The notes under the pieces are model-generated. The model was not told where the DNA came from. It saw only the letters and a list, made by a program, of their open reading frames with translations, and made no database searches. A stretch of 64,000 nucleotides of DNA from Maribacter polysiphoniae (GTDB lineage Bacteria > Bacteroidota > Bacteroidia > Flavobacteriales > Flavobacteriaceae). The position numbers and the translations under genes are program-made. The stretch is from contig NZ_QGGQ01000007.1 in assembly GCF_003148665.1 (NCBI RefSeq), forward strand, positions 62,001 to 126,000. The letters are read 5' to 3'. Positions 1 through 64,000 of the stretch are shown here, in pieces; the first letter of the stretch is position 1; every line of letters begins with the position of its first letter.

Positions 1-54
1 ACGTTGGTCGAACCAACCCTGACAGAATCGCCAGGGTCTTCGTTCTTCTATTCT

Positions 55-1266
55 TTACTGTCTACTAGAGCTTCTTCCTTTAGAGCTTCTAGAGCTACTA
101 CTCCTTGTTGCAACACTTCTACTTTTGGAAGCAGCTTTTCGTACGGTACTTTTACTAGTACTACGACTTGATGGCCTTTGGGCAACGGACCTTTGGGTTC
201 TTGTAGAGGTAGTGCTACGTACGTTTTTGTTCGTGGTTCTACTTACAGGTTTCTTGTACGTGGTGGTACTTCTTGTTACCGTGGTTCTTCGAGGCGTTTG
301 TGTTACTGTCCGTTTGGTAGTTGTATTGCGTTGTGGTGTCCTTACCGATGTTGATCGTTGGGCTACACTACGGTTATTCACGGATTTTGTTTGAACGCTC
401 TTGGATCTATTGACTGTCGATCTATTGGCAACATTGGCAGAGGAACGATTCGAACGGGTTCCAGCATTTCTGGCTACAGTACCTCTTTGGGTATTTGATC
501 TATAGTTCTTGTTTGAATCATTGTTCCTGTTTACCGTTCTATTACTTCGTGCCACATCATTTCTTCGGGTATTGTTCACTCTGCGTTGGGCAACCCTTTT
601 ATCATTTCTGTAAATAGTGGCTCTTTCACGACGTACTTGGTTATATCTATGTTCCCTTCCGATTTTGGCATAAGCTCTTCGTGTATTATAGTGATATGGT
701 CTATAATAGGTATATCGGTAAGGTGTATAATACCTTCTGTAGGGTCTCTGGTATACTAACGAAAATCCGATTGCGGGTCTTAAAAAGAACCTGTGGAAAG
801 GTCTGTATACATAGTGTCTGTTGTAAACATTGATGTATCCTGTATGGTGATCATAGAATCCGTTATGGTTGTAATAAACATACATGCCACCCATTCTGAA
901 AACCCTATTGTTCCTATAACGTATATCAACATCACCAATTTGGGTCACACGACCATAGTGGTCATAATAAATAGGTACGTTCTCTACTTGGATAACGGCA
1001 CCATAATCATCGTATTGGGCATAAGGACTATAATCATATCCGGAATTCATGGTTATTCCATTATTACGTCCGGATACATAATTCTCAATATAAAAATCGA
1101 ATTCACCATCGGGAAATACTGAAAACGTAATGCCTTGCTCAATAAAAATGAACGAGTTGTTGTTTGTATAAGCATTGCGTGTTGCAACCTTATCTTCAAC
1201 GGTACTAGCCATGGTTCCAGAGGTACCAAATACGAGGGCTGTTAAAAGAAGTACTAAATTTCTCAT
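55..1266 (-). CDS. secreted Tyr/Arg- then Arg/Ser/Thr-rich basic protein
   Basis: 403 aa, function unknown. Residues 1-20 look like a Sec signal peptide ending near TMAS. Residues 35-160 are a Tyr/Asn/Gly-rich region with short repeating beta-like strands. Residues 160-200 are very rich in Tyr, Arg and Pro (RPYRRYYTPYRYTYYRPYHY). From about residue 200 to the end the chain is almost only Arg, Ser, Thr, Asn and Lys and must be strongly basic and disordered. The N-terminal half resembles conserved hypothetical secreted proteins of flavobacteria; the basic tail may be annotated elsewhere as histone-like purely from composition. It stands alone, convergent with nothing visible, upstream of uvrA on the same strand. 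Start chosen because the signal peptide begins there. Confidence 0.8.
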   Translation of the reverse strand: MRNLVLLLTALVFGTSGTMASTVEDKVATRNAYTNNNSFIFIEQGITFSVFPDGEFDFYIENYVSGRNNGITMNSGYDYSPYAQYDDYGAVIQVENVPIYYDHYGRVTQIGDVDIRYRNNRVFRMGGMYVYYNHNGFYDHHTGYINVYNRHYVYRPFHRFFLRPAIGFSLVYQRPYRRYYTPYRYTYYRPYHYNTRRAYAKIGREHRYNQVRRERATIYRNDKRVAQRRVNNTRRNDVARSNRTVNRNNDSNKNYRSNTQRGTVARNAGTRSNRSSANVANRSTVNRSKSVQTKSVNNRSVAQRSTSVRTPQRNTTTKRTVTQTPRRTTVTRSTTTYKKPVSRTTNKNVRSTTSTRTQRSVAQRPSSRSTSKSTVRKAASKSRSVATRSSSSRSSKGRSSSRQ

Positions 1267-1501
1267 GATATAAGGTTTTAATTCCCGAATGCAACTATTT
1301 ACATTCGATTAGTATATACCAAACAACGTGCCAAAAAATAGTTTACGATTGTAATCAACTGATAAACAGCCAAATAAAACTATATGTAAATATGGGGAAA
1401 GTCGTAGCTTTCCTTTTTTACAGGAAAAACAACGCCCGATCATAAAGGTGGTACCACCCAATAGGGCCTTTCTGATTTAAATAAATAGTAGAGTGGTCCG
1501 G

Positions 1502-4279
1502 TTATAGTTTTTCCTTTAAGTAATTAGCAGTAAAGGAGGATTTGTTTTTAATGATTTCCTCAGGCGTGCCTTGTGCCAATAGTTGTCCGCCATTTTCGCC
1601 ACCTTCGGGACCAAGGTCAATAATATGGTCGGCACATTTGATAAGTTCGATATTGTGTTCGATGACTATGACCGAGTGCCCTTTTGATATTAAGGCATCA
1701 AATGACTTCAACAATTTTTTAATGTCATGGAAGTGCAATCCGGTCGTTGGTTCATCAAAAATGAACAAAGCTTTGTCTTTCGTGGTCCCTTTTACCAGGA
1801 AAGAAGCAAGTTTGATCCGTTGGGCCTCACCACCGGAAAGGGTAGAGGAGGATTGCCCTAAAGTGACATACCCAAGTCCCACTTCCCGTAAGGGGCTTAA
1901 CTTGCCTACAATTTTATGCTGTCCATGTTTTTCGAAAAAATCGATGGCATCATCAATTGTCATATTCAGTACATCGGCAATATTGGCTCCTTCGAAAGTA
2001 ACTTCCAAGACTTCTTTTTTGAACCGTTTGCCATTACAGGTATCACATTCCAAATGTACATCGGCCATAAACTGCATCTCTACGGTTATTTCACCTTCTC
2101 CCTTACATTTTTCACAGCGGCCACCATCGACATTAAAAGAAAAATGTTTGGCTTGGTACGCCCTGATCTTACTTAACTTTTGTGCCGCAAACAAGGCCCT
2201 GATATCGTCATAGGCCTTAATATAGGTTACCGGGTTTGATCGTGAGGACCTTCCTATAGGGTTCTGATCAACAAATTCGACATGTTTGATGGAATCGTAT
2301 TTGCCTTCTACGGAAGTAAACTGTCCCGCTTTCTGACCATAACCTCCAACATTCTTAAGAATTATCGGATAGAGCAACTTTTTTACCAATGTACTTTTTC
2401 CACTACCGGAAACGCCGGTTATGACCGTCAACATGTTCAAGGGAAAGGTAACATCGATATTTTTTAGGTTGTTTTCCCTAGCGCCCTTGATTTCAATATA
2501 ATTTTTAGAGACCCTTCTTTTTTTAGGGACTTCGATTTTAAGGGTGCCGTTCAAATATCCAGCGGTAAGGGAAGATGACTTAAGGATTTCGGTCAACGTG
2601 CCGTGAGCGACCACTTCGCCACCGTGGGTTCCTGCTTCAGGCCCAATATCGATAACTTCATCGGCGGCATTCATAATATCCTCATCATGTTCAACCACGA
2701 TAACGGTATTGCCGAGATCCCGAAGGGATTTCAAAACGTCTATAAGGTTCTCGGTATCCTTGGGGTGCAAACCGATACTGGGTTCATCAAGGATATACAT
2801 GGAACCGACAAGACTACTGCCCAACGAAGTCGCCAAATTAATACGTTGGCTTTCACCACCGGAAAGTGTATTCGATTTTCGGTTCAGGGTTAGGTAATTG
2901 AGTCCGACTTTTTCCAGGAATCCCAATCGGGTATGTATTTCCTTCAATAGCCTGTTCGCAATTTGGGCATCATGGTCATTGAGGGAAAGTTGTTTGAAAA
3001 AAGCGGTTAATTTATCAATGGGTAATTCCACCAAATCCGTAATCGACTTACCGCTGATTTTTACATATTCGGTTTCCTTTCGTAAACGTTTGCCACGACA
3101 TTCGCTACATTTTGTCTTTCCTCGATACCGGGATAACATGACCCGGTTTTGTATTTTGTAACTTTTATCCTCCAAGAGGCTAAAGAACTTATGCAACCCG
3201 GTAAAATGGGAATTACCGTTCCAAACCAATTGTTTTTGGTCTTCGGTTAGCTCAAACCATGGCTTGTGGATGGGGAAATCAAATTTATAGGCATGGTTCA
3301 CCAATTCATCGCGATACCAACCCATACTTTCACCCCTCCAAGGGAATATGGCATTTTCATAGACAGAAAGTGCCGTATTGGGTATGACCAAATCCTCATC
3401 GATACCAATGACGTCTCCATATCCTTCACATTTAGGGCAGGCACCATAGGGGTTGTTGAAACTGAAAAGGTGTACATTGGGTTCTAGAAAAGACATCCCG
3501 TCTTTTTCGAATTTATTGTTGAAAACGGTTTGCTTCCCTGTTTTAAGCTCTTCGATGACACATTCCCCTTTCCCTTCAAAGAATGCGGTATCGACAGCAT
3601 TTGCCAGACGATTGTAAAAATCCTCGTCATCCTTGGTAATGATCCTGTCGATGACCAGATTGAATTCACGGCCAATATCTTCAGGGGCGGCATCGATACG
3701 AATAACCTTATCATTATGTTTTATTCGGGCATATCCTTGTTTAGAGAATAATTGCAATGATTTTATGGGGTCCCGATCTTCTTTGATGACTATTGGCGCC
3801 AAGAGCAGGAGTTTTTCCCCTTCATCATACTGTTGAACGTAATCAACAACATCACTGACCGTATGTTTTTTTACCTCTTCCCCCGATATCGGGGAAATCG
3901 TCCTACCGATACGGGCAAATAACAATTTAAGGTAATCGTAAATCTCGGTCGTAGTGCCTACTGTTGAACGCGGGTTGGTGGAATTGACTTTTTGTTCAAT
4001 GGCAATGGCAGGGGCTATACCTTTAATATAATCTACCTTGGGTTTGTTCAGTTTACCTAAAAACTGGCGTGCATAGGAAGAAAGACTTTCCACATATCTA
4101 CGTTGTCCTTCGGCGTATAAGGTATCAAACGCCAAACTCGATTTCCCGGAACCCGAAAGTCCTGTAATCACAACCAATTTGTTCCTGGGTATGACAACGT
4201 CAATATTTTTTAAATTGTGCAGTTTCGCACCCTTTATGATAATATTATTCTTGGGATTTATGTCTTGTAATTTGGGCAT
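1502..4279 (-). CDS. uvrA: UvrABC excinuclease subunit A
   Basis: DNA damage recognition ATPase of nucleotide excision repair; as a dimer it scans DNA with UvrB and loads UvrB at lesions. 925 aa from the ATG at 4279 (MPKLQDINPK); an in-frame ATG 27 bases upstream exists but adds an unlikely leader. Two ABC ATPase halves are visible: Walker A GLSGSGKSS near residue 40 and GVSGSGKST near 630, ABC signatures LSGGESQR and LSGGEAQR, and Walker B ILDEPSIGLH and IFDEPTTGLH. Zinc modules are seen as CPKC...CSEC in the first half and CEKC...CDTC in the second. Length is normal for the family. Monocistronic by appearance. Confidence 0.97.
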   Translation of the reverse strand: MPKLQDINPKNNIIIKGAKLHNLKNIDVVIPRNKLVVITGLSGSGKSSLAFDTLYAEGQRRYVESLSSYARQFLGKLNKPKVDYIKGIAPAIAIEQKVNSTNPRSTVGTTTEIYDYLKLLFARIGRTISPISGEEVKKHTVSDVVDYVQQYDEGEKLLLLAPIVIKEDRDPIKSLQLFSKQGYARIKHNDKVIRIDAAPEDIGREFNLVIDRIITKDDEDFYNRLANAVDTAFFEGKGECVIEELKTGKQTVFNNKFEKDGMSFLEPNVHLFSFNNPYGACPKCEGYGDVIGIDEDLVIPNTALSVYENAIFPWRGESMGWYRDELVNHAYKFDFPIHKPWFELTEDQKQLVWNGNSHFTGLHKFFSLLEDKSYKIQNRVMLSRYRGKTKCSECRGKRLRKETEYVKISGKSITDLVELPIDKLTAFFKQLSLNDHDAQIANRLLKEIHTRLGFLEKVGLNYLTLNRKSNTLSGGESQRINLATSLGSSLVGSMYILDEPSIGLHPKDTENLIDVLKSLRDLGNTVIVVEHDEDIMNAADEVIDIGPEAGTHGGEVVAHGTLTEILKSSSLTAGYLNGTLKIEVPKKRRVSKNYIEIKGARENNLKNIDVTFPLNMLTVITGVSGSGKSTLVKKLLYPIILKNVGGYGQKAGQFTSVEGKYDSIKHVEFVDQNPIGRSSRSNPVTYIKAYDDIRALFAAQKLSKIRAYQAKHFSFNVDGGRCEKCKGEGEITVEMQFMADVHLECDTCNGKRFKKEVLEVTFEGANIADVLNMTIDDAIDFFEKHGQHKIVGKLSPLREVGLGYVTLGQSSSTLSGGEAQRIKLASFLVKGTTKDKALFIFDEPTTGLHFHDIKKLLKSFDALISKGHSVIVIEHNIELIKCADHIIDLGPEGGENGGQLLAQGTPEEIIKNKSSFTANYLKEKL

Positions 4280-4396
4280 ATTCTTGATTAGGCCGCAAAG
4301 ATACAATATGTGGGATGCATTTGCCAGTAAAGCATGTGCTTGCCTCTAATTTATTGATAATTACACGACTATTTTTTTATAACCTATTATTTTCTC

Positions 4397-4404
4397 TATA
4401 TTTG
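4397..4404 (+). promoter_or_regulatory. TAnnTTTG -7 box for the first ECF sigma factor
   Basis: TATATTTG matches the Bacteroidota -7 consensus TAnnTTTG and lies about 120 bases before the sigma factor start, in the uvrA/sigma divergent gap. No convincing -33 TTTG at the expected distance. Confidence 0.45.
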
Positions 4405-4525
4405 AACATAATAAAATGTTAAGACGCCTATAGCAAGACAATTACTTTTTTAAAATTAGTGTAACCCCAAAAAGGCTTTTCCTAAAAGGACTGGCCCCTA
4501 GTTTTAACTTTAAAAAGTAATTGAC

Positions 4526-5107
4526 ATGGAACTTCAAATAGCAGACTCCCTACTTATACAGAATTACATCAATGGAGACGAACGCGCTCTAGAAACCCTT
4601 ATAAAAAGGCATAACCAAAGACTTAGTAGTTTTATCTACTCAAAGGTCAATGATCGTGAGATAACCGAGGATATTTTTCAGGACACCTTTATTAAGGTAA
4701 TACGCACCCTGAAAAAGGGGAAGTATAATGAAGAGGGTAAATTTCTGCCCTGGGTCATGCGTATTGCACACAACCTTATTATAGACCATTTTAGAAAGAA
4801 CCGTAGAATGCCCTATTTCGAGGCTTCCAATACGTTCGATATATTTTCCGTGGTCCATGATGAGAAATTGAATATTGAAAAACAAATCATCAAAGACCAG
4901 ATTGATGAGGACTTGGTCTTACTTATTGAGGAGTTGCCCGTTGATCAGCGGGATGTTCTGGTCATGCGTATGTATAAGGATATGAGTTTTAAGGAAATTT
5001 CCGAAAATACGGGGGTCAGTATCAATACAGCCTTGGGACGTATGCGCTATGCATTGATCAATCTGAGGAAAATTATAGACGAACACAATATCGTTTTAAC
5101 GAATTAA
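4526..5107 (+). CDS. ECF-type RNA polymerase sigma-70 factor (copy 1)
   Basis: 193 aa. Sigma region 2 is at about residues 20-90 (DIFQDTFIKV, then LPWVMRIAHNLIIDHFRK), region 4 at about 135-185 with a helix-turn-helix (MSFKEISENTGVSINTALGR). It should direct core RNA polymerase to a small regulon; its target is not visible. It is about 80% identical by eye to the sigma factor at 5744, and both are followed by a related 47-aa gene, so the pair looks like a tandem duplication. No anti-sigma factor of the FecR type is adjacent. Confidence 0.93.
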   Translation: MELQIADSLLIQNYINGDERALETLIKRHNQRLSSFIYSKVNDREITEDIFQDTFIKVIRTLKKGKYNEEGKFLPWVMRIAHNLIIDHFRKNRRMPYFEASNTFDIFSVVHDEKLNIEKQIIKDQIDEDLVLLIEELPVDQRDVLVMRMYKDMSFKEISENTGVSINTALGRMRYALINLRKIIDEHNIVLTN

Positions 5108-5222
5108 TCATTACCTGTGTCGACAAACCTATTATTTCGACGAATATTAAGGTCTTAGGTCGAACGTATTTATTATATTGAACCTTGTAGCGTTTTCATA
5201 ATGAAACAATACTTAAATAGAT

Positions 5223-5366
5223 ATGGGGAAATTTTACGTCGAGAAAAAGAAAAAGTATGAAAAGGTGATGGCTAAACCAGAAACCATTGATTTTTTATTA
5301 AACTATTCCAAGTCATTGAAAATTAATGATATTAAAGGAGTCAAGTTCGAAAGCAACATGAATTGA
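5223..5366 (+). CDS. 47-aa protein linked to ECF sigma factor (copy 1)
   Basis: Small gene not normally called by length cut-offs. It starts MGKFYVEKKK and ends KFESNMN. It aligns without gaps over all 47 residues with the small protein at 6399 (23 identities by eye), the shared core being VMA..ETI.FL.N[YF]SKSL.I. Soluble, no membrane segment or signal peptide. It lies 115 bases after the sigma factor and directly before a terminator hairpin. The conserved length and the repeated linkage support a real gene; function unknown, a sigma regulator is one possibility. Confidence 0.7.
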   Translation: MGKFYVEKKKKYEKVMAKPETIDFLLNYSKSLKINDIKGVKFESNMN

Positions 5367-5385
5367 AGTTTTATTGATACAAGAG

Positions 5386-5424
5386 AAAAGCCCTTATTAC
5401 TGCTGTAATAGGGGCTTTTTTATT
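5386..5424 (+). terminator. rho-independent terminator after the 47-aa gene
   Basis: Arms AAGCCCTTATTAC and GTAATAGGGGCTT around a TGCT loop, followed by a T run. Confidence 0.85.
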
Positions 5425-5743
5425 TTCAGGATGTTGTGGATGGTACTTGTGCATTACGATTATACCCCATAGGATGTCAAAAAGAAGACCATTATGGTCA
5501 TTGGTCGAGGTAACTGGGATTTCCTTGGATTATTGTATTAAAAATCAAAAATGATTGTTTCACATCATAATAGGTGCATTTGACAACATAGTTTTTTCCA
5601 CACCCCTCTATTTATCTAGTTTTAGGTCATAATTAAAGAATAGCACATATTTCGAAAGAAAGGTGCCAGACTCAAAGTAAAGACCGAATAACTATAAATC
5701 AAGCTTTAGGAAACGAAGCTCTAAACTTAAAAAAGTACTTTGT
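5425..5743. other. gap between sigma cassettes, no gene seen
   Basis: About 320 AT-rich bases between the terminator of the first sigma cassette and the second sigma factor. I see no open reading frame with protein-like composition and no strong promoter box; the promoter of the second cassette must be here. Confidence 0.5.
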
Positions 5744-6328
5744 ATGGAACTACAAATTGAAGATTCAATACTAGTAAGGGATTATATCAGCGGAGACGAA
5801 AAAGCCCTTGAAATTCTTATCAACCGACACAATCAACGAGTATCAAGTTTTATTTATTCCAAAGTATTGGATAGGGATATCACTGAGGATATCTTTCAGG
5901 ATACCTTTATTAAAGTGATCAAGACCTTAAAGAAGGGTACATATAGTGAGGAAGGTAAATTTTTACCATGGGTGATGCGAATTGCCCACAACCTTATAAT
6001 CGATCATTTCAGGAAGAACAAAAGAATGCCGATGTTCGAGGGTAGTGATGATTTCAATATTTTTTCTGTAATAGGGGACGATAAATTGAATGCCGAAAAG
6101 CAATTGATCAAAGACCAGATAAATACGGATTTAAGATATTTGGTGGATGAGTTGCCGGACGATCAACGTGAAGTACTTGTGATGCGCATCTACAAAGACA
6201 TGAGCTTCAAGGAAATTTCAGAGAACACGGGAGTAAGTATCAATACGGCCCTTGGGAGAATGCGTTATGCACTTATCAACCTTCGAAAAATCATAGATAA
6301 AAACAACATCGTTCTTACAAATTCTTAG
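5744..6328 (+). CDS. ECF-type RNA polymerase sigma-70 factor (copy 2)
   Basis: 194 aa, same architecture as the protein at 4526: region 2 around residues 20-90 and region 4 HTH around 135-185. Substitutions cluster in the linker between regions 2 and 4 (residues 93-140), while the region 4 HTH is nearly unchanged, so the two paralogues may recognise the same -35-type element. Followed 70 bases later by the second 47-aa gene. Confidence 0.93.
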   Translation: MELQIEDSILVRDYISGDEKALEILINRHNQRVSSFIYSKVLDRDITEDIFQDTFIKVIKTLKKGTYSEEGKFLPWVMRIAHNLIIDHFRKNKRMPMFEGSDDFNIFSVIGDDKLNAEKQLIKDQINTDLRYLVDELPDDQREVLVMRIYKDMSFKEISENTGVSINTALGRMRYALINLRKIIDKNNIVLTNS

Positions 6329-6398
6329 GGGGAAGTATAGTTATAACAATATTTTGATATTAGTTGCGTTATCTTATCATAACAAGACTATTATCAAT

Positions 6399-6542
6399 AT
6401 GGAAAAAATTTACTTTGAGAACCCCCAAAAAAATAGTCCAGTAATGGCCTGTAAAGAAACAATCCAGTTTTTGACCAATTTTTCTAAGTCACTCTGTATT
6501 GTCAATCAAAACAAAATGCAGTTCGAATTGAACTTAAACTAA
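6399..6542 (+). CDS. 47-aa protein linked to ECF sigma factor (copy 2)
   Basis: Starts MEKIYFENPQ and ends QFELNLN, exactly 47 aa like its paralogue at 5223. A longer in-frame start at 6354 exists but the paralogue has no matching extension, so the ATG at 6399 is preferred. Ends just before a terminator. Same conserved core ETI.FL.N[YF]SKSL. Function unknown. Confidence 0.7.
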   Translation: MEKIYFENPQKNSPVMACKETIQFLTNFSKSLCIVNQNKMQFELNLN

Positions 6543-6546
6543 TAAA

Positions 6547-6575
6547 GAAACCCGTTTTTAGCGGGTTTTTTTGTG
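6547..6575 (+). terminator. terminator after second sigma cassette
   Basis: AAACCCG / CGGGTTT hairpin followed by a run of T; it overlaps the 3' end of the convergent nth gene and may serve only the plus strand. Confidence 0.7.
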
Positions 6576-7220
6576 TTTAAGATAATCGTTCAGTACTGAT
6601 TTTCTACCTATTGTCTTGGTAATTATATCCTTATCAAGGTCCCATCCCCTTGCCGGTGAATACTCACGGCCATACCAAATGATCTGTAAGTGAAGGTCAT
6701 TCCATAATTCCTTGGGAAATATGCGTTTGGCATCCTTCTCGGTCTGTACCACATTCTTACCATTTGTGAATCCCCATCGATACATTAATCGATGTATATG
6801 CGTATCCACAGGAAATGCCGGTATGCCGAAGGCTTGGGAAACCACAACACTGGCGGTCTTATGTCCGACCGAAGGAAACTCCTCCAATTGCGCTAGATCC
6901 TTAGGGACCACCCCGTCGTATTTATCGATCAAGATTTGGGAAAGACCATGTATACCTTTCGATTTCATGGGCGATAGTCCCACGGGTTTTATGATTTCCC
7001 GGATCTCATCGACAGACATTTTAACCATATCATAGGGGTTGTCGGCTCTTTCAAAAAGTAAAGGCGTAATTTGATTTACCCTAACATCGGTACTTTGGGC
7101 CGATAACAATACGGCGATCAAAAGGGTATAGGGATCTTTATGGTCTAAGGGAACGGGTATGGTAGGATAGAATTCCCGCAATGTCCTTATTACATAATCG
7201 ACCTTTTCTTTTTTTGTCAT
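6558..7220 (-). CDS. nth: endonuclease III family DNA glycosylase, no Fe-S cluster cysteines
   Basis: 220 aa. Base-excision repair glycosylase/AP lyase for oxidised pyrimidines. The helix-hairpin-helix is LEEFPSVGHKTA with the catalytic Lys at 121 and the conserved Asp at 139 (PVDTHIHR). The C-terminal loop that holds the [4Fe-4S] cluster in E. coli Nth (C-x6-C-x2-C-x5-C) is here GREYSPARGWDLDKDIITKT and has no cysteine. The cluster is therefore absent, which I believe is shared by related Bacteroidota sequences. Divergent from bcp with a 53-base gap. Confidence 0.93.
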   Translation of the reverse strand: MTKKEKVDYVIRTLREFYPTIPVPLDHKDPYTLLIAVLLSAQSTDVRVNQITPLLFERADNPYDMVKMSVDEIREIIKPVGLSPMKSKGIHGLSQILIDKYDGVVPKDLAQLEEFPSVGHKTASVVVSQAFGIPAFPVDTHIHRLMYRWGFTNGKNVVQTEKDAKRIFPKELWNDLHLQIIWYGREYSPARGWDLDKDIITKTIGRKSVLNDYLKHKKTR

Positions 7221-7273
7221 TTTAAGCTTACTTTAGCTATTGATAAAGAATTGCTAATTTAGAAAAATCGACT

Positions 7274-7726
7274 ATGAAAACACTACAAGTGGGTGATAAA
7301 GTCCCAGAGTTCATTTCAAAGGATCAAGACGGTAATACGATACGACTTTCCGATTACCATGGGAAAAAGTTAATCGTTTTTTTCTATCCCAAGGCCAGCA
7401 CACCCGGATGTACCGCTGAGGCGTGTAATCTAAGGGATAATTACAGTGTACTGCAATCGCAAGGATACGAATTGTTGGGGGTTAGTGCCGATTCGGAAAA
7501 AAGACAGACCAATTTCAGGAATAAATACGATTTTCCATTTCCACTTTTGGCCGATGAGGACCATACCGTGATCAATACTTTCGGGGTCTGGGGGCCAAAG
7601 AAATTTATGGGACGGGAATATGACGGTATCCACAGAAAAACCTTTGTGGTCAATGAGGAAGGTGTGGTAACCAAGGTTATCGATAAGGTGAAGACAAAGG
7701 ACCATGCCGCCCAGCTGCTTGACTGA
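7274..7726 (+). CDS. bcp: thioredoxin-dependent thiol peroxidase (BCP/PrxQ)
   Basis: 150 aa cytosolic peroxiredoxin that reduces hydroperoxides with thioredoxin. Peroxidatic Cys46 sits in STPGCTAEAC with the resolving Cys51 five residues on, the PrxQ arrangement. Thioredoxin fold motif FFYPKASTPG follows a KKLIVFFY strand. Normal length. Divergently transcribed from nth, a pairing that fits oxidative damage defence plus repair. Confidence 0.96.
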   Translation: MKTLQVGDKVPEFISKDQDGNTIRLSDYHGKKLIVFFYPKASTPGCTAEACNLRDNYSVLQSQGYELLGVSADSEKRQTNFRNKYDFPFPLLADEDHTVINTFGVWGPKKFMGREYDGIHRKTFVVNEEGVVTKVIDKVKTKDHAAQLLD

Positions 7727-7754
7727 TTGTTCTTTCGGTATTATGGCATACAAA

Positions 7755-7787
7755 AACGTCCCAACCTTTTCGTTGGGACGTTTTTTA
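7755..7787. terminator. bidirectional terminator between bcp and the 483-aa gene
   Basis: Perfect 11-bp arms AACGTCCCAAC / GTTGGGACGTT, with A run on one side and T run on the other, between two convergent genes. Confidence 0.85.
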
Positions 7788-7812
7788 TATTGTATTTGAA
7801 ATCCTTAGGGAT

Positions 7813-9264
7813 TTACTCGTTCTTGATTTCGACTTTTCGGTTAAATAATTTTTTCTCCTTAATGATTTCGGCAATCCCTTCAGGCAGTGAATCTTCCCAA
7901 CCTTTTTCGTTGTTGACGATTTTCTTGAAGACATCCCTTGAGAAAATATCCATGATCTCCGGGTCGTAGTCGATGATATCCATGACTTTGCCATTGTATT
8001 TAAAGAACTTGTAAAGTTCCTTCATTCGAGGGTGAACCTTGATGTTGTTACTGGTCATGATCTGTCCGGTTTCCGGATTTTTCATCGGATAAAGGTATAC
8101 CTGCAGTTCCTTAAAGAACAATTTACCGAAGGCTTCCAATATACCACCGCTTAAATGGCGATAATATTTTTCATCAAAGATATCGACCAGGTTGTTTACC
8201 CCCATGGTAAGCCCAATCTTGGCTTTGGTGTAATTGTTGAAATATTCGACCAATTTATAGTACTCCTGAAAATTGGATATCATTACCGTATGTCCCATGG
8301 AACAGAGTAACTCGGCCCTATCCATAAAATCGCGCTCATCGATCTCCCCGGATGCTTTCAGGTTCGATAACGTGATTTCAAAAATAACGATGGTCTTACT
8401 TTCATCAACGGCCCGGTCGCGAATGAAAATATCGTATGATTTTTGGAGCATATCCATATTTACCTTGGTAACGGGTCTAAAACTACCCCTTAAGGCCAAT
8501 ATGTTTTTCTTGTACAGTTTGGCTGCGGGCAATAGGTTGTTGCCATCAGGACCGAACATTACGGCATCGGTCATGTCATTACGAATCAATTGTAGACTCA
8601 TTAACCTGTTGTCGACACCCTTGAAATTGGGTCCTGAGAAATTGACCATATCAATCTCTATGGTGTCCTTGTCGATATGATCGTAAAGGTATTTTAGTAA
8701 TTTTCTGGGTTTGTGATATTTATAGAATGCACCATAGATCAAGTTAACACCTAAAATCCCCAAGGTCTCTTGCTGCAAGCGCGCTTCATTTTGTTTAAAG
8801 CGAACGTGTAGTATAATTTCGTCGAATTCCTTTTGGTCGGGCTCCAATTGAAAGCGGATACCCAGCCAGCCGTGACCTTTATATCGTTTTGAAAAATCGA
8901 TGGTTGCTACCGTGTTGGCGTATGAAAAGAACAATCGATCGGGGTGTTTGTCCCTAGTGATCCGTTCCTCCATCAAACGCATTTCATGGGAAAGCATGGT
9001 TTTGAGACGAGGTTGTGACACATATCTGCCATCCGCCTCCACACCATAAATGGCATCACTGAATTCCTTATCATAGGCACTCATGGCCTTGGCTATGGTG
9101 CCAGAAGCTCCACCAGCCCTAAAAAAATGTCGGGCAGTTTCTTGTCCGGCTCCAATTTCCGCAAAAGTACCGTAAATGTCTGGATTTAAGTTTATCCTCA
9201 AGGTCTTGGCCTTGATAGAAGGGATGTTCTCAAATGCAGTGTCTCTTTTTAGAAATGAAGACAT
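7813..9264 (-). CDS. conserved hypothetical protein, 483 aa
   Basis: Soluble protein without signal peptide or membrane segments. Notable conserved-looking stretches are EIGAGQETARHFFRAGGASG near residues 36-55, AMSAYDKEFSDAIYG near 60-75 and GILGVNLIYGAFY near 165-178. The composition and absence of low-complexity sequence indicate a real, probably enzymatic, cytosolic protein. I recall homologues throughout flavobacteria with inconsistent names, so I do not assign a function. Divergent from the MBL hydrolase, with an 88-base gap. Confidence 0.85.
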   Translation of the reverse strand: MSSFLKRDTAFENIPSIKAKTLRINLNPDIYGTFAEIGAGQETARHFFRAGGASGTIAKAMSAYDKEFSDAIYGVEADGRYVSQPRLKTMLSHEMRLMEERITRDKHPDRLFFSYANTVATIDFSKRYKGHGWLGIRFQLEPDQKEFDEIILHVRFKQNEARLQQETLGILGVNLIYGAFYKYHKPRKLLKYLYDHIDKDTIEIDMVNFSGPNFKGVDNRLMSLQLIRNDMTDAVMFGPDGNNLLPAAKLYKKNILALRGSFRPVTKVNMDMLQKSYDIFIRDRAVDESKTIVIFEITLSNLKASGEIDERDFMDRAELLCSMGHTVMISNFQEYYKLVEYFNNYTKAKIGLTMGVNNLVDIFDEKYYRHLSGGILEAFGKLFFKELQVYLYPMKNPETGQIMTSNNIKVHPRMKELYKFFKYNGKVMDIIDYDPEIMDIFSRDVFKKIVNNEKGWEDSLPEGIAEIIKEKKLFNRKVEIKNE

Positions 9265-9326
9265 ATATTGGTTTTTGTTTGCGGTAAAGTTAATAAGATT
9301 GACTTAGCTATTAAATAAATATGTTA

Positions 9327-9334
9327 TAAATTTG
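9327..9334 (+). promoter_or_regulatory. TAnnTTTG -7 box for the MBL hydrolase
   Basis: TAAATTTG lies 19 bases before the TTG start, predicting a very short leader of about a dozen bases. Confidence 0.45.
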
Positions 9335-9352
9335 AAATAAACAGATGAAGGG

Positions 9353-10117
9353 TTGAAAATTACATTTTTGGGCACGGGAACATCACAGGGAATCCCTGTA
9401 ATAGGGAGTAACCATCCGGTTTGTTTGAGTAAGGACCCGAAAGACAAACGACTACGTGTCTCCGTGCTACTTTCCTGGGAGGATTATAATTTCGTTATAG
9501 ATTGCGGGCCCGATTTTAGGCAACAGATGTTGACACGGAAAGTTGACAAGCTTCATGGTATACTTTTTACCCATGAGCATGCTGACCATACAGCAGGTAT
9601 TGATGATATTCGGCCTTTTTTCTTCCGGCAGGGTGATATTCCCATTTATGCCCATAAACGTGTTGTGGAATCCCTAAAAACCCGATTTGATTATATCTTT
9701 ACCGATGTAGACCGTTATCCCGGTGCACCGGGCGTAGCGATCAATATCATTAAGAATGATTCCCCTTTTACGATAGGGGGGCAGCAGGTAATCCCCATCA
9801 ATGCACGTCATGATCGCATACAGGTTTTTGGATTCCGGATCAAGGATTTCACCTATCTGACCGATGTAAAGACGATTGAGGAATCAGAGGTCGAAAAAAT
9901 AAAGGGGAGTAAGGTCTTGGTCGTAAATGCTTTAAGGAAGGAGCCACACCATTCCCATTTTAACCTTGAGGATGCCTTGGCCCTTATTGATAAGGTGAAA
10001 CCTGAAAAAGCATACTTGACCCATATCAGTCATTTATTGGGTTTTCATGAGGAAGTGGAAAAAAAATTGCCAAAAGATGTACATTTGGCTTATGATAATC
10101 TTCAAATAACCCTTTAG
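9353..10117 (+). CDS. MBL-fold metallo-hydrolase, PhnP-like
   Basis: 254 aa. Metallo-beta-lactamase fold hydrolase, probably phosphodiesterase-like. Starts at a TTG codon because the family N-terminus KITFLGTGTSQG begins immediately there and the nearby upstream ATG is out of frame with a stop after four codons. Metal ligands are visible: HEHADH at residues 74-79, H in NARHDR, D in YLTDVKT and H in THISHLLGFH. The GTGTSQGIP opening is typical of the PhnP/cyclic phosphodiesterase branch. Likely co-transcribed with the next gene, 10 bases downstream. Confidence 0.9.
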   Translation: MKITFLGTGTSQGIPVIGSNHPVCLSKDPKDKRLRVSVLLSWEDYNFVIDCGPDFRQQMLTRKVDKLHGILFTHEHADHTAGIDDIRPFFFRQGDIPIYAHKRVVESLKTRFDYIFTDVDRYPGAPGVAINIIKNDSPFTIGGQQVIPINARHDRIQVFGFRIKDFTYLTDVKTIEESEVEKIKGSKVLVVNALRKEPHHSHFNLEDALALIDKVKPEKAYLTHISHLLGFHEEVEKKLPKDVHLAYDNLQITL

Positions 10118-10127
10118 GTATCGTACC

Positions 10128-10622
10128 ATGAAAAATAAATTGTTCTTATACCTTTTTGTGTTCACCGCTTTAATCTGTCTGTTTTTATTCGTGAGCAACG
10201 GTAATATGCAGAAGGCGAAGGATGCAAAACTCGCTAAATTGGAAAATACGGTCACAGCCTTGGAAGATTCCCTTCAAGATTCCCAGTTGAAGGTTTTGGA
10301 TATGCAGTATTTCTCACTTGAGAATAACGATGATGCCTTGGCGTATTACGATCATTTGGAATTGGAGGATCCCAGTCGTTATATTGCCGATAAATTGTTG
10401 GAAACCAATGAATCCAAAGGGGATAATCCATTGATTCCCTATGAGGGCATGGAAAGTGATTTTAAATTGAACAAAATCAAGATCCTTAACCACAAGTGGA
10501 TCGTAGCCGACTTTTCAGATGGCAAATACTGGGGAGAACTATTGATAAAGTATGAGTTGAAAGATGATATGGGGGTCGATTTCACTTTGATAGACCATCT
10601 TCTATATACCCGTACGAACTAG
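10128..10622 (+). CDS. membrane-anchored coiled-coil protein, unknown function
   Basis: 164 aa. One N-terminal membrane segment (LFLYLFVFTALICLFLFVS, residues 5-23) is followed by a short coiled coil (KDAKLAKLENTVTALEDSLQ) and a soluble C-terminal domain of about 100 residues with W and Y positions (HKWIVADFSDGKYWGEL). Probably faces the periplasm. Its stop codon overlaps the stop of the convergent esterase by four bases. I do not recognise the family. Confidence 0.8.
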   Translation: MKNKLFLYLFVFTALICLFLFVSNGNMQKAKDAKLAKLENTVTALEDSLQDSQLKVLDMQYFSLENNDDALAYYDHLELEDPSRYIADKLLETNESKGDNPLIPYEGMESDFKLNKIKILNHKWIVADFSDGKYWGELLIKYELKDDMGVDFTLIDHLLYTRTN

Positions 10623-11278
10623 ATCTTATCCTGTAACCACTTGTTGAAGGAATAAAAATTTTGTGGGGCGACACCATGTCCTACAGGAAATTCCTCATAT
10701 ACATGTTCAACGCCCAAAGCGGAAAGGGTCTCCGGTATTTTTTGCGCCCATGCTGGCGGAATGACCTGGTCTACCTGTCCGTGGGAAGCATAAATCCTCA
10801 AACTGCCAAAGTCCTTTTTTGAAGGATCCCCGGAAATGATATTTTCATTGATATATCCACTAAGGGCAACCACATTCTTTATTTTTTCAGGATAGGATAG
10901 GGCTACGGCATAACTCAGGATTGTACCTTGGCTAAAACCCAAAAGGGTTATACGCTGGCTGTCCAACCCATAAGTATCACAGGCCTCATCAATAAAGGAA
11001 ACTATTTTTTCCCGGGATTCCTTGGCTTGTTCATCGTCACTCCATTTGCCCTTGTCGGCATCAAAATTTATGGCATACCAAGCATGGCCATAAGGTTCCA
11101 ATGGATATGGGGCACGAACCGATATTATGCACAATTCCTCTGGTAGTTCGGGGGCAAAGGAGAATAGATCTTCCTCATTGCTGCCATAACCATGGAACAT
11201 AAACAAAACGGGGGGCTTTCCTTCTTTTAGAACGGAAGGCCTTATCAAATGGGTCAAAGAAAGTTGGGCTGTTGTCAT
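10619..11278 (-). CDS. phospholipase/carboxylesterase family alpha/beta hydrolase
   Basis: 219 aa cytosolic serine esterase of the Abhydrolase_2 (YpfH/carboxylesterase) type. Oxyanion region FMFHGYGSNEED at residues 27-38, nucleophile Ser116 in LLGFSQGT, Asp170 in SHGQVDQVIP and His201 in FPVGHGVAP form the triad. Last gene of a minus-strand run; starts one base after the preceding gene ends. Confidence 0.9.
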   Translation of the reverse strand: MTTAQLSLTHLIRPSVLKEGKPPVLFMFHGYGSNEEDLFSFAPELPEELCIISVRAPYPLEPYGHAWYAINFDADKGKWSDDEQAKESREKIVSFIDEACDTYGLDSQRITLLGFSQGTILSYAVALSYPEKIKNVVALSGYINENIISGDPSKKDFGSLRIYASHGQVDQVIPPAWAQKIPETLSALGVEHVYEEFPVGHGVAPQNFYSFNKWLQDKI

Positions 11279-11279
11279 A

Positions 11280-11621
11280 TCAAGAAATAAATGTAAACCA
11301 TTTTTGGAAATAGGTTCCTATGGCCGGAACCAATTGTTTTTTGTTGCTTAATGCACCTAAAAAGCCATAAATCCAGAGGATGAAATAGCATAGATAGAGT
11401 CCGTAAAGTGCATATTGATTGTACCATACACTGGAAAAAAGGGCAAAACCATGAAACATTAGATGCAATCCGAAGGCTTGTCGCGTATGAAAACGGGCAA
11501 ACGGATTCTTGGGTTCCATATTCATTGAAATGGCTATGATAGCCCCTATTATGGTAAGGTAAGCGACGATGGCCGTCGTTTTTCCTTTTTGAATGGTTTC
11601 TTCTGTTGGTTCTGATGTCAT
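11280..11621 (-). CDS. small membrane protein, DUF4870/Tic20-like
   Basis: 113 aa with about three hydrophobic segments (IVAYLTIIGAIIAISM, LHLMFHGFALFSSVWY, LYGLYLCYFILWIYGFLGAL). The stretch MEPKNPFARFHTRQAFGLHL matches the pattern seen in DUF4870-type proteins, where F-x-R-x-H-x-x-Q-A lies between helices. Function unknown. Tightly packed in the minus-strand run with the esterase and dihydroorotase-like genes. Confidence 0.75.
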   Translation of the reverse strand: MTSEPTEETIQKGKTTAIVAYLTIIGAIIAISMNMEPKNPFARFHTRQAFGLHLMFHGFALFSSVWYNQYALYGLYLCYFILWIYGFLGALSNKKQLVPAIGTYFQKWFTFIS

Positions 11622-11648
11622 TTTGAAGTGCGACGTTATTATAGGATA

Positions 11649-12905
11649 CTAATTCAGGATCAGTTGATTGTTGTTGAAAATGCCATAGACTTTACCTTTT
11701 AAGGATTCCCCTAAGGTCATGCTGTTTTTGGATTGGGACAGTATATGCGATTTTTCAAATGTATAATCCACATCAGGGTTAAAAAGTGTTAAGCAGGCCT
11801 TGCGCCCTTCGGCCAAGTCGTTTTCCGCAATGTTATATCGTTCTTTGCCCTGTGTGAGCAGGGTAATGCATGTTTCGGTATCGAAAAGCGTATGTAATAG
11901 GCCAAAGGCACTTTCCAAACCTACGGAGCCATAGGTGGCGTTGTCGAATTCCACGGCCTTTAACTCAATATTCAAGGGAATGTGGTCCGCAGTTACAAAA
12001 TCGATGGTACCATCCTTTACTCCCTTGATCAAGGCCTTGGTATCCTTTTTGGTTCTTAGGGGAGGGTACACCTTATACGCAGTATCGAATTCCTCGAGGA
12101 CTTCATCGGTGAAATATAAATTATGGATGGCAACGCTACAGGTAACGTTCAAGCCTTTTTTCTTGGCATCAGCGATGAGTTTTACGGCATTTGCCGTGGA
12201 GACCGTGGGTATATGTAATTTACCTTCGGTATATTCCAGGATAAAAAGATCGCGGACAATTTGGATTTCCTCGGCTAATGAGGGAATCCCCTTTAGCCCT
12301 AATTTGGTCGATGTGATGCCTTCATGCACCAATCCTTTCCCGGCTATTTTAACATCCAAAGGTTGCGAATAAACCAATCCGTCAAAGTTTTGCACATATT
12401 GCAAGGCGATTTTCAACAGGTTCGAATTTGATATGGGTGACTTAAAATCGTAAAAGCCCACGGCCCCTGAGTTGTGCATATCGTATAACTCGGCCAGGTC
12501 GATGCCTTCCCCACCCATGGTCATCGTGCCTAACGGGTGTAGGTTGGTCGCGGAATCCCGCGCGGCATTGGTCAGGAATACGATATCGGAACTGCTGTCG
12601 GCAATAGGATGCGTATTGGGATTCAGTACAATGTCCGTAAATCCACTCAAAGCCGCGGTCCTCAGTCCGTTCGAGATGGTTTCCCGTTCTTCATAACCCG
12701 GTTCCCCAAAACATACACTGCTGTCTAACCAACCTAAGGATACGTGCAGGTTTTTTAGGTCAACGACTTGGGTATCCTTGGGGGCTTCTATTTTAGCCGC
12801 TATTTTGTCAATAGTGCCATCTTTGATTAAGATATCCCTTTTCTTTAAATGCAGCTCTTTGTTTTGTGCATTAATGATTTTGGCCGATTTTAGGAGTATG
12901 TTCAT
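11649..12905 (-). CDS. dihydroorotase-like protein lacking the metal-binding HxH
   Basis: 418 aa, full-length class I dihydroorotase fold (amidohydrolase superfamily). The motif normally reading D-x-H-x-H-L-R-x-P-G is LDSSVCFGEPG here, so both metal-binding histidines are gone. The later HxxHxS-type site is KLHIPTVSTA and the HH pair is HN (AIHNLYFTDE), while the catalytic-region ADH near the C-terminus is kept. This is like the non-catalytic PyrC-prime proteins that assemble with aspartate carbamoyltransferase in pseudomonads. Often annotated pyrC in related genomes; on this sequence it is unlikely to hydrolyse dihydroorotate by the usual mechanism. Lies 30 bases after the BatA-like gene. 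Confidence 0.85.
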   Translation of the reverse strand: MNILLKSAKIINAQNKELHLKKRDILIKDGTIDKIAAKIEAPKDTQVVDLKNLHVSLGWLDSSVCFGEPGYEERETISNGLRTAALSGFTDIVLNPNTHPIADSSSDIVFLTNAARDSATNLHPLGTMTMGGEGIDLAELYDMHNSGAVGFYDFKSPISNSNLLKIALQYVQNFDGLVYSQPLDVKIAGKGLVHEGITSTKLGLKGIPSLAEEIQIVRDLFILEYTEGKLHIPTVSTANAVKLIADAKKKGLNVTCSVAIHNLYFTDEVLEEFDTAYKVYPPLRTKKDTKALIKGVKDGTIDFVTADHIPLNIELKAVEFDNATYGSVGLESAFGLLHTLFDTETCITLLTQGKERYNIAENDLAEGRKACLTLFNPDVDYTFEKSHILSQSKNSMTLGESLKGKVYGIFNNNQLILN

Positions 12906-12935
12906 TTCCTCAGGATTTATCTATGGTTTTATAGA

Positions 12936-14855
12936 TCATTTTAAAAATTTGATTACAAGCACTTCGATCAAAAGAAAAAATAGTGCTAAAATAACAAACC
13001 ATTTCCAAAGCTCAGTTATACGATTGTCGTTTTGTAAAGCTTTGAATAGGGTTGTTATCGAATTTTGTTTACTTGCAATTTGGGCGTTGTCAAGATCCAT
13101 AAAGACCAGTTCACTTTCTTGTCTTGGATAATTGAAACTGATATGTCTTAAAGCCATCCCGTTTTCAGATATAGTGAAAATACCGTCCTCGGTGGGATTC
13201 CCATTAAAATGGAGCGAGACTTTATTGGCATGGTTTTTCTGTTGGGGGATGAATTCCTGTTCCCCTTTGGAGACCTTTAAGATATGGTCCTTGGCCATTT
13301 TCCTTGAAATGTCGATGGTTGTTGGGCCTTCTAGCACGTAATAAATATCAGAACGTTTTAGGCTGTTCATCCCCATTTTTAGGAAGGTGGGGACAATCAA
13401 TGGCGATTGTTGGAAGTTTGAGTTTTCATTGTCCAGGGCAGCAGTGAAAAGATAAATACCATTGTTTCCCACAAGGAAGGCGTCGCCGTTTTGATAGCTT
13501 AATACCGAAGAGGCGTTGGATTTCAATCTATAAAACCGATTCACTTTTGGGTATTGGAAATTACTTATACTCTTTTCAAATACCTGATCATAGAGTGGAT
13601 GTGAGAATGCTATCTTGGTAATGGCGTTTTCGGCGTCCAAACCTTCAAGGAAGGTCCCCAAGGAGGTACTGCCGAGCAATTGGTTGTATGAAACTATATT
13701 GGCATTGTTCGAGGGAATGATGACCAAACTACCTCCATTTCCAACAAAGGACGATATGCTGGCGATAAGGGAATTGGGAAAACTGTCCAAGCCATTCAGG
13801 ACAATCAAATTTTGATTTTGCAGGTCCCTATAATTCAGGTTTTTCAGGGTAAAGGAGGAGAATACAAATTCACCATCGGCATAGATACGCTTTAGGAAAT
13901 TAGAGGGGGAATCCCCAATGGCCAGTACTTTGGGCTTCTCTTTCTGGTCGATGTTGAAATAAAGATGATTGTCATAGGGCAATCCCTTATCGATAATTTC
14001 CAGTTTTCCAAGGATCAGGTCGTTGGCCGTAATCGTAAAGGTCACCTCACTTTTTCCATTTTCAAAAAGCGCAGCGGTTTTGGCGATCAACCTATCCTTA
14101 TTGTATAGTGACACTGGGGTTCTTTCAATATTGGGAGTAGCGGATAAAACGGTCGTAAGCTCAACATTCTCGATGCCTGGTTTGCTGATGTAGCAACTGT
14201 CTATAGCGATATTCTCCAGATCCGAGCCCGATAAGTTTACATAGTGTTTCTGAATGGTACTGTCAACAGCATACGCCTTGGGCGACATCTGGTTTTGAAA
14301 ATCGGAGATTACGATCAGATTTTTAATGGTGTTTTCATTGCCGCTAAAGAAAGTACGGGCCTTCAATTCGATTTCCTCCAAGTTCAATTGTTTGGCGGTA
14401 GGGGCGATGGTCAATAAGGTGTTCCGAATATCGATCAATTCCACATTCTTGTGTTCATCGGTATTGGTGAAGAGACTGAATGTACTGTTCTCGGGGATCG
14501 ACTTCAACAGTCCCTGAACGGCATTGTTGATCAGGGTTTCATCGACCTGCTTTGCCCACATACTGAACGAATTGTCCAAATAGATCACGGTTTCCTTTGC
14601 GGCCAATGCTTTTGTATTCGCTAAAAAAGGTTGGGCAAAAGCCAATATCAGTGCGGAAAACAACAGAAGGCGGGTCATTAAGAGCAACCATTTTTTCAGG
14701 GTATTGCTCTTGCGCGATTCCGAAACGACCTTTTGCAATAGTTTTACATTGGTAAAAGGGGTCTTCTTGAATCTTCGTAATCGAAAAAGATGGATGAATA
14801 TAGGAATCAGTAGTAGAAATAAGGCCCAAAGAAGTTCTGGATATTTAAACTGCAT
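12936..14855 (-). CDS. BatA N-terminal domain/VWA membrane protein
   Basis: 639 aa. The N-terminal double-transmembrane BatA domain (residues 1-80) has helices LLWALFLLLIPIFIHLF and LLLMTRLLLFSALILAFAQP. A von Willebrand factor A-like domain follows, with an intact MIDAS start D94-N-S96-F-S98. The middle part is an extracytoplasmic beta-rich region, and a last helix (WFVILALFFLLIEVLVIKF) lies at the C-terminus. Related to the aerotolerance Bat proteins, although no BatB-E, MoxR or tetratricopeptide partner is adjacent. First gene of a minus-strand run ending with the esterase. Confidence 0.88.
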   Translation of the reverse strand: MQFKYPELLWALFLLLIPIFIHLFRLRRFKKTPFTNVKLLQKVVSESRKSNTLKKWLLLMTRLLLFSALILAFAQPFLANTKALAAKETVIYLDNSFSMWAKQVDETLINNAVQGLLKSIPENSTFSLFTNTDEHKNVELIDIRNTLLTIAPTAKQLNLEEIELKARTFFSGNENTIKNLIVISDFQNQMSPKAYAVDSTIQKHYVNLSGSDLENIAIDSCYISKPGIENVELTTVLSATPNIERTPVSLYNKDRLIAKTAALFENGKSEVTFTITANDLILGKLEIIDKGLPYDNHLYFNIDQKEKPKVLAIGDSPSNFLKRIYADGEFVFSSFTLKNLNYRDLQNQNLIVLNGLDSFPNSLIASISSFVGNGGSLVIIPSNNANIVSYNQLLGSTSLGTFLEGLDAENAITKIAFSHPLYDQVFEKSISNFQYPKVNRFYRLKSNASSVLSYQNGDAFLVGNNGIYLFTAALDNENSNFQQSPLIVPTFLKMGMNSLKRSDIYYVLEGPTTIDISRKMAKDHILKVSKGEQEFIPQQKNHANKVSLHFNGNPTEDGIFTISENGMALRHISFNYPRQESELVFMDLDNAQIASKQNSITTLFKALQNDNRITELWKWFVILALFFLLIEVLVIKFLK

Positions 14856-14921
14856 TCCCGATTTTGATTTGGTAAATATAAGAAGTATTCAGAAACTGTC
14901 TGTACATAATTTTATATAAAT

Positions 14922-15929
14922 TCAACAAAAGAAAAAATAGTCCATCATAGGTTTTTTGTCCAATCCCATTAGGAATAATTTTATGGTTTCCTGCTCGTTC
15001 TCGTTGGCGACGGTAATAATGCCTTGGAAATCATCGATTTGGTTTAGAATATGGAAGTGTTCCATTCTTTTTCCATAGATATCCTTATCGATTTTTTTGG
15101 GGTTGTCGCACACCCATCTGAAATCGATTTTCCGTTCCAAGAGGCTTTTGGCAATGGTCTTCCCTTTATTCCCTGCTCCCCAGACCACTAATTGCTTTTG
15201 GGGATCGTGCTCCAGTTTTAGAAAGTAATGCAACTTGATATCCAGGAAATAATTGGCGGCATAGTGCTCACTTGTACGGGATGTTCGTGTATCATAATCG
15301 CGCCAATGGTGCAGTACCTTATCACAGGGTATACCTTGTAGCCCGTTTTCATAAAAACGAAAGGTAAGATCATAATCCTCGGGATACCGGTCGGGCTCAA
15401 AGGCCCCACAACGTTCCAGATCGGTTTTGTACACCATCCAACAAGGCGAGGGGATGGCACATTCTTTATAAAGGCCATTGAAATTGTTACCCTTTTCTGT
15501 GAGTTCGTTCAACCATGTTTCATAGCGTTCATAGCCATTACTGATGCCTCGATGGGAAAAGTACTTTACCTGACCGACGGCTAGATGGCCTGGTCCATGT
15601 TCAACCAAGAGGTTGGCCATGGTGCCGATTTTATCCGGGGTCATAATGTCATCCGAATCCATTCGTGTGATGAGGTCGCCCTGGCAATGGTTAAATGCGG
15701 TCCTTAAGGCGGGAATGATTCCCGAACCTTGGTTTTTGAACAATTTGATCCGCGGATCCTTCAATGCAAAGGCATGTACAATGGGGTAGCTGTCATCTAC
15801 GGAAGCATCGTCCACAATCAAAAGCTCCCAATTTTGGTAGGCTTGTCGTAGTATCGATTCCATACATTCCGATAGATACGCCTCGGTGTCCTTAAAGGGT
15901 ATCAAGATGCTTACAAGGGGATTTTGCAT
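14922..15929 (-). CDS. family 2 glycosyltransferase with C-terminal Rossmann-like domain
   Basis: 335 aa. GT-A domain at residues 1-230 with NPLVSILIPFKDTEAYL, IVDDASVDDS (nucleotide-sugar binding) and the metal site RMDSDD at 90-94. The C-terminal 90 residues contain VVWGAGNKGKTIAKSLL, a Rossmann-type nucleotide-binding loop sometimes found fused to GT2 enzymes. No signal or membrane segment. The donor and acceptor are unknown. Stands alone on the minus strand. Confidence 0.9.
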   Translation of the reverse strand: MQNPLVSILIPFKDTEAYLSECMESILRQAYQNWELLIVDDASVDDSYPIVHAFALKDPRIKLFKNQGSGIIPALRTAFNHCQGDLITRMDSDDIMTPDKIGTMANLLVEHGPGHLAVGQVKYFSHRGISNGYERYETWLNELTEKGNNFNGLYKECAIPSPCWMVYKTDLERCGAFEPDRYPEDYDLTFRFYENGLQGIPCDKVLHHWRDYDTRTSRTSEHYAANYFLDIKLHYFLKLEHDPQKQLVVWGAGNKGKTIAKSLLERKIDFRWVCDNPKKIDKDIYGKRMEHFHILNQIDDFQGIITVANENEQETIKLFLMGLDKKPMMDYFFFC

Positions 15930-16379
15930 GGGCGCAATGTAATGAAATTACCACTTTTGCCCGTGTTCAAAGGATGTAAAAGAATTCAAAAAATAAAGAT
16001 GATCTGTTTTTAGTCCGTTATACACCGCTACCTTTTAGGGTGTGGGAGTCCATATTCATAAAAGATCCTGGAAGATAGGGGATAGGGTTTATTGGGGTTT
16101 CCGAGGTGTTGACTTTCCATCCCATTTTCCATTGCAGGGTATTGTCGCTACATAGGCATTGCATGATATTCGGTTTTATGCATGAAATGGTTGTTGAAGG
16201 TGCCGTTCGGGATTGGGGAATAAAGCTGCTAAAAAGTGAAAATTGTATTAAATATTCTCCGAATTTGATTTTTTTTCTGCGAAATATCACAAATTTGGTT
16301 TATAAAAAATATATTTGAACTACGATTTTTTTGGGATAATTGAAGCCTATAGGTATATTGGCATATTAAAAGTAAGGAA
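15930..16379. other. 450-base gap; promoter box only
   Basis: No convincing gene. Small open frames on both strands here have poor protein composition. A TATATTTG box at 16310-16317 fits the Bacteroidota -7 consensus and lies 63 bases before the small gene at 16380. Confidence 0.45.
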
Positions 16380-16607
16380 ATGGACATTTTAAAGGAAGCC
16401 GCGAATTTTGAGAATGCAAAAATGAGCAATATGTCTACAAGCGATCGTGTCGTTGCTTCACGAGAAGCGAAAAGACTTATTCTGGCGATAAACGAAATAT
16501 ATAAGGAAAACAAAGATCCGGAACTGATGGATCTTATGAAGCGATTGACGGCCAAAAAGAAAAAAATCGATGTACGGCTGAAAGGTAGGCCCAGTGATGG
16601 CATCTGA
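16380..16607 (+). CDS. conserved small hypothetical protein, 75 aa
   Basis: Mostly helical, highly charged soluble protein: MSTSDRVVASREAKRLILAI is followed by NEIYKENKDPELMDLMKRLT and a Lys-rich tail. No cysteines and no membrane segment. I recall similar short proteins with the S-x-R-V-x-A-S-R-E-A-K pattern in flavobacteria but no function. Preceded by a TAnnTTTG box. The ATG at 16380 is the first in frame. Confidence 0.65.
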   Translation: MDILKEAANFENAKMSNMSTSDRVVASREAKRLILAINEIYKENKDPELMDLMKRLTAKKKKIDVRLKGRPSDGI

Positions 16608-16824
16608 TCCCTATTCGGCATGTTGCCTACTTTTTTAAGGGAATGACGTATACACGTCGGGAATCTTCAGGCCACCAGCGACATTCAACACCCATTTTAA
16701 GTTTTACCCATTTTAGGTACGGGATTTACGTAGGATTTTGGAAACGGATACAATGTATGCCCTATTTCCAAAAGAACCTTGCGCATCTTGTATTGAGATG
16801 ATTTTCCACAGCGTAAAGACCAAA

Positions 16825-16866
16825 AAAACAAGGGTGTCTACGATACTGTGGGTCACCCTTGTTTTG
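16825..16866 (-). terminator. terminator of the PepSY gene
   Basis: Arms AAAACAAGGGTG and CACCCTTGTTTT around a 17-base loop, just past the stop of the minus-strand PepSY gene. Confidence 0.7.
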
Positions 16867-16878
16867 AACAAGCGAAAT

Positions 16879-18012
16879 CTATTTGCTTTGGGCTTTTTGG
16901 GGTTTCTTTTTTAGTTTGTTCCACCAGATAAGGGTTCCGGTAATGGGCAGACTTGTCGCGATCAAACAAGCCAAGAAATAGATGATCTTCGAGAATGTCC
17001 CATAGATAGTACCTAGGTGCAAAGGTCTGATCAAGGCTGCGATCCGTACGTTCAAGGGCTTTTCACTAAAAAGCTCCTTCTTTAAAACGGTACCGTCCCG
17101 ATCCAATACCAACTTATCGGTAATCACTGGGGAAAAGCCTGAAGCATCATTTTTTGTCAAGGTATAGACTTCCTTAGGGGTCTTGGGAACGGAAAGCCTG
17201 ATTTGGCCGTTATAAGGCAGTTCACTGTTGGCGACATCCAATATTTCCGCTATGGACAGCACTTTGGTGTCTGGCGTGAGGGCGGAGTGTACCTTAGGAC
17301 CACCACCACGGTTCCCGAAGATTTTTGTGCCTAAAACGGCACTACCGGCGTCGCGGTACCATGTAAAGGACCAACAAAGCCCTGTTAAGGTCATGATCAC
17401 CAAAAAAATACAGGCATAAAAACCCAAGGTGTTGTGTAGGTCATGGTTGATGCGCTTCCAATTCGCAGAAAACTTGATCTTAAAGCCGGGTTTTAGGTTT
17501 TTCCATTTTATCCGTTTGGGAAACCATAATATAAGTCCACTGATCGATAGTATTAGGAATATCAAGGTAGCGATGCCGACAATGGGTCTTCCTATTTCAA
17601 TATCGAGTAACATCCAACGGTGCAATCGGAACATCGTCATAAAGAAACCATCGAGGGATGATTTCATTTCCTTTTGGTAGTTGCCGGTATAGGGGTCCAC
17701 ATAAAAGGTACTGCCCCTACGTTGTTTGGGGTCGGTCTTTATCGAAAATAGATAGGGCTCATCTGCCTTGGCGGGAAGGGTAATGGCATTGATGTCCCCT
17801 TCACCTTTCAGTTTTTCGTGAAGCTCGTCCATCGGTATTTTCTCTCCCGCAGTAGTATCAACCTGGAACTCTTCGGTAAATAGGGCCTTGGTTTCCTCCT
17901 CAAAAACAAGCAGGGTGCCACTTAAACAAACAAAAAATAAAATGATACCACTGCCAAGCCCTAACCAAAGGTGTATATCATTGATCAATTTTCTAAAGCT
18001 GTATTTCTTCAT
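16879..18012 (-). CDS. PepSY-associated transmembrane protein, iron uptake type
   Basis: 377 aa inner-membrane protein with four hydrophobic segments: near residues 15-35 (IILFFVCLSGTLLVF), 145-165, 195-215 and 340-362. The opening KLINDIHLWLGLGSG and the DLHNTLGFYACIFL repeat are the conserved features of PepSY_TM proteins, which accompany siderophore receptors and probably act as ferric-siderophore reductases. Consistent with that, the gene just upstream on the same strand is a collapsed TonB receptor. The gene itself looks intact. Confidence 0.88.
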   Translation of the reverse strand: MKKYSFRKLINDIHLWLGLGSGIILFFVCLSGTLLVFEEETKALFTEEFQVDTTAGEKIPMDELHEKLKGEGDINAITLPAKADEPYLFSIKTDPKQRRGSTFYVDPYTGNYQKEMKSSLDGFFMTMFRLHRWMLLDIEIGRPIVGIATLIFLILSISGLILWFPKRIKWKNLKPGFKIKFSANWKRINHDLHNTLGFYACIFLVIMTLTGLCWSFTWYRDAGSAVLGTKIFGNRGGGPKVHSALTPDTKVLSIAEILDVANSELPYNGQIRLSVPKTPKEVYTLTKNDASGFSPVITDKLVLDRDGTVLKKELFSEKPLNVRIAALIRPLHLGTIYGTFSKIIYFLACLIATSLPITGTLIWWNKLKKKPQKAQSK

Positions 18013-18054
18013 TGTCTTTATATTTTTTTGTTAAACACCCTGCCCAATTTGATA

Positions 18055-18285
18055 TTAGAAGCTGTACATAAGTACACCATAAAAACTTCGGGGATCGGTT
18101 TGATTGATATACCTCCCGTCTTCATCGGCCGCAACCCCTTTTTTATGTTTTGGTATGGAGATATGGACATAGGATGCTGGTTCACCATAGGCAGAAGTTA
18201 CACTTCCTTTTATAACATACTGATGTTCCTGTTGGGCATATCCAAGAAATAGGCCGAGCATGAATAAAAGTAAAGTTGGTTTCAT
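18055..18285 (-). pseudogene. TonB-dependent siderophore receptor relic (internal deletion)
   Basis: 76 codons, open from ATG to stop. It begins with a signal peptide (MKPTLLLFMLGLFLGYAQQ) and the first part of a carboxypeptidase-regulatory-like domain (VIKGSVTSAYGEPASYVHIS...ADEDGRY). It then jumps directly to DPRSFYGVLMYSF, the typical last beta-strand of FhuA-type TonB receptors ending in aromatic-x-F. The plug and about 21 strands are missing. The simplest reading is one in-frame internal deletion of roughly 2 kb. It sits 42 bases before the PepSY gene, the usual operon order for receptor and PepSY_TM. Confidence 0.75.
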
Positions 18286-18827
18286 TTATTTTTATTTAGA
18301 TTGATTATAAATAGATTGTTGGCTGCAAAAATAAACGCTCCTTTCAGTTTTACCAAATAATTTATATTAATTCTAAATAATAATCACTAACGTATTAAAA
18401 CACAGGGTTTACAAGGTCTTTTTTTTTGAATATGGATGGAATTCCGGTGATGTTTTTACTGGCGATATGTTTTTTTTTCATTTTTATCCACCTGTAAAAA
18501 TACTAGAGGGAGGGATAAGTACGTGAGTAAGTGCCATGGGTGAAATAGTCCAGCTTAAGGATATGGTGCGAAGTTGCAAACTTCGCACAGTCGAGTATTT
18601 TACACTAGGGAGTCAGCTTTGTCCCATTTTTATTTGCGTATAAAAATGAAGGGGAAGAGGATGAAAAGCTTAAAAAGAGGAAGGAATCTTAGGTGGGTTT
18701 CCTACCTTTCGGGGAGGTCCGATCGGTCTGTTTCAAGGTGGAAATAACCCAAGGGGTTTTAATAAATCGGCATACCTTCCGTTGTATAGGTGTAGGTAAC
18801 CCCTCCAAAGGAATAAAACATAATCCC
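18286..18827. other. 540-base gap with one REP-like hairpin
   Basis: No gene seen. Contains one hairpin of the window's main repeat family at 18566-18588, preceded by a partial copy of the conserved spacer. The segment 18690-18827 is an open upstream extension of the next gene but lacks protein character. Confidence 0.5.
18566..18588. repeat. REP-like hairpin, type R2 (solo copy)
   Basis: Perfect 10-bp arms GTGCGAAGTT / AACTTCGCAC around a GCA loop. Same sequence as at 27801 and close to 27888, 28699, 40937 and 41199. Preceded by the family spacer (GTGAAATAG.CCAGCTTAA) but without the R1 partner. Confidence 0.85.
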
Positions 18828-19424
18828 ATGCTTCGAAAAATATGGATTTTAATATGCTGTAGTACCCTGATTTGGTCAGGAATACATCCCCATGATTATT
18901 TTACATGGTTCTTGGAGGTTCTGCCGGCGTTGATTGGACTCCTGGTCTTATGGAAAACCGAAAAGTCATTTCCGTTGACGCCTTTGGTGTATACCCTGAT
19001 TTTGATCCATATGATCATCTTAATGATCGGCGGACACTATACGTATGCCGAGGTTCCCTTTTTCAACACCCTAAAGGAGGTGTTCGGGTTTACGAGAAAC
19101 AACTATGACAAAATCGGGCATTTTGCACAGGGATTCGTTCCTGCGATGATTGCTAGGGAATTATTCATTCGAAAGCGATTGATCAATTCCAAAGCTTGGG
19201 AGAATTTTTTGATTGTCACCTTTTGTCTGGGATTTAGTGCGTTCTATGAATTGATTGAATGGGGGGTGGCACTGGCTTCGGGGGAGTCGGCAGAGGCCTT
19301 TCTGGGCACACAGGGCTATATTTGGGACACCCAATCGGATATGGCGCTTGCCTTAGTCGGTGCGGTATTGGCGTTACTCACCTTACGTAAGGTGCATGAT
19401 CGGCAATTGAAGGTTCTTGGATAA
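18828..19424 (+). CDS. DUF2238 (YjdF-like) inner membrane protein
   Basis: 198 aa from the ATG at 18828 (MLRKIWILIC), chosen because the first helix starts there and AAGGA lies upstream. About five to six transmembrane helices. Family hallmarks are GGHYTYAEVPFFN, YDKIGHFAQGFVPA and AFYELIEWG, followed by GTQGYIWDTQSDM. Function unknown. Solitary gene. Confidence 0.85.
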   Translation: MLRKIWILICCSTLIWSGIHPHDYFTWFLEVLPALIGLLVLWKTEKSFPLTPLVYTLILIHMIILMIGGHYTYAEVPFFNTLKEVFGFTRNNYDKIGHFAQGFVPAMIARELFIRKRLINSKAWENFLIVTFCLGFSAFYELIEWGVALASGESAEAFLGTQGYIWDTQSDMALALVGAVLALLTLRKVHDRQLKVLG

Positions 19425-19524
19425 AGACCTACGGCGCTGAAGCTACAAACACAAGCTGTAGAAATCCCGAGCAAAGGCTTTAGGAAGTATCAGCATAATT
19501 TTTTTTACAATTTTATTCATGTAA

Positions 19525-19569
19525 GTAACCAGTTACGTAAAAAATTATATATTTGCGTAACTAGTTACG
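19525..19569. promoter_or_regulatory. two MarR-type operator palindromes flanking the -7 box
   Basis: Site 1 at 19525-19536 is GTAAC-CA-GTTAC. Site 2 at 19556-19569 is the perfect palindrome CGTAACTAGTTACG. Both contain AAC[CT]AGTTACGTAA and are about one helical-turn multiple apart (31 bases). A TATATTTG -7 box lies between them at 19548-19555. Binding of the MarR protein to both would block the promoter, so autoregulation is expected. Confidence 0.75.
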
Positions 19570-19578
19570 TAATAAAAT

Positions 19579-20061
19579 ATGAACGACTTTTTATCGGAAA
19601 TAGAATATGCAGGATTAATAAGTAGGATAAAGCGATTGAGTGATGAGATTTTGTACAGTACAAGGGATTATTACAAAACCGTCGGACTCGACATAGAACC
19701 TAATTGGCATTTGGTATTTTACCTTCTAGAGCGTAATGGATCTATGACCATAACGGATATTAGCCAGGAATTGCGCATGTCGCACCCGGCCTGTGTCAAG
19801 ATCATCAAAAAGATGAAGAAGAAGGGGTATGTCCTAACGAAGACCGATGACAGCGATTCCCGTAGGCAGTTGTTGCAACTATCGGATAAATCGAAGGCAC
19901 AGCTGCCCTTTTTCCGAAAACATTGGGATGCCGGTATAAAAACAACGGAGGACTTGATTGCTGATAGTCCACATTTTGTGGAGGAGTTAAAACAATTGGA
20001 ACTAAAAATAGATCAAAAAAGTTACAAGGATAGGACCTTGGATAACCTAGAATTAGAATGA
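19579..20061 (+). CDS. MarR family transcriptional regulator
   Basis: 160 aa winged-helix dimeric regulator. HTH at about residues 55-80 (MTITDISQELRMSHPACVKIIKKM) and the wing with TKTDDSDSRRQLLQLS, matching the conserved D-x-R-x motif of MarR. Twin palindromes in its promoter suggest autorepression. Translationally coupled to the next gene through an ATGA overlap, so that membrane protein is its likely co-regulated partner. Confidence 0.92.
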   Translation: MNDFLSEIEYAGLISRIKRLSDEILYSTRDYYKTVGLDIEPNWHLVFYLLERNGSMTITDISQELRMSHPACVKIIKKMKKKGYVLTKTDDSDSRRQLLQLSDKSKAQLPFFRKHWDAGIKTTEDLIADSPHFVEELKQLELKIDQKSYKDRTLDNLELE

Positions 20062-20300
20062 ATGTAGTAGCGGAACTTTTAGGCTATATCGCAATAGCCA
20101 CAGGCTTTTTTGCGATAACAAAAAAAGAAATGGGTGCATTTCGTCTTTGGCACCTGATATCGAGTTTCTTTTATATTATTTATGGCGTGTTTTTGGAATC
20201 GATCCCCTTGATTATCGCAGGGGTGGTTTTTTGTATCATACACGTCTACCATCTCAATAAAATAAAAAAAGAGCGGGTCAATAGCACACAAAAATCGTAA
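20058..20300 (+). CDS. small membrane protein, YgjV-like
   Basis: 80 aa with two to three hydrophobic helices (LLGYIAIATGFFAIT, LISSFFYIIYGVFL, IPLIIAGVVFCIIHVYHL). The layout resembles one half of the YgjV inner-membrane family. Overlaps the marR stop by four bases, so it is expressed with marR. Function unknown. Confidence 0.75.
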   Translation: MNVVAELLGYIAIATGFFAITKKEMGAFRLWHLISSFFYIIYGVFLESIPLIIAGVVFCIIHVYHLNKIKKERVNSTQKS

Positions 20301-20773
20301 TTGGATAGAATTTCCCGATGCGCTGTATCGAGGTTCCCGCAAACGGTATCATTCCCCTTTTACTAGTTTGTACAGCTTTCTGCGCTGTAGGAACAACAGT
20401 CCATGATAAGGCAAAGGGACAGGATAATTCCTATGCCATGATGCGGTCGAGGTTTACGTACATCTTATTCAGTTCGCAATGGTAATTCGATAGGCTTGGG
20501 CGCGACGCACAGCCTAGTCATCGAAGTTTTTTGTTTTGTAAGACTACTATCCCCGATTCATACTCATAGAGTGTTTTAAGATTGGTTTTTAGAACGGTCA
20601 ATGCATCTTTTCGGTATGGTCTATCATCCTTTACAAAGAACCAATCCCACAATAAAGCCATTGTTATTATTCCGTATGGTGTTTTAACAGAACAACAAAC
20701 ATTCCTTAACTTTATAGCGCATTTAAAGCAATCAATATCCTATAAACCTTTAGCTTTATTCAATAAAGGGAAT
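20301..20773. other. 470-base gap, no supported gene
   Basis: An open frame of 55 codons starts at 20318 but has unconvincing composition. No terminator or repeat seen. Confidence 0.4.
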
Positions 20774-21955
20774 ATGAACAGTAAAACCGAATTAAAGGCA
20801 TACCGATTTACATCCTCATCCTATCATATCCTTCCTGGGACGTTGGACTACCATTGTGTGAAACATGATTTGGATTTAAAATACAACCACTTCTTTCATA
20901 ACGATGTGGGTACCATTAAGGACAATGTTCATATCAAGGATATCAGTGTTGAGGAAAACAGATGTTTCGATTACCATATCGTACAACCGGCAGGAAGTGA
21001 AAACACTAAAAAAGTGATTTTTCTATTCCATGGTTTCAATGAGAAGGACTGGTCAAAATATATGCCTTGGGCCAAGGCCATTTGTGAGGGTACGGGCAGC
21101 AGTGTTGTCTTATTCCCAATAGCCTTCCATATGCAACGGGCCCCCAAATATTGGAGTAGTAAGAGGGCCATGTTCAAATTGAGTGAGGAAAGGAAAAAAA
21201 GATACCCGAACGTAGTGCAATCCACCTTGTCGAACGTTGCCATTAGCATGCGGGTACATGCCATGCCACAGCGATTCATATGGTCCGGATTACAGACGTA
21301 CTATGATGTGATCCAGTTGATCGAAGAATGTAAAGAAGGACGGCATCCGTATATCCATAAAGATTTTGAGTTTGATATTTTCGCATACTCCATCGGTGGG
21401 TTTCTTTCCCAAATTCTCAAATTGACCAACCACAATGGTTATTTCTCTAACACTAAGGTTTGTTTATTCTGTAGTGGTATCACATTTAACCGCCTATCCC
21501 CGGTTTCAAAATTCATTCTTGATAGTGAGGCCAATGTCGCTTTGTATTCGTTTTTGGTAGAGCATTTTGATAAATTCCTGCAAAAGGACGATTTACTCCA
21601 TCATTATATTCGGGAAGACCATATAGAAGGGGAGGTACTGCTTTCCATGCTGAATTATCAAAAGGGTAGGACCTTGAGGGAAGGACTTCTAAAAAAATAT
21701 GAAAAGGATATATACGCCATAACACTCCAAAAAGATACGGTAATACCATCTTATGAAGTGATCAATACCCTTCAAGGGGCGTATCGTGATATTGCCATAA
21801 AAGTTGATGAAATGGATTTTGATAGGGCGTATACCCATGAAAATCCTTTTCCTGCAGATACGAAAAACAACGAACAGATCCAAGCCGACTTTACCGAAGT
21901 TTTTACAAAAGTCTGTGCCTTTTATACGAACGGACTGCCCAAAGGGGACACTTAA
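20774..21955 (+). CDS. alpha/beta-hydrolase-like protein, DUF6051-like
   Basis: 393 aa from the ATG at 20774 (MNSKTELKAYRF), preceded by AAAGGG; upstream in-frame codons look non-coding. The core has VIFLFHGFNEKDW (oxyanion loop), a nucleophile-elbow-like IFAYSIGGFLSQ where the first Gly is Ala, and a C-terminal segment with QKDTVIPSYEV. This fits an alpha/beta-hydrolase fold with a large cap. I think it belongs to DUF6051, but that is from memory. Cytosolic. Substrate unknown. Confidence 0.75.
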   Translation: MNSKTELKAYRFTSSSYHILPGTLDYHCVKHDLDLKYNHFFHNDVGTIKDNVHIKDISVEENRCFDYHIVQPAGSENTKKVIFLFHGFNEKDWSKYMPWAKAICEGTGSSVVLFPIAFHMQRAPKYWSSKRAMFKLSEERKKRYPNVVQSTLSNVAISMRVHAMPQRFIWSGLQTYYDVIQLIEECKEGRHPYIHKDFEFDIFAYSIGGFLSQILKLTNHNGYFSNTKVCLFCSGITFNRLSPVSKFILDSEANVALYSFLVEHFDKFLQKDDLLHHYIREDHIEGEVLLSMLNYQKGRTLREGLLKKYEKDIYAITLQKDTVIPSYEVINTLQGAYRDIAIKVDEMDFDRAYTHENPFPADTKNNEQIQADFTEVFTKVCAFYTNGLPKGDT

Positions 21956-22024
21956 AGGTAAATAGAATGGGATTGTAATTTTCTGTAAACCAAAACCGGT
22001 ACGCAGAACACTAACTATAAATCA

Positions 22025-22576
22025 ATGCGAACACTCATAAAAATAATTTACATAGTTGGAATCACGGCAATGTTCGCTTTTTTGATTCTATTAACTGTAT
22101 TTGCCTGTTATTCTATTTATAAACCTATTGTACTTCTTACTGAAAACAATAAATATCAATGGGAGGAAAGGGAGGCCGAGATCCAAAAGGTTGAACTCGA
22201 AAGCTTACCGAACCCCGATATGCCGGAAGAAGCGTCCATGGTGTTTCCCCTTGATGAGTGTAAGATCCAATACACTTACCATTATGGAGGGGAATATTAT
22301 ACCAACACCCTTATCGGACTTAATCAGGAAAAGGAATATAACAGCAATTTCCATAATGAACTCTACAAGAAATTAAAAGACAAGCATAAGGTAATCGTTT
22401 ATGTCAATCCCAAAAATCCAAGTCAGTCTTCATTGCTTAAATATGATATCGACTTAAAGGATATTGGGGCAGCGATCGCTTTTTTGATTTTCCCTTTGTT
22501 GCTCATTCATTGGGGTTATGTAGGTAAAAAACACCCTGCCGAGTATCTGGCGGACCAATTAAATATCATACCATGA
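22025..22576 (+). CDS. DUF3592-like two-TM membrane protein
   Basis: 183 aa. N-terminal helix (IIYIVGITAMFAFLILLTVFACYSIY), a central soluble beta domain with IQYTYHYGGEYYTNTLIG and KVIVYVNPKNPSQSSLL, and a C-terminal helix. The Y-x-x-G-x-x-Y-x-[NS] and V-x-Y-[VN]-P-x-x-P-x-x-S pattern is that of DUF3592. Overlaps the next, related gene by four bases. Confidence 0.75.
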   Translation: MRTLIKIIYIVGITAMFAFLILLTVFACYSIYKPIVLLTENNKYQWEEREAEIQKVELESLPNPDMPEEASMVFPLDECKIQYTYHYGGEYYTNTLIGLNQEKEYNSNFHNELYKKLKDKHKVIVYVNPKNPSQSSLLKYDIDLKDIGAAIAFLIFPLLLIHWGYVGKKHPAEYLADQLNIIP

Positions 22577-23064
22577 TCATTACGTTGATTATCGGATTAG
22601 TCACTGGTTTATTTGGCATAATTATAAAGGTGCTCGACAATAGTGCCAAAAAATGGAACCGGGCTATCGGTACGATAACACGTTCGGAATTGATAGAGAA
22701 AATTTCGGAAGACACTGATGGCCGAAAGTCCATAACCTATAAAGTGGATTTGGAATATAGCTATTCCAAAAATGGTGAGGGAAAAGAAATGGTCGGGAAT
22801 CAACTTTTTCCCTATGTTGAAGCGTGGAGTCCATTTAAACAGGAGAAAATAAAGATACAGGAAAAGTTACCCCAAGGCACCAAGGTAGAGGTGTTTTATA
22901 AACCGGGTAATAGCTCAATGTCTTGCCTGATTGCCGGAGCGAACTATTTTCCTTACTATTTTATTTCAGTAGGGTTGTTCTTCGTTGCGATTGCCGTTGT
23001 AATTTGGATTTATGATTTAAGTGATGATCTAACATTGGTTTTAGATCAAATTATTGCCAAATAA
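22573..23064 (+). CDS. DUF3592-like membrane protein, paralogue of the preceding gene
   Basis: 163 aa. N-terminal helix, soluble domain with YKVDLEYSYSKNGEGKEMVG and KVEVFYKPGNSSMSCLIAG, C-terminal helix. Same architecture as the gene it overlaps, so the two probably form one complex. A third relative lies at 31807. Confidence 0.75.
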   Translation: MIITLIIGLVTGLFGIIIKVLDNSAKKWNRAIGTITRSELIEKISEDTDGRKSITYKVDLEYSYSKNGEGKEMVGNQLFPYVEAWSPFKQEKIKIQEKLPQGTKVEVFYKPGNSSMSCLIAGANYFPYYFISVGLFFVAIAVVIWIYDLSDDLTLVLDQIIAK

Positions 23065-23243
23065 TCCGGGCCGACAAGTAAAACCGCTCCCCGTTCGCTA
23101 TCCAAGTGGCCCAGAATGCCCCTCCGCAGGGAACATTCGATATATGGGTTAAGGGGCTAAAACAATCGGGGCATTTGCCCATGATAGGGATAACGCAGGC
23201 GTAAAATATTTAAAATAAGTTCAATTCCTTGGTGTAGTCCAAT

Positions 23244-23251
23244 ACCTTTGT
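23244..23251 (+). promoter_or_regulatory. TAnnTTTG -7 box for the polysaccharide lyase
   Basis: TACCTTTG, 46 bases before the chosen start. Confidence 0.4.
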
Positions 23252-23296
23252 AATCGAAGAAAGCCGCAATTGGCAATGCATGAAAAATTGAGTTGT

Positions 23297-25363
23297 ATGA
23301 AAAAATGGATCCTGATTATTACGATGATTTTCTCCAATCAATTGATCTTATCAAACGATTTGGACAAACTCAAACAAAACGTAAGGGATTTTTATTTGCT
23401 TGAAAAGGTAAGCAATGAGGAAGTAGCCCACTTACTAGAGGGAATGAACGGGGATTATTCTTTTAGTGACATTGATTATGATATGCGCCGAAGAAGTAAT
23501 TGGAAACCCTGGGAGCATCTTAAACGACTTATTAAATTGGCCATTGCCTATGAAGATGTGAACAGCGAATATTACAAGCAAGATCAATTGGCTGAGGTAA
23601 TCGTCGGCGGTCTGAACTATTGGAGCTATCATGATTTTCATAGCGATAATTGGTGGTTTCAGGAAATAGGCGTTCCCCAAAATATTGGGCCCACCCTGAT
23701 CCTTTGTGGGAAGATCATACCCGATTCCACGATGGTGAAATCCTTGGAAGTGATGGACAAGTCCAAAATCTATATGACGGGTCAAAATAAGATATGGCTC
23801 AGTGGCAATGTTTTTATGCGTGAACTGCTACGTGGAAATAAAGATTTGATGACCGCTGCCGCCGATACGATCAAGTCCGTCGTAATGCCATCAAAACCTT
23901 ACGAAGAGGGTATTCAACCCGATTATTCTTTTCACCAACACGGTCCACAACCCCAATTAGGGAACTATGGATTGCATTTTGCCGAGGATATCGTTAAGTG
24001 GATGTTCATTTACAATAAAACGGATATTGCCTTTTCTTCCGACAAGGTAGACCTCATGCGGAATTTCATGTTCCAGGCGCAGCAAAAAGTCAATTATAAA
24101 GGAAAATATGAGCTTTTGGCAACAGGACGGCAACTTTTTCCAGAGAGGGTAAACGGGGAAAAATATCGCGGGCCAATATCAAAGTACGAGCTGTATAAAA
24201 ACCTAGAGCACATATTCAACGGGTTCGATACCCATGAAAATCCCACCAGTCCCCCCAATGGGTATGTCCATTTTCGAAATTCGGATTATAGCCTGTATCG
24301 CACAGATGGGTTTTTCTCGCCCGTACGTATGTCTTCCCAACGTGTAATCGGTGCCGAGGCCGGCAATGGTGAAAACCTAATGGGGTATCATTTGGGCGAT
24401 GGTACGAACCTGATCTATCGTAGCGGGGACGAATACCATGAGATCTACCCGATATGGAATTGGAGGAAATTACCCGGCACCACCACAGTACAAGATACTG
24501 TGCCACTTCCCGTATTGACTTGGTCGGGATATAAAAACGGCTCCCATTTTACGGGAGGTCTACAAAGTGATTGGGGCGGAATCTCCGCTTTTGAATATCG
24601 ACGGGATAGTCTTAAGGCGAATAAATCCTATTTTTTTATTGACAATAAAGTCTATGCTTTGGGTTCGGCTATAAGCACCGATAGGAATTCTGAGGTGGTA
24701 ACCACCATCAATCAATGCTATAAAAAAGGTCCGGTAATCGTTAACGAAAAGAAAGGCAAAATCACTTCCGTTTGGCATGATAGTATTGTATACGTGAGTC
24801 TGGACAAGCAACTGTTGAAGGTTCGGCAAGGCGAACAGACCGGTAATTGGAAAAGGATATTGACTTGGCAAACCGATAGCCTCATATCAAAAGCGGTTTT
24901 TGATCTGGAAGTGGATCATGGCATACATCCGAAGAACGGAAAATATGCCTATGTCAGTATCGTCGGGGTAACGGAAAAGGAAGCGGCAAAAGCGATCAAA
25001 AAGGAATTGGGGGAAATACTGACGCATAATGAAGCGGTACATGCCCTAAGTTTCGATCAGGGTAATAAAATCGCCATCAGTGCCTTTGAATCCAATGAAG
25101 TCCAGATTGGGCATAAGCAACAATTGAAGATCGAATCCCCCTGTTTATTGAGTCTTCACAAACTTGAAAAAGGATGGAAGATAGAAGCGGTGGACCCGAC
25201 CCAAAAGCTTCAAAAGCTTTCCTTCGGAATATCGGGAAAATACAAGGTTCAAGGTTCTCAGGTTTCGAAAATTGACGGGAACGTTACTTATTTCGATATA
25301 ATACTTCCATCGGAGAATGAAAATAAAGGAATGAAGGCCTCCATCATACTAAGGGAGAAATGA
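23297..25363 (+). CDS. polysaccharide lyase family 8 (hyaluronate/chondroitin AC/xanthan lyase type)
   Basis: 688 aa, secreted: signal peptide MKKWILIITMIFSNQLILSN. N-terminal alpha/alpha toroid with NWWFQEIGVPQNIGPTL, then DYSFHQHGPQPQLGNYGLHF carrying the likely catalytic His215 and Tyr224 (nine residues apart as in chondroitin AC lyase). The central beta-sandwich has the PL8 signature RxxGAEAGNGEN.MGYHLGDG. The enzyme beta-eliminates uronic-acid polysaccharides in the periplasm or outside. No SusCD genes flank it; a PL8 here suggests use of glycosaminoglycan-like material. Start taken at the signal peptide rather than an ATG nine codons upstream. Confidence 0.9.
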   Translation: MKKWILIITMIFSNQLILSNDLDKLKQNVRDFYLLEKVSNEEVAHLLEGMNGDYSFSDIDYDMRRRSNWKPWEHLKRLIKLAIAYEDVNSEYYKQDQLAEVIVGGLNYWSYHDFHSDNWWFQEIGVPQNIGPTLILCGKIIPDSTMVKSLEVMDKSKIYMTGQNKIWLSGNVFMRELLRGNKDLMTAAADTIKSVVMPSKPYEEGIQPDYSFHQHGPQPQLGNYGLHFAEDIVKWMFIYNKTDIAFSSDKVDLMRNFMFQAQQKVNYKGKYELLATGRQLFPERVNGEKYRGPISKYELYKNLEHIFNGFDTHENPTSPPNGYVHFRNSDYSLYRTDGFFSPVRMSSQRVIGAEAGNGENLMGYHLGDGTNLIYRSGDEYHEIYPIWNWRKLPGTTTVQDTVPLPVLTWSGYKNGSHFTGGLQSDWGGISAFEYRRDSLKANKSYFFIDNKVYALGSAISTDRNSEVVTTINQCYKKGPVIVNEKKGKITSVWHDSIVYVSLDKQLLKVRQGEQTGNWKRILTWQTDSLISKAVFDLEVDHGIHPKNGKYAYVSIVGVTEKEAAKAIKKELGEILTHNEAVHALSFDQGNKIAISAFESNEVQIGHKQQLKIESPCLLSLHKLEKGWKIEAVDPTQKLQKLSFGISGKYKVQGSQVSKIDGNVTYFDIILPSENENKGMKASIILREK

Positions 25364-25477
25364 TGTTTAAAATGAAGCTCCCGGTGCTGTGAATAAGGAA
25401 TAAATTTATGAATAGCGTATCTTGGAGCATTGGTGATCCAAGTCACTGAACCTAGGATAAAAAATAGTTAAGACGGT

Positions 25478-26665
25478 ATGATGAAATTGATCTTAAAATA
25501 TAAACTACAGTATCTGCTTGCAGTTCTTATGCTGCTTTCCTGTAAGTCCAACAACAAACAGAATCAAGGTCCCGAAGATCGGCAGCGACCATCGGCTACC
25601 CAGATCATTTCGGAGTTCGATACCGATAAGGACGGAAAGCTGTCCGAAACGGAAGTGCATGGACCCCTTGCCGAGGATTTTTTGAATATCGATACGGATA
25701 AGGATGGATTCTTGACCGAAAGCGAATTGGAAAACGGGCCCAAACCCCCACCTCCGATGGAGCAACATGAAAACAGTGTAAGTCCAGATGACTTCGATAC
25801 CACCGTAAAGTCCGTTCCCGTAAATACCGATTTGTTCATCAAAGAGAACATCATCGGGGAGATTGCCCAGGAAACGATATCCTTGTCGGGCGTGGAAACC
25901 CTTTGTTATGTGATAAAGACCCATTCACAGGCCACCGAACATCCGATGGGGCCTTGGTGCCCACGACATATCGAAGATGGTATGGAAAAAGCGGGCATTT
26001 GGTTTGAAGAAGGGAAAGTCTATGATGTCTCCGGACATTTTATCGCCGATTTGGCGGAGTTCTATAGTGATGATAAATGGCGGATGTATAACGAGGATGG
26101 CACCATAAACGTCACCTTGACCAAGGAAGCCTGTTTGGCAGCCGCAAAGCCCGATGTTGATGAAGCGTACAACAACTATTGTGTGGAATGTATGCCCGAT
26201 TTTTTCAAGGATCAGGTAACCACCTTCGTGATTCCCGTACAACCCCAATACCTGACCACCGCCCAAAGTTTTGGTAGGGGAGGCATAGGAATGGCCTTCA
26301 ATGGGGTAAATTATGATCCTCCGGCACCTACCCACGCCATCTTGGCCGCACATACCATTGCTCCCTTGGATGATCATGGCGGACATGTAAATCCGCATGG
26401 GGGGTATCATTACCACGCCGTTACGGGTTCTACCAAGGAAATTGCACAGGAAGATGCACATGCCCCCATGGTGGGCTATGCCATAGACGGATTCGGAATT
26501 TATGCCCTGTTGGATAAAAACGGGGACAAACCCGAGAACTTGGACGAATGTGGTGGTCACTCCGATGAAATTCGAGGCTACCATTACCACGCCGGGGAAC
26601 CTGGAGGCAACCAGATTATAGGTTGCTTACACGGCTTACCGGGCTATACCGATGTACAGGAATAG
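25478..26665 (+). CDS. EF-hand and YHYH domain lipoprotein
   Basis: 395 aa. Lipobox LMLLSC near residue 22. Two EF-hand loops follow (DTDKDGKLSETE and DTDKDGFLTESE, residues 49-83), then a YHYH domain with GGYHYHAV and GYHYHAGEPGG, and GYAIDGFGIYA. YHYH proteins are secreted and of unknown function; the His-rich pairs suggest metal binding. Cys pairs near CYV, CPRH, CVEC and CGGH may form disulphides. Monocistronic. A second YHYH protein is at 37152. Confidence 0.85.
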   Translation: MMKLILKYKLQYLLAVLMLLSCKSNNKQNQGPEDRQRPSATQIISEFDTDKDGKLSETEVHGPLAEDFLNIDTDKDGFLTESELENGPKPPPPMEQHENSVSPDDFDTTVKSVPVNTDLFIKENIIGEIAQETISLSGVETLCYVIKTHSQATEHPMGPWCPRHIEDGMEKAGIWFEEGKVYDVSGHFIADLAEFYSDDKWRMYNEDGTINVTLTKEACLAAAKPDVDEAYNNYCVECMPDFFKDQVTTFVIPVQPQYLTTAQSFGRGGIGMAFNGVNYDPPAPTHAILAAHTIAPLDDHGGHVNPHGGYHYHAVTGSTKEIAQEDAHAPMVGYAIDGFGIYALLDKNGDKPENLDECGGHSDEIRGYHYHAGEPGGNQIIGCLHGLPGYTDVQE

Positions 26666-26813
26666 GAAGCCGGATTCTTGGTGTTTTTAATATTTTTCGG
26701 GTTGGATGGCATACCGCTTCTATTTGGGGGATTGTTGGTACGGTTTTAAGGGGCAGCAACAAATGGGTGTTCAAAAGACTAAAAAAAATCGCGTAACTAT
26801 AATACAGTATTCA

Positions 26814-27740
26814 ATGAAATTACCTTTTGCATTTTTGATGGTTTGGGCACTTTGTTTTCAATGTACCAAAGTACAAGGGCAACAGCCTTCTTCACCGCTA
26901 GCATCCTCCTTTTTGGAGTATCAGGAATTAAAAAAATCGACCCCATACAGGTTCCAATGGGAAAGTTTGGGCCCTGTCCTTAATTCTGCAAGGGTGGAAT
27001 CCGTACAAATAGATGAATCCAAACCGGGGACCATTTACGCCGCCTTTGGTTCCGGAAATCTTTGGAAGACGGTGGACAATGGATTAAAGTGGAAAGCGAT
27101 TTTTGAGGACCAGCCCGTCTTGGGTATTGGCGATATTGCCCTTGCTCCGTCCAATTCCAATATCATTTATTTAGGTTCGGGTGAAAGTTTAAGGAAATCC
27201 CGGAATTTTACCATGCCCGGTAATGGGATATATCGATCCAATGATGGAGGTGAAACATGGAAACATTGTGGTCTCGATGACTCTTGGCATATAGGGGAGA
27301 TAGCGGTTCATCCCACCGATCCCAATATCGCCGTGGTAGCCGTAATGGGCCATTTTTGGTCAACAAACGAGAATAGGGGTGTCTATAGAACCCTGGATGG
27401 TGGTGAAACCTGGGAGCATGTATTGTATGTCGATAAGAAAACCGGTGCCAATGATGTTGTTATTTCGCATAGTGATCCCAATATCATGTATGCCTCAATG
27501 TGGGAGAACAATCCCGGTGTAAGTGGAAGCAACAGTGCTATTTACGTAAGTGCTGATGGCGGTGCCTCATGGAAGAAGTCAGTGAATGGATTTCCCCAAG
27601 GTCCTAAGATCGGACGTATCGGTCTTGCGGTATCCTATTCCAATCCTTTAAAGGCATATGCGCTGGTGGATAATAGGGGGGAAGAAGCTTCAGCAGAAGT
27701 ATACCCGCTCTGCGAAGTCTGTGACTTCGTAGCGTATTAA
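26814..27740 (+). pseudogene. BNR-repeat (sortilin/VPS10-like) secreted protein, 3' end lost at a REP element
   Basis: Signal peptide MKLPFAFLMVWALCFQ from the ATG at 26814. Propeller repeats contain BNR motifs VDNGLKWKA, SNDGGETWKH, LDGGETWEH and SADGGASWKK. Relatives with this start are usually about 1000 aa. Here the native frame stops at 27706 and the last residues (LCEVCDFVAY) are encoded by the R1 hairpin at 27707-27733. The missing C-terminal two thirds is not found downstream, where the transposase and then an intact peptidase follow. So this is a truncated gene, possibly still making a fragment. Confidence 0.8.
27707..27733. repeat. REP-like hairpin, type R1
   Basis: Arms CTGCGAAGTC / GACTTCGTAG around TGT, one G-T wobble. 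Identical copies at 40790, 41052, 41280, 43589 and 44030. Confidence 0.85.
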
Positions 27741-27800
27741 GTAAGTTTGTGAGTAAGTGACAAGAGTGACAAGAGTGAAATAGCGCAGCTTAATGGTATG

Positions 27801-27823
27801 GTGCGAAGTTGCAAACTTCGCAC
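27801..27823. repeat. REP-like hairpin, type R2
   Basis: Perfect 10-bp arms GTGCGAAGTT / AACTTCGCAC around GCA, followed by AGCCGAG. Confidence 0.85.
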
Positions 27824-27887
27824 AGCCGAGTATTGGCTATGTACGTAAGTTAGTGACAAGAGTGAAATAGCGCAGCTTAATGATATG

Positions 27888-27910
27888 GTGCGAAGTTGCA
27901 AACGTCGCAC
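27888..27910. repeat. REP-like hairpin, type R2 variant
   Basis: As the copy at 27801 with one change in the right arm (AACGTCGCAC). Spacer before it is also conserved. Confidence 0.8.
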
Positions 27911-27983
27911 AGCCGAGTTGCAAACTTCGCACAACTTTAGTGATGACACAAAGTTGCAAACTTCTATCAGCATCATTATCTTA

Positions 27984-28595
27984 ATGGCCATGTTCAATAA
28001 TGAAGGCTATAAAATAAGGGACCAAAGCAAACCGCACTTTGTAACGTTTACCGTTGTTGATTGGATCGATATATTTTCCAGACGGCGTTATAAGGATATT
28101 ATTATTGAAAGCCTGCAATTCTGTCAAAAAGAAAAAGGAATGATAATAAATGGCTTTGTGATCATGAGCAATCATTTACATGCCATACTGCAAAGTGAAA
28201 ATGAAGATCTTTCTGGCTTAATAGCTGATTTTAAAAAATTCACGGCCAAGGCCATTCTAAAATCTATACAAGAGGAGCCCGAAAGTAGGCGCGAATGGAT
28301 GTTGGAACGTTTTAAGAAAGCGGCGTTGACCCATAGTCGTAACAAAAACTTTCAATTTTGGAAATACGGAAACCATCCAGAAGAAATCTATTCCGAAAAA
28401 TTCATGTGGTCTAAACTGGATTACATTCATTTGAATCCCGTCAGGTCAGGGATTGTAGATAAAGCATCCAATTATATATATTCAAGTGCATCCAACTATG
28501 TTGAAGGCAATGGAATTTTAAACATAGTGTTAATAGACAATCCCGTTATCGATGTTTTAAAACCGAATACTTTTTGGAAAAGTATTTCTTGGTAG
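27984..28595 (+). CDS. rayT: REP-associated tyrosine transposase (RAYT, Y1/HUH)
   Basis: 203 aa Y1 single-strand transposase of the IS200/IS605-related RAYT group. HUH motif is MSNHLHAIL with His64 and His66; the catalytic Tyr147 lies in KLDYIHLNPVRSGIV; C-terminal NYIYSSASNY matches the family. Start at the ATG at 27984 (MAMFNNEGYK); a second ATG two codons on is equally possible. The gene is flanked by R1/R2 hairpins, the expected substrates. It appears intact. Confidence 0.92.
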   Translation: MAMFNNEGYKIRDQSKPHFVTFTVVDWIDIFSRRRYKDIIIESLQFCQKEKGMIINGFVIMSNHLHAILQSENEDLSGLIADFKKFTAKAILKSIQEEPESRREWMLERFKKAALTHSRNKNFQFWKYGNHPEEIYSEKFMWSKLDYIHLNPVRSGIVDKASNYIYSSASNYVEGNGILNIVLIDNPVIDVLKPNTFWKSISW

Positions 28596-28621
28596 AATGT
28601 GATGCGAAGTCACAGATTACC

Positions 28622-28720
28622 GCTCTTCGAAGTCTTTGACTTCGTAGCGTATTGCGTAAGTAAGAGACAAGAGTGAAATAGCCCAGCTTAATAATATGGT
28701 CGAAGTTGCAAACTTCGCAC
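28622..28720. repeat. R1 variant plus R2 variant downstream of the transposase
   Basis: R1 variant at 28622-28648 (CTTCGAAGTC, loop TTT, GACTTCGTAG) and R2 variant at 28699-28720 lacking one base in the left arm, with the usual spacer between. Together they form one composite unit about 100 bases long. Confidence 0.75.
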
Positions 28721-28749
28721 AGTCGATGGCCTTATTTTTCGATTATACT

Positions 28750-28757
28750 TATATTTG
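28750..28757 (+). promoter_or_regulatory. TAnnTTTG -7 box for the S9 peptidase
   Basis: TATATTTG, 24 bases before the ATG at 28781 and 30 bases after the last REP hairpin. Confidence 0.4.
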
Positions 28758-28780
28758 GGTATACCAACGAAATCCATCCA

Positions 28781-31588
28781 ATGAAAAGACTATTTCCATT
28801 ATTTCTGCTCCTTATTTCCATTTCCGTTTTTGCCCAAAAAAAGGCGCTCGACCATTCCGATTATGCCATATGGAATACGATCAAAGGGGCCACTTTGGCA
28901 CCGGACGGGGGCCATGTCCTGTATTCCTTGGAAAAAGGGGAGAAGGATAATTTCCTAAAAGTGAAAAATAGTCAAGGCAATACGGTTTTTGAACATGAGC
29001 GAAGTTCAAAAGGGATGTTCACCTATGATTCCGATTATGTGCTGTTTACCATTGAAGCTTGGAAAGACAGTGTAATTGCCATGAAGAGCAGAAAGGTGAA
29101 AAAGAAAGACCTTCCTAAGGACTCACTGGGTATTTTAAACCTCAAGACAAATAGTGAGACTAAAATCGGGAATGTAAAATCGTACAAACTTCCTGAAGAA
29201 TGGTCAGGGTATGTGGCGTATCAATTGGAGGAAATAACCAAGAAAAAGGAGAAGGATGACGATGGGGAGGAAGAAAAAGATTCCGTCCCAGAAAAAAAGG
29301 ATAAGAAAAAGAAACCCAAAAAAGTAGGTAAAAAAACCGGCTATCATGTGGTATTACGTAATCTGGAAACCCAAAAAGAGGATACCCTAAAATTCGTCAC
29401 CCATTTTACCTTTGCCAAAAAAGGAAAATGGTTTGCCTACACTTCTACCGGAGTTGATAAAGAGGCTGATGCAGGTGCCTATGTCATCCATCTTGAAAAT
29501 GGGGAAAAGACCAACATCCATAGTGCTAAAAAAGCGAAATACAATCAATTGCAGTTCAGTGAGTCGGGCAAACAGTTAGGTTTCGTTGTCGATACCGATA
29601 CGACCAAAATACAGGTGAGGCCCAACGCCTTATATCTATGGACAGAAGGAAAAGCCATGGCCGAAAAACTGGTCGATTCCGAATCCGCACCCAAGGGGTA
29701 TCTCGTTTCCTCCGATGGTGAAGTGAGCTTTTCCAAAGACGAATCAAAACTGTTCTTCGGGTTGCGTAAACCCCCGATCGTCAAAGATACCACCCTGACC
29801 GATGAAGAAATCGTAAACGTTGAGGTGTGGACGTACGATGAGCCACAACTCTACACGGTTCAGGAACTACAGTTGAAAAACGATACCATACGATCGTACC
29901 AAACCGTTATCCACCTTAAAAATAAGAAGTTGGTGCCCTTGGCAACCGCCGAATATCCTAACAGTGAACTTGGTGATGAGGGAAATGCAACCTATACACT
30001 CGTGGGCACAACGGAACCCTACGAATTGGAAAGTCAATGGAAGGGCTATCGTGAAAATGATTACGTGATCATCAACACCGCAACGGGGGAGATCAGGATG
30101 GAGGTAAAAAAATCACCCAGAATGAGCCTTAGTCCCAAGGCAAAATACACGTTTGGTTATAATGCCATTGATAGTACGTGGTTTACGTATGACATTGATT
30201 CAAAAGCCTACACCACGTTGACCAAGGGGAAGGTCTTTTATGATGAATTGAACGATTCCCCAAAATTTCCATCACCTTATGGGGTGGCCGGTTTTACTGA
30301 AAATGACGCTTCGATCATTTTGTACGACCGCTATGACCTCTGGGAATTCGATCCTAAATCAGGTTCGGGAAACCGATTGACCAAAGGCCGTGAAACCAAA
30401 ACAAGATACCGTTACGTGCAGCTAGATGATGAGGAACGTTTTTTAAATCCAAAAGGAAAATGGCTGTTGAGTACGTTCAATGAGGAAACCAAAAACTCGG
30501 GTTATGCCTCGTATACCCCTAAAACCAAAAAGCTGGTTTCCTTGATTTCAGGACCCTTTCGGTATGCGAACGTAAAAAAAGCGAAATTGAGCGATCGGTT
30601 GCTGTTCACCAAAGAATCGTTTGAAGTGTTCCCTGATTTACATACTTGCGACATGGGTTTTAAAAAGATAACCGCACTCAGCAATGCCAACCCACAACAA
30701 AAAGACTACAACTGGGGTACGATTGAATTGGTGGATTTTACATCACTCGATGGTAAGGCACTAAAGGGGCTATTGGTAAAACCTGAAAATTTTGACCCCA
30801 AGAAGAAGTATCCGATGCTAGTGAACTTCTACGAACGCAGTACAGATAACCTATATCGCCATAGGGCACCAAAAGCCGAAAGATCATCGATCAACTATAG
30901 TTTTTATACCAGTCGTGGGTATGTAATTTTCAATCCCGATATCGAATATCGTGTGGGGTATCCTGGTGAGAGTGCCTACAATTGTGTGATTCCGGGCATC
31001 ACTTCCTTGATCGAAAAAGGGTTTGTCGATACAAATAATATCGGTGTGCAAGGACACAGTTGGGGTGGTTACCAGATCGCTTATCTCGTTACGAAAACGG
31101 ATATTTTCAAAGCCGCGGAATCCGGTGCACCCGTACCCAATATGATCAGTGCCTATGGCGGAATTCGCTGGTGGTCGGGTCTTAGTCGTCAATTTCAATA
31201 CGAGCATACACAAAGCAGGATCGGGGGTACGCCTTGGGAATACCCTGCACGGTATATAGAAAACTCCCCCATCTTCAGTATAGACAAGATAAATACACCG
31301 CTGTTGATTATGCATAATGATGCGGACGGACATGTGCCGTGGTACCAGGGCATCGAATTTTTCGTAAGCCTTCGTCGTTTGGGAAAACCTTCATGGTTTC
31401 TAAATTACAACGGGGAACCGCATTGGCCGTTAAAACTTCAAAACCGAAAGGATTTCAATATCCGGATGGCACAGTTTTTCGATTATTATTTAAAAGGCGC
31501 GCCAAAACCCGTTTGGATGCAAAGAGGGGTACCTGCCATGGAAAAAGGGGTCAATCAGGGATTGGAGCTTATAGGAGCTGAAGAGTAG
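28781..31588 (+). CDS. S9 family prolyl-oligopeptidase-like peptidase, secreted
   Basis: 935 aa. Signal peptide MKRLFPLFLLLISISVFAQ. N-terminal beta-propeller with a Lys/Glu/Asp low-complexity insert around residues 150-190, C-terminal alpha/beta-hydrolase domain. Triad: Ser760 in QGHSWGGYQ, Asp849 in HNDADGHVPW, His881 in NGEPHWPLK. Larger than classical prolyl oligopeptidase, like other periplasmic S9 peptidases of Bacteroidota. Start at 28781 because the signal peptide begins there; upstream in-frame sequence is REP repeat. Confidence 0.92.
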   Translation: MKRLFPLFLLLISISVFAQKKALDHSDYAIWNTIKGATLAPDGGHVLYSLEKGEKDNFLKVKNSQGNTVFEHERSSKGMFTYDSDYVLFTIEAWKDSVIAMKSRKVKKKDLPKDSLGILNLKTNSETKIGNVKSYKLPEEWSGYVAYQLEEITKKKEKDDDGEEEKDSVPEKKDKKKKPKKVGKKTGYHVVLRNLETQKEDTLKFVTHFTFAKKGKWFAYTSTGVDKEADAGAYVIHLENGEKTNIHSAKKAKYNQLQFSESGKQLGFVVDTDTTKIQVRPNALYLWTEGKAMAEKLVDSESAPKGYLVSSDGEVSFSKDESKLFFGLRKPPIVKDTTLTDEEIVNVEVWTYDEPQLYTVQELQLKNDTIRSYQTVIHLKNKKLVPLATAEYPNSELGDEGNATYTLVGTTEPYELESQWKGYRENDYVIINTATGEIRMEVKKSPRMSLSPKAKYTFGYNAIDSTWFTYDIDSKAYTTLTKGKVFYDELNDSPKFPSPYGVAGFTENDASIILYDRYDLWEFDPKSGSGNRLTKGRETKTRYRYVQLDDEERFLNPKGKWLLSTFNEETKNSGYASYTPKTKKLVSLISGPFRYANVKKAKLSDRLLFTKESFEVFPDLHTCDMGFKKITALSNANPQQKDYNWGTIELVDFTSLDGKALKGLLVKPENFDPKKKYPMLVNFYERSTDNLYRHRAPKAERSSINYSFYTSRGYVIFNPDIEYRVGYPGESAYNCVIPGITSLIEKGFVDTNNIGVQGHSWGGYQIAYLVTKTDIFKAAESGAPVPNMISAYGGIRWWSGLSRQFQYEHTQSRIGGTPWEYPARYIENSPIFSIDKINTPLLIMHNDADGHVPWYQGIEFFVSLRRLGKPSWFLNYNGEPHWPLKLQNRKDFNIRMAQFFDYYLKGAPKPVWMQRGVPAMEKGVNQGLELIGAEE

Positions 31589-31806
31589 TTGTTTTATTTC
31601 GGCTCTAAAGCATTGATAAAATGGAAATATAGGTACGGGTCATGATATGCCATTGTAGTAACCCCATTTGAATGCTTGTTTTACGTACTCCCGCTAATAA
31701 GAATCAGACCAAAAGGATCCTTGGTTGTATACAAATAGTGGTTTATTAAGCGTTATATAAAAGTGGCTTTTGCATTGAAAGCCAATAGATATCAAAATAG
31801 TATCGC

Positions 31807-32199
31807 ATGATTTTACCATTATTGTTAGGGATCGCAATGCTCGTCTGGGGCGGCATAAATTTTAGAAAGTACCTACTCTTTATCACCGGTATTAAAATGA
31901 AAGGAACGGTTACCCAGGCTGGATATAAGGAGCAAGGCATTCGAAGAAAAGTAGCCATGGCCGAAATCACATACAAATATGAAATTGATGGTAAGGAATA
32001 TACCAATACGGAAATAAGTGATGAACAAAAGCATTTGTTCAAGACCCAATCCATGAAGGGTGAAACCATTGCCATCATGGTACGGAAAAATGCCCCTGAA
32101 ATCGCCACATTGAGGTCTTCTGGCCATTACATCAAAAGTTTTATTTTCTTCCTGATCATCGGGCTGTTATCCGCTTTGGTAGGAATAGCGAGTATGTAG
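31807..32199 (+). CDS. DUF3592-like membrane protein
   Basis: 130 aa with N-terminal helix (LPLLLGIAMLVWGGIN), a soluble domain (AEITYKYEIDGKEYTNTEIS) and C-terminal helix (FIFFLIIGLLSALVGIAS). Same domain type as the pair at 22025-23064. Followed 33 bases later by an unrelated gene on the same strand. Confidence 0.75.
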   Translation: MILPLLLGIAMLVWGGINFRKYLLFITGIKMKGTVTQAGYKEQGIRRKVAMAEITYKYEIDGKEYTNTEISDEQKHLFKTQSMKGETIAIMVRKNAPEIATLRSSGHYIKSFIFFLIIGLLSALVGIASM

Positions 32200-32232
32200 C
32201 CCATTCCTGATAGCAATCCAAACAGTATAGAT

Positions 32233-33101
32233 ATGGAGATAAAAGAAGTTGAACTAATCGTATTTTCAATCAAACGAAATGACGATTCCCTGCTGTATAT
32301 GAAGTTTTATAAAACGGGAACCATCATACGACAAGGGGTTGCAGCGGCCCCACAGGTACAATCTTCCGGAATTGGGTTTAACAAGGATAAAAAATATTTT
32401 CGAACCCTTATTTCATTGATTCCAGGGAATCTTCTGGATCGTCCATTGGCCCATGAAGACAACATCGTAAATGATAAGGTAGAATATGTAATTGCTTTTT
32501 ATGCCGCCTCCGACAATGGTTTTACCGAGGAACAGGCACATTGGACGAAATCTACCGGAGTGAGGTTTTTGTTGGACTCCAAAAGCAGTACCGGAAATGA
32601 GATGTTAAGTTTTGTGGAACGGTTTACGATGCAGGCGGTAGCGCTAACAGACGAATGGTACTTTGATATCATGATGAAGGGACATTTTGATATGCAAAGT
32701 CCACTCCTTACCAAAAACGATGTTATTACCGTACCAAAGGCGAAAGAGGAAAAAGAAAGGGACTACCAGAATTACATTGCACAATCTGTCTCCAAGATCA
32801 ATGGGGATTGGACCGTACAGCCCTATCTGGACGACAAGGTTTATCTGGGTGCCGACCAAAAACAATATGCCCCTAGAATAGATACCAGTACGGGGAATTT
32901 TAGGATACTATTTTTCCCTAAGGAACTAAGTGGTCTTCAAATGAACTTTCCAATAGCGAAAAAACCGAAACGAAAAAAAGCGAATATAGATAAACCAAAA
33001 GGAAAACCCCACAGCCAGAGCCTATCGAAAAAACTAAGGTTGTTATAAGTGCCAAACCAGAAGTTCGCATCACAAAGAAATGGTGGGAGTTTTGGAAATG
33101 A
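32233..33101 (+). pseudogene. hypothetical protein, probable frameshift near the 3' end
   Basis: The frame from 32233 runs 271 codons to a stop at 33048 and ends in an odd basic tail. A shift of one base in the A-rich stretch at about 32993-33004 instead gives TPQPEPIEKTKVVISAKP followed by EVRITKKWWEFWK and a stop at 33099-33101, a far more protein-like C-terminus with a Trp-rich end. Either one A is missing (true mutation or sequencing error) or a -1 frameshift occurs. The body is soluble with no recognised domain; the DEWYFDIMMKGHFDM region is distinctive. If read only in frame 0 the coding sequence is 32233-33048. Confidence 0.6.
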
Positions 33102-33198
33102 AAAAATAGGGTGACAATAGTTGCTTTATTGGAAAGCATATTCCTATAATCTATGAAAGAAATAAAAGTGGATATGAAATTACCATCGATTCAAATCT

Positions 33199-33366
33199 AT
33201 GGTTGATTCGGTTTCCATTAAGGATGACCATTATTGGTTCTATAATACTGGCAATTGTTGTGATTTTCAAATTTTAAAACACATCGATTTTCACTTTGGG
33301 ATTTCATCTGATAATCAACTTTTTACAAATAGGATATTCCCAATTGGATTCATTGAAAATGATTAA
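33199..33366 (+). CDS. possible 55-aa protein, doubtful
   Basis: MVDSVSIKDDHYWFYNTGNC opens a 55-codon frame ending IGFIEND. Composition (Phe, Asp, Asn, Ile) is protein-like, but no ribosome site, promoter or relative is recognised. It could also be a fragment of a decayed gene. The rest of 33102-33443 contains nothing else. Confidence 0.25.
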   Translation: MVDSVSIKDDHYWFYNTGNCCDFQILKHIDFHFGISSDNQLFTNRIFPIGFIEND

Positions 33367-33443
33367 TTTTACTCCCTGAAAATACAATTAGTAACAATTC
33401 CGGTTAACATATATATACCGATTATTGGGAACATTTTAATAGT

Positions 33444-33791
33444 ATGTATACAAAATTCACGAAAGAATCGGATTTCCTGTATGTTGATGTAAACGGAAGT
33501 TTTGCTTTAGATGCCTTTTTGGAAACATTAATAAAAATAGGATCGGAAGTTGAAGATAAGGTTATCATAGATGGCTCTTATCTAGAGAACACCGATATTT
33601 CGTATGAAATTAGGTATGAACTGGTAATAGCAGCGCAAAAATTTCTTAATGCCGGTACAAAATACGCTGTTATATGGCCTCCTAAGGATGTCAACAACTT
33701 TATAATGATTAATTTAAATCGTTTTGGCATTACAATCGAGGTATTCCCAAATTTGGTCAAAGCTAAAAAATGGCTTAAAATTCCTTCCTAA
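33444..33791 (+). CDS. STAS/SpoIIAA-like small protein
   Basis: 115 aa, soluble, alternating strands and helices: FTKESDFLYVDVNGSFALDAFLETLIKI, then DKVIIDGSYLE, helix, TKYAVIWPPKDV, and a C-terminal VFPNLVKAKKWL. The order and the final [VL]F-x-x-x-x-x-A-x-x-W-L match SpoIIAA/STAS-like single-domain proteins of flavobacteria. Role unknown. Confidence 0.65.
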   Translation: MYTKFTKESDFLYVDVNGSFALDAFLETLIKIGSEVEDKVIIDGSYLENTDISYEIRYELVIAAQKFLNAGTKYAVIWPPKDVNNFIMINLNRFGITIEVFPNLVKAKKWLKIPS

Positions 33792-33874
33792 AAAACTGGA
33801 CGATTAACTCCACGGGCGCGAATATCATTTCCGTGTAATCTTGTTGGGATCATAAAATATTAAAACCCAAGCCC

Positions 33875-34789
33875 ATGACACACCAGATTAAAAATACCCT
33901 TGCGACCAACGACTTTATTTTAATGGAGGGGGCGGTCATTGAGATTTTACGTCGTGGTGGGAAGGTATCCTTTCACCCTGATCTTATCCATTCGCAACTG
34001 ATATACGATACCGAGGGATCGCATGAACTTAGCTCGATTTTTGATTCCTACATTAAAATTGCCCAAAAAAAGGATGTACCCTACATCATGTGCACCCCTA
34101 CATGGCGGGCCAATAAGGAAAATGTACGAAAGTCGGGCATAAAGGAGTCCGTTAATAGCGATGCCGTAACGTTTATGAAAAAGCTTCGGGATAATGCCGG
34201 TGATTTTAGTGAAAAAATACTGATTGGCGGAACCGTGGGCCCCAAAAATGATTGTTATACGCCTGGTGATGGACTTTCAAAAGAAGAGGCGGAAGAATTT
34301 CATACTTGGCAGCTATCGGAATTGCAAAAAGGGGGTGCGGATTTTATAATAGCCGAAACGGTTCCCAATGTTCAAGAGGCGTTGGGAATAGCCACTGCTA
34401 CATCGAAACTGGACCTGGATTATATCATCAGTTTTGTGATTGGGAGAAACGGGAAAATTCTGGACGGCACGCCTTTATGGGATGCCATGCAGCTGATCGA
34501 TACTACGGTCGATACGATTCCCCTGGGATATGGGGTTAATTGTGCGCATCCTTCTTTTTTATGTGCGGAGGGTCAACCTAAGGAAATGTATGATAGGTTG
34601 ATCGCTTTTTTAGGGAATGCATCGGCGTTGGATCATTGTGACCTGGAAAATTCGGATTGCCTACACGTGGATAATGTAGTGGATTGGGGAGACGTTATGT
34701 TGCGGTTGAACCGTGAATTTGGAATACAGATATTGGGTGGCTGTTGTGGCACGGACCAAAGACATTTGGAGTATTTGACAAAGAATTAG
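33875..34789 (+). CDS. homocysteine S-methyltransferase family protein
   Basis: 304 aa TIM-barrel zinc enzyme that transfers a methyl group to homocysteine from a donor such as S-methylmethionine or betaine. Zinc site: Cys in GVNCAHPSF (about residue 223) and the Cys pair in LGGCCGTDQRHL near the end. N-terminal LMEGAVIEILRRGG replaces the usual LDGGxxxxLE. Methyl donor cannot be decided. Monocistronic. Confidence 0.88.
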   Translation: MTHQIKNTLATNDFILMEGAVIEILRRGGKVSFHPDLIHSQLIYDTEGSHELSSIFDSYIKIAQKKDVPYIMCTPTWRANKENVRKSGIKESVNSDAVTFMKKLRDNAGDFSEKILIGGTVGPKNDCYTPGDGLSKEEAEEFHTWQLSELQKGGADFIIAETVPNVQEALGIATATSKLDLDYIISFVIGRNGKILDGTPLWDAMQLIDTTVDTIPLGYGVNCAHPSFLCAEGQPKEMYDRLIAFLGNASALDHCDLENSDCLHVDNVVDWGDVMLRLNREFGIQILGGCCGTDQRHLEYLTKN

Positions 34790-34799
34790 AGAAATATGT

Positions 34800-34890
34800 C
34801 ATTTCGACAACGTGAGGAACGAGCCATACCCATATCTTGATGCGATTCCGCTTTGTGCCTTATTCGGAATGACACTCGGACTTTAAAAAG
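34800..34890. repeat. 91-base dispersed repeat, copy 1
   Basis: Begins CATTTCGACAACGTGAGG and ends GGACTTTAAAAAG. Its edges GTCATT and GGAATGAC are roughly inverted, so the RNA or single strand could fold. One base differs from copy 2 over the length compared. Confidence 0.85.
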
Positions 34891-35222
34891 TTTTCCGACC
34901 TATTTTTATTTTCGTAGCAAATCAAGGGATTTCCATAGGGGGACAAGGAAGGCGTCCATAGAGCATTATACGCTAGTGAAAGCGGCCTGGACGCTGTGGT
35001 AGTGGAAATTCCGTAGATTTCAAGAAAGGAAAAATCAGCCTAGCGTTATGTGTTTCTTTTTTTGGCAATGCAAAAAAGAAAAGAACATTCAAAAAGAGCA
35101 CGGTGCACCATTGTTTTAGGGAGTCAGTTGCATCTTGGATTAACAAGTCAAGTAGCAACTATTTTGATAAAGGTATTTCCATTAAGGAAACAGGAAGGCA
35201 TCCATAGCATATAAACCCTTGA

Positions 35223-35313
35223 CATTTCGACAGCGTGAGGAACGAGCCATACCCATATCTTGATGCGATTCCGCTTTGTGCCTTATTCGGAATGACACTC
35301 GGACTTTAAAAAG
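35223..35313. repeat. 91-base dispersed repeat, copy 2
   Basis: Same orientation as copy 1, differing at GACAGCGTG for GACAACGTG. Confidence 0.85.
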
Positions 35314-35493
35314 AATGTCATCCTAGCGTTTTTTCGTTCTTTATAGGGTGATACAAAAAGAGGGACATCAAATGACGGTAGTATCCAAATTCGATTTATT
35401 AATAGTCTTTTTCACCCTGTTTGGGGTAGATAAAAATGTACTTTTGCATCTATATAAATAGGTTGTCGGTACTATAAAAACAAAGCATAAAAA

Positions 35494-36510
35494 ATGAAAA
35501 ACACACTTAATTTACTACTGATTATACTATTAATCGTTGGTTGTAAAGAAAATAAACCGAAATCCAATCCAAAAGAAATAGCACATAGTGCCGAGAACAT
35601 ACCCTACAATGGTACAGCAAGTGTAACCCAAGGCATAGCCACCACGATAACTGAAGATATTTATGCTTGTGAGCGTGGTCGAAAGACTGATGTTGGAGAG
35701 ATTACCTCTACCGATGGCAAAAAATGGACCGTGCCTGCTCAAACAAATTATACGGATAATGACTTTCCATTTTCTGCAGATTTATTCAATTCCTGCGAAG
35801 GGAAGAATTATGCAACAGTAAAAGAAGCACTATCCCATTTTGATGATGCCAACATAATGGAAATTGACGCAGATGGCGAGGTTTTTACAGCCTATATATT
35901 TGCGGATAACTATTTTGAAATGTATGTGAATGGGGTAGCTGTGGGTAAAGACAAAGTACCTTTTACACAATTTAATTCCAGTATCGTAAAGTTTAAAGCC
36001 CAAAAGCCATTTACCATCGCCATGAAATTGGTGGATTGGGAAGAACACCTTGGTGTGGGTTGCGAAGCGAATAGAGGTAAATCGTTTCACGCAGGAGATG
36101 GCGGAATGGTGGCTGTAATTAAAGATGCAGCAAATACTATTATCGCAACAACGAATGAAAATTGGAAAGCACAGACATTTTACACAGCCCCGATCAAAGA
36201 TTTAAGTTGTGTATCCGAAGATGGTAACTATCGCTATTCCAAAAATTGCGATACCGATGGAGGGCAAGATGGTACGTCGTTCTATGCCTTGCATTGGGAA
36301 ACTCCTACCGATTGGATGATGACTGATTTCAATGATGCTAATTGGCCGAAGGCAACCACGTATACCAACCAGACCATTGGTGTGGATAACAAGCCTTCGT
36401 ACACCAACTTTACTTCCATTTTTGATGATGCTGAAAATGATGCCGAGTTTATTTGGTCTACCAATGTCGTTTTGGATAATGAAGTTTTAGTCCGTTATAC
36501 CGTTAAATAA
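35494..36510 (+). CDS. lipoprotein of unknown function
   Basis: 338 aa. Lipobox LLIVGC at residues 12-17. The mature part is rich in Asp/Asn/Trp with paired cysteines (ACERG, NSCEGK, VGCEAN, LSCVS, KNCD). Segments FADNYFEMYVNGVAVGKDK and DFNDANWPKATTY are like those of galactose-binding/PA14-type beta-sandwiches. First gene of a three-gene operon with the PEBP and YHYH genes (gaps 39 bases and a 4-base overlap). Confidence 0.8.
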   Translation: MKNTLNLLLIILLIVGCKENKPKSNPKEIAHSAENIPYNGTASVTQGIATTITEDIYACERGRKTDVGEITSTDGKKWTVPAQTNYTDNDFPFSADLFNSCEGKNYATVKEALSHFDDANIMEIDADGEVFTAYIFADNYFEMYVNGVAVGKDKVPFTQFNSSIVKFKAQKPFTIAMKLVDWEEHLGVGCEANRGKSFHAGDGGMVAVIKDAANTIIATTNENWKAQTFYTAPIKDLSCVSEDGNYRYSKNCDTDGGQDGTSFYALHWETPTDWMMTDFNDANWPKATTYTNQTIGVDNKPSYTNFTSIFDDAENDAEFIWSTNVVLDNEVLVRYTVK

Positions 36511-36549
36511 TAAAGCAATTAGCTCGTAACAAAAAGAAACCATCACAAA

Positions 36550-37155
36550 ATGAAAAATAGTTCAATCCTCGGTATTACCCTGTTGCTTTTGTTTTTGGGG
36601 AATTCTTGTGCCCGTAACAAAGAGGCTTCAATTTACATGTACGATGATTTTAAAACCATCCATCCCGATTTTAAATTGAATAGTAAAGCGGTAGCCGATG
36701 GAAAATTATTGGAAGCTTTTAAATGTGAAGAAAAAGTAGCTGATGTGGAAAATTCTATCCCACTATCTTGGACTAACGTCCCTGAAGGCACAAAATCTTT
36801 GGCTATAGTCATGTATCACTATCCCCATAAGGATGATAAATCAGAAATAAATTCATACTTGCTATTATGGGGCATCAAACCATCGGTTTCCGAAATTCCG
36901 TATAAAATGGCGAACAACCCCAACTGGTATATGGGGTCCAATAAAGATGGAACAGCCATTTCCTATACCTCACCTTGTTCTCGGGGACCGGGAAAACATA
37001 GGTATACCATTGCTTTATTTGCATTGTCAGAAACACCAAAATCACTTCCTGAATCCAATGCTCTTGATGTTGATTTAAATACATTTATGAAAGCCATATC
37101 TGATGATATCGTCATTGATAGAACCACCTTGACGTTTTTGGATTCCAATTTATGA
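36550..37155 (+). CDS. YbhB/YbcL (PEBP/Raf kinase inhibitor-like) lipoprotein
   Basis: 201 aa. Signal peptide with lipobox FLGNSC (residues 15-20). PEBP core: PLSWTNVPEGTKSLAIVMYH, a degenerate ligand-site region, then YTSPCSRGPGKHRYTIALFAL, where P-x-x-P/G-x-x-H-x-Y is typical. Bacterial PEBPs bind anionic groups; the role is unknown. Overlaps the YHYH gene by four bases, so expression is coupled. Confidence 0.9.
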   Translation: MKNSSILGITLLLLFLGNSCARNKEASIYMYDDFKTIHPDFKLNSKAVADGKLLEAFKCEEKVADVENSIPLSWTNVPEGTKSLAIVMYHYPHKDDKSEINSYLLLWGIKPSVSEIPYKMANNPNWYMGSNKDGTAISYTSPCSRGPGKHRYTIALFALSETPKSLPESNALDVDLNTFMKAISDDIVIDRTTLTFLDSNL

Positions 37156-38456
37156 AAAACATTGTAACCCTATTAACAGTTCTGTTTTTATCCTTTGGAG
37201 TTTCTGCTCACGAGGGTGGACACGGTTCCCCAATTAAAGTTTGGCATTTTACAAATAGTGAAATGAACCTAAAGGCGGAATTCATTGAAAAAATTGACGA
37301 AACGGTGTATCTTATGAATGAGAAACACAAGATTGTATTCTTCAATATTTCAAACTTCACAAGTGAAGAGCAACACTATATTTTGAATAAGGCAACTTGG
37401 ATTGGCGATAAAAACGGTTCAGAAACAGCGTATCCATTATTTTCAATAATCTATGCTAACCTTTTCATTATTTTTGGTGTTGTTTTGTTACTTTTTTCAC
37501 TCTTCAGGTATAGGCAAAAAGGTTCTTCCAAAATCCTGGCTTTTAGTTCAATCGGACTTGCTTTTGTTATTATGGGATGTAAAACCAATAGTTCATCAAA
37601 AGGAATTAAAATGGCTACCAATAGCATTTCATTTTTAGAATCCGTATTTGGAGTCTTTGATAAAGTGACGACCCGCTTCGATAACAAATATTTCTACATA
37701 GAATCAGATGGTTTGCCCGAACACGAAATGATGACAGGCATAACCAATTGGCAACAACAGGTTCCCATTAATCACGATTATTCAGGTCCTAATGCTTGGG
37801 CAATTCCTTTGCAACCTGAATTGGCTGAAAACCCGCTATCGACCAAAGATAATTTTATGAAAGGAGCCATTGCCATTGCTGCGAATGGCATACCGATTTT
37901 TAATCCGTTGAACAATCGTGGTGAAGATGCCAACGCCATTGGGGAATTAGACCAATGGGGCGGACATTGTGGTAGGGCGGATGACTATCATTATCATTTA
38001 CCACCTACGCATTTGCAGTCTAAAGTAGGAAGGGACAAACCCATAGCGTATGCCTTGGATGGTTTTCCAGTTTACGGAGAAACGAAAGAGGCTTTAGACG
38101 AGAATCTTGGACGTTTTACTTCAGACAGTACCTATCAATATCACGCAGTTAAGGAATTTCCGTATCTCATTGCAGCTATGAAAGGGAAAGTAGAATTCAA
38201 TCCAAGAACCAAAGCACCGGAAAATGAAATAATGCCACAAGCAAAAACAAGAGGGGTTCGACCTGATTTAAGACCATTGCGTGGTGCTAAAATTATTGGT
38301 TTCAAGAACCTTGAACCCAACCAATATAGCTTAACATATGAAGTTGAATCATCCATTTATACGATAAATTATGGATGGGATAACAACGGAAAATATAACT
38401 ACGAATTTATAAACCCAGACGGAACAATTACGAATTCGACATATAATAGGGAATAA
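37152..38456 (+). CDS. YHYH protein with SHD1-like N-terminal segment and internal membrane helix
   Basis: 434 aa. Signal peptide to about residue 19. Residues 35-80 (VYLMNEKHKIVFFNISNFTS..EEQHYI) resemble the SHD1/SLA1-homology fold. A transmembrane segment follows (YANLFIIFGVVLLLFSLF). The YHYH domain has GGHCGRADDYHYHLPPTHLQ and AYALDGFPVYG. Last gene of the operon beginning at 35494. Same domain as the lipoprotein at 25478 but different architecture. Confidence 0.85.
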   Translation: MKNIVTLLTVLFLSFGVSAHEGGHGSPIKVWHFTNSEMNLKAEFIEKIDETVYLMNEKHKIVFFNISNFTSEEQHYILNKATWIGDKNGSETAYPLFSIIYANLFIIFGVVLLLFSLFRYRQKGSSKILAFSSIGLAFVIMGCKTNSSSKGIKMATNSISFLESVFGVFDKVTTRFDNKYFYIESDGLPEHEMMTGITNWQQQVPINHDYSGPNAWAIPLQPELAENPLSTKDNFMKGAIAIAANGIPIFNPLNNRGEDANAIGELDQWGGHCGRADDYHYHLPPTHLQSKVGRDKPIAYALDGFPVYGETKEALDENLGRFTSDSTYQYHAVKEFPYLIAAMKGKVEFNPRTKAPENEIMPQAKTRGVRPDLRPLRGAKIIGFKNLEPNQYSLTYEVESSIYTINYGWDNNGKYNYEFINPDGTITNSTYNRE

Positions 38457-38633
38457 AACCAGAGACAGTATAATTGGAGTGTATTTACTAAATTAGGAGT
38501 TGGGTCACCTAACCAATCATACTAACCCATGTCATTTAAGATTTGACAAAACAGTGAAAATATAGTGGCAGATTTCCCCGTAACGTGCACTATACCTGAT
38601 ACATTGGCATTAATTTGAAAAACAGAATTTGAT

Positions 38634-39089
38634 TTGGAAATTATAGAAAAACATAAAAATGAATATATGATTTCAACCGACAAAAAAAAGTTGGATGTTT
38701 CATTGATTCACGATTTTTTGACGAACGAGTCTGGTTGGAGTGACGGAATATCCTATGAAAAGGTGGAAAAATCGATAAACAATTCACTGAATTTCGGAAT
38801 TTATCTTGAGAACAAACTAATTGGATATGCAAGAGTGATTTCAGATTTTTCCACTATCGCATATTTGGGGGATATTTTTATTTTGAAAGAATATCGAGGT
38901 CTTGGATTAAGTAAATGGCTTATGGAGACAATTATGGAACATAAAGAATTACAAGATTTAAGACGGTGGATTTTATTGACAAGTACAGCGGAATGGCTTT
39001 ATGAAAAATATGGATTCACAAAACTTCCCAAACCAGAAATCTATATGGAAAAATTTAATCCGAATGTTTACCTAAATAGAGAAATCTAA
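38634..39089 (+). CDS. GNAT family N-acetyltransferase
   Basis: 151 aa. Acetyl-CoA loop at LGDIFILKEYRGLGLSKWLM (R-G-x-G-x-[SG]). Start taken at the TTG at 38634 because the residues before the ATG at 38667 (EIIEKHKNEYMIST) fit the family N-terminus; the ATG is an alternative giving 140 aa. Substrate unknown. AT-rich compared with the housekeeping region. Confidence 0.85.
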   Translation: MEIIEKHKNEYMISTDKKKLDVSLIHDFLTNESGWSDGISYEKVEKSINNSLNFGIYLENKLIGYARVISDFSTIAYLGDIFILKEYRGLGLSKWLMETIMEHKELQDLRRWILLTSTAEWLYEKYGFTKLPKPEIYMEKFNPNVYLNREI

Positions 39090-39368
39090 AACCAACAAAA
39101 TAATTGTTTTATAATCCATCGATCCACTTATACGGATACATTTAGGTCCCTTTAAGGAGCTTATCTTGTGCTTTAGTTTTCCTACTCTGAAAACATACGA
39201 AACAGTATTCTTACAAAGCTTTTTTCCGTAAACAAAATCCATGTAATCATCATCCCTGTTAATTTATTAATAATCTATTATATTTATAATCAATAATTTA
39301 AAATCATCGTATACCAACAAGACGCGCTGTTTGTATAAAGAAAAGCAACCCTCTCGAACCAATTGAAA

Positions 39369-39836
39369 ATGACCCAAACCGAACTCATAATTTTGAATCT
39401 TAATGAAATTAGGGAAAAAAGTATAAAACTATGGAATGGACTTCCTGAAAACCATTACAATTGGAAACCGGACAAAAATGCAATGAGTGCCATTGAAATG
39501 ATAAGACATGTTTTGGAAGCCGATTATGGATGGAACATTATCATTAACCAAGGAAATATGACAGATTATGCAATACCTTGGAAAAATCGTCCATTCGTAA
39601 GTGTTACCGATGAACTTGAATTTGCCGAACCACATAGAAAAATATTTATGGAAAGTGTCGGACAATTTTCTGATAAGGAATTAAACGAAACTAAGGTCAT
39701 TCACCCAGGCAATGGGGAAAAGAAAATCCTCGGAAAATATTTATTACGGATTGCATATCACGAATCTGTTCACGCAGGGCAATTCCTATCCTATTTAAGA
39801 GCAATGGGAATCGATCGCCCCCAAATATGGGACTGA
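39369..39836 (+). CDS. DinB-superfamily protein
   Basis: 155 aa four-helix bundle of the DinB/YfiT type, a fold used by thiol-dependent transferases. Putative metal ligands: H in EMIRHVLEADYGW, and the pair in IAYHESVHAGQFLSYLRAMG. Start at ATG 39369, two codons inside a TTG alternative. Followed 16 bases later by the zincin-like gene. Confidence 0.85.
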   Translation: MTQTELIILNLNEIREKSIKLWNGLPENHYNWKPDKNAMSAIEMIRHVLEADYGWNIIINQGNMTDYAIPWKNRPFVSVTDELEFAEPHRKIFMESVGQFSDKELNETKVIHPGNGEKKILGKYLLRIAYHESVHAGQFLSYLRAMGIDRPQIWD

Positions 39837-39852
39837 AAATAAAAACGACACT

Positions 39853-40773
39853 ATGAAAAAATCAACCTTTACGAATCTGATTGCCATTTTAATATGTTGT
39901 TCAACGCTCCAAATGCAGGGTCAGGAGTCTTGGATAGACACTTCGGTTCATAGAGGATTAACAGAATTGAAAACAGATTATTCCTTTAAAACCTTGACTT
40001 CAAATGATGCAATAAAAAACACAGCAGCAACGCTGAACAACTTAAACAGATCCAAACTGTATTTTGATAGGATTTTTCAAACAGAATTGGACTTCGCCGT
40101 CCTATTCATTGAAAATAAAGCGTGGGGTAAACATGCCTATTTTCCGCCACCTGGTTTACCCCAAGCCGGGAATGGAAATGTAATACTAGGATTGGATAAG
40201 TCGGTTGTTTCCCAGGAAGTAGAAAAAATGATTACTCAGTTACCTCAACAATATTGGGCTTCATTAAAACCCATTTACGGAGCGGATATCGATTTAGACC
40301 TATTTTACCGTGAGACCTTATCCATTCATGAATTAGTCCATCTTTATCATTTTAAGGAAGGAACCAAGCCACAAAGAAAGTGGTTACAGGAATTATTTGC
40401 CACAATGGGTATGTATGCCTTTATAAAAAAGGAATCCGTTTCTTCTTATGGATTAATGGATACCTATCCGGAATTTGTAATTCAATCTGGGGATGGAATG
40501 GCTGAGTTTAAAACACTCAAGGACTTTGAGGAAAAATATGTTCAAGAACTAACCCCACAAAACTATGAATGGTATCAAATGCAACTGTATCAAAACGCAA
40601 AATCCATCATTGATGCTGGCAAAAGTGATATTTTACCCAAGTTTCTCCATTTTTTGATTGACACGGATTTGAGCAAAACCGAGATACTTTCCGATTTCGA
40701 ATTGTCAACTCGTTTGGAAAAGGAGGTGGGAAAGGAAATCGCTGATATTTTGATTAACTGGAAATATAAATAA
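39853..40773 (+). CDS. secreted zincin-like protein with HExxH
   Basis: 306 aa. Signal peptide MKKSTFTNLIAILICCSTLQMQG. Gluzincin-like site SIHELVHLYHF with a Glu 21 residues after (WLQELFATMG) suggests a zinc metallopeptidase. No family recognised. The hydrophobic C-terminal helix is amphipathic rather than membrane spanning. Just downstream the REP array begins, 14 bases after the stop. Confidence 0.75.
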   Translation: MKKSTFTNLIAILICCSTLQMQGQESWIDTSVHRGLTELKTDYSFKTLTSNDAIKNTAATLNNLNRSKLYFDRIFQTELDFAVLFIENKAWGKHAYFPPPGLPQAGNGNVILGLDKSVVSQEVEKMITQLPQQYWASLKPIYGADIDLDLFYRETLSIHELVHLYHFKEGTKPQRKWLQELFATMGMYAFIKKESVSSYGLMDTYPEFVIQSGDGMAEFKTLKDFEEKYVQELTPQNYEWYQMQLYQNAKSIIDAGKSDILPKFLHFLIDTDLSKTEILSDFELSTRLEKEVGKEIADILINWKYK

Positions 40774-40789
40774 CGGTTATATAAACTCC

Positions 40790-41306
40790 GCTCTGCGAAG
40801 TCTGTGACTTCGTAGCGCCAAGCACTACCAAGTCTGTAACTTTAAACGATTGACAATAAACACGCTCTGCGGAGTCTGTGACTTCAAACCGTATTGAGTA
40901 AGTGACAAGAGTGAAATAGCGCAGCCTAATGTTATGGAGTGAAGTTGCAAACTTCGCACAGCTGAGCTTAACAAAAACAGAATACCAATATTCGATACAG
41001 GCCGTGAAAAGAACTCTATAATATTCCAAAAATCGGGAGGATATATTCACCGCTCTGCGAAGTCTGTGACTTCGTAGCGCCAAGCACTACCAAGTCTGTA
41101 ACTTTAAACGATTGACAATAAACACGCTCTGCGGAGTCTGTGACTTCGTAGCGTATTGAGTAAGTGACAAGAGTGAAATAGCGCAGCCTAATGTTATGAA
41201 GCGAAGTTGCAAACTTCGCACAGCTGAGCTTAACAAAAACAGAATACCAATATTCGATACAGGCCGTGAAAAAAACTCCGCTCTGCGAAGTCTGTGACTT
41301 CGTAGC
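40790..41306. repeat. REP array: two tandem R1-R1b-R2 units plus a terminal R1
   Basis: R1 at 40790, 41052 and 41280; an R1 relative with GCGGAGTC at 40864 and 41126; R2-type hairpins at 40937 and 41199. Unit 1 (262 bases) and unit 2 (228 bases) share all intervening text, including the phrases CCAAGCACTACCAAG and AACAAAAACAGAATACC. Unit 1 carries about 30 extra bases at its end. Open frames across the array on the minus strand are repeat-encoded and not genes. Confidence 0.88.
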
Positions 41307-41307
41307 G

Positions 41308-41454
41308 CCAAGCACTACGCTGACAAGGACAATCTTGGTGCTTTTACTATGGTACCTGCTTCCTGAATACAGATTCATTGCAATTCCCTTTGGAATAGTA
41401 ATAATCTATATCATTACATTAATGATTTTTAAGTACAGAAAAAAAGCGGAATGA
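41308..41454 (+). pseudogene. C-terminal fragment of a membrane protein fused to a REP hairpin
   Basis: Open frame with no native start: the R1 hairpin at 41280-41306 supplies the upstream codons. The fragment reads LTRTILVLLLWYLLP...IAIPFGIVIIYIITLMIFKYRKKAE, a hydrophobic two-helix end with a Lys-rich cytoplasmic tail. Parent gene not recognised. Same pattern as the BNR gene at 26814, but here the 3' rather than the 5' part remains. Confidence 0.55.
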
Positions 41455-41659
41455 AACCAATCGATAACAATACCTCTCTAAAAAAAAAAGCGTATTCCAG
41501 CACTATAAATCAAAATAAACCTTTTTTTCTTCCATTGGTTATTTGGGAATAGGGGCGTAGATATATGTGTATTAATGTGTTGGGAATCCATGTGCGATTA
41601 TAACAACGATTCCGTTCAAAAAATTTAAAAAAGAATTCTTTCACTTTAAAAATTTATCA

Positions 41660-41667
41660 TAATTTTG
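41660..41667 (+). promoter_or_regulatory. TAnnTTTG -7 box upstream of the cobalamin riboswitch
   Basis: TAATTTTG; predicted transcription start about 41674, right at the riboswitch 5' edge. Confidence 0.5.
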
Positions 41668-41675
41668 ACCCGATT

Positions 41676-41852
41676 TTCGGTTACATATTCTTTTAAAAGA
41701 ATGGTATTAAAAGGGAATCAGGTGTAAATCCTGAACAGTTCCCGCTGCTGTAAATCCCTTCCGGTTGTTCCGGAAAAAATCTTTTTGACAAACCACTGTC
41801 CTTTGGGATGGGAAGGGTTAAAAAGAGGGATGAGTCAGAAGACCTGCCGCAA
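41676..41852 (+). ncRNA. cobalamin (B12) riboswitch
   Basis: The conserved aptamer phrases are in order: AAAGGGAATCAGGTG, AATCCTGAACAGTTCCCGC, TGCTGTAA, CCACTGTCC, GGATGGGAAGG and the B12 box GAGTCAGAAGACCTGCC. Downstream bases to 41972 (including TCGGGAGTTATAGCTTTGGG) would be the expression platform. In Bacteroidota such elements switch off cobalamin uptake genes when adenosylcobalamin is plentiful; here the controlled gene is the lipoprotein at 41973. Confidence 0.95.
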
Positions 41853-41972
41853 TTCACATAGACAGAGCTTTCGGGAGTTATAGCTTTGGGTAGATTTTCT
41901 ATTCTGACCATATCCCCATTGTTTTGTTTTGTAAATAAGTTAATTCAAATTATTAACCTTAATACAATTCAA

Positions 41973-43118
41973 ATGCAACGAACATCAACTTTTAAAGTAT
42001 TGACCCTCTTGGCGGGTATCCTCTTTTTTTCATCCTGTAGCGACGACGATGAAGAAGAGATCGTACCTATGTCCTTTACCATTGCCGATTATCAGTCGGA
42101 ATATGAGTTCACCTTGGGCGATACGTTGGTGATCGATCATGAAATACAGAATATTCCTTTAAATACTGGTTTTAGCTGGGTATTGGGTGAAACCGTAATC
42201 TCCACCACTAAAAACCTGGAGTATGTCCTTGGGGAAGCAGGGACCTTCGCACTTGAATTCAACGCAAAGGCGGATAACGATTCCCTCTTTAGGGCCTATC
42301 AGCTGACCGTAAATGATCCGTATGAGTTGTACTTTCGTCCAAAAACGGAAAGCAGTAGTTTATATATTTCAGAAATAATAGAATACAAACCCGCACCGGG
42401 ACAGTTTATCAATGATACCTATGGTACCATGGAAGCTGCCGCGAAAATAGTCGGTGGAAAATCCGACCTTCTTTCCTTGGGAGCTTGGGGCGGCTACGTG
42501 GTTTTTACCTTTGACCATACCATTGAAAACCAGGCTGAAGCCAAGGATTTCGTAGTGTATGGCAATGCGATGAACGGACTTTCAGAACCCGGTATCGTAA
42601 AGGTTTCCTTTGATGAAAACGGGAATGGGTTACCTGATGATGCTTGGTATGAACTGGCAGGTAGTGTCCATGAAGCTGAAACCACTTTGCTGGATTATGC
42701 GACTACGTATACCAATCCCGGCGAGCATGCCGATGTAGCATGGGTCGATAACCGCGATACTAGCGGAAGTGTATTGGTCAGTTCTTACCATGCGCAGAAC
42801 TACTATCCGCTTTTTATTGAAGAGCAAGAGCAGGTAACCTTTAACGGTACCAGGGTGTATCCTACGATAAATTCAAGTGGTTTTGTTTCTATAGACGCCT
42901 TGGAATGGGGGTATGTAGACAATTTTGATGCGGAGTATAGTATCTATGGCGGAAATGCCATGGAAATTGATTGGGCCGTAGATGCGGATGGGAATGTAGT
43001 GGATTTAAAAGGAATCGATTTTGTAAAGGTGTACTCCGGGGTACAGGAAAATGCGGGTTGGCTTGGTGAAGTCTCAACGGAGATCAAAGGTGCTTCAGAC
43101 CTTTCGATGATTAATTAA
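41973..43118 (+). CDS. B12-riboswitch-controlled surface lipoprotein
   Basis: 381 aa. Lipobox FFSSC with the acidic run SDDDEEE just after it, a likely surface-export signal. PKD-like N-terminal domain (residues 35-110), then a conserved domain with FVVYGNAMNGLSEPGIVKVS, NGLPDDAWYELAGS and ISGVQENAGWLGEVSTEI-like C-terminus. Its place after a cobalamin riboswitch suggests a role in capturing corrinoids at the cell surface, comparable in logic to BtuG/BtuH of Bacteroides although the domain is different. ATG at 41973 preferred over an in-frame start 29 codons upstream that lies near the riboswitch. No BtuB receptor follows. Confidence 0.82.
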   Translation: MQRTSTFKVLTLLAGILFFSSCSDDDEEEIVPMSFTIADYQSEYEFTLGDTLVIDHEIQNIPLNTGFSWVLGETVISTTKNLEYVLGEAGTFALEFNAKADNDSLFRAYQLTVNDPYELYFRPKTESSSLYISEIIEYKPAPGQFINDTYGTMEAAAKIVGGKSDLLSLGAWGGYVVFTFDHTIENQAEAKDFVVYGNAMNGLSEPGIVKVSFDENGNGLPDDAWYELAGSVHEAETTLLDYATTYTNPGEHADVAWVDNRDTSGSVLVSSYHAQNYYPLFIEEQEQVTFNGTRVYPTINSSGFVSIDALEWGYVDNFDAEYSIYGGNAMEIDWAVDADGNVVDLKGIDFVKVYSGVQENAGWLGEVSTEIKGASDLSMIN

Positions 43119-43147
43119 TGGCTATTCTTAGAGTTCAATATGGGATG

Positions 43148-43176
43148 GGGTCCACGTTTTACGTGGGCCCTTTTCT
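43148..43176 (+). terminator. terminator after the B12-regulated gene
   Basis: Arms GGGTCCACGT / ACGTGGGCCC around TTT with one G-T wobble, then TTTTCTTT. Confidence 0.75.
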
Positions 43177-43215
43177 TTGCTTATATCCACCATCTTGCAT
43201 CTCGGTTACGAGGGG

Positions 43216-43380
43216 TTAGGGTAATCGCTCTATTTGTTTCATCACCTGTTCCGCTTCAAATACTTTGGCATCGCTCATTTTACGATTGGTGGTAGAAAGG
43301 CTATGGGCCTCTTTCAAGAGCTTAGCGTATTGCGCTTGCAGTTTTTCTTTCTTCGTTTTCTTATTGAATAGTCCGAACAT
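43216..43380 (-). CDS. Lacal_2735-like small protein
   Basis: 54 aa from the ATG at 43380 (MFGLFNKKTKKEKLQ), chosen over an upstream in-frame start. Charged helical protein with KEAHSLSTTNRKMSDAKV, a pattern I know from the flavobacterial Lacal_2735 family of unknown function. Convergent with the B12-regulated gene. Confidence 0.75.
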   Translation of the reverse strand: MFGLFNKKTKKEKLQAQYAKLLKEAHSLSTTNRKMSDAKVFEAEQVMKQIERLP

Positions 43381-43588
43381 TGTTTTGTATTGGTAGGATG
43401 CCCCTAGGGATATCATGGTTTATGCTATAAAGATATATAATGTTTAAGAAATAATTATAAACATTAAACAAAATATAACATTTGCGTTGTTTCCAAGAAC
43501 AGGTACAAGGTTGATAATTGTTGATAAGTCTGTTTTTCAGAGGGTTATGTTTGTCATATTTTTAATATGTGATATTCCGATCATTCCC

Positions 43589-43615
43589 GCTCTGCGAAGT
43601 CTGTGACTTCGTAGC
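43589..43615. repeat. REP-like hairpin, type R1
   Basis: Same sequence as at 27707. Confidence 0.85.
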
Positions 43616-43669
43616 AACCATACTTTTAGCGTACGATTTAATGTAAGTGTGGGAATAGGGTAGGGAATA

Positions 43670-43765
43670 GGTGTGTAAGTGTTAGTTACAACCGAACCAT
43701 GGCTTTTGAATCGCAAATGTATTGGAATTAGGGTGTGGTACAGGGAAAAATACCCGACATTTGTG
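43670..43765 (+). pseudogene. SAM methyltransferase fragment, copy 1
   Basis: Forward codons from about 43707 read NVLELGCGTGKNTRHL, the SAM-binding motif I of class I methyltransferases, then break into repeat sequence. The preceding text matches copy 2 at 44110-44195 almost base for base. No start codon or C-terminal part. Confidence 0.6.
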
Positions 43766-43796
43766 TTTTCATTACGACTATTTATTCATTATTTCT

Positions 43797-43870
43797 GTCC
43801 CCTCGAGCGGAGTCGAGAGGTTGTTTCATTGGCGTTTTTTTCAATAGGTCTCGACTGCGCTCGACCTGAC
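43797..43870. repeat. SR hairpin repeat, copy 1
   Basis: Arms CGAGCGGAGTCGAGA and TCTCGACTGCGCTCG (one mismatch) separated by about 30 bases. A family different from R1/R2. Copy 2 lies 116 bases downstream, so the unit including TCATTACGACTATTTATT is tandemly duplicated. Confidence 0.85.
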
Positions 43871-43912
43871 ATTTGTTTTTTCATTACAACTATTTATTAG
43901 TTATTGTTGTCC

Positions 43913-43986
43913 GTCCCCTCGAGCGGAGTCGAGAGGTTGTTTCATTAGCGTTTTTTTCAATAGGTCTCGACTGCGCTCGACCTGAC
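43913..43986. repeat. SR hairpin repeat, copy 2
   Basis: Same as copy 1 apart from one base (CATTAGCG for CATTGGCG). Confidence 0.85.
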
Positions 43987-44029
43987 AATTGGTTGTTCAT
44001 TACGACTATTTATTTGTTATAGCTGTCCC

Positions 44030-44056
44030 GCTCTGCGAAGTCTGTGACTTCGTAGC
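44030..44056. repeat. REP-like hairpin, type R1
   Basis: Same as at 27707, with flanks identical to the copy at 43589. Confidence 0.85.
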
Positions 44057-44117
44057 AACTATACTTTTAGCGTACGATTTAATGTAAGTGTGGGAATAGG
44101 GTAGGGAATAGGTGTGT

Positions 44118-44348
44118 AAGTGTTAGTTACAACCGAACCCTAACTTTTGAATCGTTAATGTCGTGGAATTAGGATGTGGTACAGGGAAAAACACAGTATG
44201 GTTGTTAAAAAAGGCCCAGCAGATCATTGGATTGGATTTTCCCCAAGAGATGCTGAACATAGCCAAAGAAAAAATAACAGCTTTCCTTGCCAAATTAAAA
44301 ATTCCAAATTCCAAAAGTCAAAAAAACCGAGGAACAAAACACAGTTAG
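44118..44348 (+). pseudogene. SAM methyltransferase fragment, copy 2
   Basis: Codons read VSYNRTLTF, a stop, then VNVVELGCGTGKNTVWL and LKKAQQIIGLDFPQEMLNIA, i.e. motif I and the following acidic loop of a class I methyltransferase. The tail after AKEKITAFL is low-complexity Lys/Asn sequence and ends at 44348. The start and the catalytic C-terminal half are missing, so it is a relic. Confidence 0.7.
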
Positions 44349-44454
44349 AAAGCACCCAGATTAAAAGCTTGGGCGTATCTTTGGCGTGCGAAAAAGTAGC
44401 CGCATTAATTGTACAACCAATTGCAATAAACATATATAATTAGCATAAAAAAAC

Positions 44455-44856
44455 ATGGAAAGTAATAAACAAAAAACACATCAACTGGCATCGGAAAAAT
44501 TGATCGGTTCCGTGGTATCGATCGGGACGGATAGTGCTACGGTTAAACTGACCATTACCGAAGAAATGATCGTTGATAGCTACCATCTTTCCCACGGTAG
44601 TTTTGTTTTTGGTCTGGCGGATTATGCCGCTATGTTGGCCGTAAACGAGCCGACCGTAGTTTTAGGGAAGGCCACTTCAAAGTTTTTGAAACCGGTTGTT
44701 TTACATGACGAGGTCACTGCCGTTGCTACGATCACCGATAATTCCAACGGAAAAAAAGTTACCGTATCGGTAGTGGTCGAAAACCAAAATAACGAACAGG
44801 TCTTTGAAGGGGAATTCGTTTGCTTCGTTTTGGAAAAACACATTCTGGAGGATTGA
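44455..44856 (+). CDS. hotdog-fold thioesterase (PaaI-like)
   Basis: 133 aa. Hotdog core with the hot-dog helix HGSFVFGLADYAAMLAVNEP, then strands LGKATSKFLKPVVLHDEVTA and KKVTVSVVVENQNNEQVFEG. The HGS-x-x-F-x-x-x-D segment marks acyl-CoA thioesterases, although the general base position cannot be fixed by eye. Cytosolic. It lies directly after the repeat region. Confidence 0.85.
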   Translation: MESNKQKTHQLASEKLIGSVVSIGTDSATVKLTITEEMIVDSYHLSHGSFVFGLADYAAMLAVNEPTVVLGKATSKFLKPVVLHDEVTAVATITDNSNGKKVTVSVVVENQNNEQVFEGEFVCFVLEKHILED

Positions 44857-45051
44857 TTTCATTGGGCTACCCTTTCTTCAAGGATAACCCAATGGAACAA
44901 GAACACCCGAGCCCAAATCATAAGACCAGGCAGGATCCCTCCCAAAAGTTGTGTATGGGTTAAAAAGATAACCGCTTCGGTTCATTTAATCCGGAATAAA
45001 CGAATGGGCCCATGGCATTTGTCCAATCAAAATGGAAAAATGCCCCCTTCG

Positions 45052-45153
45052 CTATATCCCAAAGGTCATGATAATCACCAGAAGTAGTATGGCGCCTATA
45101 AATAAAGCGCCAGTAATAAGCAACACTCTTCCATCTCGTTTTTTTCTGTGCAT
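45052..45153 (-). CDS. 33-aa membrane protein
   Basis: MHRKKRDGRVLLITGALFIG followed by AILLLVIIMTFGI: a basic N-terminus and one membrane helix, so the C-terminus faces outward. Its ATG lies two bases beyond the stop of the 58-aa gene, indicating translational coupling. No family known to me. Confidence 0.5.
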   Translation of the reverse strand: MHRKKRDGRVLLITGALFIGAILLLVIIMTFGI

Positions 45154-45155
45154 AA

Positions 45156-45332
45156 TTAGAAATTGGCGAATGGGAAGTCAGTAAATAACCTGAATAAAAA
45201 TACGTATAATACCATGGCGAACATGGCCATGGTGAACCAAGTAAAAGCCTTGAAATAATTTCGGACTACGTAATTTTTTATACTCCTGAATTGGTCTGAA
45301 TAAATCTCTTTAAAAAGTAAAACTGTTTTCAT
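45156..45332 (-). CDS. 58-aa single-TM protein (DUF6747-like)
   Basis: MKTVLLFKEIYSDQFRSIKN leads into YVVRNYFKAFTWFTMAMF and AMVLYVFLFRLFTDFPFANF. One membrane helix with an amphipathic N-terminus. The pattern K-E-I-Y...NYFK-x-F-x-W-F matches short flavobacterial proteins that I believe are grouped as DUF6747. Upstream partner of the 33-aa gene. Confidence 0.65.
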   Translation of the reverse strand: MKTVLLFKEIYSDQFRSIKNYVVRNYFKAFTWFTMAMFAMVLYVFLFRLFTDFPFANF

Positions 45333-45772
45333 ATAATGTTTGTTTGTTGTGGTTCAAAGATTGGGTGGTAATTGGGGTTTCCTTATAATTTTTCGGCAAA
45401 AGGCTGAAAATTGGCAGTGAACTGCACATAGACCCGAAAAATCTAGTGATTTACTAGGGATTGCAAAAAAGGTCGTACGGGTTTAAAAGTAAATTCTCGG
45501 GATGTTCTGCAACCACCTAAGTATGGGATTATGGATATGTGATGTGTTCGTGCCATCCCAAACAGCATGATAGGGCCTCAGGATGGGACGGATTGGTTCG
45601 CGACGTGATATATCGTGAAATTATAAATTCATGGGGTATTAAATCACCTTGTTAAAAAGGGTGACCACTTTGATACCCTATTTTATGCATATAAATTGGT
45701 AGTTCACAACATTTCTTAACCACACATTAATATTGAGTCTAGTTTTGTAGATGAATTTAAAAATGGGCAATT
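45333..45772. other. 440-base gap with promoter box
   Basis: No gene seen. A TAGTTTTG box at 45740-45747 fits the -7 consensus and lies 26 bases before the receiver-protein start. Confidence 0.45.
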
Positions 45773-46165
45773 ATGTATGCAGAGATTTATTTAGTGGATG
45801 ATATGGAAATGGTGAACTTGGTGCATCAAGTATTGATAAGAAGGCTGGGGCTGGAAGACAGGACAAAGTCTTTTACCGATCCAGAGGAGGCTTTGGATGA
45901 CTTGCGTTTCAATGGGAATAAAACGGAGCCGATACTGGTTTTGTTGGATATCTCTATGCCCGTGATGAGTGGATATGAATTTTTGGAATTCATGGTCCTT
46001 GAGGATTTCCCAACGAATATCGATGTGATGATAGTGACTTCTTCCAATTCTGAGGAAGATAGGACGTTGGCTGAACAATATCCCCAATACGTATTGGATT
46101 ATGTTGCCAAACCTTTGCAGATTGAAAAACTAAAGCAATTTACATCAAAAACCCGTAGTGCGTAA
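45773..46165 (+). CDS. single-domain response regulator (receiver only)
   Basis: 130 aa. Acidic pair in YLVDDMEM, phospho-acceptor Asp in VLLDISMPVMSG, Thr/Ser in IVTSSNSEED and Lys in YVAKPL form a complete REC site. No output domain, so it acts by protein contact, as in chemotaxis- or relay-type regulators. No kinase directly adjacent; the hybrid sensor at 46659 is the nearest. Confidence 0.92.
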   Translation: MYAEIYLVDDMEMVNLVHQVLIRRLGLEDRTKSFTDPEEALDDLRFNGNKTEPILVLLDISMPVMSGYEFLEFMVLEDFPTNIDVMIVTSSNSEEDRTLAEQYPQYVLDYVAKPLQIEKLKQFTSKTRSA

Positions 46166-46658
46166 TACAAATACGATTCCGAAGGTTCCGATGTCTTAGG
46201 TCATCCATTTTTACACCTATGGTTCCATATAGGATATAGACCGCTTTAGATTCGGACAGAAGAACTTTTTGGTTAAAATGAAAAACGTAACCGCTCCCGC
46301 TAGTTTGCAACTAGTGGCCATTATGAATAAGTATAAGAGTGGGGATCAGTATAGTGTAAGAAAAAAAAGAAACCACGGCCAACAGCTGTGGTTTTTTAAT
46401 TGGAATAAGACGGTCATACAACCACATGATACCATCTTGTGGTAGCGAGGAAAATCAAGGCTGGTTTCCGAACCTATGTAAAATAAATCGATCACCATTT
46501 AAATTGGGTAAATGGCCATTGAAACAGTGGGAATGGTAATTCATACAAAGAGGGCGAAGTATGGTTTAATTTCTAATTACCTTTAAATTGAATATCTTAC
46601 ATCTGATCTTGCTTCAATCAAAATAGTAACTTTGAATACAATGGCTACTTAAAAATGT
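46166..46658. other. 490-base gap with hairpins and a promoter box
   Basis: Terminator-like hairpin at 46371-46398 (AAACCACGG / CTGTGGTTT then T run). A short palindrome CTAGT-TTGCA-ACTAG at 46297-46311 resembles the R2 core with different arms. A TAACTTTG -7 box at 46627-46634 lies 25 bases before the hybrid sensor start. No gene. Confidence 0.5.
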
Positions 46659-49600
46659 ATGCGTTTTAATACTAAGATTTGTATAGTGCTCTTTATGCTT
46701 TCCCTCTGTGGTATAGGAGCCCAGAATAAGCCAAGGGTTTGGGATACCCGTGATGGACTTTCCAATAATTGGATTTCTGATATTTCACAGGATGATAAAG
46801 GCTACATCTGGTTGGCAACCCAATATGGTCTTAACCGTTTTGATGGCTATACCTTTGAAAGTATAACCCACAACCCTGAAGACAGAAATAGTCCGGTTGC
46901 CAATTGGGTGAAACGGATTGCCAAAAAATCAAAAAATGAATTATGGTTAGGGGTTGACTATGGGGGTCTTGATTCATATGATATAACAAAAAATGAATTC
47001 GACCATCTGGCTATTGTTCATCAAAACGATACGATTACATCGATCAACAAACTGCTTACCGACCAAAATGGGAGTTTGTATGTAGCGACTGATGGTGGAC
47101 TTTTCAAAAAAACCAACGACACGAATGGTTTTGAAAGGGTATTTGGCGGAAAGGTCATCGACCTTTTTAAAAATATCGATGGGGGTATTTTCTTTCTTTC
47201 TTCCTCGGGCATATTTGCTTTTAATGCCCAAAGGGGCAGTTGTAAAAAGGTTATCGATAATTCCGAAGAACGGATAAATAATATTTTTATCGATTCTGGG
47301 AATCGGATTTTCGGTCTGGAAAATGGAATGCTCTCAATCTACAGTAATTCTAATGGTACCTACACGATTTCCAGAAAACTTAAACTTGAACCATTGGTTT
47401 CATTGCGTTTTGCTGATAACCCGATCATTGAGGATTCGGAAAACAGAATTTGGATCGGTGGCGAAAAGGGTATTTCCATTGTGGATAAAAATAGAGATGC
47501 CATTGAATTCCACTCCTACCTAAACTTATTTGAAAAAGATTTGGAAGGCGTTCAGGCCCTTAGTTTTTTTGAGGATGTACATAAAAATATATGGATCGGG
47601 ACTAACAAGGGGTTGGCACTGATCTCCACTTTTTCAAATCGTTTCCAATCAAAAAATATACCCCCTATTGGCACTGATTTGCATGATATCAGGGAATTTA
47701 ACCAAGTGAACGGCACCCTATTGATAGCCGCCAATGAAGGAGTATTCAGTGTCAATGAAGAAAAACAGGTGCAAAGCATCCTTAATAAAAAAATCTATGG
47801 CATGCACGTATCCGATTCGGGTCATATTTATGCTATCGGTAATGGCTTTTATGAGATAGACACCACTTCTTTCAAGGTGAAAGTATTATCGTCCTCCTAT
47901 TTTAAAGGGGGTTGGTCTATAGCGGAAGATGCGAGCGGTGATTTATGGATGGTCTCTATAGGAAACTTGATTTGTTATCGAAAAGACTCAGGGGTATTCG
48001 AAACCTATGACACCAAGAAGATGCCAAAGTTGAACGATATTCCGATAATTGATCTATTGGTTGATGCTAATGGCAGGCTTTGGTTGTGTTCTTTGTACTC
48101 TGGGGTGTACGTTTTGCAAAATCCTCAAGAACTAAAATTGGGGGGGGAACCCCAATTTAGTAATATCAATTACATATCGGGAAATAAAAAAAGTCTTTCC
48201 CATCGCTTGGTCACATCGCTATTGGAAGCTTCCGATGGAACTATTTGGGTCGGTACCGATGCAGGCCTGAATGCCATAAATCCTTTGACTTTTGAAGTCA
48301 AGAGATATCTTAAAAAAGATGGGCTCAAGGATGAAAAAATAATGGCGTTGACAGAAGATGATTTTGGGAATATCTGGGGGAGTACCGTTGGTAATGGCAT
48401 CTTTCAATTGGATAATAAAACGGAGGGCTTTAATTTTTTTGGACAAGAGGATGGGTTGAATAGCAGTAATTTCCTACTGTCTTCTGCCTATAAGAACGCC
48501 AAGGGGCTGCTTTTTTTTGGGACCGATGCCGGAATGGAGGTAGTCAACCCCAAACTTTTTAAGGATTTCGTTAAGCCAAAAATCGATTTTTTCTTCACCC
48601 ATGCCCAATTGGTTCCGCAGGCCAGTGAAGAAACGGTACGAAAAATAAGTCCACAACAAGATGAAATTATTCTGGATCATGAACACAACTCATTCATCAT
48701 CAATTATACAACCCTTAATTACCATTTGGCCGAAAAAACAAAGTACCAATATAGGGTCGGCAATCTTAGCGATACATGGCAAAATAACGGTAGTGAACGT
48801 GGGGTGACCTTTAATAGTCTGTCCCCAGGAGAGTACGAACTCGAAGTTGTTGCCATGAATCCCGATCTCGATTTCATTACCGATAGGCTTCGTTTGAAAA
48901 TAACCATTACCCCACCTTGGTGGCGAACAAAGCTGGCCTATTGTTGTTATTTCTTGTTCCTGCTATCCATATTCTTTGGTGTACATAAATATTTACTCCG
49001 TAGAAATCTCGATATCGCTGAAAAAAGAAGACTTCAAGAACTTGATGTTTTTAAGACGACTTTTTTCAACAATGTGGCCCATGAGTTTAAAACACCCTTG
49101 GCCGTTATTTCAGGTATGGCCAATAACCTTCGGAAAAAAAGAAATAAAGAGATCGACCATTCGGCAAAAACCATAATCAGGAATAGTAATGAGCTGAATG
49201 ATCTTGTAAACCAGATTTTGGATCTTTCCAAACTCGATGTTGGTAAATTGAATCTCACCCTCGCCCATGGCGATATCATTGTTTATCTAAAATATATATT
49301 GGGTTCATTTGGGTCTTTGGCCGCTGCAAAAGAAATACGCCTGCATTTTCTAAGCAGCGTAGAAACACTTTTTATGGATTTCGATGCCCAAAAAATTAAA
49401 TTTATTTTCTCCAATCTTCTTTCGAATGCCATTAAGAATACACCTGTAAAGGGGGATGTTTACCTACAGATATCACATCGTGATTTGCAGGCCGAATTTG
49501 TTGTTAAGGATAATGGTATCGGTATTTCAAAAGAAGATTTAAAATTGGTTTTTGAACGTTACCATCAGGTTAAGGGGCACATGGGGGGCACGGGTATCGG

Positions 49601-50555
49601 ATTGTCCTTCACAAAGGAATTAGTACATCTGATGAACGGTACAATCAGTGCTAAAAGTACGATTGGACAGGGGTCTAGCTTTAAAGTGATTCTCCCCATT
49701 GTACATAAAGCCACGGAACAGATCCTATTTGATAAGGAATACCAAACTATTCATCTGGATAGAAGGGAGCTTCGACCGAACAGTAGTGAAATGGCGATCA
49801 CTCTTCCGATCGTTCAGATTATTGAGGACAATTTGGATATCTGTTCTTATCTGGAATCTATTTTAAGAAATGAGTACCACCTGAACTTCGACCACAATGG
49901 CGATAGTGGGGTGAAAAACGTTTTTGAAACTGTGCCGGACTTGGTTATAACAGATTTAATGATGCCTGGTAAAGATGGATTTGAGGTATGTAATGAAATA
50001 AAATCCAATCCAATTACCGACCACATTCCCATAATCATGCTTACTGCAAAATCGGATTCCGAATCGAAACTGGAAGGATTGAAGCTTGGGGCCGATGCGT
50101 ATTTGGAAAAGCCCTTTGATGAAAAAGAGCTTACCATCCGAATAGCCAAATTGCTGGAACAAAGGGAAATTTTGCGTAAAAAATATCGAAATCCTGATTT
50201 TTGGAAACAGAACGATTCCGAGGTCAAAAAGGAAACCGATGCGTTCATTCTCAAAGCCCGGACGATCATCGAGGAAAATATCGGTGATAGCGGGTTTGGA
50301 ATTCTGGAACTTTGTAGGGCCTTAGGTGTTAGTCGAAGCAACCTGCACCGAAAATTAAAGGCCCTTACTGATTTGTCTACTAGCGCATTTATACAAATGG
50401 TCAAACTTCAAAAGGCAAGGCAACTATTAAAAACCACCGAAAAGAATGTATCGGAAGTAGCTTATGAGGTCGGATATGACGATCCCGCCTACTTTTCGAG
50501 ATTGTTTTCAAAGACGTTTGGGTATCCACCTAGTGAAACACGTAAAAATCAGTAA
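46659..50555 (+). CDS. hybrid two-component regulator (propeller sensor/kinase/receiver/AraC)
   Basis: 1298 aa, the one-protein HTCS of Bacteroidota glycan loci. Signal peptide, then two-component-regulator propeller repeats (GLSNNWISDISQDDKGYIWLA and about a dozen relatives) to about residue 690, Y_Y_Y domain to 750, one membrane helix at about 757-778, HisKA with His808 in NNVAHEFKTP, HATPase (DNGIGIS, GGTGIGLSF), a receiver with Asp1099 in VITDLMMPGKDG and Lys1151, and an AraC HTH at about 1205-1297. It senses a saccharide in the periplasm and activates a locus from the cytoplasm. The nearest candidates are the sulfatase/SusC genes at 58-64 kb, but they have their own FecI/FecR, and no SusCD pair is adjacent. 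Confidence 0.95.
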   Translation: MRFNTKICIVLFMLSLCGIGAQNKPRVWDTRDGLSNNWISDISQDDKGYIWLATQYGLNRFDGYTFESITHNPEDRNSPVANWVKRIAKKSKNELWLGVDYGGLDSYDITKNEFDHLAIVHQNDTITSINKLLTDQNGSLYVATDGGLFKKTNDTNGFERVFGGKVIDLFKNIDGGIFFLSSSGIFAFNAQRGSCKKVIDNSEERINNIFIDSGNRIFGLENGMLSIYSNSNGTYTISRKLKLEPLVSLRFADNPIIEDSENRIWIGGEKGISIVDKNRDAIEFHSYLNLFEKDLEGVQALSFFEDVHKNIWIGTNKGLALISTFSNRFQSKNIPPIGTDLHDIREFNQVNGTLLIAANEGVFSVNEEKQVQSILNKKIYGMHVSDSGHIYAIGNGFYEIDTTSFKVKVLSSSYFKGGWSIAEDASGDLWMVSIGNLICYRKDSGVFETYDTKKMPKLNDIPIIDLLVDANGRLWLCSLYSGVYVLQNPQELKLGGEPQFSNINYISGNKKSLSHRLVTSLLEASDGTIWVGTDAGLNAINPLTFEVKRYLKKDGLKDEKIMALTEDDFGNIWGSTVGNGIFQLDNKTEGFNFFGQEDGLNSSNFLLSSAYKNAKGLLFFGTDAGMEVVNPKLFKDFVKPKIDFFFTHAQLVPQASEETVRKISPQQDEIILDHEHNSFIINYTTLNYHLAEKTKYQYRVGNLSDTWQNNGSERGVTFNSLSPGEYELEVVAMNPDLDFITDRLRLKITITPPWWRTKLAYCCYFLFLLSIFFGVHKYLLRRNLDIAEKRRLQELDVFKTTFFNNVAHEFKTPLAVISGMANNLRKKRNKEIDHSAKTIIRNSNELNDLVNQILDLSKLDVGKLNLTLAHGDIIVYLKYILGSFGSLAAAKEIRLHFLSSVETLFMDFDAQKIKFIFSNLLSNAIKNTPVKGDVYLQISHRDLQAEFVVKDNGIGISKEDLKLVFERYHQVKGHMGGTGIGLSFTKELVHLMNGTISAKSTIGQGSSFKVILPIVHKATEQILFDKEYQTIHLDRRELRPNSSEMAITLPIVQIIEDNLDICSYLESILRNEYHLNFDHNGDSGVKNVFETVPDLVITDLMMPGKDGFEVCNEIKSNPITDHIPIIMLTAKSDSESKLEGLKLGADAYLEKPFDEKELTIRIAKLLEQREILRKKYRNPDFWKQNDSEVKKETDAFILKARTIIEENIGDSGFGILELCRALGVSRSNLHRKLKALTDLSTSAFIQMVKLQKARQLLKTTEKNVSEVAYEVGYDDPAYFSRLFSKTFGYPPSETRKNQ

Positions 50556-50802
50556 AACAGCCTGTTATACTGCTTTGTTTTAGACCACACGCAACAATAC
50601 TCCAAGAATTAAAAGATTGCCGAAGGGAATAGTCCAAACATCGGCTACAATTATACCCACCCGTTTTTTGTAATCCCTATAGTTTTGTCAACGACCTTAA
50701 CAGATAGGTATTTCCCCGACCTTATCTGACCGGTTAATTGGATTCAAATCCAACCCATACCCAGTAGATGCTCTTACACCTTTAATTATAAACAATTTGG
50801 TT

Positions 50803-51684
50803 ATGCGAGATGATAAAACCTTAAGTACGCTAGAGGAAATCAGGGCCATTAGCTTTTTTTCAACGTCATTAAGTACCAAAGAATCGATTGATGAGATACT
50901 TTGGGACATTACCAAAAACGTGATACACCGTTTGGGGTTGGTTGACTGTGTCGTGTACACCTACGACCATGACAAATATGAATTGACGCAACATGCGGCC
51001 TATGGCATTAAAAACCCATCCGATGAGTGTATTTACAATCAAATAAGGCTTGATCTGGGCGAGGGTATCGTTGGTAGTGTCGCCATGTCAAAATCTGCGG
51101 AAATCATCAACGATACTTCCAAAGATCCGAGATACATAGTTGATGACGCATCGCGACTATCGGAAATATGTGTCCCCATTCTGATCAATGGCAATCTTTT
51201 CGGGGTTATCGACTCCGAACATCCCGAGGCAGGCTTTTTTACGGAGAAACACTTGTGTTTATTGAATATTATAGCGGCCCTATGCGCGCAACGTATCAAA
51301 GAACTGCATACGAAGTCAAAAATACAGTTCAGTACAGCCCATAAGTACTTTAAGAAATTGGAAGAGCTGATGCGCTTTAAAAAACTATATCGTAATCCAT
51401 GCCTTAGCCTTTCCTCGGTTGCAGAAGTTTTGGGTATTTCCGCCTGTTACCTTTCAAGTATGATCAACAGTCTTTTGAACAAAAGCTTTATCGATTTTAT
51501 CAATGAATATAGAATTGCGGATGTAAAACAAAATCTAGGTTCTGATAACTTTGCCCATTATACGATTGTTTCCGTAGGGCTCGAAGCAGGATTCAATTCC
51601 AAATCCGCTTTTTATTCCGCTTTTAAAAAACATACGGGTTTGACCCCTCTACAGTATAAGAACAATTTGTATGCCATGTCCTGA
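50803..51684 (+). CDS. GAF domain plus AraC-type HTH regulator
   Basis: 293 aa. GAF domain at about residues 15-165 (LGEGIVGSVAMSKSAEIIND, then LFGVIDSEHPEAGFFT) followed by an AraC HTH at about 200-290 (LSSVAEVLGISACYLSSMIN and TIVSVGLEAGFNSKSAFYSA). Resembles the output part of hybrid regulators without kinase or receiver. ATG at 50803 preferred over a TTG two codons upstream. Ligand unknown. Separated from the hybrid sensor by 240 bases. Confidence 0.9.
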   Translation: MRDDKTLSTLEEIRAISFFSTSLSTKESIDEILWDITKNVIHRLGLVDCVVYTYDHDKYELTQHAAYGIKNPSDECIYNQIRLDLGEGIVGSVAMSKSAEIINDTSKDPRYIVDDASRLSEICVPILINGNLFGVIDSEHPEAGFFTEKHLCLLNIIAALCAQRIKELHTKSKIQFSTAHKYFKKLEELMRFKKLYRNPCLSLSSVAEVLGISACYLSSMINSLLNKSFIDFINEYRIADVKQNLGSDNFAHYTIVSVGLEAGFNSKSAFYSAFKKHTGLTPLQYKNNLYAMS

Positions 51685-51783
51685 TTTTTGTGGGCAATCC
51701 ATATCAAATCACAAGGTATGGGTTTTGTTTACGATAATCTCCAATGCACCATTGGGCCTTACCCTTTAAAAATCCAAAATCAA

Positions 51784-52311
51784 ATGCAAAAGATCGTTTA
51801 TTATATAGCAAGTTCACTTGATGGTTTTATCGCAGGAAAGAACGATGATATAAGCCGGTTTATACTTCAAGGAGAAGGAGTTGAAAAATATCAGGCGGAT
51901 CTATCAAATTTCAAAACCGTAATAATGGGAAGAAGAACGTATGAATTCGGTTTTCAATATGGTCTTGTGCCAGGGCAACCTGCCTATATGAATATGGAGC
52001 ATTATATTTTCTCCGATACATTGGAAATTGAAAATTTGGCGGACTCGGTGCATATAGAGAAGAAATCTATTGATCGGATCAAAAGAATAAAGGCAAATGC
52101 CAAAACGGATATTTACCTGTGCGGTGGTGGTACATTTGCAGGTTGGCTACTTGACAATGATCTTATCGATCAGCTTAAGATTAAATTAAACCCCATAATT
52201 CTAGGAGAGGGCATCAGGCTGTTCGGCCACTCAAAGTCCATATCAGCATGGAATTTGACTAAAATCGAATCCTTTGATAAGGGACTCCAAATATTGACTT
52301 ATGATAGGTGA
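51784..52311 (+). CDS. dihydrofolate reductase/RibD-C family protein
   Basis: 175 aa from the ATG at 51784 (MQKIVYYIASSLDGFIAG), the family N-terminus. NADPH fold features: FKTVIMGRRTYEFG and IYLCGGGTFAGWLLDNDLID. Relatives are annotated dihydrofolate reductase family without shown substrate. Cytosolic. Separate from the upstream regulator by 99 bases. Confidence 0.9.
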   Translation: MQKIVYYIASSLDGFIAGKNDDISRFILQGEGVEKYQADLSNFKTVIMGRRTYEFGFQYGLVPGQPAYMNMEHYIFSDTLEIENLADSVHIEKKSIDRIKRIKANAKTDIYLCGGGTFAGWLLDNDLIDQLKIKLNPIILGEGIRLFGHSKSISAWNLTKIESFDKGLQILTYDR

Positions 52312-52599
52312 AAGCCCAGAATCCGCAAAGAACTACCTTTAAAATCTAGTCCCGTTCCAAAAAACCAAACACTCCTTCCTTTACTTTTCCCTTAATGGAT
52401 CTTGCTCATAGTAGGTTATAAGATCAATGTAGTCAAGACGCTTTTTCCCCATAATCCATATTAAGGCGAATGCTACGGGATTATAAAGGGGATACTGGTC
52501 CTTCTCTTTGTCCTAATTCTTTAAAAACTAAATATCTAGGACTTCCGAACTTGACATAGCAATTAAGTTTGCTCCTATAATATTTACAAAAAAACAATT

Positions 52600-53214
52600 A
52601 TGAAAACTTTTAAATTCACAAAACGATTACTTAGCCTATTATTAGTATCAAGTCTTTTTGTAGCCTGTTCCAAGGATGATGGTGAAGATGGGGCCATTGG
52701 ACCCCAAGGGCCACAAGGTGAACAAGGTATTCCAGGGGAAGATGGTGCCGATGGTGCCGATGGTGAGCAAGGTGAACAGGGAGAACAAGGGGAAACGGGT
52801 ACTGCAAATGTCATTTATTCCGATTGGATCGATTCTCCAGTATCTAGCAATAATATTGAATCGTCACAAGCAAATGGCGATATTGATGCCACCGGCTTAA
52901 GTCAAGAAATAATAGACCAAGGGACTGTCCTGATTTACGCAAGGGTTCTTGGAAGTGTATATGCCTTGCCATATATAGGCATTCAAGGTGTTTCTTACCA
53001 CTACCGTTTAACAGTAGGGGCCGTTAATATAAGGTTAGCCACCATAGATGGATCTGATATCGGAGCACCTCTTTTTACACAATATCGTTATGTTTTGATT
53101 CCAGGTGGTGTTGAAGACAGTAACGGGATTGGTGGTATCACTGGAAAATCATCAACGGACTATTCAAAAATGGGCTACGGGGAAATCTTGGCACATTTTA
53201 ATATGCCTGAATAG
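52600..53214 (+). CDS. collagen-like surface lipoprotein 1
   Basis: 204 aa. Lipobox LFVAC then SKDDGED, an acidic export-like signal. Residues about 26-68 are around fourteen Gly-X-Y triplets (GPQGPQGEQGIPGED...), acidic and Gln-rich, then the globular part starts TANVIYSDW. The Gly-X-Y run could form a trimeric stalk that lifts the globular head off the outer membrane. Paralogue at 53416. First gene of a run of six secreted proteins. Confidence 0.85.
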   Translation: MKTFKFTKRLLSLLLVSSLFVACSKDDGEDGAIGPQGPQGEQGIPGEDGADGADGEQGEQGEQGETGTANVIYSDWIDSPVSSNNIESSQANGDIDATGLSQEIIDQGTVLIYARVLGSVYALPYIGIQGVSYHYRLTVGAVNIRLATIDGSDIGAPLFTQYRYVLIPGGVEDSNGIGGITGKSSTDYSKMGYGEILAHFNMPE

Positions 53215-53220
53215 TCCATA

Positions 53221-53373
53221 AAATCAAAAGAGGTTGTCTAAAAAATGACAACAAGTCGTCATTATTACGAACAAAGTGAAGTAATCTATCACTAGACTAC
53301 AAAGAACTTGAAGTTTGCCTCGTGCATCGCAAAGATGGCCGTTTAGGACTTTTTAGACGACCTCTTTTGATTT
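53221..53373. repeat. 153-base inverted-repeat element (MITE-like)
   Basis: Left arm from AAATCAAAAGAGG..GTCTAAAAA and right arm TTTTAGACGACCTC..TTTGATTT pair over about 23 bases. The interior has a GTCATTATTACGAACAAAG phrase seen in dispersed repeats of related genomes. Lies between the two collagen-like genes and could also terminate the first. Confidence 0.75.
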
Positions 53374-53415
53374 CCTTACTTCCATTGACTCGTATCAATT
53401 CTTTTACTATCAGGT

Positions 53416-54000
53416 ATGAAAACAATAAAATACATCATTGGTCTGATTATATGTGGCTTACTGGTATTGGCATGCTCCAAAGACGGGGAAATGGGAATGC
53501 CTGGTGAAGACGGGGTAGACGGTCAAAATGGAGAACAGGGTCCCCAAGGTGAACAAGGCGAAACCGGTACCGCCAATGTGATTTATTCTGATTGGTTTTC
53601 TTCTCTATTTCCTGATGATATCGCTTCTACTAATTATTCTTTTAGTGTAATTGCTCCTGATTTAACTGATGAAATTGTTGAAAATGGTTTGGTTATCGGG
53701 TATGGTCGTTTCACCTCGCCCACATCAGCTGAAATTCGTGTAGTTGAACAATTACCCTTTAGTTTCTTTGAAAGAAATCAATTTTACAGTCTTAGCTTTT
53801 CAACTCCTCCGGCTACAAATTCTGAAAGAGCTTTTATTAATCTACGGTCTATGGACGGCAGCCCAATTGGAGAACCTTTTTTTGAAGAGTATAGATATGT
53901 CATTATCCCAGGTGGTATTCCAGCCAGTGGAAAACCTTCTATTAATTATAAGATAATGAGTTATAAAGAACTCTGTACCCATTTTGATATACCACAATAA
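53416..54000 (+). CDS. collagen-like surface lipoprotein 2
   Basis: 194 aa. Lipobox LLVLAC then SKDGEMG. About ten Gly-X-Y triplets, then the same GTANVIYSDWFSSLF start of the globular part as in the paralogue at 52600. C-terminus shares R..RYVIIPGGI with R..RYVLIPGGV of the first protein. Probable gene duplication; the two may form mixed stalks. Confidence 0.85.
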   Translation: MKTIKYIIGLIICGLLVLACSKDGEMGMPGEDGVDGQNGEQGPQGEQGETGTANVIYSDWFSSLFPDDIASTNYSFSVIAPDLTDEIVENGLVIGYGRFTSPTSAEIRVVEQLPFSFFERNQFYSLSFSTPPATNSERAFINLRSMDGSPIGEPFFEEYRYVIIPGGIPASGKPSINYKIMSYKELCTHFDIPQ

Positions 54001-54046
54001 CACGATCAATGTTTCCTAATTGTCACTATTAAATCAAAACACCGCT

Positions 54047-54679
54047 ATGAAGACACCAACTATCACAGTACTCCTTTTATGTACCTGTTTATTCGCCTGC
54101 TCTCCATTATTTGCCCAGCAACTGCCAAACACGATTAATGTAAGAGCAAGGGTAACCTATATAGATCCCGACCCTACATACAATGCAATCATTTCTTTAA
54201 GCAATACCTCAAACTATGATTATGACTCCGTGAGTCTTGCCGAATTAAAGGAACGTTTTAAAAAAAGTGTAACGGAAAGCGGTCTTTTATGGGACAGTAT
54301 AAAAGAACATCCGGGCACCTTTGGCTTTGAAACCATGAGGTATAACAAAGAAGGTATCCTTTATCTATACGAGACAAAATCAGTGGAAGGGATGAAACGG
54401 TTCTTGAACATTAAATTACCCATTCTCCAAAATCTGGAGATGAGTTCAACGGTAGAAATTGATAGTCAAGAAGCAGAAAAAATCACCCAAATGGCATTGG
54501 ACAAAGCTTTTAAGCAGGCTACGTTACTTGCCAACAAAGCTAAAAAAAAATTGGGGGACATTGTCGCATTGAAAGAGCATGGTGGACTTTTTGACAAGCC
54601 CTATCAGGTTAGCCTGTACTACAATAGGCCACCAGGCGAATTTTTCTATGAAATTGAAGTGACCTATGAAATCCACTAA
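54047..54679 (+). CDS. SIMPL (DUF541) domain protein
   Basis: 210 aa from ATG 54047 (MKTPTITVLL). Signal peptide ending LFAQQ; LFACS could instead be a lipobox. SIMPL core has EIDSQEAEKITQMALDKAFK and QATLLANKAKKKLGDIVALK. These periplasmic proteins oligomerise, with unknown role. Part of the secreted-protein run, 47 bases after the collagen-like gene. Confidence 0.82.
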   Translation: MKTPTITVLLLCTCLFACSPLFAQQLPNTINVRARVTYIDPDPTYNAIISLSNTSNYDYDSVSLAELKERFKKSVTESGLLWDSIKEHPGTFGFETMRYNKEGILYLYETKSVEGMKRFLNIKLPILQNLEMSSTVEIDSQEAEKITQMALDKAFKQATLLANKAKKKLGDIVALKEHGGLFDKPYQVSLYYNRPPGEFFYEIEVTYEIH

Positions 54680-54690
54680 AGGGAAGTCCT

Positions 54691-55494
54691 ATGAAAAAGA
54701 AAGCAAAGCATATCCTAATAACGGTACTGGCCGCCATATTCCTCGTCGCATGTTCCAAGGATGAAGATAGTCCGGCCCCTGAGGTGCCGGTCAAAACCCT
54801 TACACCCATGCCCAAGATTGTTTCTTTGGTCTACAGTACGGGACGTACCATTAGATACACCATGGATTATAATGATTCCCTTCAATTAACAACAATCGAT
54901 ATGTCATATAAGACGGACGATGGGGAAAATACATTAAAAACGGAAATACGCTATAATGAAACAGGCTCAATCACAACAATAAATGTGGTGGATGTAAAAA
55001 ACAGTTTAAACTATGTTACCACTTTTGACTACGATCCAAATAATGATATTTCCGATATAACACTCATGATAAATGGAGATGTACAACCTACCATGTACGA
55101 ATTTGACCCCGACAACCATATTTATAAGCTTGATGGGGATTTAGGAAACTTTCCAATGGGTTGGGGGTTTGACCAAGACAACCAACTAACGGAAATGGTT
55201 ATCAATGACAATTATTTTAAGTTGACCGCTTCAGGAAACGAAAAAGGCGTTTTCCATAATCTAGACCCACAACCGGCATTGACGATATGGTATGGATTGC
55301 TTTTCTATCTGTCTCCCTATGAGCTTTATTTTTTCCACCAAAAAGACCTGGACCGTTTTGAGGCCATCGACTTCTATTACGATTATGGGGAGAAGGTACG
55401 TGATGGCGACGGAAACCTGATCGCATTCAAAATGATTCCCGACGACCCTCTTGCCGGTACCATTAGCTACACCATTAGCTACAAGGAATATTGA
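54691..55494 (+). CDS. lipoprotein with YD-repeat-like strands
   Basis: 267 aa. Lipobox FLVAC then SKDEDS. The mature part alternates strands like IRYTMDYNDSLQLTTIDMSYK and EIRYNETGSITTIN, similar to RHS/YD-type or beta-rich surface proteins. It starts 11 bases after the SIMPL gene stop, so they are co-transcribed. Function unknown. Confidence 0.75.
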   Translation: MKKKAKHILITVLAAIFLVACSKDEDSPAPEVPVKTLTPMPKIVSLVYSTGRTIRYTMDYNDSLQLTTIDMSYKTDDGENTLKTEIRYNETGSITTINVVDVKNSLNYVTTFDYDPNNDISDITLMINGDVQPTMYEFDPDNHIYKLDGDLGNFPMGWGFDQDNQLTEMVINDNYFKLTASGNEKGVFHNLDPQPALTIWYGLLFYLSPYELYFFHQKDLDRFEAIDFYYDYGEKVRDGDGNLIAFKMIPDDPLAGTISYTISYKEY

Positions 55495-55551
55495 GCAAGT
55501 ACCCCTTTTAGAGGGTGAATGGCCAATTACAAACGTTATTACATAATTCAA

Positions 55552-56241
55552 ATGAAAACGATAAAAACCCACCACATACTAAAGGCTTATTTTGTTTTTT
55601 TTATCCTCATAGCTTCGCTACAATCTTGTAACAAGGATGATGCCCCTGTTGTTGAAGCGCCCGTACTTAGTATCACACCAAATCTCTCTGCCAGTTATTT
55701 CCAACAAGGCGAAAGCCCTTTGCCAGAAGTACAATGGAATGGTGATCGAGGCAAGTTTGGATTGGAAAATACGATCCAAGGACTTTCAATTGATTCAGAA
55801 ACCGGAGAATTATCGTGGGACCCTTCATTGCCCATTGGTGTACATACCGTTATACTATTTGCATATAACGAGGCTGGTAAAGATTTGGCATCGCTGACCA
55901 TCAACAACCCATTTCAAGGAACCTTTAAGGGGACCTATCTACCAAGTACTTCTTTTAGCAATATACTTAATAGAACTATGGAAATAAATTTTATTATTGA
56001 TGGCACCTTAAGTGGCTATACACAAACGGAATTGGACGATGGCACCATATTGGAACCTAATTATTTTAGTGGCAATTATGTGCTTTTGGATACTAAAATG
56101 GAGGGCACGTTCGAATACGAGGATGGTGAATCTACCTACCCCTTTGACGCGGACCTAGACCAACAAGGAAAACTCACAGGACAATATTCTGCCGAATTCC
56201 TAACTGTTACATTTGAACTTAATGTTCTCATACAACAATAG
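55552..56241 (+). CDS. lipoprotein with Ig/cadherin-like domain
   Basis: 229 aa from ATG 55552. Lipobox ASLQSC then NKDDAP. Residues about 30-115 (GLSIDSETGELSWDPSLPIG then HTVILFAYNEAGKDLASLTI) look like a putative-Ig/cadherin-like module; the C-terminal half (GTFKGTYLP...) is a beta-sheet domain. Function unknown. Confidence 0.75.
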   Translation: MKTIKTHHILKAYFVFFILIASLQSCNKDDAPVVEAPVLSITPNLSASYFQQGESPLPEVQWNGDRGKFGLENTIQGLSIDSETGELSWDPSLPIGVHTVILFAYNEAGKDLASLTINNPFQGTFKGTYLPSTSFSNILNRTMEINFIIDGTLSGYTQTELDDGTILEPNYFSGNYVLLDTKMEGTFEYEDGESTYPFDADLDQQGKLTGQYSAEFLTVTFELNVLIQQ

Positions 56242-56436
56242 TTTATTCCTCAGCATCGACCATTTTTCACTATGAAAAATTTTTGACACCTTCCATACCG
56301 GAAATCAAGCTCTAAACAACCCCCACCAAGCAAGTCCAGATTCTTTGAAACCCAAACTTTCGGGACACTAAAACGATTCCCCATTTCTATTTTTATAACA
56401 CCCCGAACAAATACCTGCGGGTAAAAAATATCGACT

Positions 56437-58059
56437 ATGAAAAAGACACTTTTTTTATCCGCTTTAACCCTTATTGGCATTTTCGTTATTGGGTGTAACA
56501 ATGATGACGACAATAGAACTACAGAACCAAAAAATGACAAGCCCGGGAATTTCACGGTGCAAGTCACTCAAATTACCGCTAATAGCGCAGTACTGACCTG
56601 GAATGTAGCCGTAGACCCCGACAAAGACGAAGTAACCTATACCGTATTTCTGGGAGACAACGAAGTGCAGGCAAATCTGGAGACCACCGAATTTCTTTTA
56701 GAAAACCTTACCGGCCAAACCGATTACAACGGTACGGTAACAGCTTCCGACGGTAATGGGAATACCACTGAGAATACATTTGATTTTACCACGGAAGAGG
56801 ATGAGGAAGAGCCTATCGATGGCGTCTCCATAGCCTGGGAAAAATCCTTCGGGGGTTCTAAAATTGACATGGCCAATTCCTTGCAACTAACGGTCGATGG
56901 CGGGTATATCATAGCGGGTACTTCCGAATCGGATGATGGTGACGTAGGAGGCAACAACGATGCGGAAAACTATTTGGGAGGGGATTTTTGGATCACCAAA
57001 CTGAGTAATTCAGGGGATTTGATGTGGGAAACCAACTTAGGGGGGTCTAGTGATGAGGCAGGGAATGACATACAACAAACCGCAGATGGTGGATATATCG
57101 TAGTAGGAATGACCGATTCCAATGATCAGGATATTAGTGGAGACACCTCCGCTGCCGATGTTTGGATCGTTAAACTGGATGGATCTGGAAATTTGATTTG
57201 GGAAACGAATTACGGTGGAAGTTCCAATGAGGAAGCCACCTCTGTAGCCCAAACCTTGGATGGCGGATATATTGTCGCTGGTTTTTCAGCCTCCTCGGAT
57301 GGCGATGTAGGCGGTAATAACGGAGGATTGGACTATTGGATACTAAAGCTTGATAACGACGGACTATTGGTGTGGGAAAGCCATCTTGGCGGAGCTGCCT
57401 TCGATATTGCAAAATCAGTTGGTCAAACTACCGATGGAGGATATATTGTGGCAGGATATTCCGAATCCATCGATGGAGATGTTGGCGGTAATTATGGGGA
57501 GAAAGATTATTGGGTCGTAAAGTTGGATGCCCTAGGCAATTTGGTTTGGGAAAAACATCTAGGAGGTTCACTTGAGGATTACGCTTATGACATTCATCAA
57601 ACCACGGATCAGGGGTATATCGTAGCGGGGTATTCCGAATCGTCGGATTTTGACGTAAGTGCCAATCACGGAAACAAGGATTACTGGATCGTAAAATTAG
57701 ATACTTCGGGAGAAATAACATGGGAAGCCAATCTTGGGAGCTCCTCTGTTGATGAAGCCCGTTCTATTCAACAAACGGCCGATCAAGGATACATTATTGC
57801 CGGTAGCGCCGGAACAACCGACTTTGATGTGAGCGGCCCCACGAATGGAGGGTTTCTCGATTATTGGATCGTAAAGCTAAATTCGTCCGGTGCATTGTCG
57901 TGGGAAATGAGTTTTGGAAGTCCAGAAAACGATTACGCAAATGCCGTTCAACAAACTACCGACGGTTATATAGTAGCAGGTTATGTTTCGGGTCTCGGAG
58001 GGGATGTCAGTGGCACAGGCAAAGGCCAGTGGGATTATTGGGTAGTAAAACTAGAGTGA
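56437..58059 (+). CDS. lipoprotein with FN3 domain and seven propeller-like repeats
   Basis: 540 aa. Lipobox FVIGC then NNDDDN. Fibronectin type III domain at about residues 35-125 (ITANSAVLTWNVAVDPD). Then seven repeats of about 55 residues each marked by W-x-x-x-[FL]GGS, DGGYI[IV]AG and YW[IV]VKLD. Seven repeats with that signature suggest a seven-bladed propeller. Last of the plus-strand secreted cluster. Start is the first ATG before the signal peptide. Confidence 0.82.
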   Translation: MKKTLFLSALTLIGIFVIGCNNDDDNRTTEPKNDKPGNFTVQVTQITANSAVLTWNVAVDPDKDEVTYTVFLGDNEVQANLETTEFLLENLTGQTDYNGTVTASDGNGNTTENTFDFTTEEDEEEPIDGVSIAWEKSFGGSKIDMANSLQLTVDGGYIIAGTSESDDGDVGGNNDAENYLGGDFWITKLSNSGDLMWETNLGGSSDEAGNDIQQTADGGYIVVGMTDSNDQDISGDTSAADVWIVKLDGSGNLIWETNYGGSSNEEATSVAQTLDGGYIVAGFSASSDGDVGGNNGGLDYWILKLDNDGLLVWESHLGGAAFDIAKSVGQTTDGGYIVAGYSESIDGDVGGNYGEKDYWVVKLDALGNLVWEKHLGGSLEDYAYDIHQTTDQGYIVAGYSESSDFDVSANHGNKDYWIVKLDTSGEITWEANLGSSSVDEARSIQQTADQGYIIAGSAGTTDFDVSGPTNGGFLDYWIVKLNSSGALSWEMSFGSPENDYANAVQQTTDGYIVAGYVSGLGGDVSGTGKGQWDYWVVKLE

Positions 58060-58166
58060 TTATGGCCCATCAGGATTGACTACCGTAAGTAAGACCAGAC
58101 ACAAATAAACCAAACGCCTAACAAAGAACAATCCGAACACTTTGGTTCACATATGTAGTGGCGATA

Positions 58167-59735
58167 TTATTCAAATTTCATCGCTTCAACGTTGAGGTTA
58201 TAATCTTTTCCCTTTAATGTTTCGAACTCATGGATCATTTCAGCAAGTTTCTTTGGATTGGAGGTGGCCAAATTATTTTGTTGCGCCACATCATCTTTTA
58301 AATTATACAGGTAGAACTCAGGAAAGCTCCCTACTTCAATACCTACTTCCTCCTCATAATTAACGCCTTTATACGGGGGGATCATTAACCAATCCCCACT
58401 TCGCAATGCGGTTCTTGATGTCGCTTCAATGATAAGGTTGTCCCTTCCTGTTTTGCTTTTCCCTAAAAATACATCCATTAAGTCTTGACTGTCAGTGGTA
58501 TTGTCCTTGGTACCGACCAAGTCCGCCAAAGAGGCCAACAGATCCATTTGACATACGATCGCATTGGATTCTGCCGGTTGTATCTTTCCTTTCCAATACG
58601 TGATGAGGGGTATTCTTGTGCCAGCTTCAAACAAGCTGTATTTTCCTCCCCTTAGGCCTCCATTGGGATCATGGTTTCCTAGTTTCTCTACGGCATCATC
58701 ATAATAACCATCATTGAGTACCGGCCCATTATCACTGGAGAAGATTACCAGTGTATTATCCAGGATCCCTTCTTCCTCCAGTGTTTTCATGAATTCACCT
58801 ATACACCAATCCGCTTCCAAAATAACATCCCCTCTGGGGCCCATTCCCGATTTTCCGACAAATCTTGGGTTTGGGGTTCGAGGTACATGTGGCTGATTCA
58901 TGGCATAGTACAGAAAGAAAGGCTTGTCTTTGTGCTCTTTGACATATGTTTGGGCTTTATCCAGGAAGGTATCGGCAATATCGATATCACTCCATTTGGC
59001 CGAATCACCACCTTTCATAAAACCAATTCGTGGAATCCCGTTGACAATACTATTGTTATGTCCATGATGCCATTTCATTTTTACCATCTCGGGATTTGTA
59101 ATTGCCGTGGGTTCACCTTTGAAATTATTCTTATAATCGACCGAAATGGGATCTTTGGGATCCAAACCGACAACATTCCCATTTTCAATATAGACGGTAG
59201 GAACCCTATCTTGGGTAGCCGCCAAAATATAGGATTCTTCAAATCCAACTTCATTGGGCCCCGGTGAGACCCTTTCGTTCCAGTTTATAATTCCTGAACC
59301 AAGGCCAAGATGCCATTTTCCGACAATGGCGGTTTGATAGCCTTGTTTTTTAAGCATTTTCGGCAAGGTTTGTTGTTCTGTGCTTATTAATAAGGGTGCT
59401 GTGCCAGGTAATATCTTGGCATCCTTATTTCGCCATGGATACATACCCGTAAGTAAGGCATATCTACTTGGCGTACATGTTGCTGAAGAGGCATAACCAT
59501 TGGTGAATTTAATCCCTTCTGTAGCCAAGGCATCAATATTTGGCGTTTGTAACCCAGTTCCTCCATAGGAACTGATATCCCCATAACCTAAATCATCCAA
59601 ATAAATGACTACGATGTTCGGGTTTTTTGATGGGGCATCAACTTCATTTGTTTTTTCAGTCGGCTTATCCTTGCAACTTAAACCAAGAAGTAAAATAGAT
59701 GCTAGTAACAATAAGGAATGTTTTGAATTTTTCAT
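58167..59735 (-). CDS. sulfatase (arylsulfatase-type, S1 family), lipoprotein
   Basis: 522 aa from ATG 59735 (MKNSKHSLLLL). Lipobox LGLSC with Cys21. Metal-binding DDLGYGD (Asp47, Asp48) and the formylglycine site SSATCTPSRYALLTG with Cys87 in C-T-P-S-R identify a Cys-type sulfatase needing a formylglycine-generating enzyme. It removes sulfate esters, possibly from algal or other sulfated glycans. Minus strand, 312 bases from the FecI gene. Upstream ATG alternatives lie before the signal peptide and are rejected. Confidence 0.92.
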   Translation of the reverse strand: MKNSKHSLLLLASILLLGLSCKDKPTEKTNEVDAPSKNPNIVVIYLDDLGYGDISSYGGTGLQTPNIDALATEGIKFTNGYASSATCTPSRYALLTGMYPWRNKDAKILPGTAPLLISTEQQTLPKMLKKQGYQTAIVGKWHLGLGSGIINWNERVSPGPNEVGFEESYILAATQDRVPTVYIENGNVVGLDPKDPISVDYKNNFKGEPTAITNPEMVKMKWHHGHNNSIVNGIPRIGFMKGGDSAKWSDIDIADTFLDKAQTYVKEHKDKPFFLYYAMNQPHVPRTPNPRFVGKSGMGPRGDVILEADWCIGEFMKTLEEEGILDNTLVIFSSDNGPVLNDGYYDDAVEKLGNHDPNGGLRGGKYSLFEAGTRIPLITYWKGKIQPAESNAIVCQMDLLASLADLVGTKDNTTDSQDLMDVFLGKSKTGRDNLIIEATSRTALRSGDWLMIPPYKGVNYEEEVGIEVGSFPEFYLYNLKDDVAQQNNLATSNPKKLAEMIHEFETLKGKDYNLNVEAMKFE

Positions 59736-60047
59736 ATGTTGGATTTGATATGATAAATTATAATGTATAATACAATGTAGAACTTCTGGTTTAACGCTAA
59801 TCGGATGAATATTTTCCCATCTCAAGAAAGAATGGGGATATATTATTTTAGAAGAAAACCCTCGTTTGATTACTAATGCTATCTGAGATCCAGAATACTT
59901 TATTGTTTTAAAAGCAACAAATGTATTTAAAGTTAAAGATCTATTCGTCTTTATTTCTCAAAACTTCCAATTGTTCGGTGTGATTCTGGGAGGCCTTCTG
60001 TAAAATTGTTTTTGTAGTAGGGAAGAACAAATAAACAATAACCAATG
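59736..60047. other. 312-base gap upstream of the sulfatase
   Basis: No gene. On the minus strand TACATTTG (59925 to 59918) matches the -7 consensus and could start the sulfatase message, with a leader of about 175 bases. Confidence 0.4.
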
Positions 60048-60605
60048 TTAATTCAACAATAGAAATAAAAGTAGACTATCGTCTTTAAAGGCTTCCCGTA
60101 TTTTGGTAAATGCAATCCTCATCTGGGATTCAACGGTTTTAATCGATATTTTCAATTCCAAAGCAATCTCTTTGTACTTTATGCCCTGTATCTTATTCAT
60201 GTGAATGATCTTTCTGCATTCGGGGGGTAGATTTTCAATTACGTACTTTATTTTCTGAATGCGTTTTTCTTGAGCTTCCGAATCTTCCTCAATTCTATCC
60301 CGTAAAGCACGTTCCCAAATTTCGGTCATTATTGTATCCTTCTTTTTTGAAGCATTGATAGTGTCGATAAATATATTGTGGGCAATGGCAAAGAGGTAAC
60401 CTTTGGGTGATTGTGTGTCATCCAATTTTTCTCGATTGATCCAGAGATTTATAAAAGTTTGCTGAACGATATCCTCCGATTGGGTTCTATTATGGCTATA
60501 TGTTGTTATATACGCTACAAGGCGGTTGTAGTACGCATGGAAAAGATATTTATAGGCAAGTCTATCCCCTTTTTTCAAAGCCTTGACTGCATTTATTTCA
60601 TCCAT
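60048..60605 (-). CDS. FecI-type ECF sigma factor
   Basis: 185 aa. Region 2 with SEDIVQQTFINLW and FAIAHNIFIDTIN, region 4 with MNKIQGIKYKEIALELKISI. This is the sigma half of a FecI/FecR regulatory switch; the partner FecR gene is divergent at 60767. In Bacteroidota the sigma, FecR and SusC genes usually share a strand, so the divergence is unusual but not rare. Confidence 0.9.
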   Translation of the reverse strand: MDEINAVKALKKGDRLAYKYLFHAYYNRLVAYITTYSHNRTQSEDIVQQTFINLWINREKLDDTQSPKGYLFAIAHNIFIDTINASKKKDTIMTEIWERALRDRIEEDSEAQEKRIQKIKYVIENLPPECRKIIHMNKIQGIKYKEIALELKISIKTVESQMRIAFTKIREAFKDDSLLLFLLLN

Positions 60606-60766
60606 TTAGTGGGCTTCGTTAATAGCGATTATAGTGTAATGATGGTAATGATAAAAAATATTTCAATTTTTTTTAAGGGTTTTTTAATGTTTTGTAGTAT
60701 AGCTTATGTATGTGTTATAAAGAGGTCTCTAAATTATAACATATATCGAAAAATTTAATCAAATTA

Positions 60767-61894
60767 ATGAAAAAATATATTAGTAAGCTACTAATGGATA
60801 CCATTTCCCAAGATGAGCTTGTCATCTTGAAGAAATGGTTGGAGAATCCCAAAAATCAATCGATTCTTGAGTCATATGTGAAAAATTATCACGATTTGAA
60901 TATGGCGATGCTAAAGGACAATGTGGATGAAGCCTATGAGAAAGTGATTGGACAAATTGAGCAGAGGGAAAGGCCGGTAAAAAAATTGATTCCAAATTGG
61001 ATCAGGTATTCAGCCGCGGTAGTTATCGGTATAGGACTTATGGTTCAATATTATTATTATTCTGAAAAATCCGATACGACTTTAGTACCCAAAGAGGATG
61101 AGATAACATTGGAGTTGGATAATGGGACGATACAGACAATACATACCGGACAGTCAAAAGTAGTTAAGAATGCCGAAGGGAATGTTGTAGGTAAACAAGA
61201 ACAGGACCAGATCGATTATTCCGAAGCAAATAATATCAAGGAATTGGTTTATAATACCTTGAGCCTGCCCAAAGGAAAAACGTTTCGGATAATGTTGTCA
61301 GATGGTACTGCGGTAAATATGAACGCTGGTAGTTCTTTACGGTACCCCGTAAATTTCCGATCAAATGAATCGCGACGGGTTTTTCTTACCGGTGAGGCTT
61401 ATTTTGATGTGGCCAAGGATAAGGAAAGGCCTTTCATTGTGAGTTCAGGTAATCTGGAAGTTGAGGTATTGGGTACTGAATTCAACGTTTCTTCCTATAG
61501 TGAGGATGCCCATATTGAGGTAGTACTTGTCGAGGGTGCGGTAAACCTTAATACAAAGGGGGAATTAGAGGAAAATCCCATTGAGCTTTCACCTGGGCAA
61601 CGGGGTTCTTATTCCCGTGATTCCAAAAACATACATATAGATACTGTAAATACGAATATGTACACTTCGTGGATGCAAGGTCATTTAGTGTTCCGTGAAT
61701 TGACTTTTGACCAAATCCTGACAAAATTGGAACGTCATTATAACATTGAGATTTTGAATACCAATACGGAATTGGGTAAAGTAGTATTCAATGCAAGTTT
61801 CAATGAAGTAAAAATTGAGGAGGTGTTAAGCTTTTTCAATGATACCCATGAAATTGAATATGAAATAAAAAATAATACAGTAATTATCAAATAA
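60767..61894 (+). CDS. FecR-family anti-sigma factor
   Basis: 375 aa. N-terminal cytoplasmic segment (about residues 1-80) that holds the sigma factor, membrane helix SAAVVIGIGLMVQYYYY at about 83-102, FecR domain with KGKTFRIMLSDGTAVNMNAG and RRVFLTGEAYFDVAKD, and C-terminal DUF4974 (FDQILTKLERHYNIEI). Receives the signal from the STN domain of the SusC receptor downstream and releases the FecI factor. Starts at the ATG at 60767. Confidence 0.93.
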   Translation: MKKYISKLLMDTISQDELVILKKWLENPKNQSILESYVKNYHDLNMAMLKDNVDEAYEKVIGQIEQRERPVKKLIPNWIRYSAAVVIGIGLMVQYYYYSEKSDTTLVPKEDEITLELDNGTIQTIHTGQSKVVKNAEGNVVGKQEQDQIDYSEANNIKELVYNTLSLPKGKTFRIMLSDGTAVNMNAGSSLRYPVNFRSNESRRVFLTGEAYFDVAKDKERPFIVSSGNLEVEVLGTEFNVSSYSEDAHIEVVLVEGAVNLNTKGELEENPIELSPGQRGSYSRDSKNIHIDTVNTNMYTSWMQGHLVFRELTFDQILTKLERHYNIEILNTNTELGKVVFNASFNEVKIEEVLSFFNDTHEIEYEIKNNTVIIK

Positions 61895-61971
61895 AGGAAG
61901 TAGAACCCTAAAAAACAGAAAACAAATATGAAATAGTGAAATGAATACAACTGTCGACACTTTGTTTTTAA

Positions 61972-62045
61972 TAAAAAAAACCGGAAAATGTTCGAGCATT
62001 TCCCGGTCGTAAAAAGTGATCGCATTTTTTGCAAACCACAATAAA
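61972..62045 (-). ncRNA. candidate antisense RNA upstream of susC (DonS-like)
   Basis: A hairpin at 61980-62007 (on the minus strand ACCGGGAAATG / CATTTTCCGGT, loop CTCGAA) is followed on the minus strand by eight T, making a terminator for leftward transcription. On that strand the sixth stem position is a G-U pair; on the plus strand it is an A-C mismatch, and no T run follows there. A minus-strand TATTTTTG box (62058 to 62051) predicts a start near 62044, giving about 73 nt antisense to the susC leader. This is the arrangement described for DonS-type RNAs that repress SusC genes in Bacteroides. Inferred, not demonstrated. Confidence 0.5.
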
Positions 62046-62057
62046 ACAATCAAAAAT

Positions 62058-64000
62058 ATGAAAAAACCACAGAACCTATGGAGGTTGAACAAGCCTTTGT
62101 TGAAATTTGACTTAAAAATGAAACTAACTACCTTGTTATTGATTACGGCCTTGTTTGGGTTACATGCCAATAACGGTTATGCTCAAAAGACCAAGGTCAC
62201 ATTGAGCGTTGAGAATTCGAGTGTTCGAAATATTATTGATAATATTGAATCCACTACCGACTTTCGATTTATTTATAAAATCAAGCAAGTTGATTTAAGT
62301 CGTAGGGTATCACTGGATTTGCATGAGGTAAATATTGAAAAAGTACTCAAAAGTTTGTTCAGCACTACGAATACGGTATATAAAATCAGGGGTACCCAAA
62401 TCATTTTAAAACAAGGGGTAAGGACACTCAAGAAGGAGACTGAAAAAGAAGAAGGGGAGGTTCTTAACACACCAGAGCAAGACAACATTGTAACTGGTAA
62501 TATTGTTGATGAGGAAGGCACCCCTTTACCTGGTGCAAGTATTTTGGAAAAAGGAACCACCAATGGGACACAGTCCGATTTTGATGGTAATTATTCAATT
62601 TCCCTAAGTAATCTGAACACAACATTGGTTGTTTCTTATATTGGTTTTGCAACCCAACAGGTGGCGATCAATGGTCGTACCATGATCAATATCAAAATGG
62701 AAGTGGATGCTGCCGGTTTGGATGAAGTTGTCGTTGTAGGTTACGGAAGTGTGAAAAAGAGTGATTTGACAGGTTCTGTTTCTTCCGTTAATTCAGAGGA
62801 TTTAGTTGCTTTTCCTGTTGTTGATGCCACCCAGGCCTTACAGGGTAGGGCAGCCGGGGTTACGGTGCAGTCTACCAATGGTGCACCTGGATCAGAGTAC
62901 AGTATCCAAATCCGTGGTAATACTTCTATTAATGCCGGAAATGATCCTTTAATTGTTGTTGATGGATTTATTGGAGGAACAATGCCTCCTTCTGAGGATA
63001 TTAAGTCCATGGAGATTCTTAAGGATGCTTCTTCCACAGCGATTTATGGAGCTAGAGGGGCTAATGGGGTTGTACTCATAACCACAAAGAGGGGTACTGA
63101 AGGAAAACCACAATTTAGTTTTTCATCATCATATTCTTCCCAGAAGGAGATAAATACGCTTGACCTACTTGATGCGGATCAATTTACAGGCTATATTCAA
63201 GAGCTTTATCCTGATTTTGTTCCGGAATTGACGGGAGCAGGAACAGACTGGCAAGATAAAATATTTAGACCTGGTGGGACACAGAATTACCAGCTTTCAG
63301 TTGCTGGTGGGACAGATAAATTGAATTATTATCTATCTGGGGCAATCTATGATCAGAAAGGTGTTATCAAGGATTCGGATTATAAAAGATATTCCCTTAC
63401 TTCCAATTTGGATTTAAAGGTGTCAGAGTCTGTGAATATTGGAACAAGTTTATTTGCCCGTAGAACCAATCGTAATGGGGTAAGAACCCAAGAAGGCGGA
63501 GATGCTTCCCAAACTGGGGTTGTATCAGGAGCTTATAAATTTTCACCTACCCAAGGGGTTAAAGATGAAAATGGCGATAATTCATTAAGTGTTGTTGGTT
63601 ATCCTATCGATAACCCTTATGCTATGGCAACCGAATACCAAAATGAAGTTGAACAAGATTTATTTCAAGGCAATGTTTATGCGGAAATCGCTCTTGCCGA
63701 AGGTTTGAAGTTTAAGTCTACATTAGGTGTTAAGGTAAGTGGTTCCAGAACGGGTCAGTACTACCCAACAACCTTAGAGCGTGGTAGTAGTACAGGGGGA
63801 GAGGCTACGCTTACTAAAGTTAAGTATACGAGTTTGATCAATGAGAATTACTTGAATTATTCCAAAATATTTGGTGATATTCATGATGTATCATTGATGG
63901 CCGGGTATTCTTACCAAAAAGATAGGACAGAGTATTCAACAACGATTGCTTCCGGCTTTATTTCCGATTCTTTTTCATATTGGAACTTAGGAGCGGGTAC
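62058..64000 (+). CDS. SusC/RagA-type TonB-linked outer membrane protein, partial
   Basis: At least 647 aa; the gene runs off the window. Long-type signal peptide (MKKPQNLWRLNKP...LKMKLTTLLLITALFGL). STN domain at about residues 45-115 (KVTLSVENSSVRNIIDNIES) indicates signalling to FecR. Carboxypeptidase-like domain at about 145-215, TonB box LDEVVVVGYG, then the plug (GRAAGVTVQS and IVVDGFIGG) and the start of the barrel. Imports a large glycan or peptide, probably with a SusD partner beyond the window. Confidence 0.95.
   Translation, partial: MKKPQNLWRLNKPLLKFDLKMKLTTLLLITALFGLHANNGYAQKTKVTLSVENSSVRNIIDNIESTTDFRFIYKIKQVDLSRRVSLDLHEVNIEKVLKSLFSTTNTVYKIRGTQIILKQGVRTLKKETEKEEGEVLNTPEQDNIVTGNIVDEEGTPLPGASILEKGTTNGTQSDFDGNYSISLSNLNTTLVVSYIGFATQQVAINGRTMINIKMEVDAAGLDEVVVVGYGSVKKSDLTGSVSSVNSEDLVAFPVVDATQALQGRAAGVTVQSTNGAPGSEYSIQIRGNTSINAGNDPLIVVDGFIGGTMPPSEDIKSMEILKDASSTAIYGARGANGVVLITTKRGTEGKPQFSFSSSYSSQKEINTLDLLDADQFTGYIQELYPDFVPELTGAGTDWQDKIFRPGGTQNYQLSVAGGTDKLNYYLSGAIYDQKGVIKDSDYKRYSLTSNLDLKVSESVNIGTSLFARRTNRNGVRTQEGGDASQTGVVSGAYKFSPTQGVKDENGDNSLSVVGYPIDNPYAMATEYQNEVEQDLFQGNVYAEIALAEGLKFKSTLGVKVSGSRTGQYYPTTLERGSSTGGEATLTKVKYTSLINENYLNYSKIFGDIHDVSLMAGYSYQKDRTEYSTTIASGFISDSFSYWNLGAG

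Follow-up and report, generated by a model that had tools for sequence, protein, structure and literature searches.

A predicted cis-antisense RNA with two hairpins over the susC leader of a fecI–fecR locus in Maribacter polysiphoniae, and its counterparts in other Bacteroidota

SusC-type transporters controlled by FecI/FecR are a main nutrient-choice route in Bacteroidota, and the known systems closest to the element analyzed here include short RNAs of Bacteroides. DonS is reported to belong to a set of antisense RNAs, 78–128 nt long, that are divergent to susC homologues and repress PULs (PMC7366714); its mechanism is described as unknown in the account of PMC11697453. For B. thetaiotaomicron, 32 PUL-associated antisense RNAs are reported, and their correlation with the PULs is positive as well as negative (PMC10994844). 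The FopS and GibS sRNAs of the same species form a trans-acting family of 14 paralogues; FopS RNAs are reported to act in trans at the start regions of susC mRNAs, and FopS-10 binds there (PMC11697453). Antisense transcription in a flavobacterium, as proposed here, is documented for F. psychrophilum with 287 antisense regions, a list offered as a starting point for similar studies with citation of the DonS work; it is ascribed mostly to imperfect termination and noncanonical starts, and the section concerned names none at susC (PMC9723704). A literature search covering titles and abstract openings found no reports of such RNAs at susC outside Bacteroides, which is a weak negative. The element analyzed here resembles DonS and the PUL antisense RNAs of B. 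thetaiotaomicron in being short and lying antisense to a susC homologue at its 5′ end, but it occurs in Flavobacteriaceae and other orders, is tied to fecR, and has a two-hairpin fold deduced by comparison. Like FopS, it would act at the start region of a susC mRNA, but as a cis antisense RNA. To the DonS-like RNAs known in Bacteroides, the present analysis adds the same layout in several orders.

The window, i.e., the whole 64,000-nt stretch of DNA that was analyzed, is part of contig C7 of a 5.13-Mb genome. A gene for a fecI-type ECF sigma factor (60048–60605, minus strand; Pfam Sigma70_r2, Sigma70_ECF, and Sigma70_r4_2) is divergent from the fecR anti-sigma gene (60767–61894, plus strand; FecR and FecR_C), an arrangement that the first-pass annotation did not mention. 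The next ORF on the plus strand encodes a susC-type TonB-dependent transporter with an STN domain (ATG at 62058, on to 64000; STN, CarbopepD_reg_2, Plug, and barrel); it continues beyond the window end and is followed by a SusD gene (Pfam SusD_RagB, L384). The fecR–susC gap spans 61895–62057; read on the plus strand, it is the presumed leader of susC, to which the predicted RNA is complementary. Because fecR and susC both point rightward, a leftward terminator between them has no protein-gene explanation. Downstream of susD (L384 6537–17502) are genes for an Nramp-like transporter, a protein without Pfam match, a DHDPS-like protein, a GNAT enzyme, a GSDH-cytochrome protein, a GH109-like oxidoreductase, an FAD oxidoreductase, and an M20 peptidase; this gene set is not that of a typical polysaccharide locus. 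Elsewhere in the window, a cobalamin riboswitch aptamer is located at 41661–41865 (plus strand, 95.4 bits).

The first-pass annotation had placed in this gap a leftward terminator with a T-run on the minus strand only, and the analysis bears this out. The terminator hairpin (SL2, 61979–62008, minus strand) has 12 pairs, two of them G-U, and shows covariation in related loci. Its minus-strand letters from 62008 to 61979 are GACCGGGAAATG CTCGAA CATTTTCCGGTT, with CTCGAA as the loop, followed by TTTTTTATTA; the run of six T is at 61978–61973 and appears as an A-run on the plus strand. Among the eight terminator-like sites in 58000–64000 (5.0 ± 2.3 in shuffles), SL2 has the most pairs. A second hairpin, SL1 (GTGGTTTGC..GCGATCAC, 62016–62039, minus strand), which the annotation did not mention, is partly G-U paired on the minus strand only. 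The minus-strand −7 promoter box that had been proposed to overlap the susC ATG was found as TATTTTTG at 62051–62058, where it shares the A of the ATG and fits the consensus TAHHTTTG. In F. johnsoniae, the −7 element is reported as TAHHTTTG with 4–5 nt to the start (PMC6847099). The position of the box and this spacing predict a start at about 62045–62047 and an RNA of about 75 nt (61973–62046, minus strand), at the upper end of the 70–75 nt suggested before. A sigma-70 scan is unsuited to this phylum and was disregarded for promoters. The predicted RNA is exactly complementary to positions of about −12 through −85 of susC and has a two-hairpin fold. In the nearest ortholog (95%), the hairpins, the A-run, and the box are all kept. 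An alternative plus-strand hairpin, GUAAAAAGUG..CAUUUUUUGC, can be drawn at 62009–62032.

The folding energy of SL2 as RNA is −15.5 kcal/mol for the minus strand and −12.3 kcal/mol for the plus strand. The 76-nt minus-strand stretch folds at −23.5 (z = −4.24) and the plus-strand stretch at −20.7 (z = −4.82), the latter with a second hairpin differing from that of the minus strand. Both strands thus fold well, and the strand is not decided by single-sequence energy. The good plus-strand fold would suit a structure of the sense susC leader (an attenuator, a stabilizer, or a protein-binding hairpin), of which the minus-strand terminator would be the mirror image. The comparison of related loci, which bears directly on the strand, makes this explanation highly improbable, as described below.

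Examination of the other fecR–susC gaps of the genome, a check that the first-pass annotation had proposed, found the same layout at four of the six FecR (PF04773) genes (the window locus, C10, C7:167 kb, and C2:578 kb). As for the two exceptions, the hairpin in the C3 gap is not followed by a T-run, and at the other locus a short fecR runs into the transporter gene; such short FecR genes leave no room for the element. It is missing in the C3 gap and also in the 9–11 nt gaps of F. johnsoniae CI04 and F. cheongpyeongense. For a wider comparison, 143 FecR loci were taken from this genome, its relatives, and the class, and 20 were excluded (no next ORF, or a gap <20 or >320). A leftward hairpin with T-run (−6 kcal/mol or better) was present in 108 of the 123 usable gaps between fecR and the next ORF and a rightward one in 23. 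The corresponding figures were 92 and 15 of 102 in Flavobacteriaceae, and 16 and 8 of 21 in other families. The stem lies at a median distance of 48 nt from the ATG in the family (IQR 44–52 nt), and over a set of 123 loci with a stem the RNA, with its ends predicted, has a median length of 78 (10–90% range, 70–93).

Stems were also searched in a strand-neutral manner, with G·T and A·C treated alike, and were found in 87 of the 102 family gaps and in 15 gaps of other families. The first-pass annotation had pointed out a G-U pair on the minus strand that is an A-C mismatch on the plus strand. In the 87 family stems, positions that pair as G-U on just one strand number 118 for the minus strand and 10 for the plus strand. 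The control counts were 9 minus-only and 11 plus-only in stems before other transporters, and 32 and 14 in shuffled gaps; in the 15 stems of other families, the bias is weak (7 versus 4). At least five A within the 8 nt before the stem were counted in 68 of the 87 family loci, whereas at least five T within the 8 nt after it occurred in none. The G-U and T-run asymmetry indicates that it is the antisense strand on which the family maintains these structures. A leader hairpin on the sense strand would have its G-U pairs broken as A·C and would have no T-run behind it; a sense-strand attenuator is therefore disfavored. On comparison of the gap sequences, the element is a conserved family rather than a chance hairpin.

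The second hairpin shows the same tendency. With all loci pooled, its stem was found in 120 of 124 loci versus 64–70 in three shuffles, with 167 G-U positions on the minus strand only and 17 on the plus strand only (106 and 47 in the pooled shuffles). This result bears on transcriptional interference, in which the promoter–terminator pair would be the conserved unit and the RNA product irrelevant: a polymerase bound at the susC start, or initiating there, would hinder the sense polymerase, and the terminator would shield fecR from antisense read-through. The location of the promoter box directly on the susC start and of the terminator before fecR agrees with such a unit, but a second hairpin kept on the minus strand is needless for interference. 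We regard polymerase interference as the main rival of an acting RNA, unlikely as the sole explanation, and it may act alongside the RNA.

The hand-picked alignments (A2, 79/98; A3, 75/130; A4, 27 with a GTGRTT-like 5′ part; A6, 23/24) corroborate the fold. RNAalifold on 79 aligned minus-strand sequences gave a terminator stem of 11 pairs, all of which have changed on both sides. The members were selected for the stem, so that the pairing percentages, 96.7% of cells in 75 sequences over several orders and 96.5% for both hairpins in 27 Flavobacteriaceae, are partly circular, whereas the strand comparison is not. In the 75 sequences, both-side changes amounted to 181 cells versus 40 in shuffles. 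For SL1, both-side changes are limited to two of the eight pairs; the other six changed on one side, mostly through G-U exchanges, which on the plus strand would leave the bases unpaired. An alignment of related loci, which had also been proposed as a check, thus yields compensatory changes with G-U kept on the minus strand and favors the antisense strand. We also noticed a second subfamily, in which the terminator hairpin is longer and contains inner loops, the 5′ part is rich in AT (TTAGTTAAAnATTTAATTAATT), and no SL1 is evident; it includes L057, L060, L064, L069, L090, L091, L098, L101, L147, L156, L170, and others.

The predicted promoter box leaves a trace at the susC start. In the 92 family loci with a terminator, the start reads CAAAnnTATG in 48 and (C/T)AAAnnTATG (YAAAnnTATG) in 72, whereas among 46 transporters of the own genome that are not behind fecR the counts are 0 and 1. 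These controls were obtained by fetching 50 of the 62 Plug loci and removing four behind FecR. The same rule, the first ATG of the frame, defined the starts in family and control, and some are surely wrong (L149, L154, L112, and L100). The box accompanies the stem in 26 of 31 loci of Flavobacteria and 23 of 30 of other orders; where no stem was called, it is found in 14 of 41 loci, and in some of these loci the rule overlooked a hairpin. Positions −7, −6, −5, −4, and −1 are conserved, and −3 and −2 are free. C occurs at the two free positions in 1 and 5 of 101 boxes, as compared with 5 and 8 of 46 controls; this avoidance of C corresponds to the HH of TAHHTTTG seen from the other strand. The P values computed in this comparison take no account of how closely the loci are related.

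The same pattern could in principle be a translation-initiation signal, with the terminator stopping antisense read-through from elsewhere. An A at −6 is reported to be favorable to translation in F. johnsoniae, in agreement with such a signal. The published data on this species likewise favor A at −3, with U at −3 rarer among well-translated genes, and the family has A in 54% and T in 38% at this position. Against a translation signal, it is the T at −1 and the C/T at −7 that are conserved and not an A at −3, and a single one of the 46 other transporters carries the pattern; we consider this reading improbable and take the box as a promoter element. The −33 TTTG showed no clear enrichment: CAAA at +12 to +24 was found in 19 of 123 loci versus 4 of 46 controls, and at +18 to +30 in 10 of 123 versus 3 of 46. 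The −33 element is described as weak in F. johnsoniae as well (PMC6847099). An excess of CAAA at +42 to +54 (23 of 123 versus 2 of 46) has a spacing unfit for a −33 element. The box over the start codon suggests that a start context in this phylum may be shaped by an antisense promoter and not by translation.

Two covariance models were used to follow the element. A search of the whole own genome with R1, the terminator model, gave three matches below 1e−5, all at fecR–susC gaps on the opposite strand; these are members of its training alignment A3 and match by construction, so that the telling point is the scarcity of other matches. Beyond them, a palindromic site scored E 0.002 and 0.008 on its two strands, and the fourth fecR–susC gap, which is outside the training set, scored E 0.0185. 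Apart from the palindromic site, R1 matches at E < 0.02 in the genome are thus confined to fecR–susC gaps. Among the matches listed for eight genomes, some of which contain training members, 29 of 30 loci are flanked by FecR and SusC genes encoded on the opposite strand. R2, the two-hairpin model, matched in at least 19 of 120 genomes of the family. The element is not universal: under strict filters, the other 101 genomes, taken irrespective of whether they have a suitable fecR–susC gap, gave no match at E ≤ 0.001. In 11 genomes that contributed no training sequence, R2 gave at least 25 matches. Of the 16 examined, 15 lie between FecR and SusC and the 16th adjoins SusC only; the box is present in 13 within the stretch inspected. 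None of the loci analyzed before is nearly identical to any of these 16, the longest alignments showing 64–75% identity. Up to 150 (R1) or 39 (R2) candidates per genome were scored, so that weak members may be missed and the counts are lower bounds.

Carriers were surveyed by eye in 79 of 80 named loci, L234 being cut off by its contig end; a next ORF is present in 76. The element was seen in Flavobacterium, Arenibacter, Cerina, and Polaribacter, which we take to be Flavobacteriia, and in five further orders: Butyricimonas (Bacteroidales), Marinifilum (Marinilabiliales), Pedobacter (Sphingobacteriales), Dyadobacter (Cytophagales), and Lacibacter (Chitinophagales). In a MAG recorded as Bacteroides sp. 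(G352), 10 of the 12 R1 matches below 1e−3 among those listed adjoin FecR on the other strand, and inspection by eye found the element in one of the four gaps displayed (L300). FecR_C matches number 124 in the Butyricimonas genome, 88 in that of Pedobacter, and 69 in the Bacteroides MAG; R1 matches with E ≤ 1 among the candidates scored number at least 39, 27, and 30, respectively.

The likeness to DonS that the first-pass annotation had drawn is sustained in the sense that the element would work like DonS: the place, the orientation, and the promoter type are the same, the predicted size is nearly equal, and the element stands beside FecR in the Bacteroides sp. record. It is antisense to the susC 5′ region, on the minus strand between fecR and the STN-type susC with the box on the ATG, and the TAHHTTTG box suggests a primary-sigma promoter of its own. 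No Rfam family reaches its cutoff at the element (best score, 23.5 bits versus a cutoff of 79), and the matches with E of up to 1 in 16 related loci likewise all fall short of their cutoffs; no DonS family was matched. Identity with a known Rfam family was therefore rejected; this includes Flavo-1, a flavobacterial RNA motif in Rfam.

A trans-acting small RNA with several transporter mRNAs as targets, like FopS of B. thetaiotaomicron, would be encoded away from its targets, whereas the matches stay beside susC in all but one of the loci listed and, in 15 of the 16 R2 loci, beside FecR too. The stem sequence is similar among paralogues and across species, so that cross-pairing is conceivable, and the binding of FopS-10 to the start region of susC mRNAs provides a precedent. 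Paralogues of one genome, by contrast, have no loop in common (0 of 111 pairs with identical loops, although the permutation P is 0.14 and the loop set is noisy). Taken together, a trans-acting RNA has little probability here, and the idea that the loops serve as addresses of individual copies is only suggestive.

We conclude that the stretch probably encodes a cis-antisense RNA that brakes susC, of the DonS kind but here structured and widespread. The strand, fold, promoter box, and position of the element are supported by the sequence comparisons, and its synthesis, pairing with susC mRNA, and repression, including the step affected, are inferred from the DonS analogy. Here, we propose the following mechanism. 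A housekeeping-type promoter, with its −7 box on the susC start codon, would have the RNA read leftward to end at its own terminator behind fecR. While FecI/FecR is silent, this promoter would keep making antisense RNA, which would pair with any residual or spurious susC mRNA over the stretch from the upstream initiation region back to the hairpin. The paired region would include −12 and −13, where adenines are reported to aid initiation in F. johnsoniae. Pairing would keep ribosomes off the susC mRNA, and the duplex could be open to cleavage, marking the mRNA for decay. Once FecI is released, sense transcription would outrun the antisense RNA and pass through its promoter. The net effect may be a brake in cis, of the kind reported for DonS in Bacteroides fragilis, with a tighter OFF state and a faster switch-off.

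More tentatively, and with somewhat less than even confidence, the element might belong to an ancient family of structured antisense RNAs across the orders of Bacteroidota, built into most FecI/FecR-controlled loci of STN transporters, where every transporter would have its own RNA as a permanent brake. Within a genome, the copies would share their stems and differ in their loops, and each RNA would thereby address its own transporter; DonS would be one branch. The fold is now available for mutation and the models R1 and R2 for annotation, and the element has been placed, by sequence, in F. johnsoniae (strain CI04), a species for which reporter genetics and RNA-seq exist.

The susC sense promoter was sought upstream of the hairpin, and a different motif emerged instead. 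Many related gaps contain (G)CCTATG-x-stop at this place, which here reads ATGAAATAG (61928–61936). ATG-codon-stop was found in 40 of 78 gaps, as compared with 5.7 in shuffles, and the stop can be TAA, TGA, or TAG. Of 42 occurrences of CCTATG, 31 have a stop at codon 2 or 3 behind them, versus 3 of 42 in the coding background. In some short-gap loci, the letters of the motif lie inside fecR in the frame TAT GAA ATA AAA (YEIK); a two-codon open frame is accordingly not claimed. The motif may be a tiny open frame, a sense promoter, or a relic of the fecR end.
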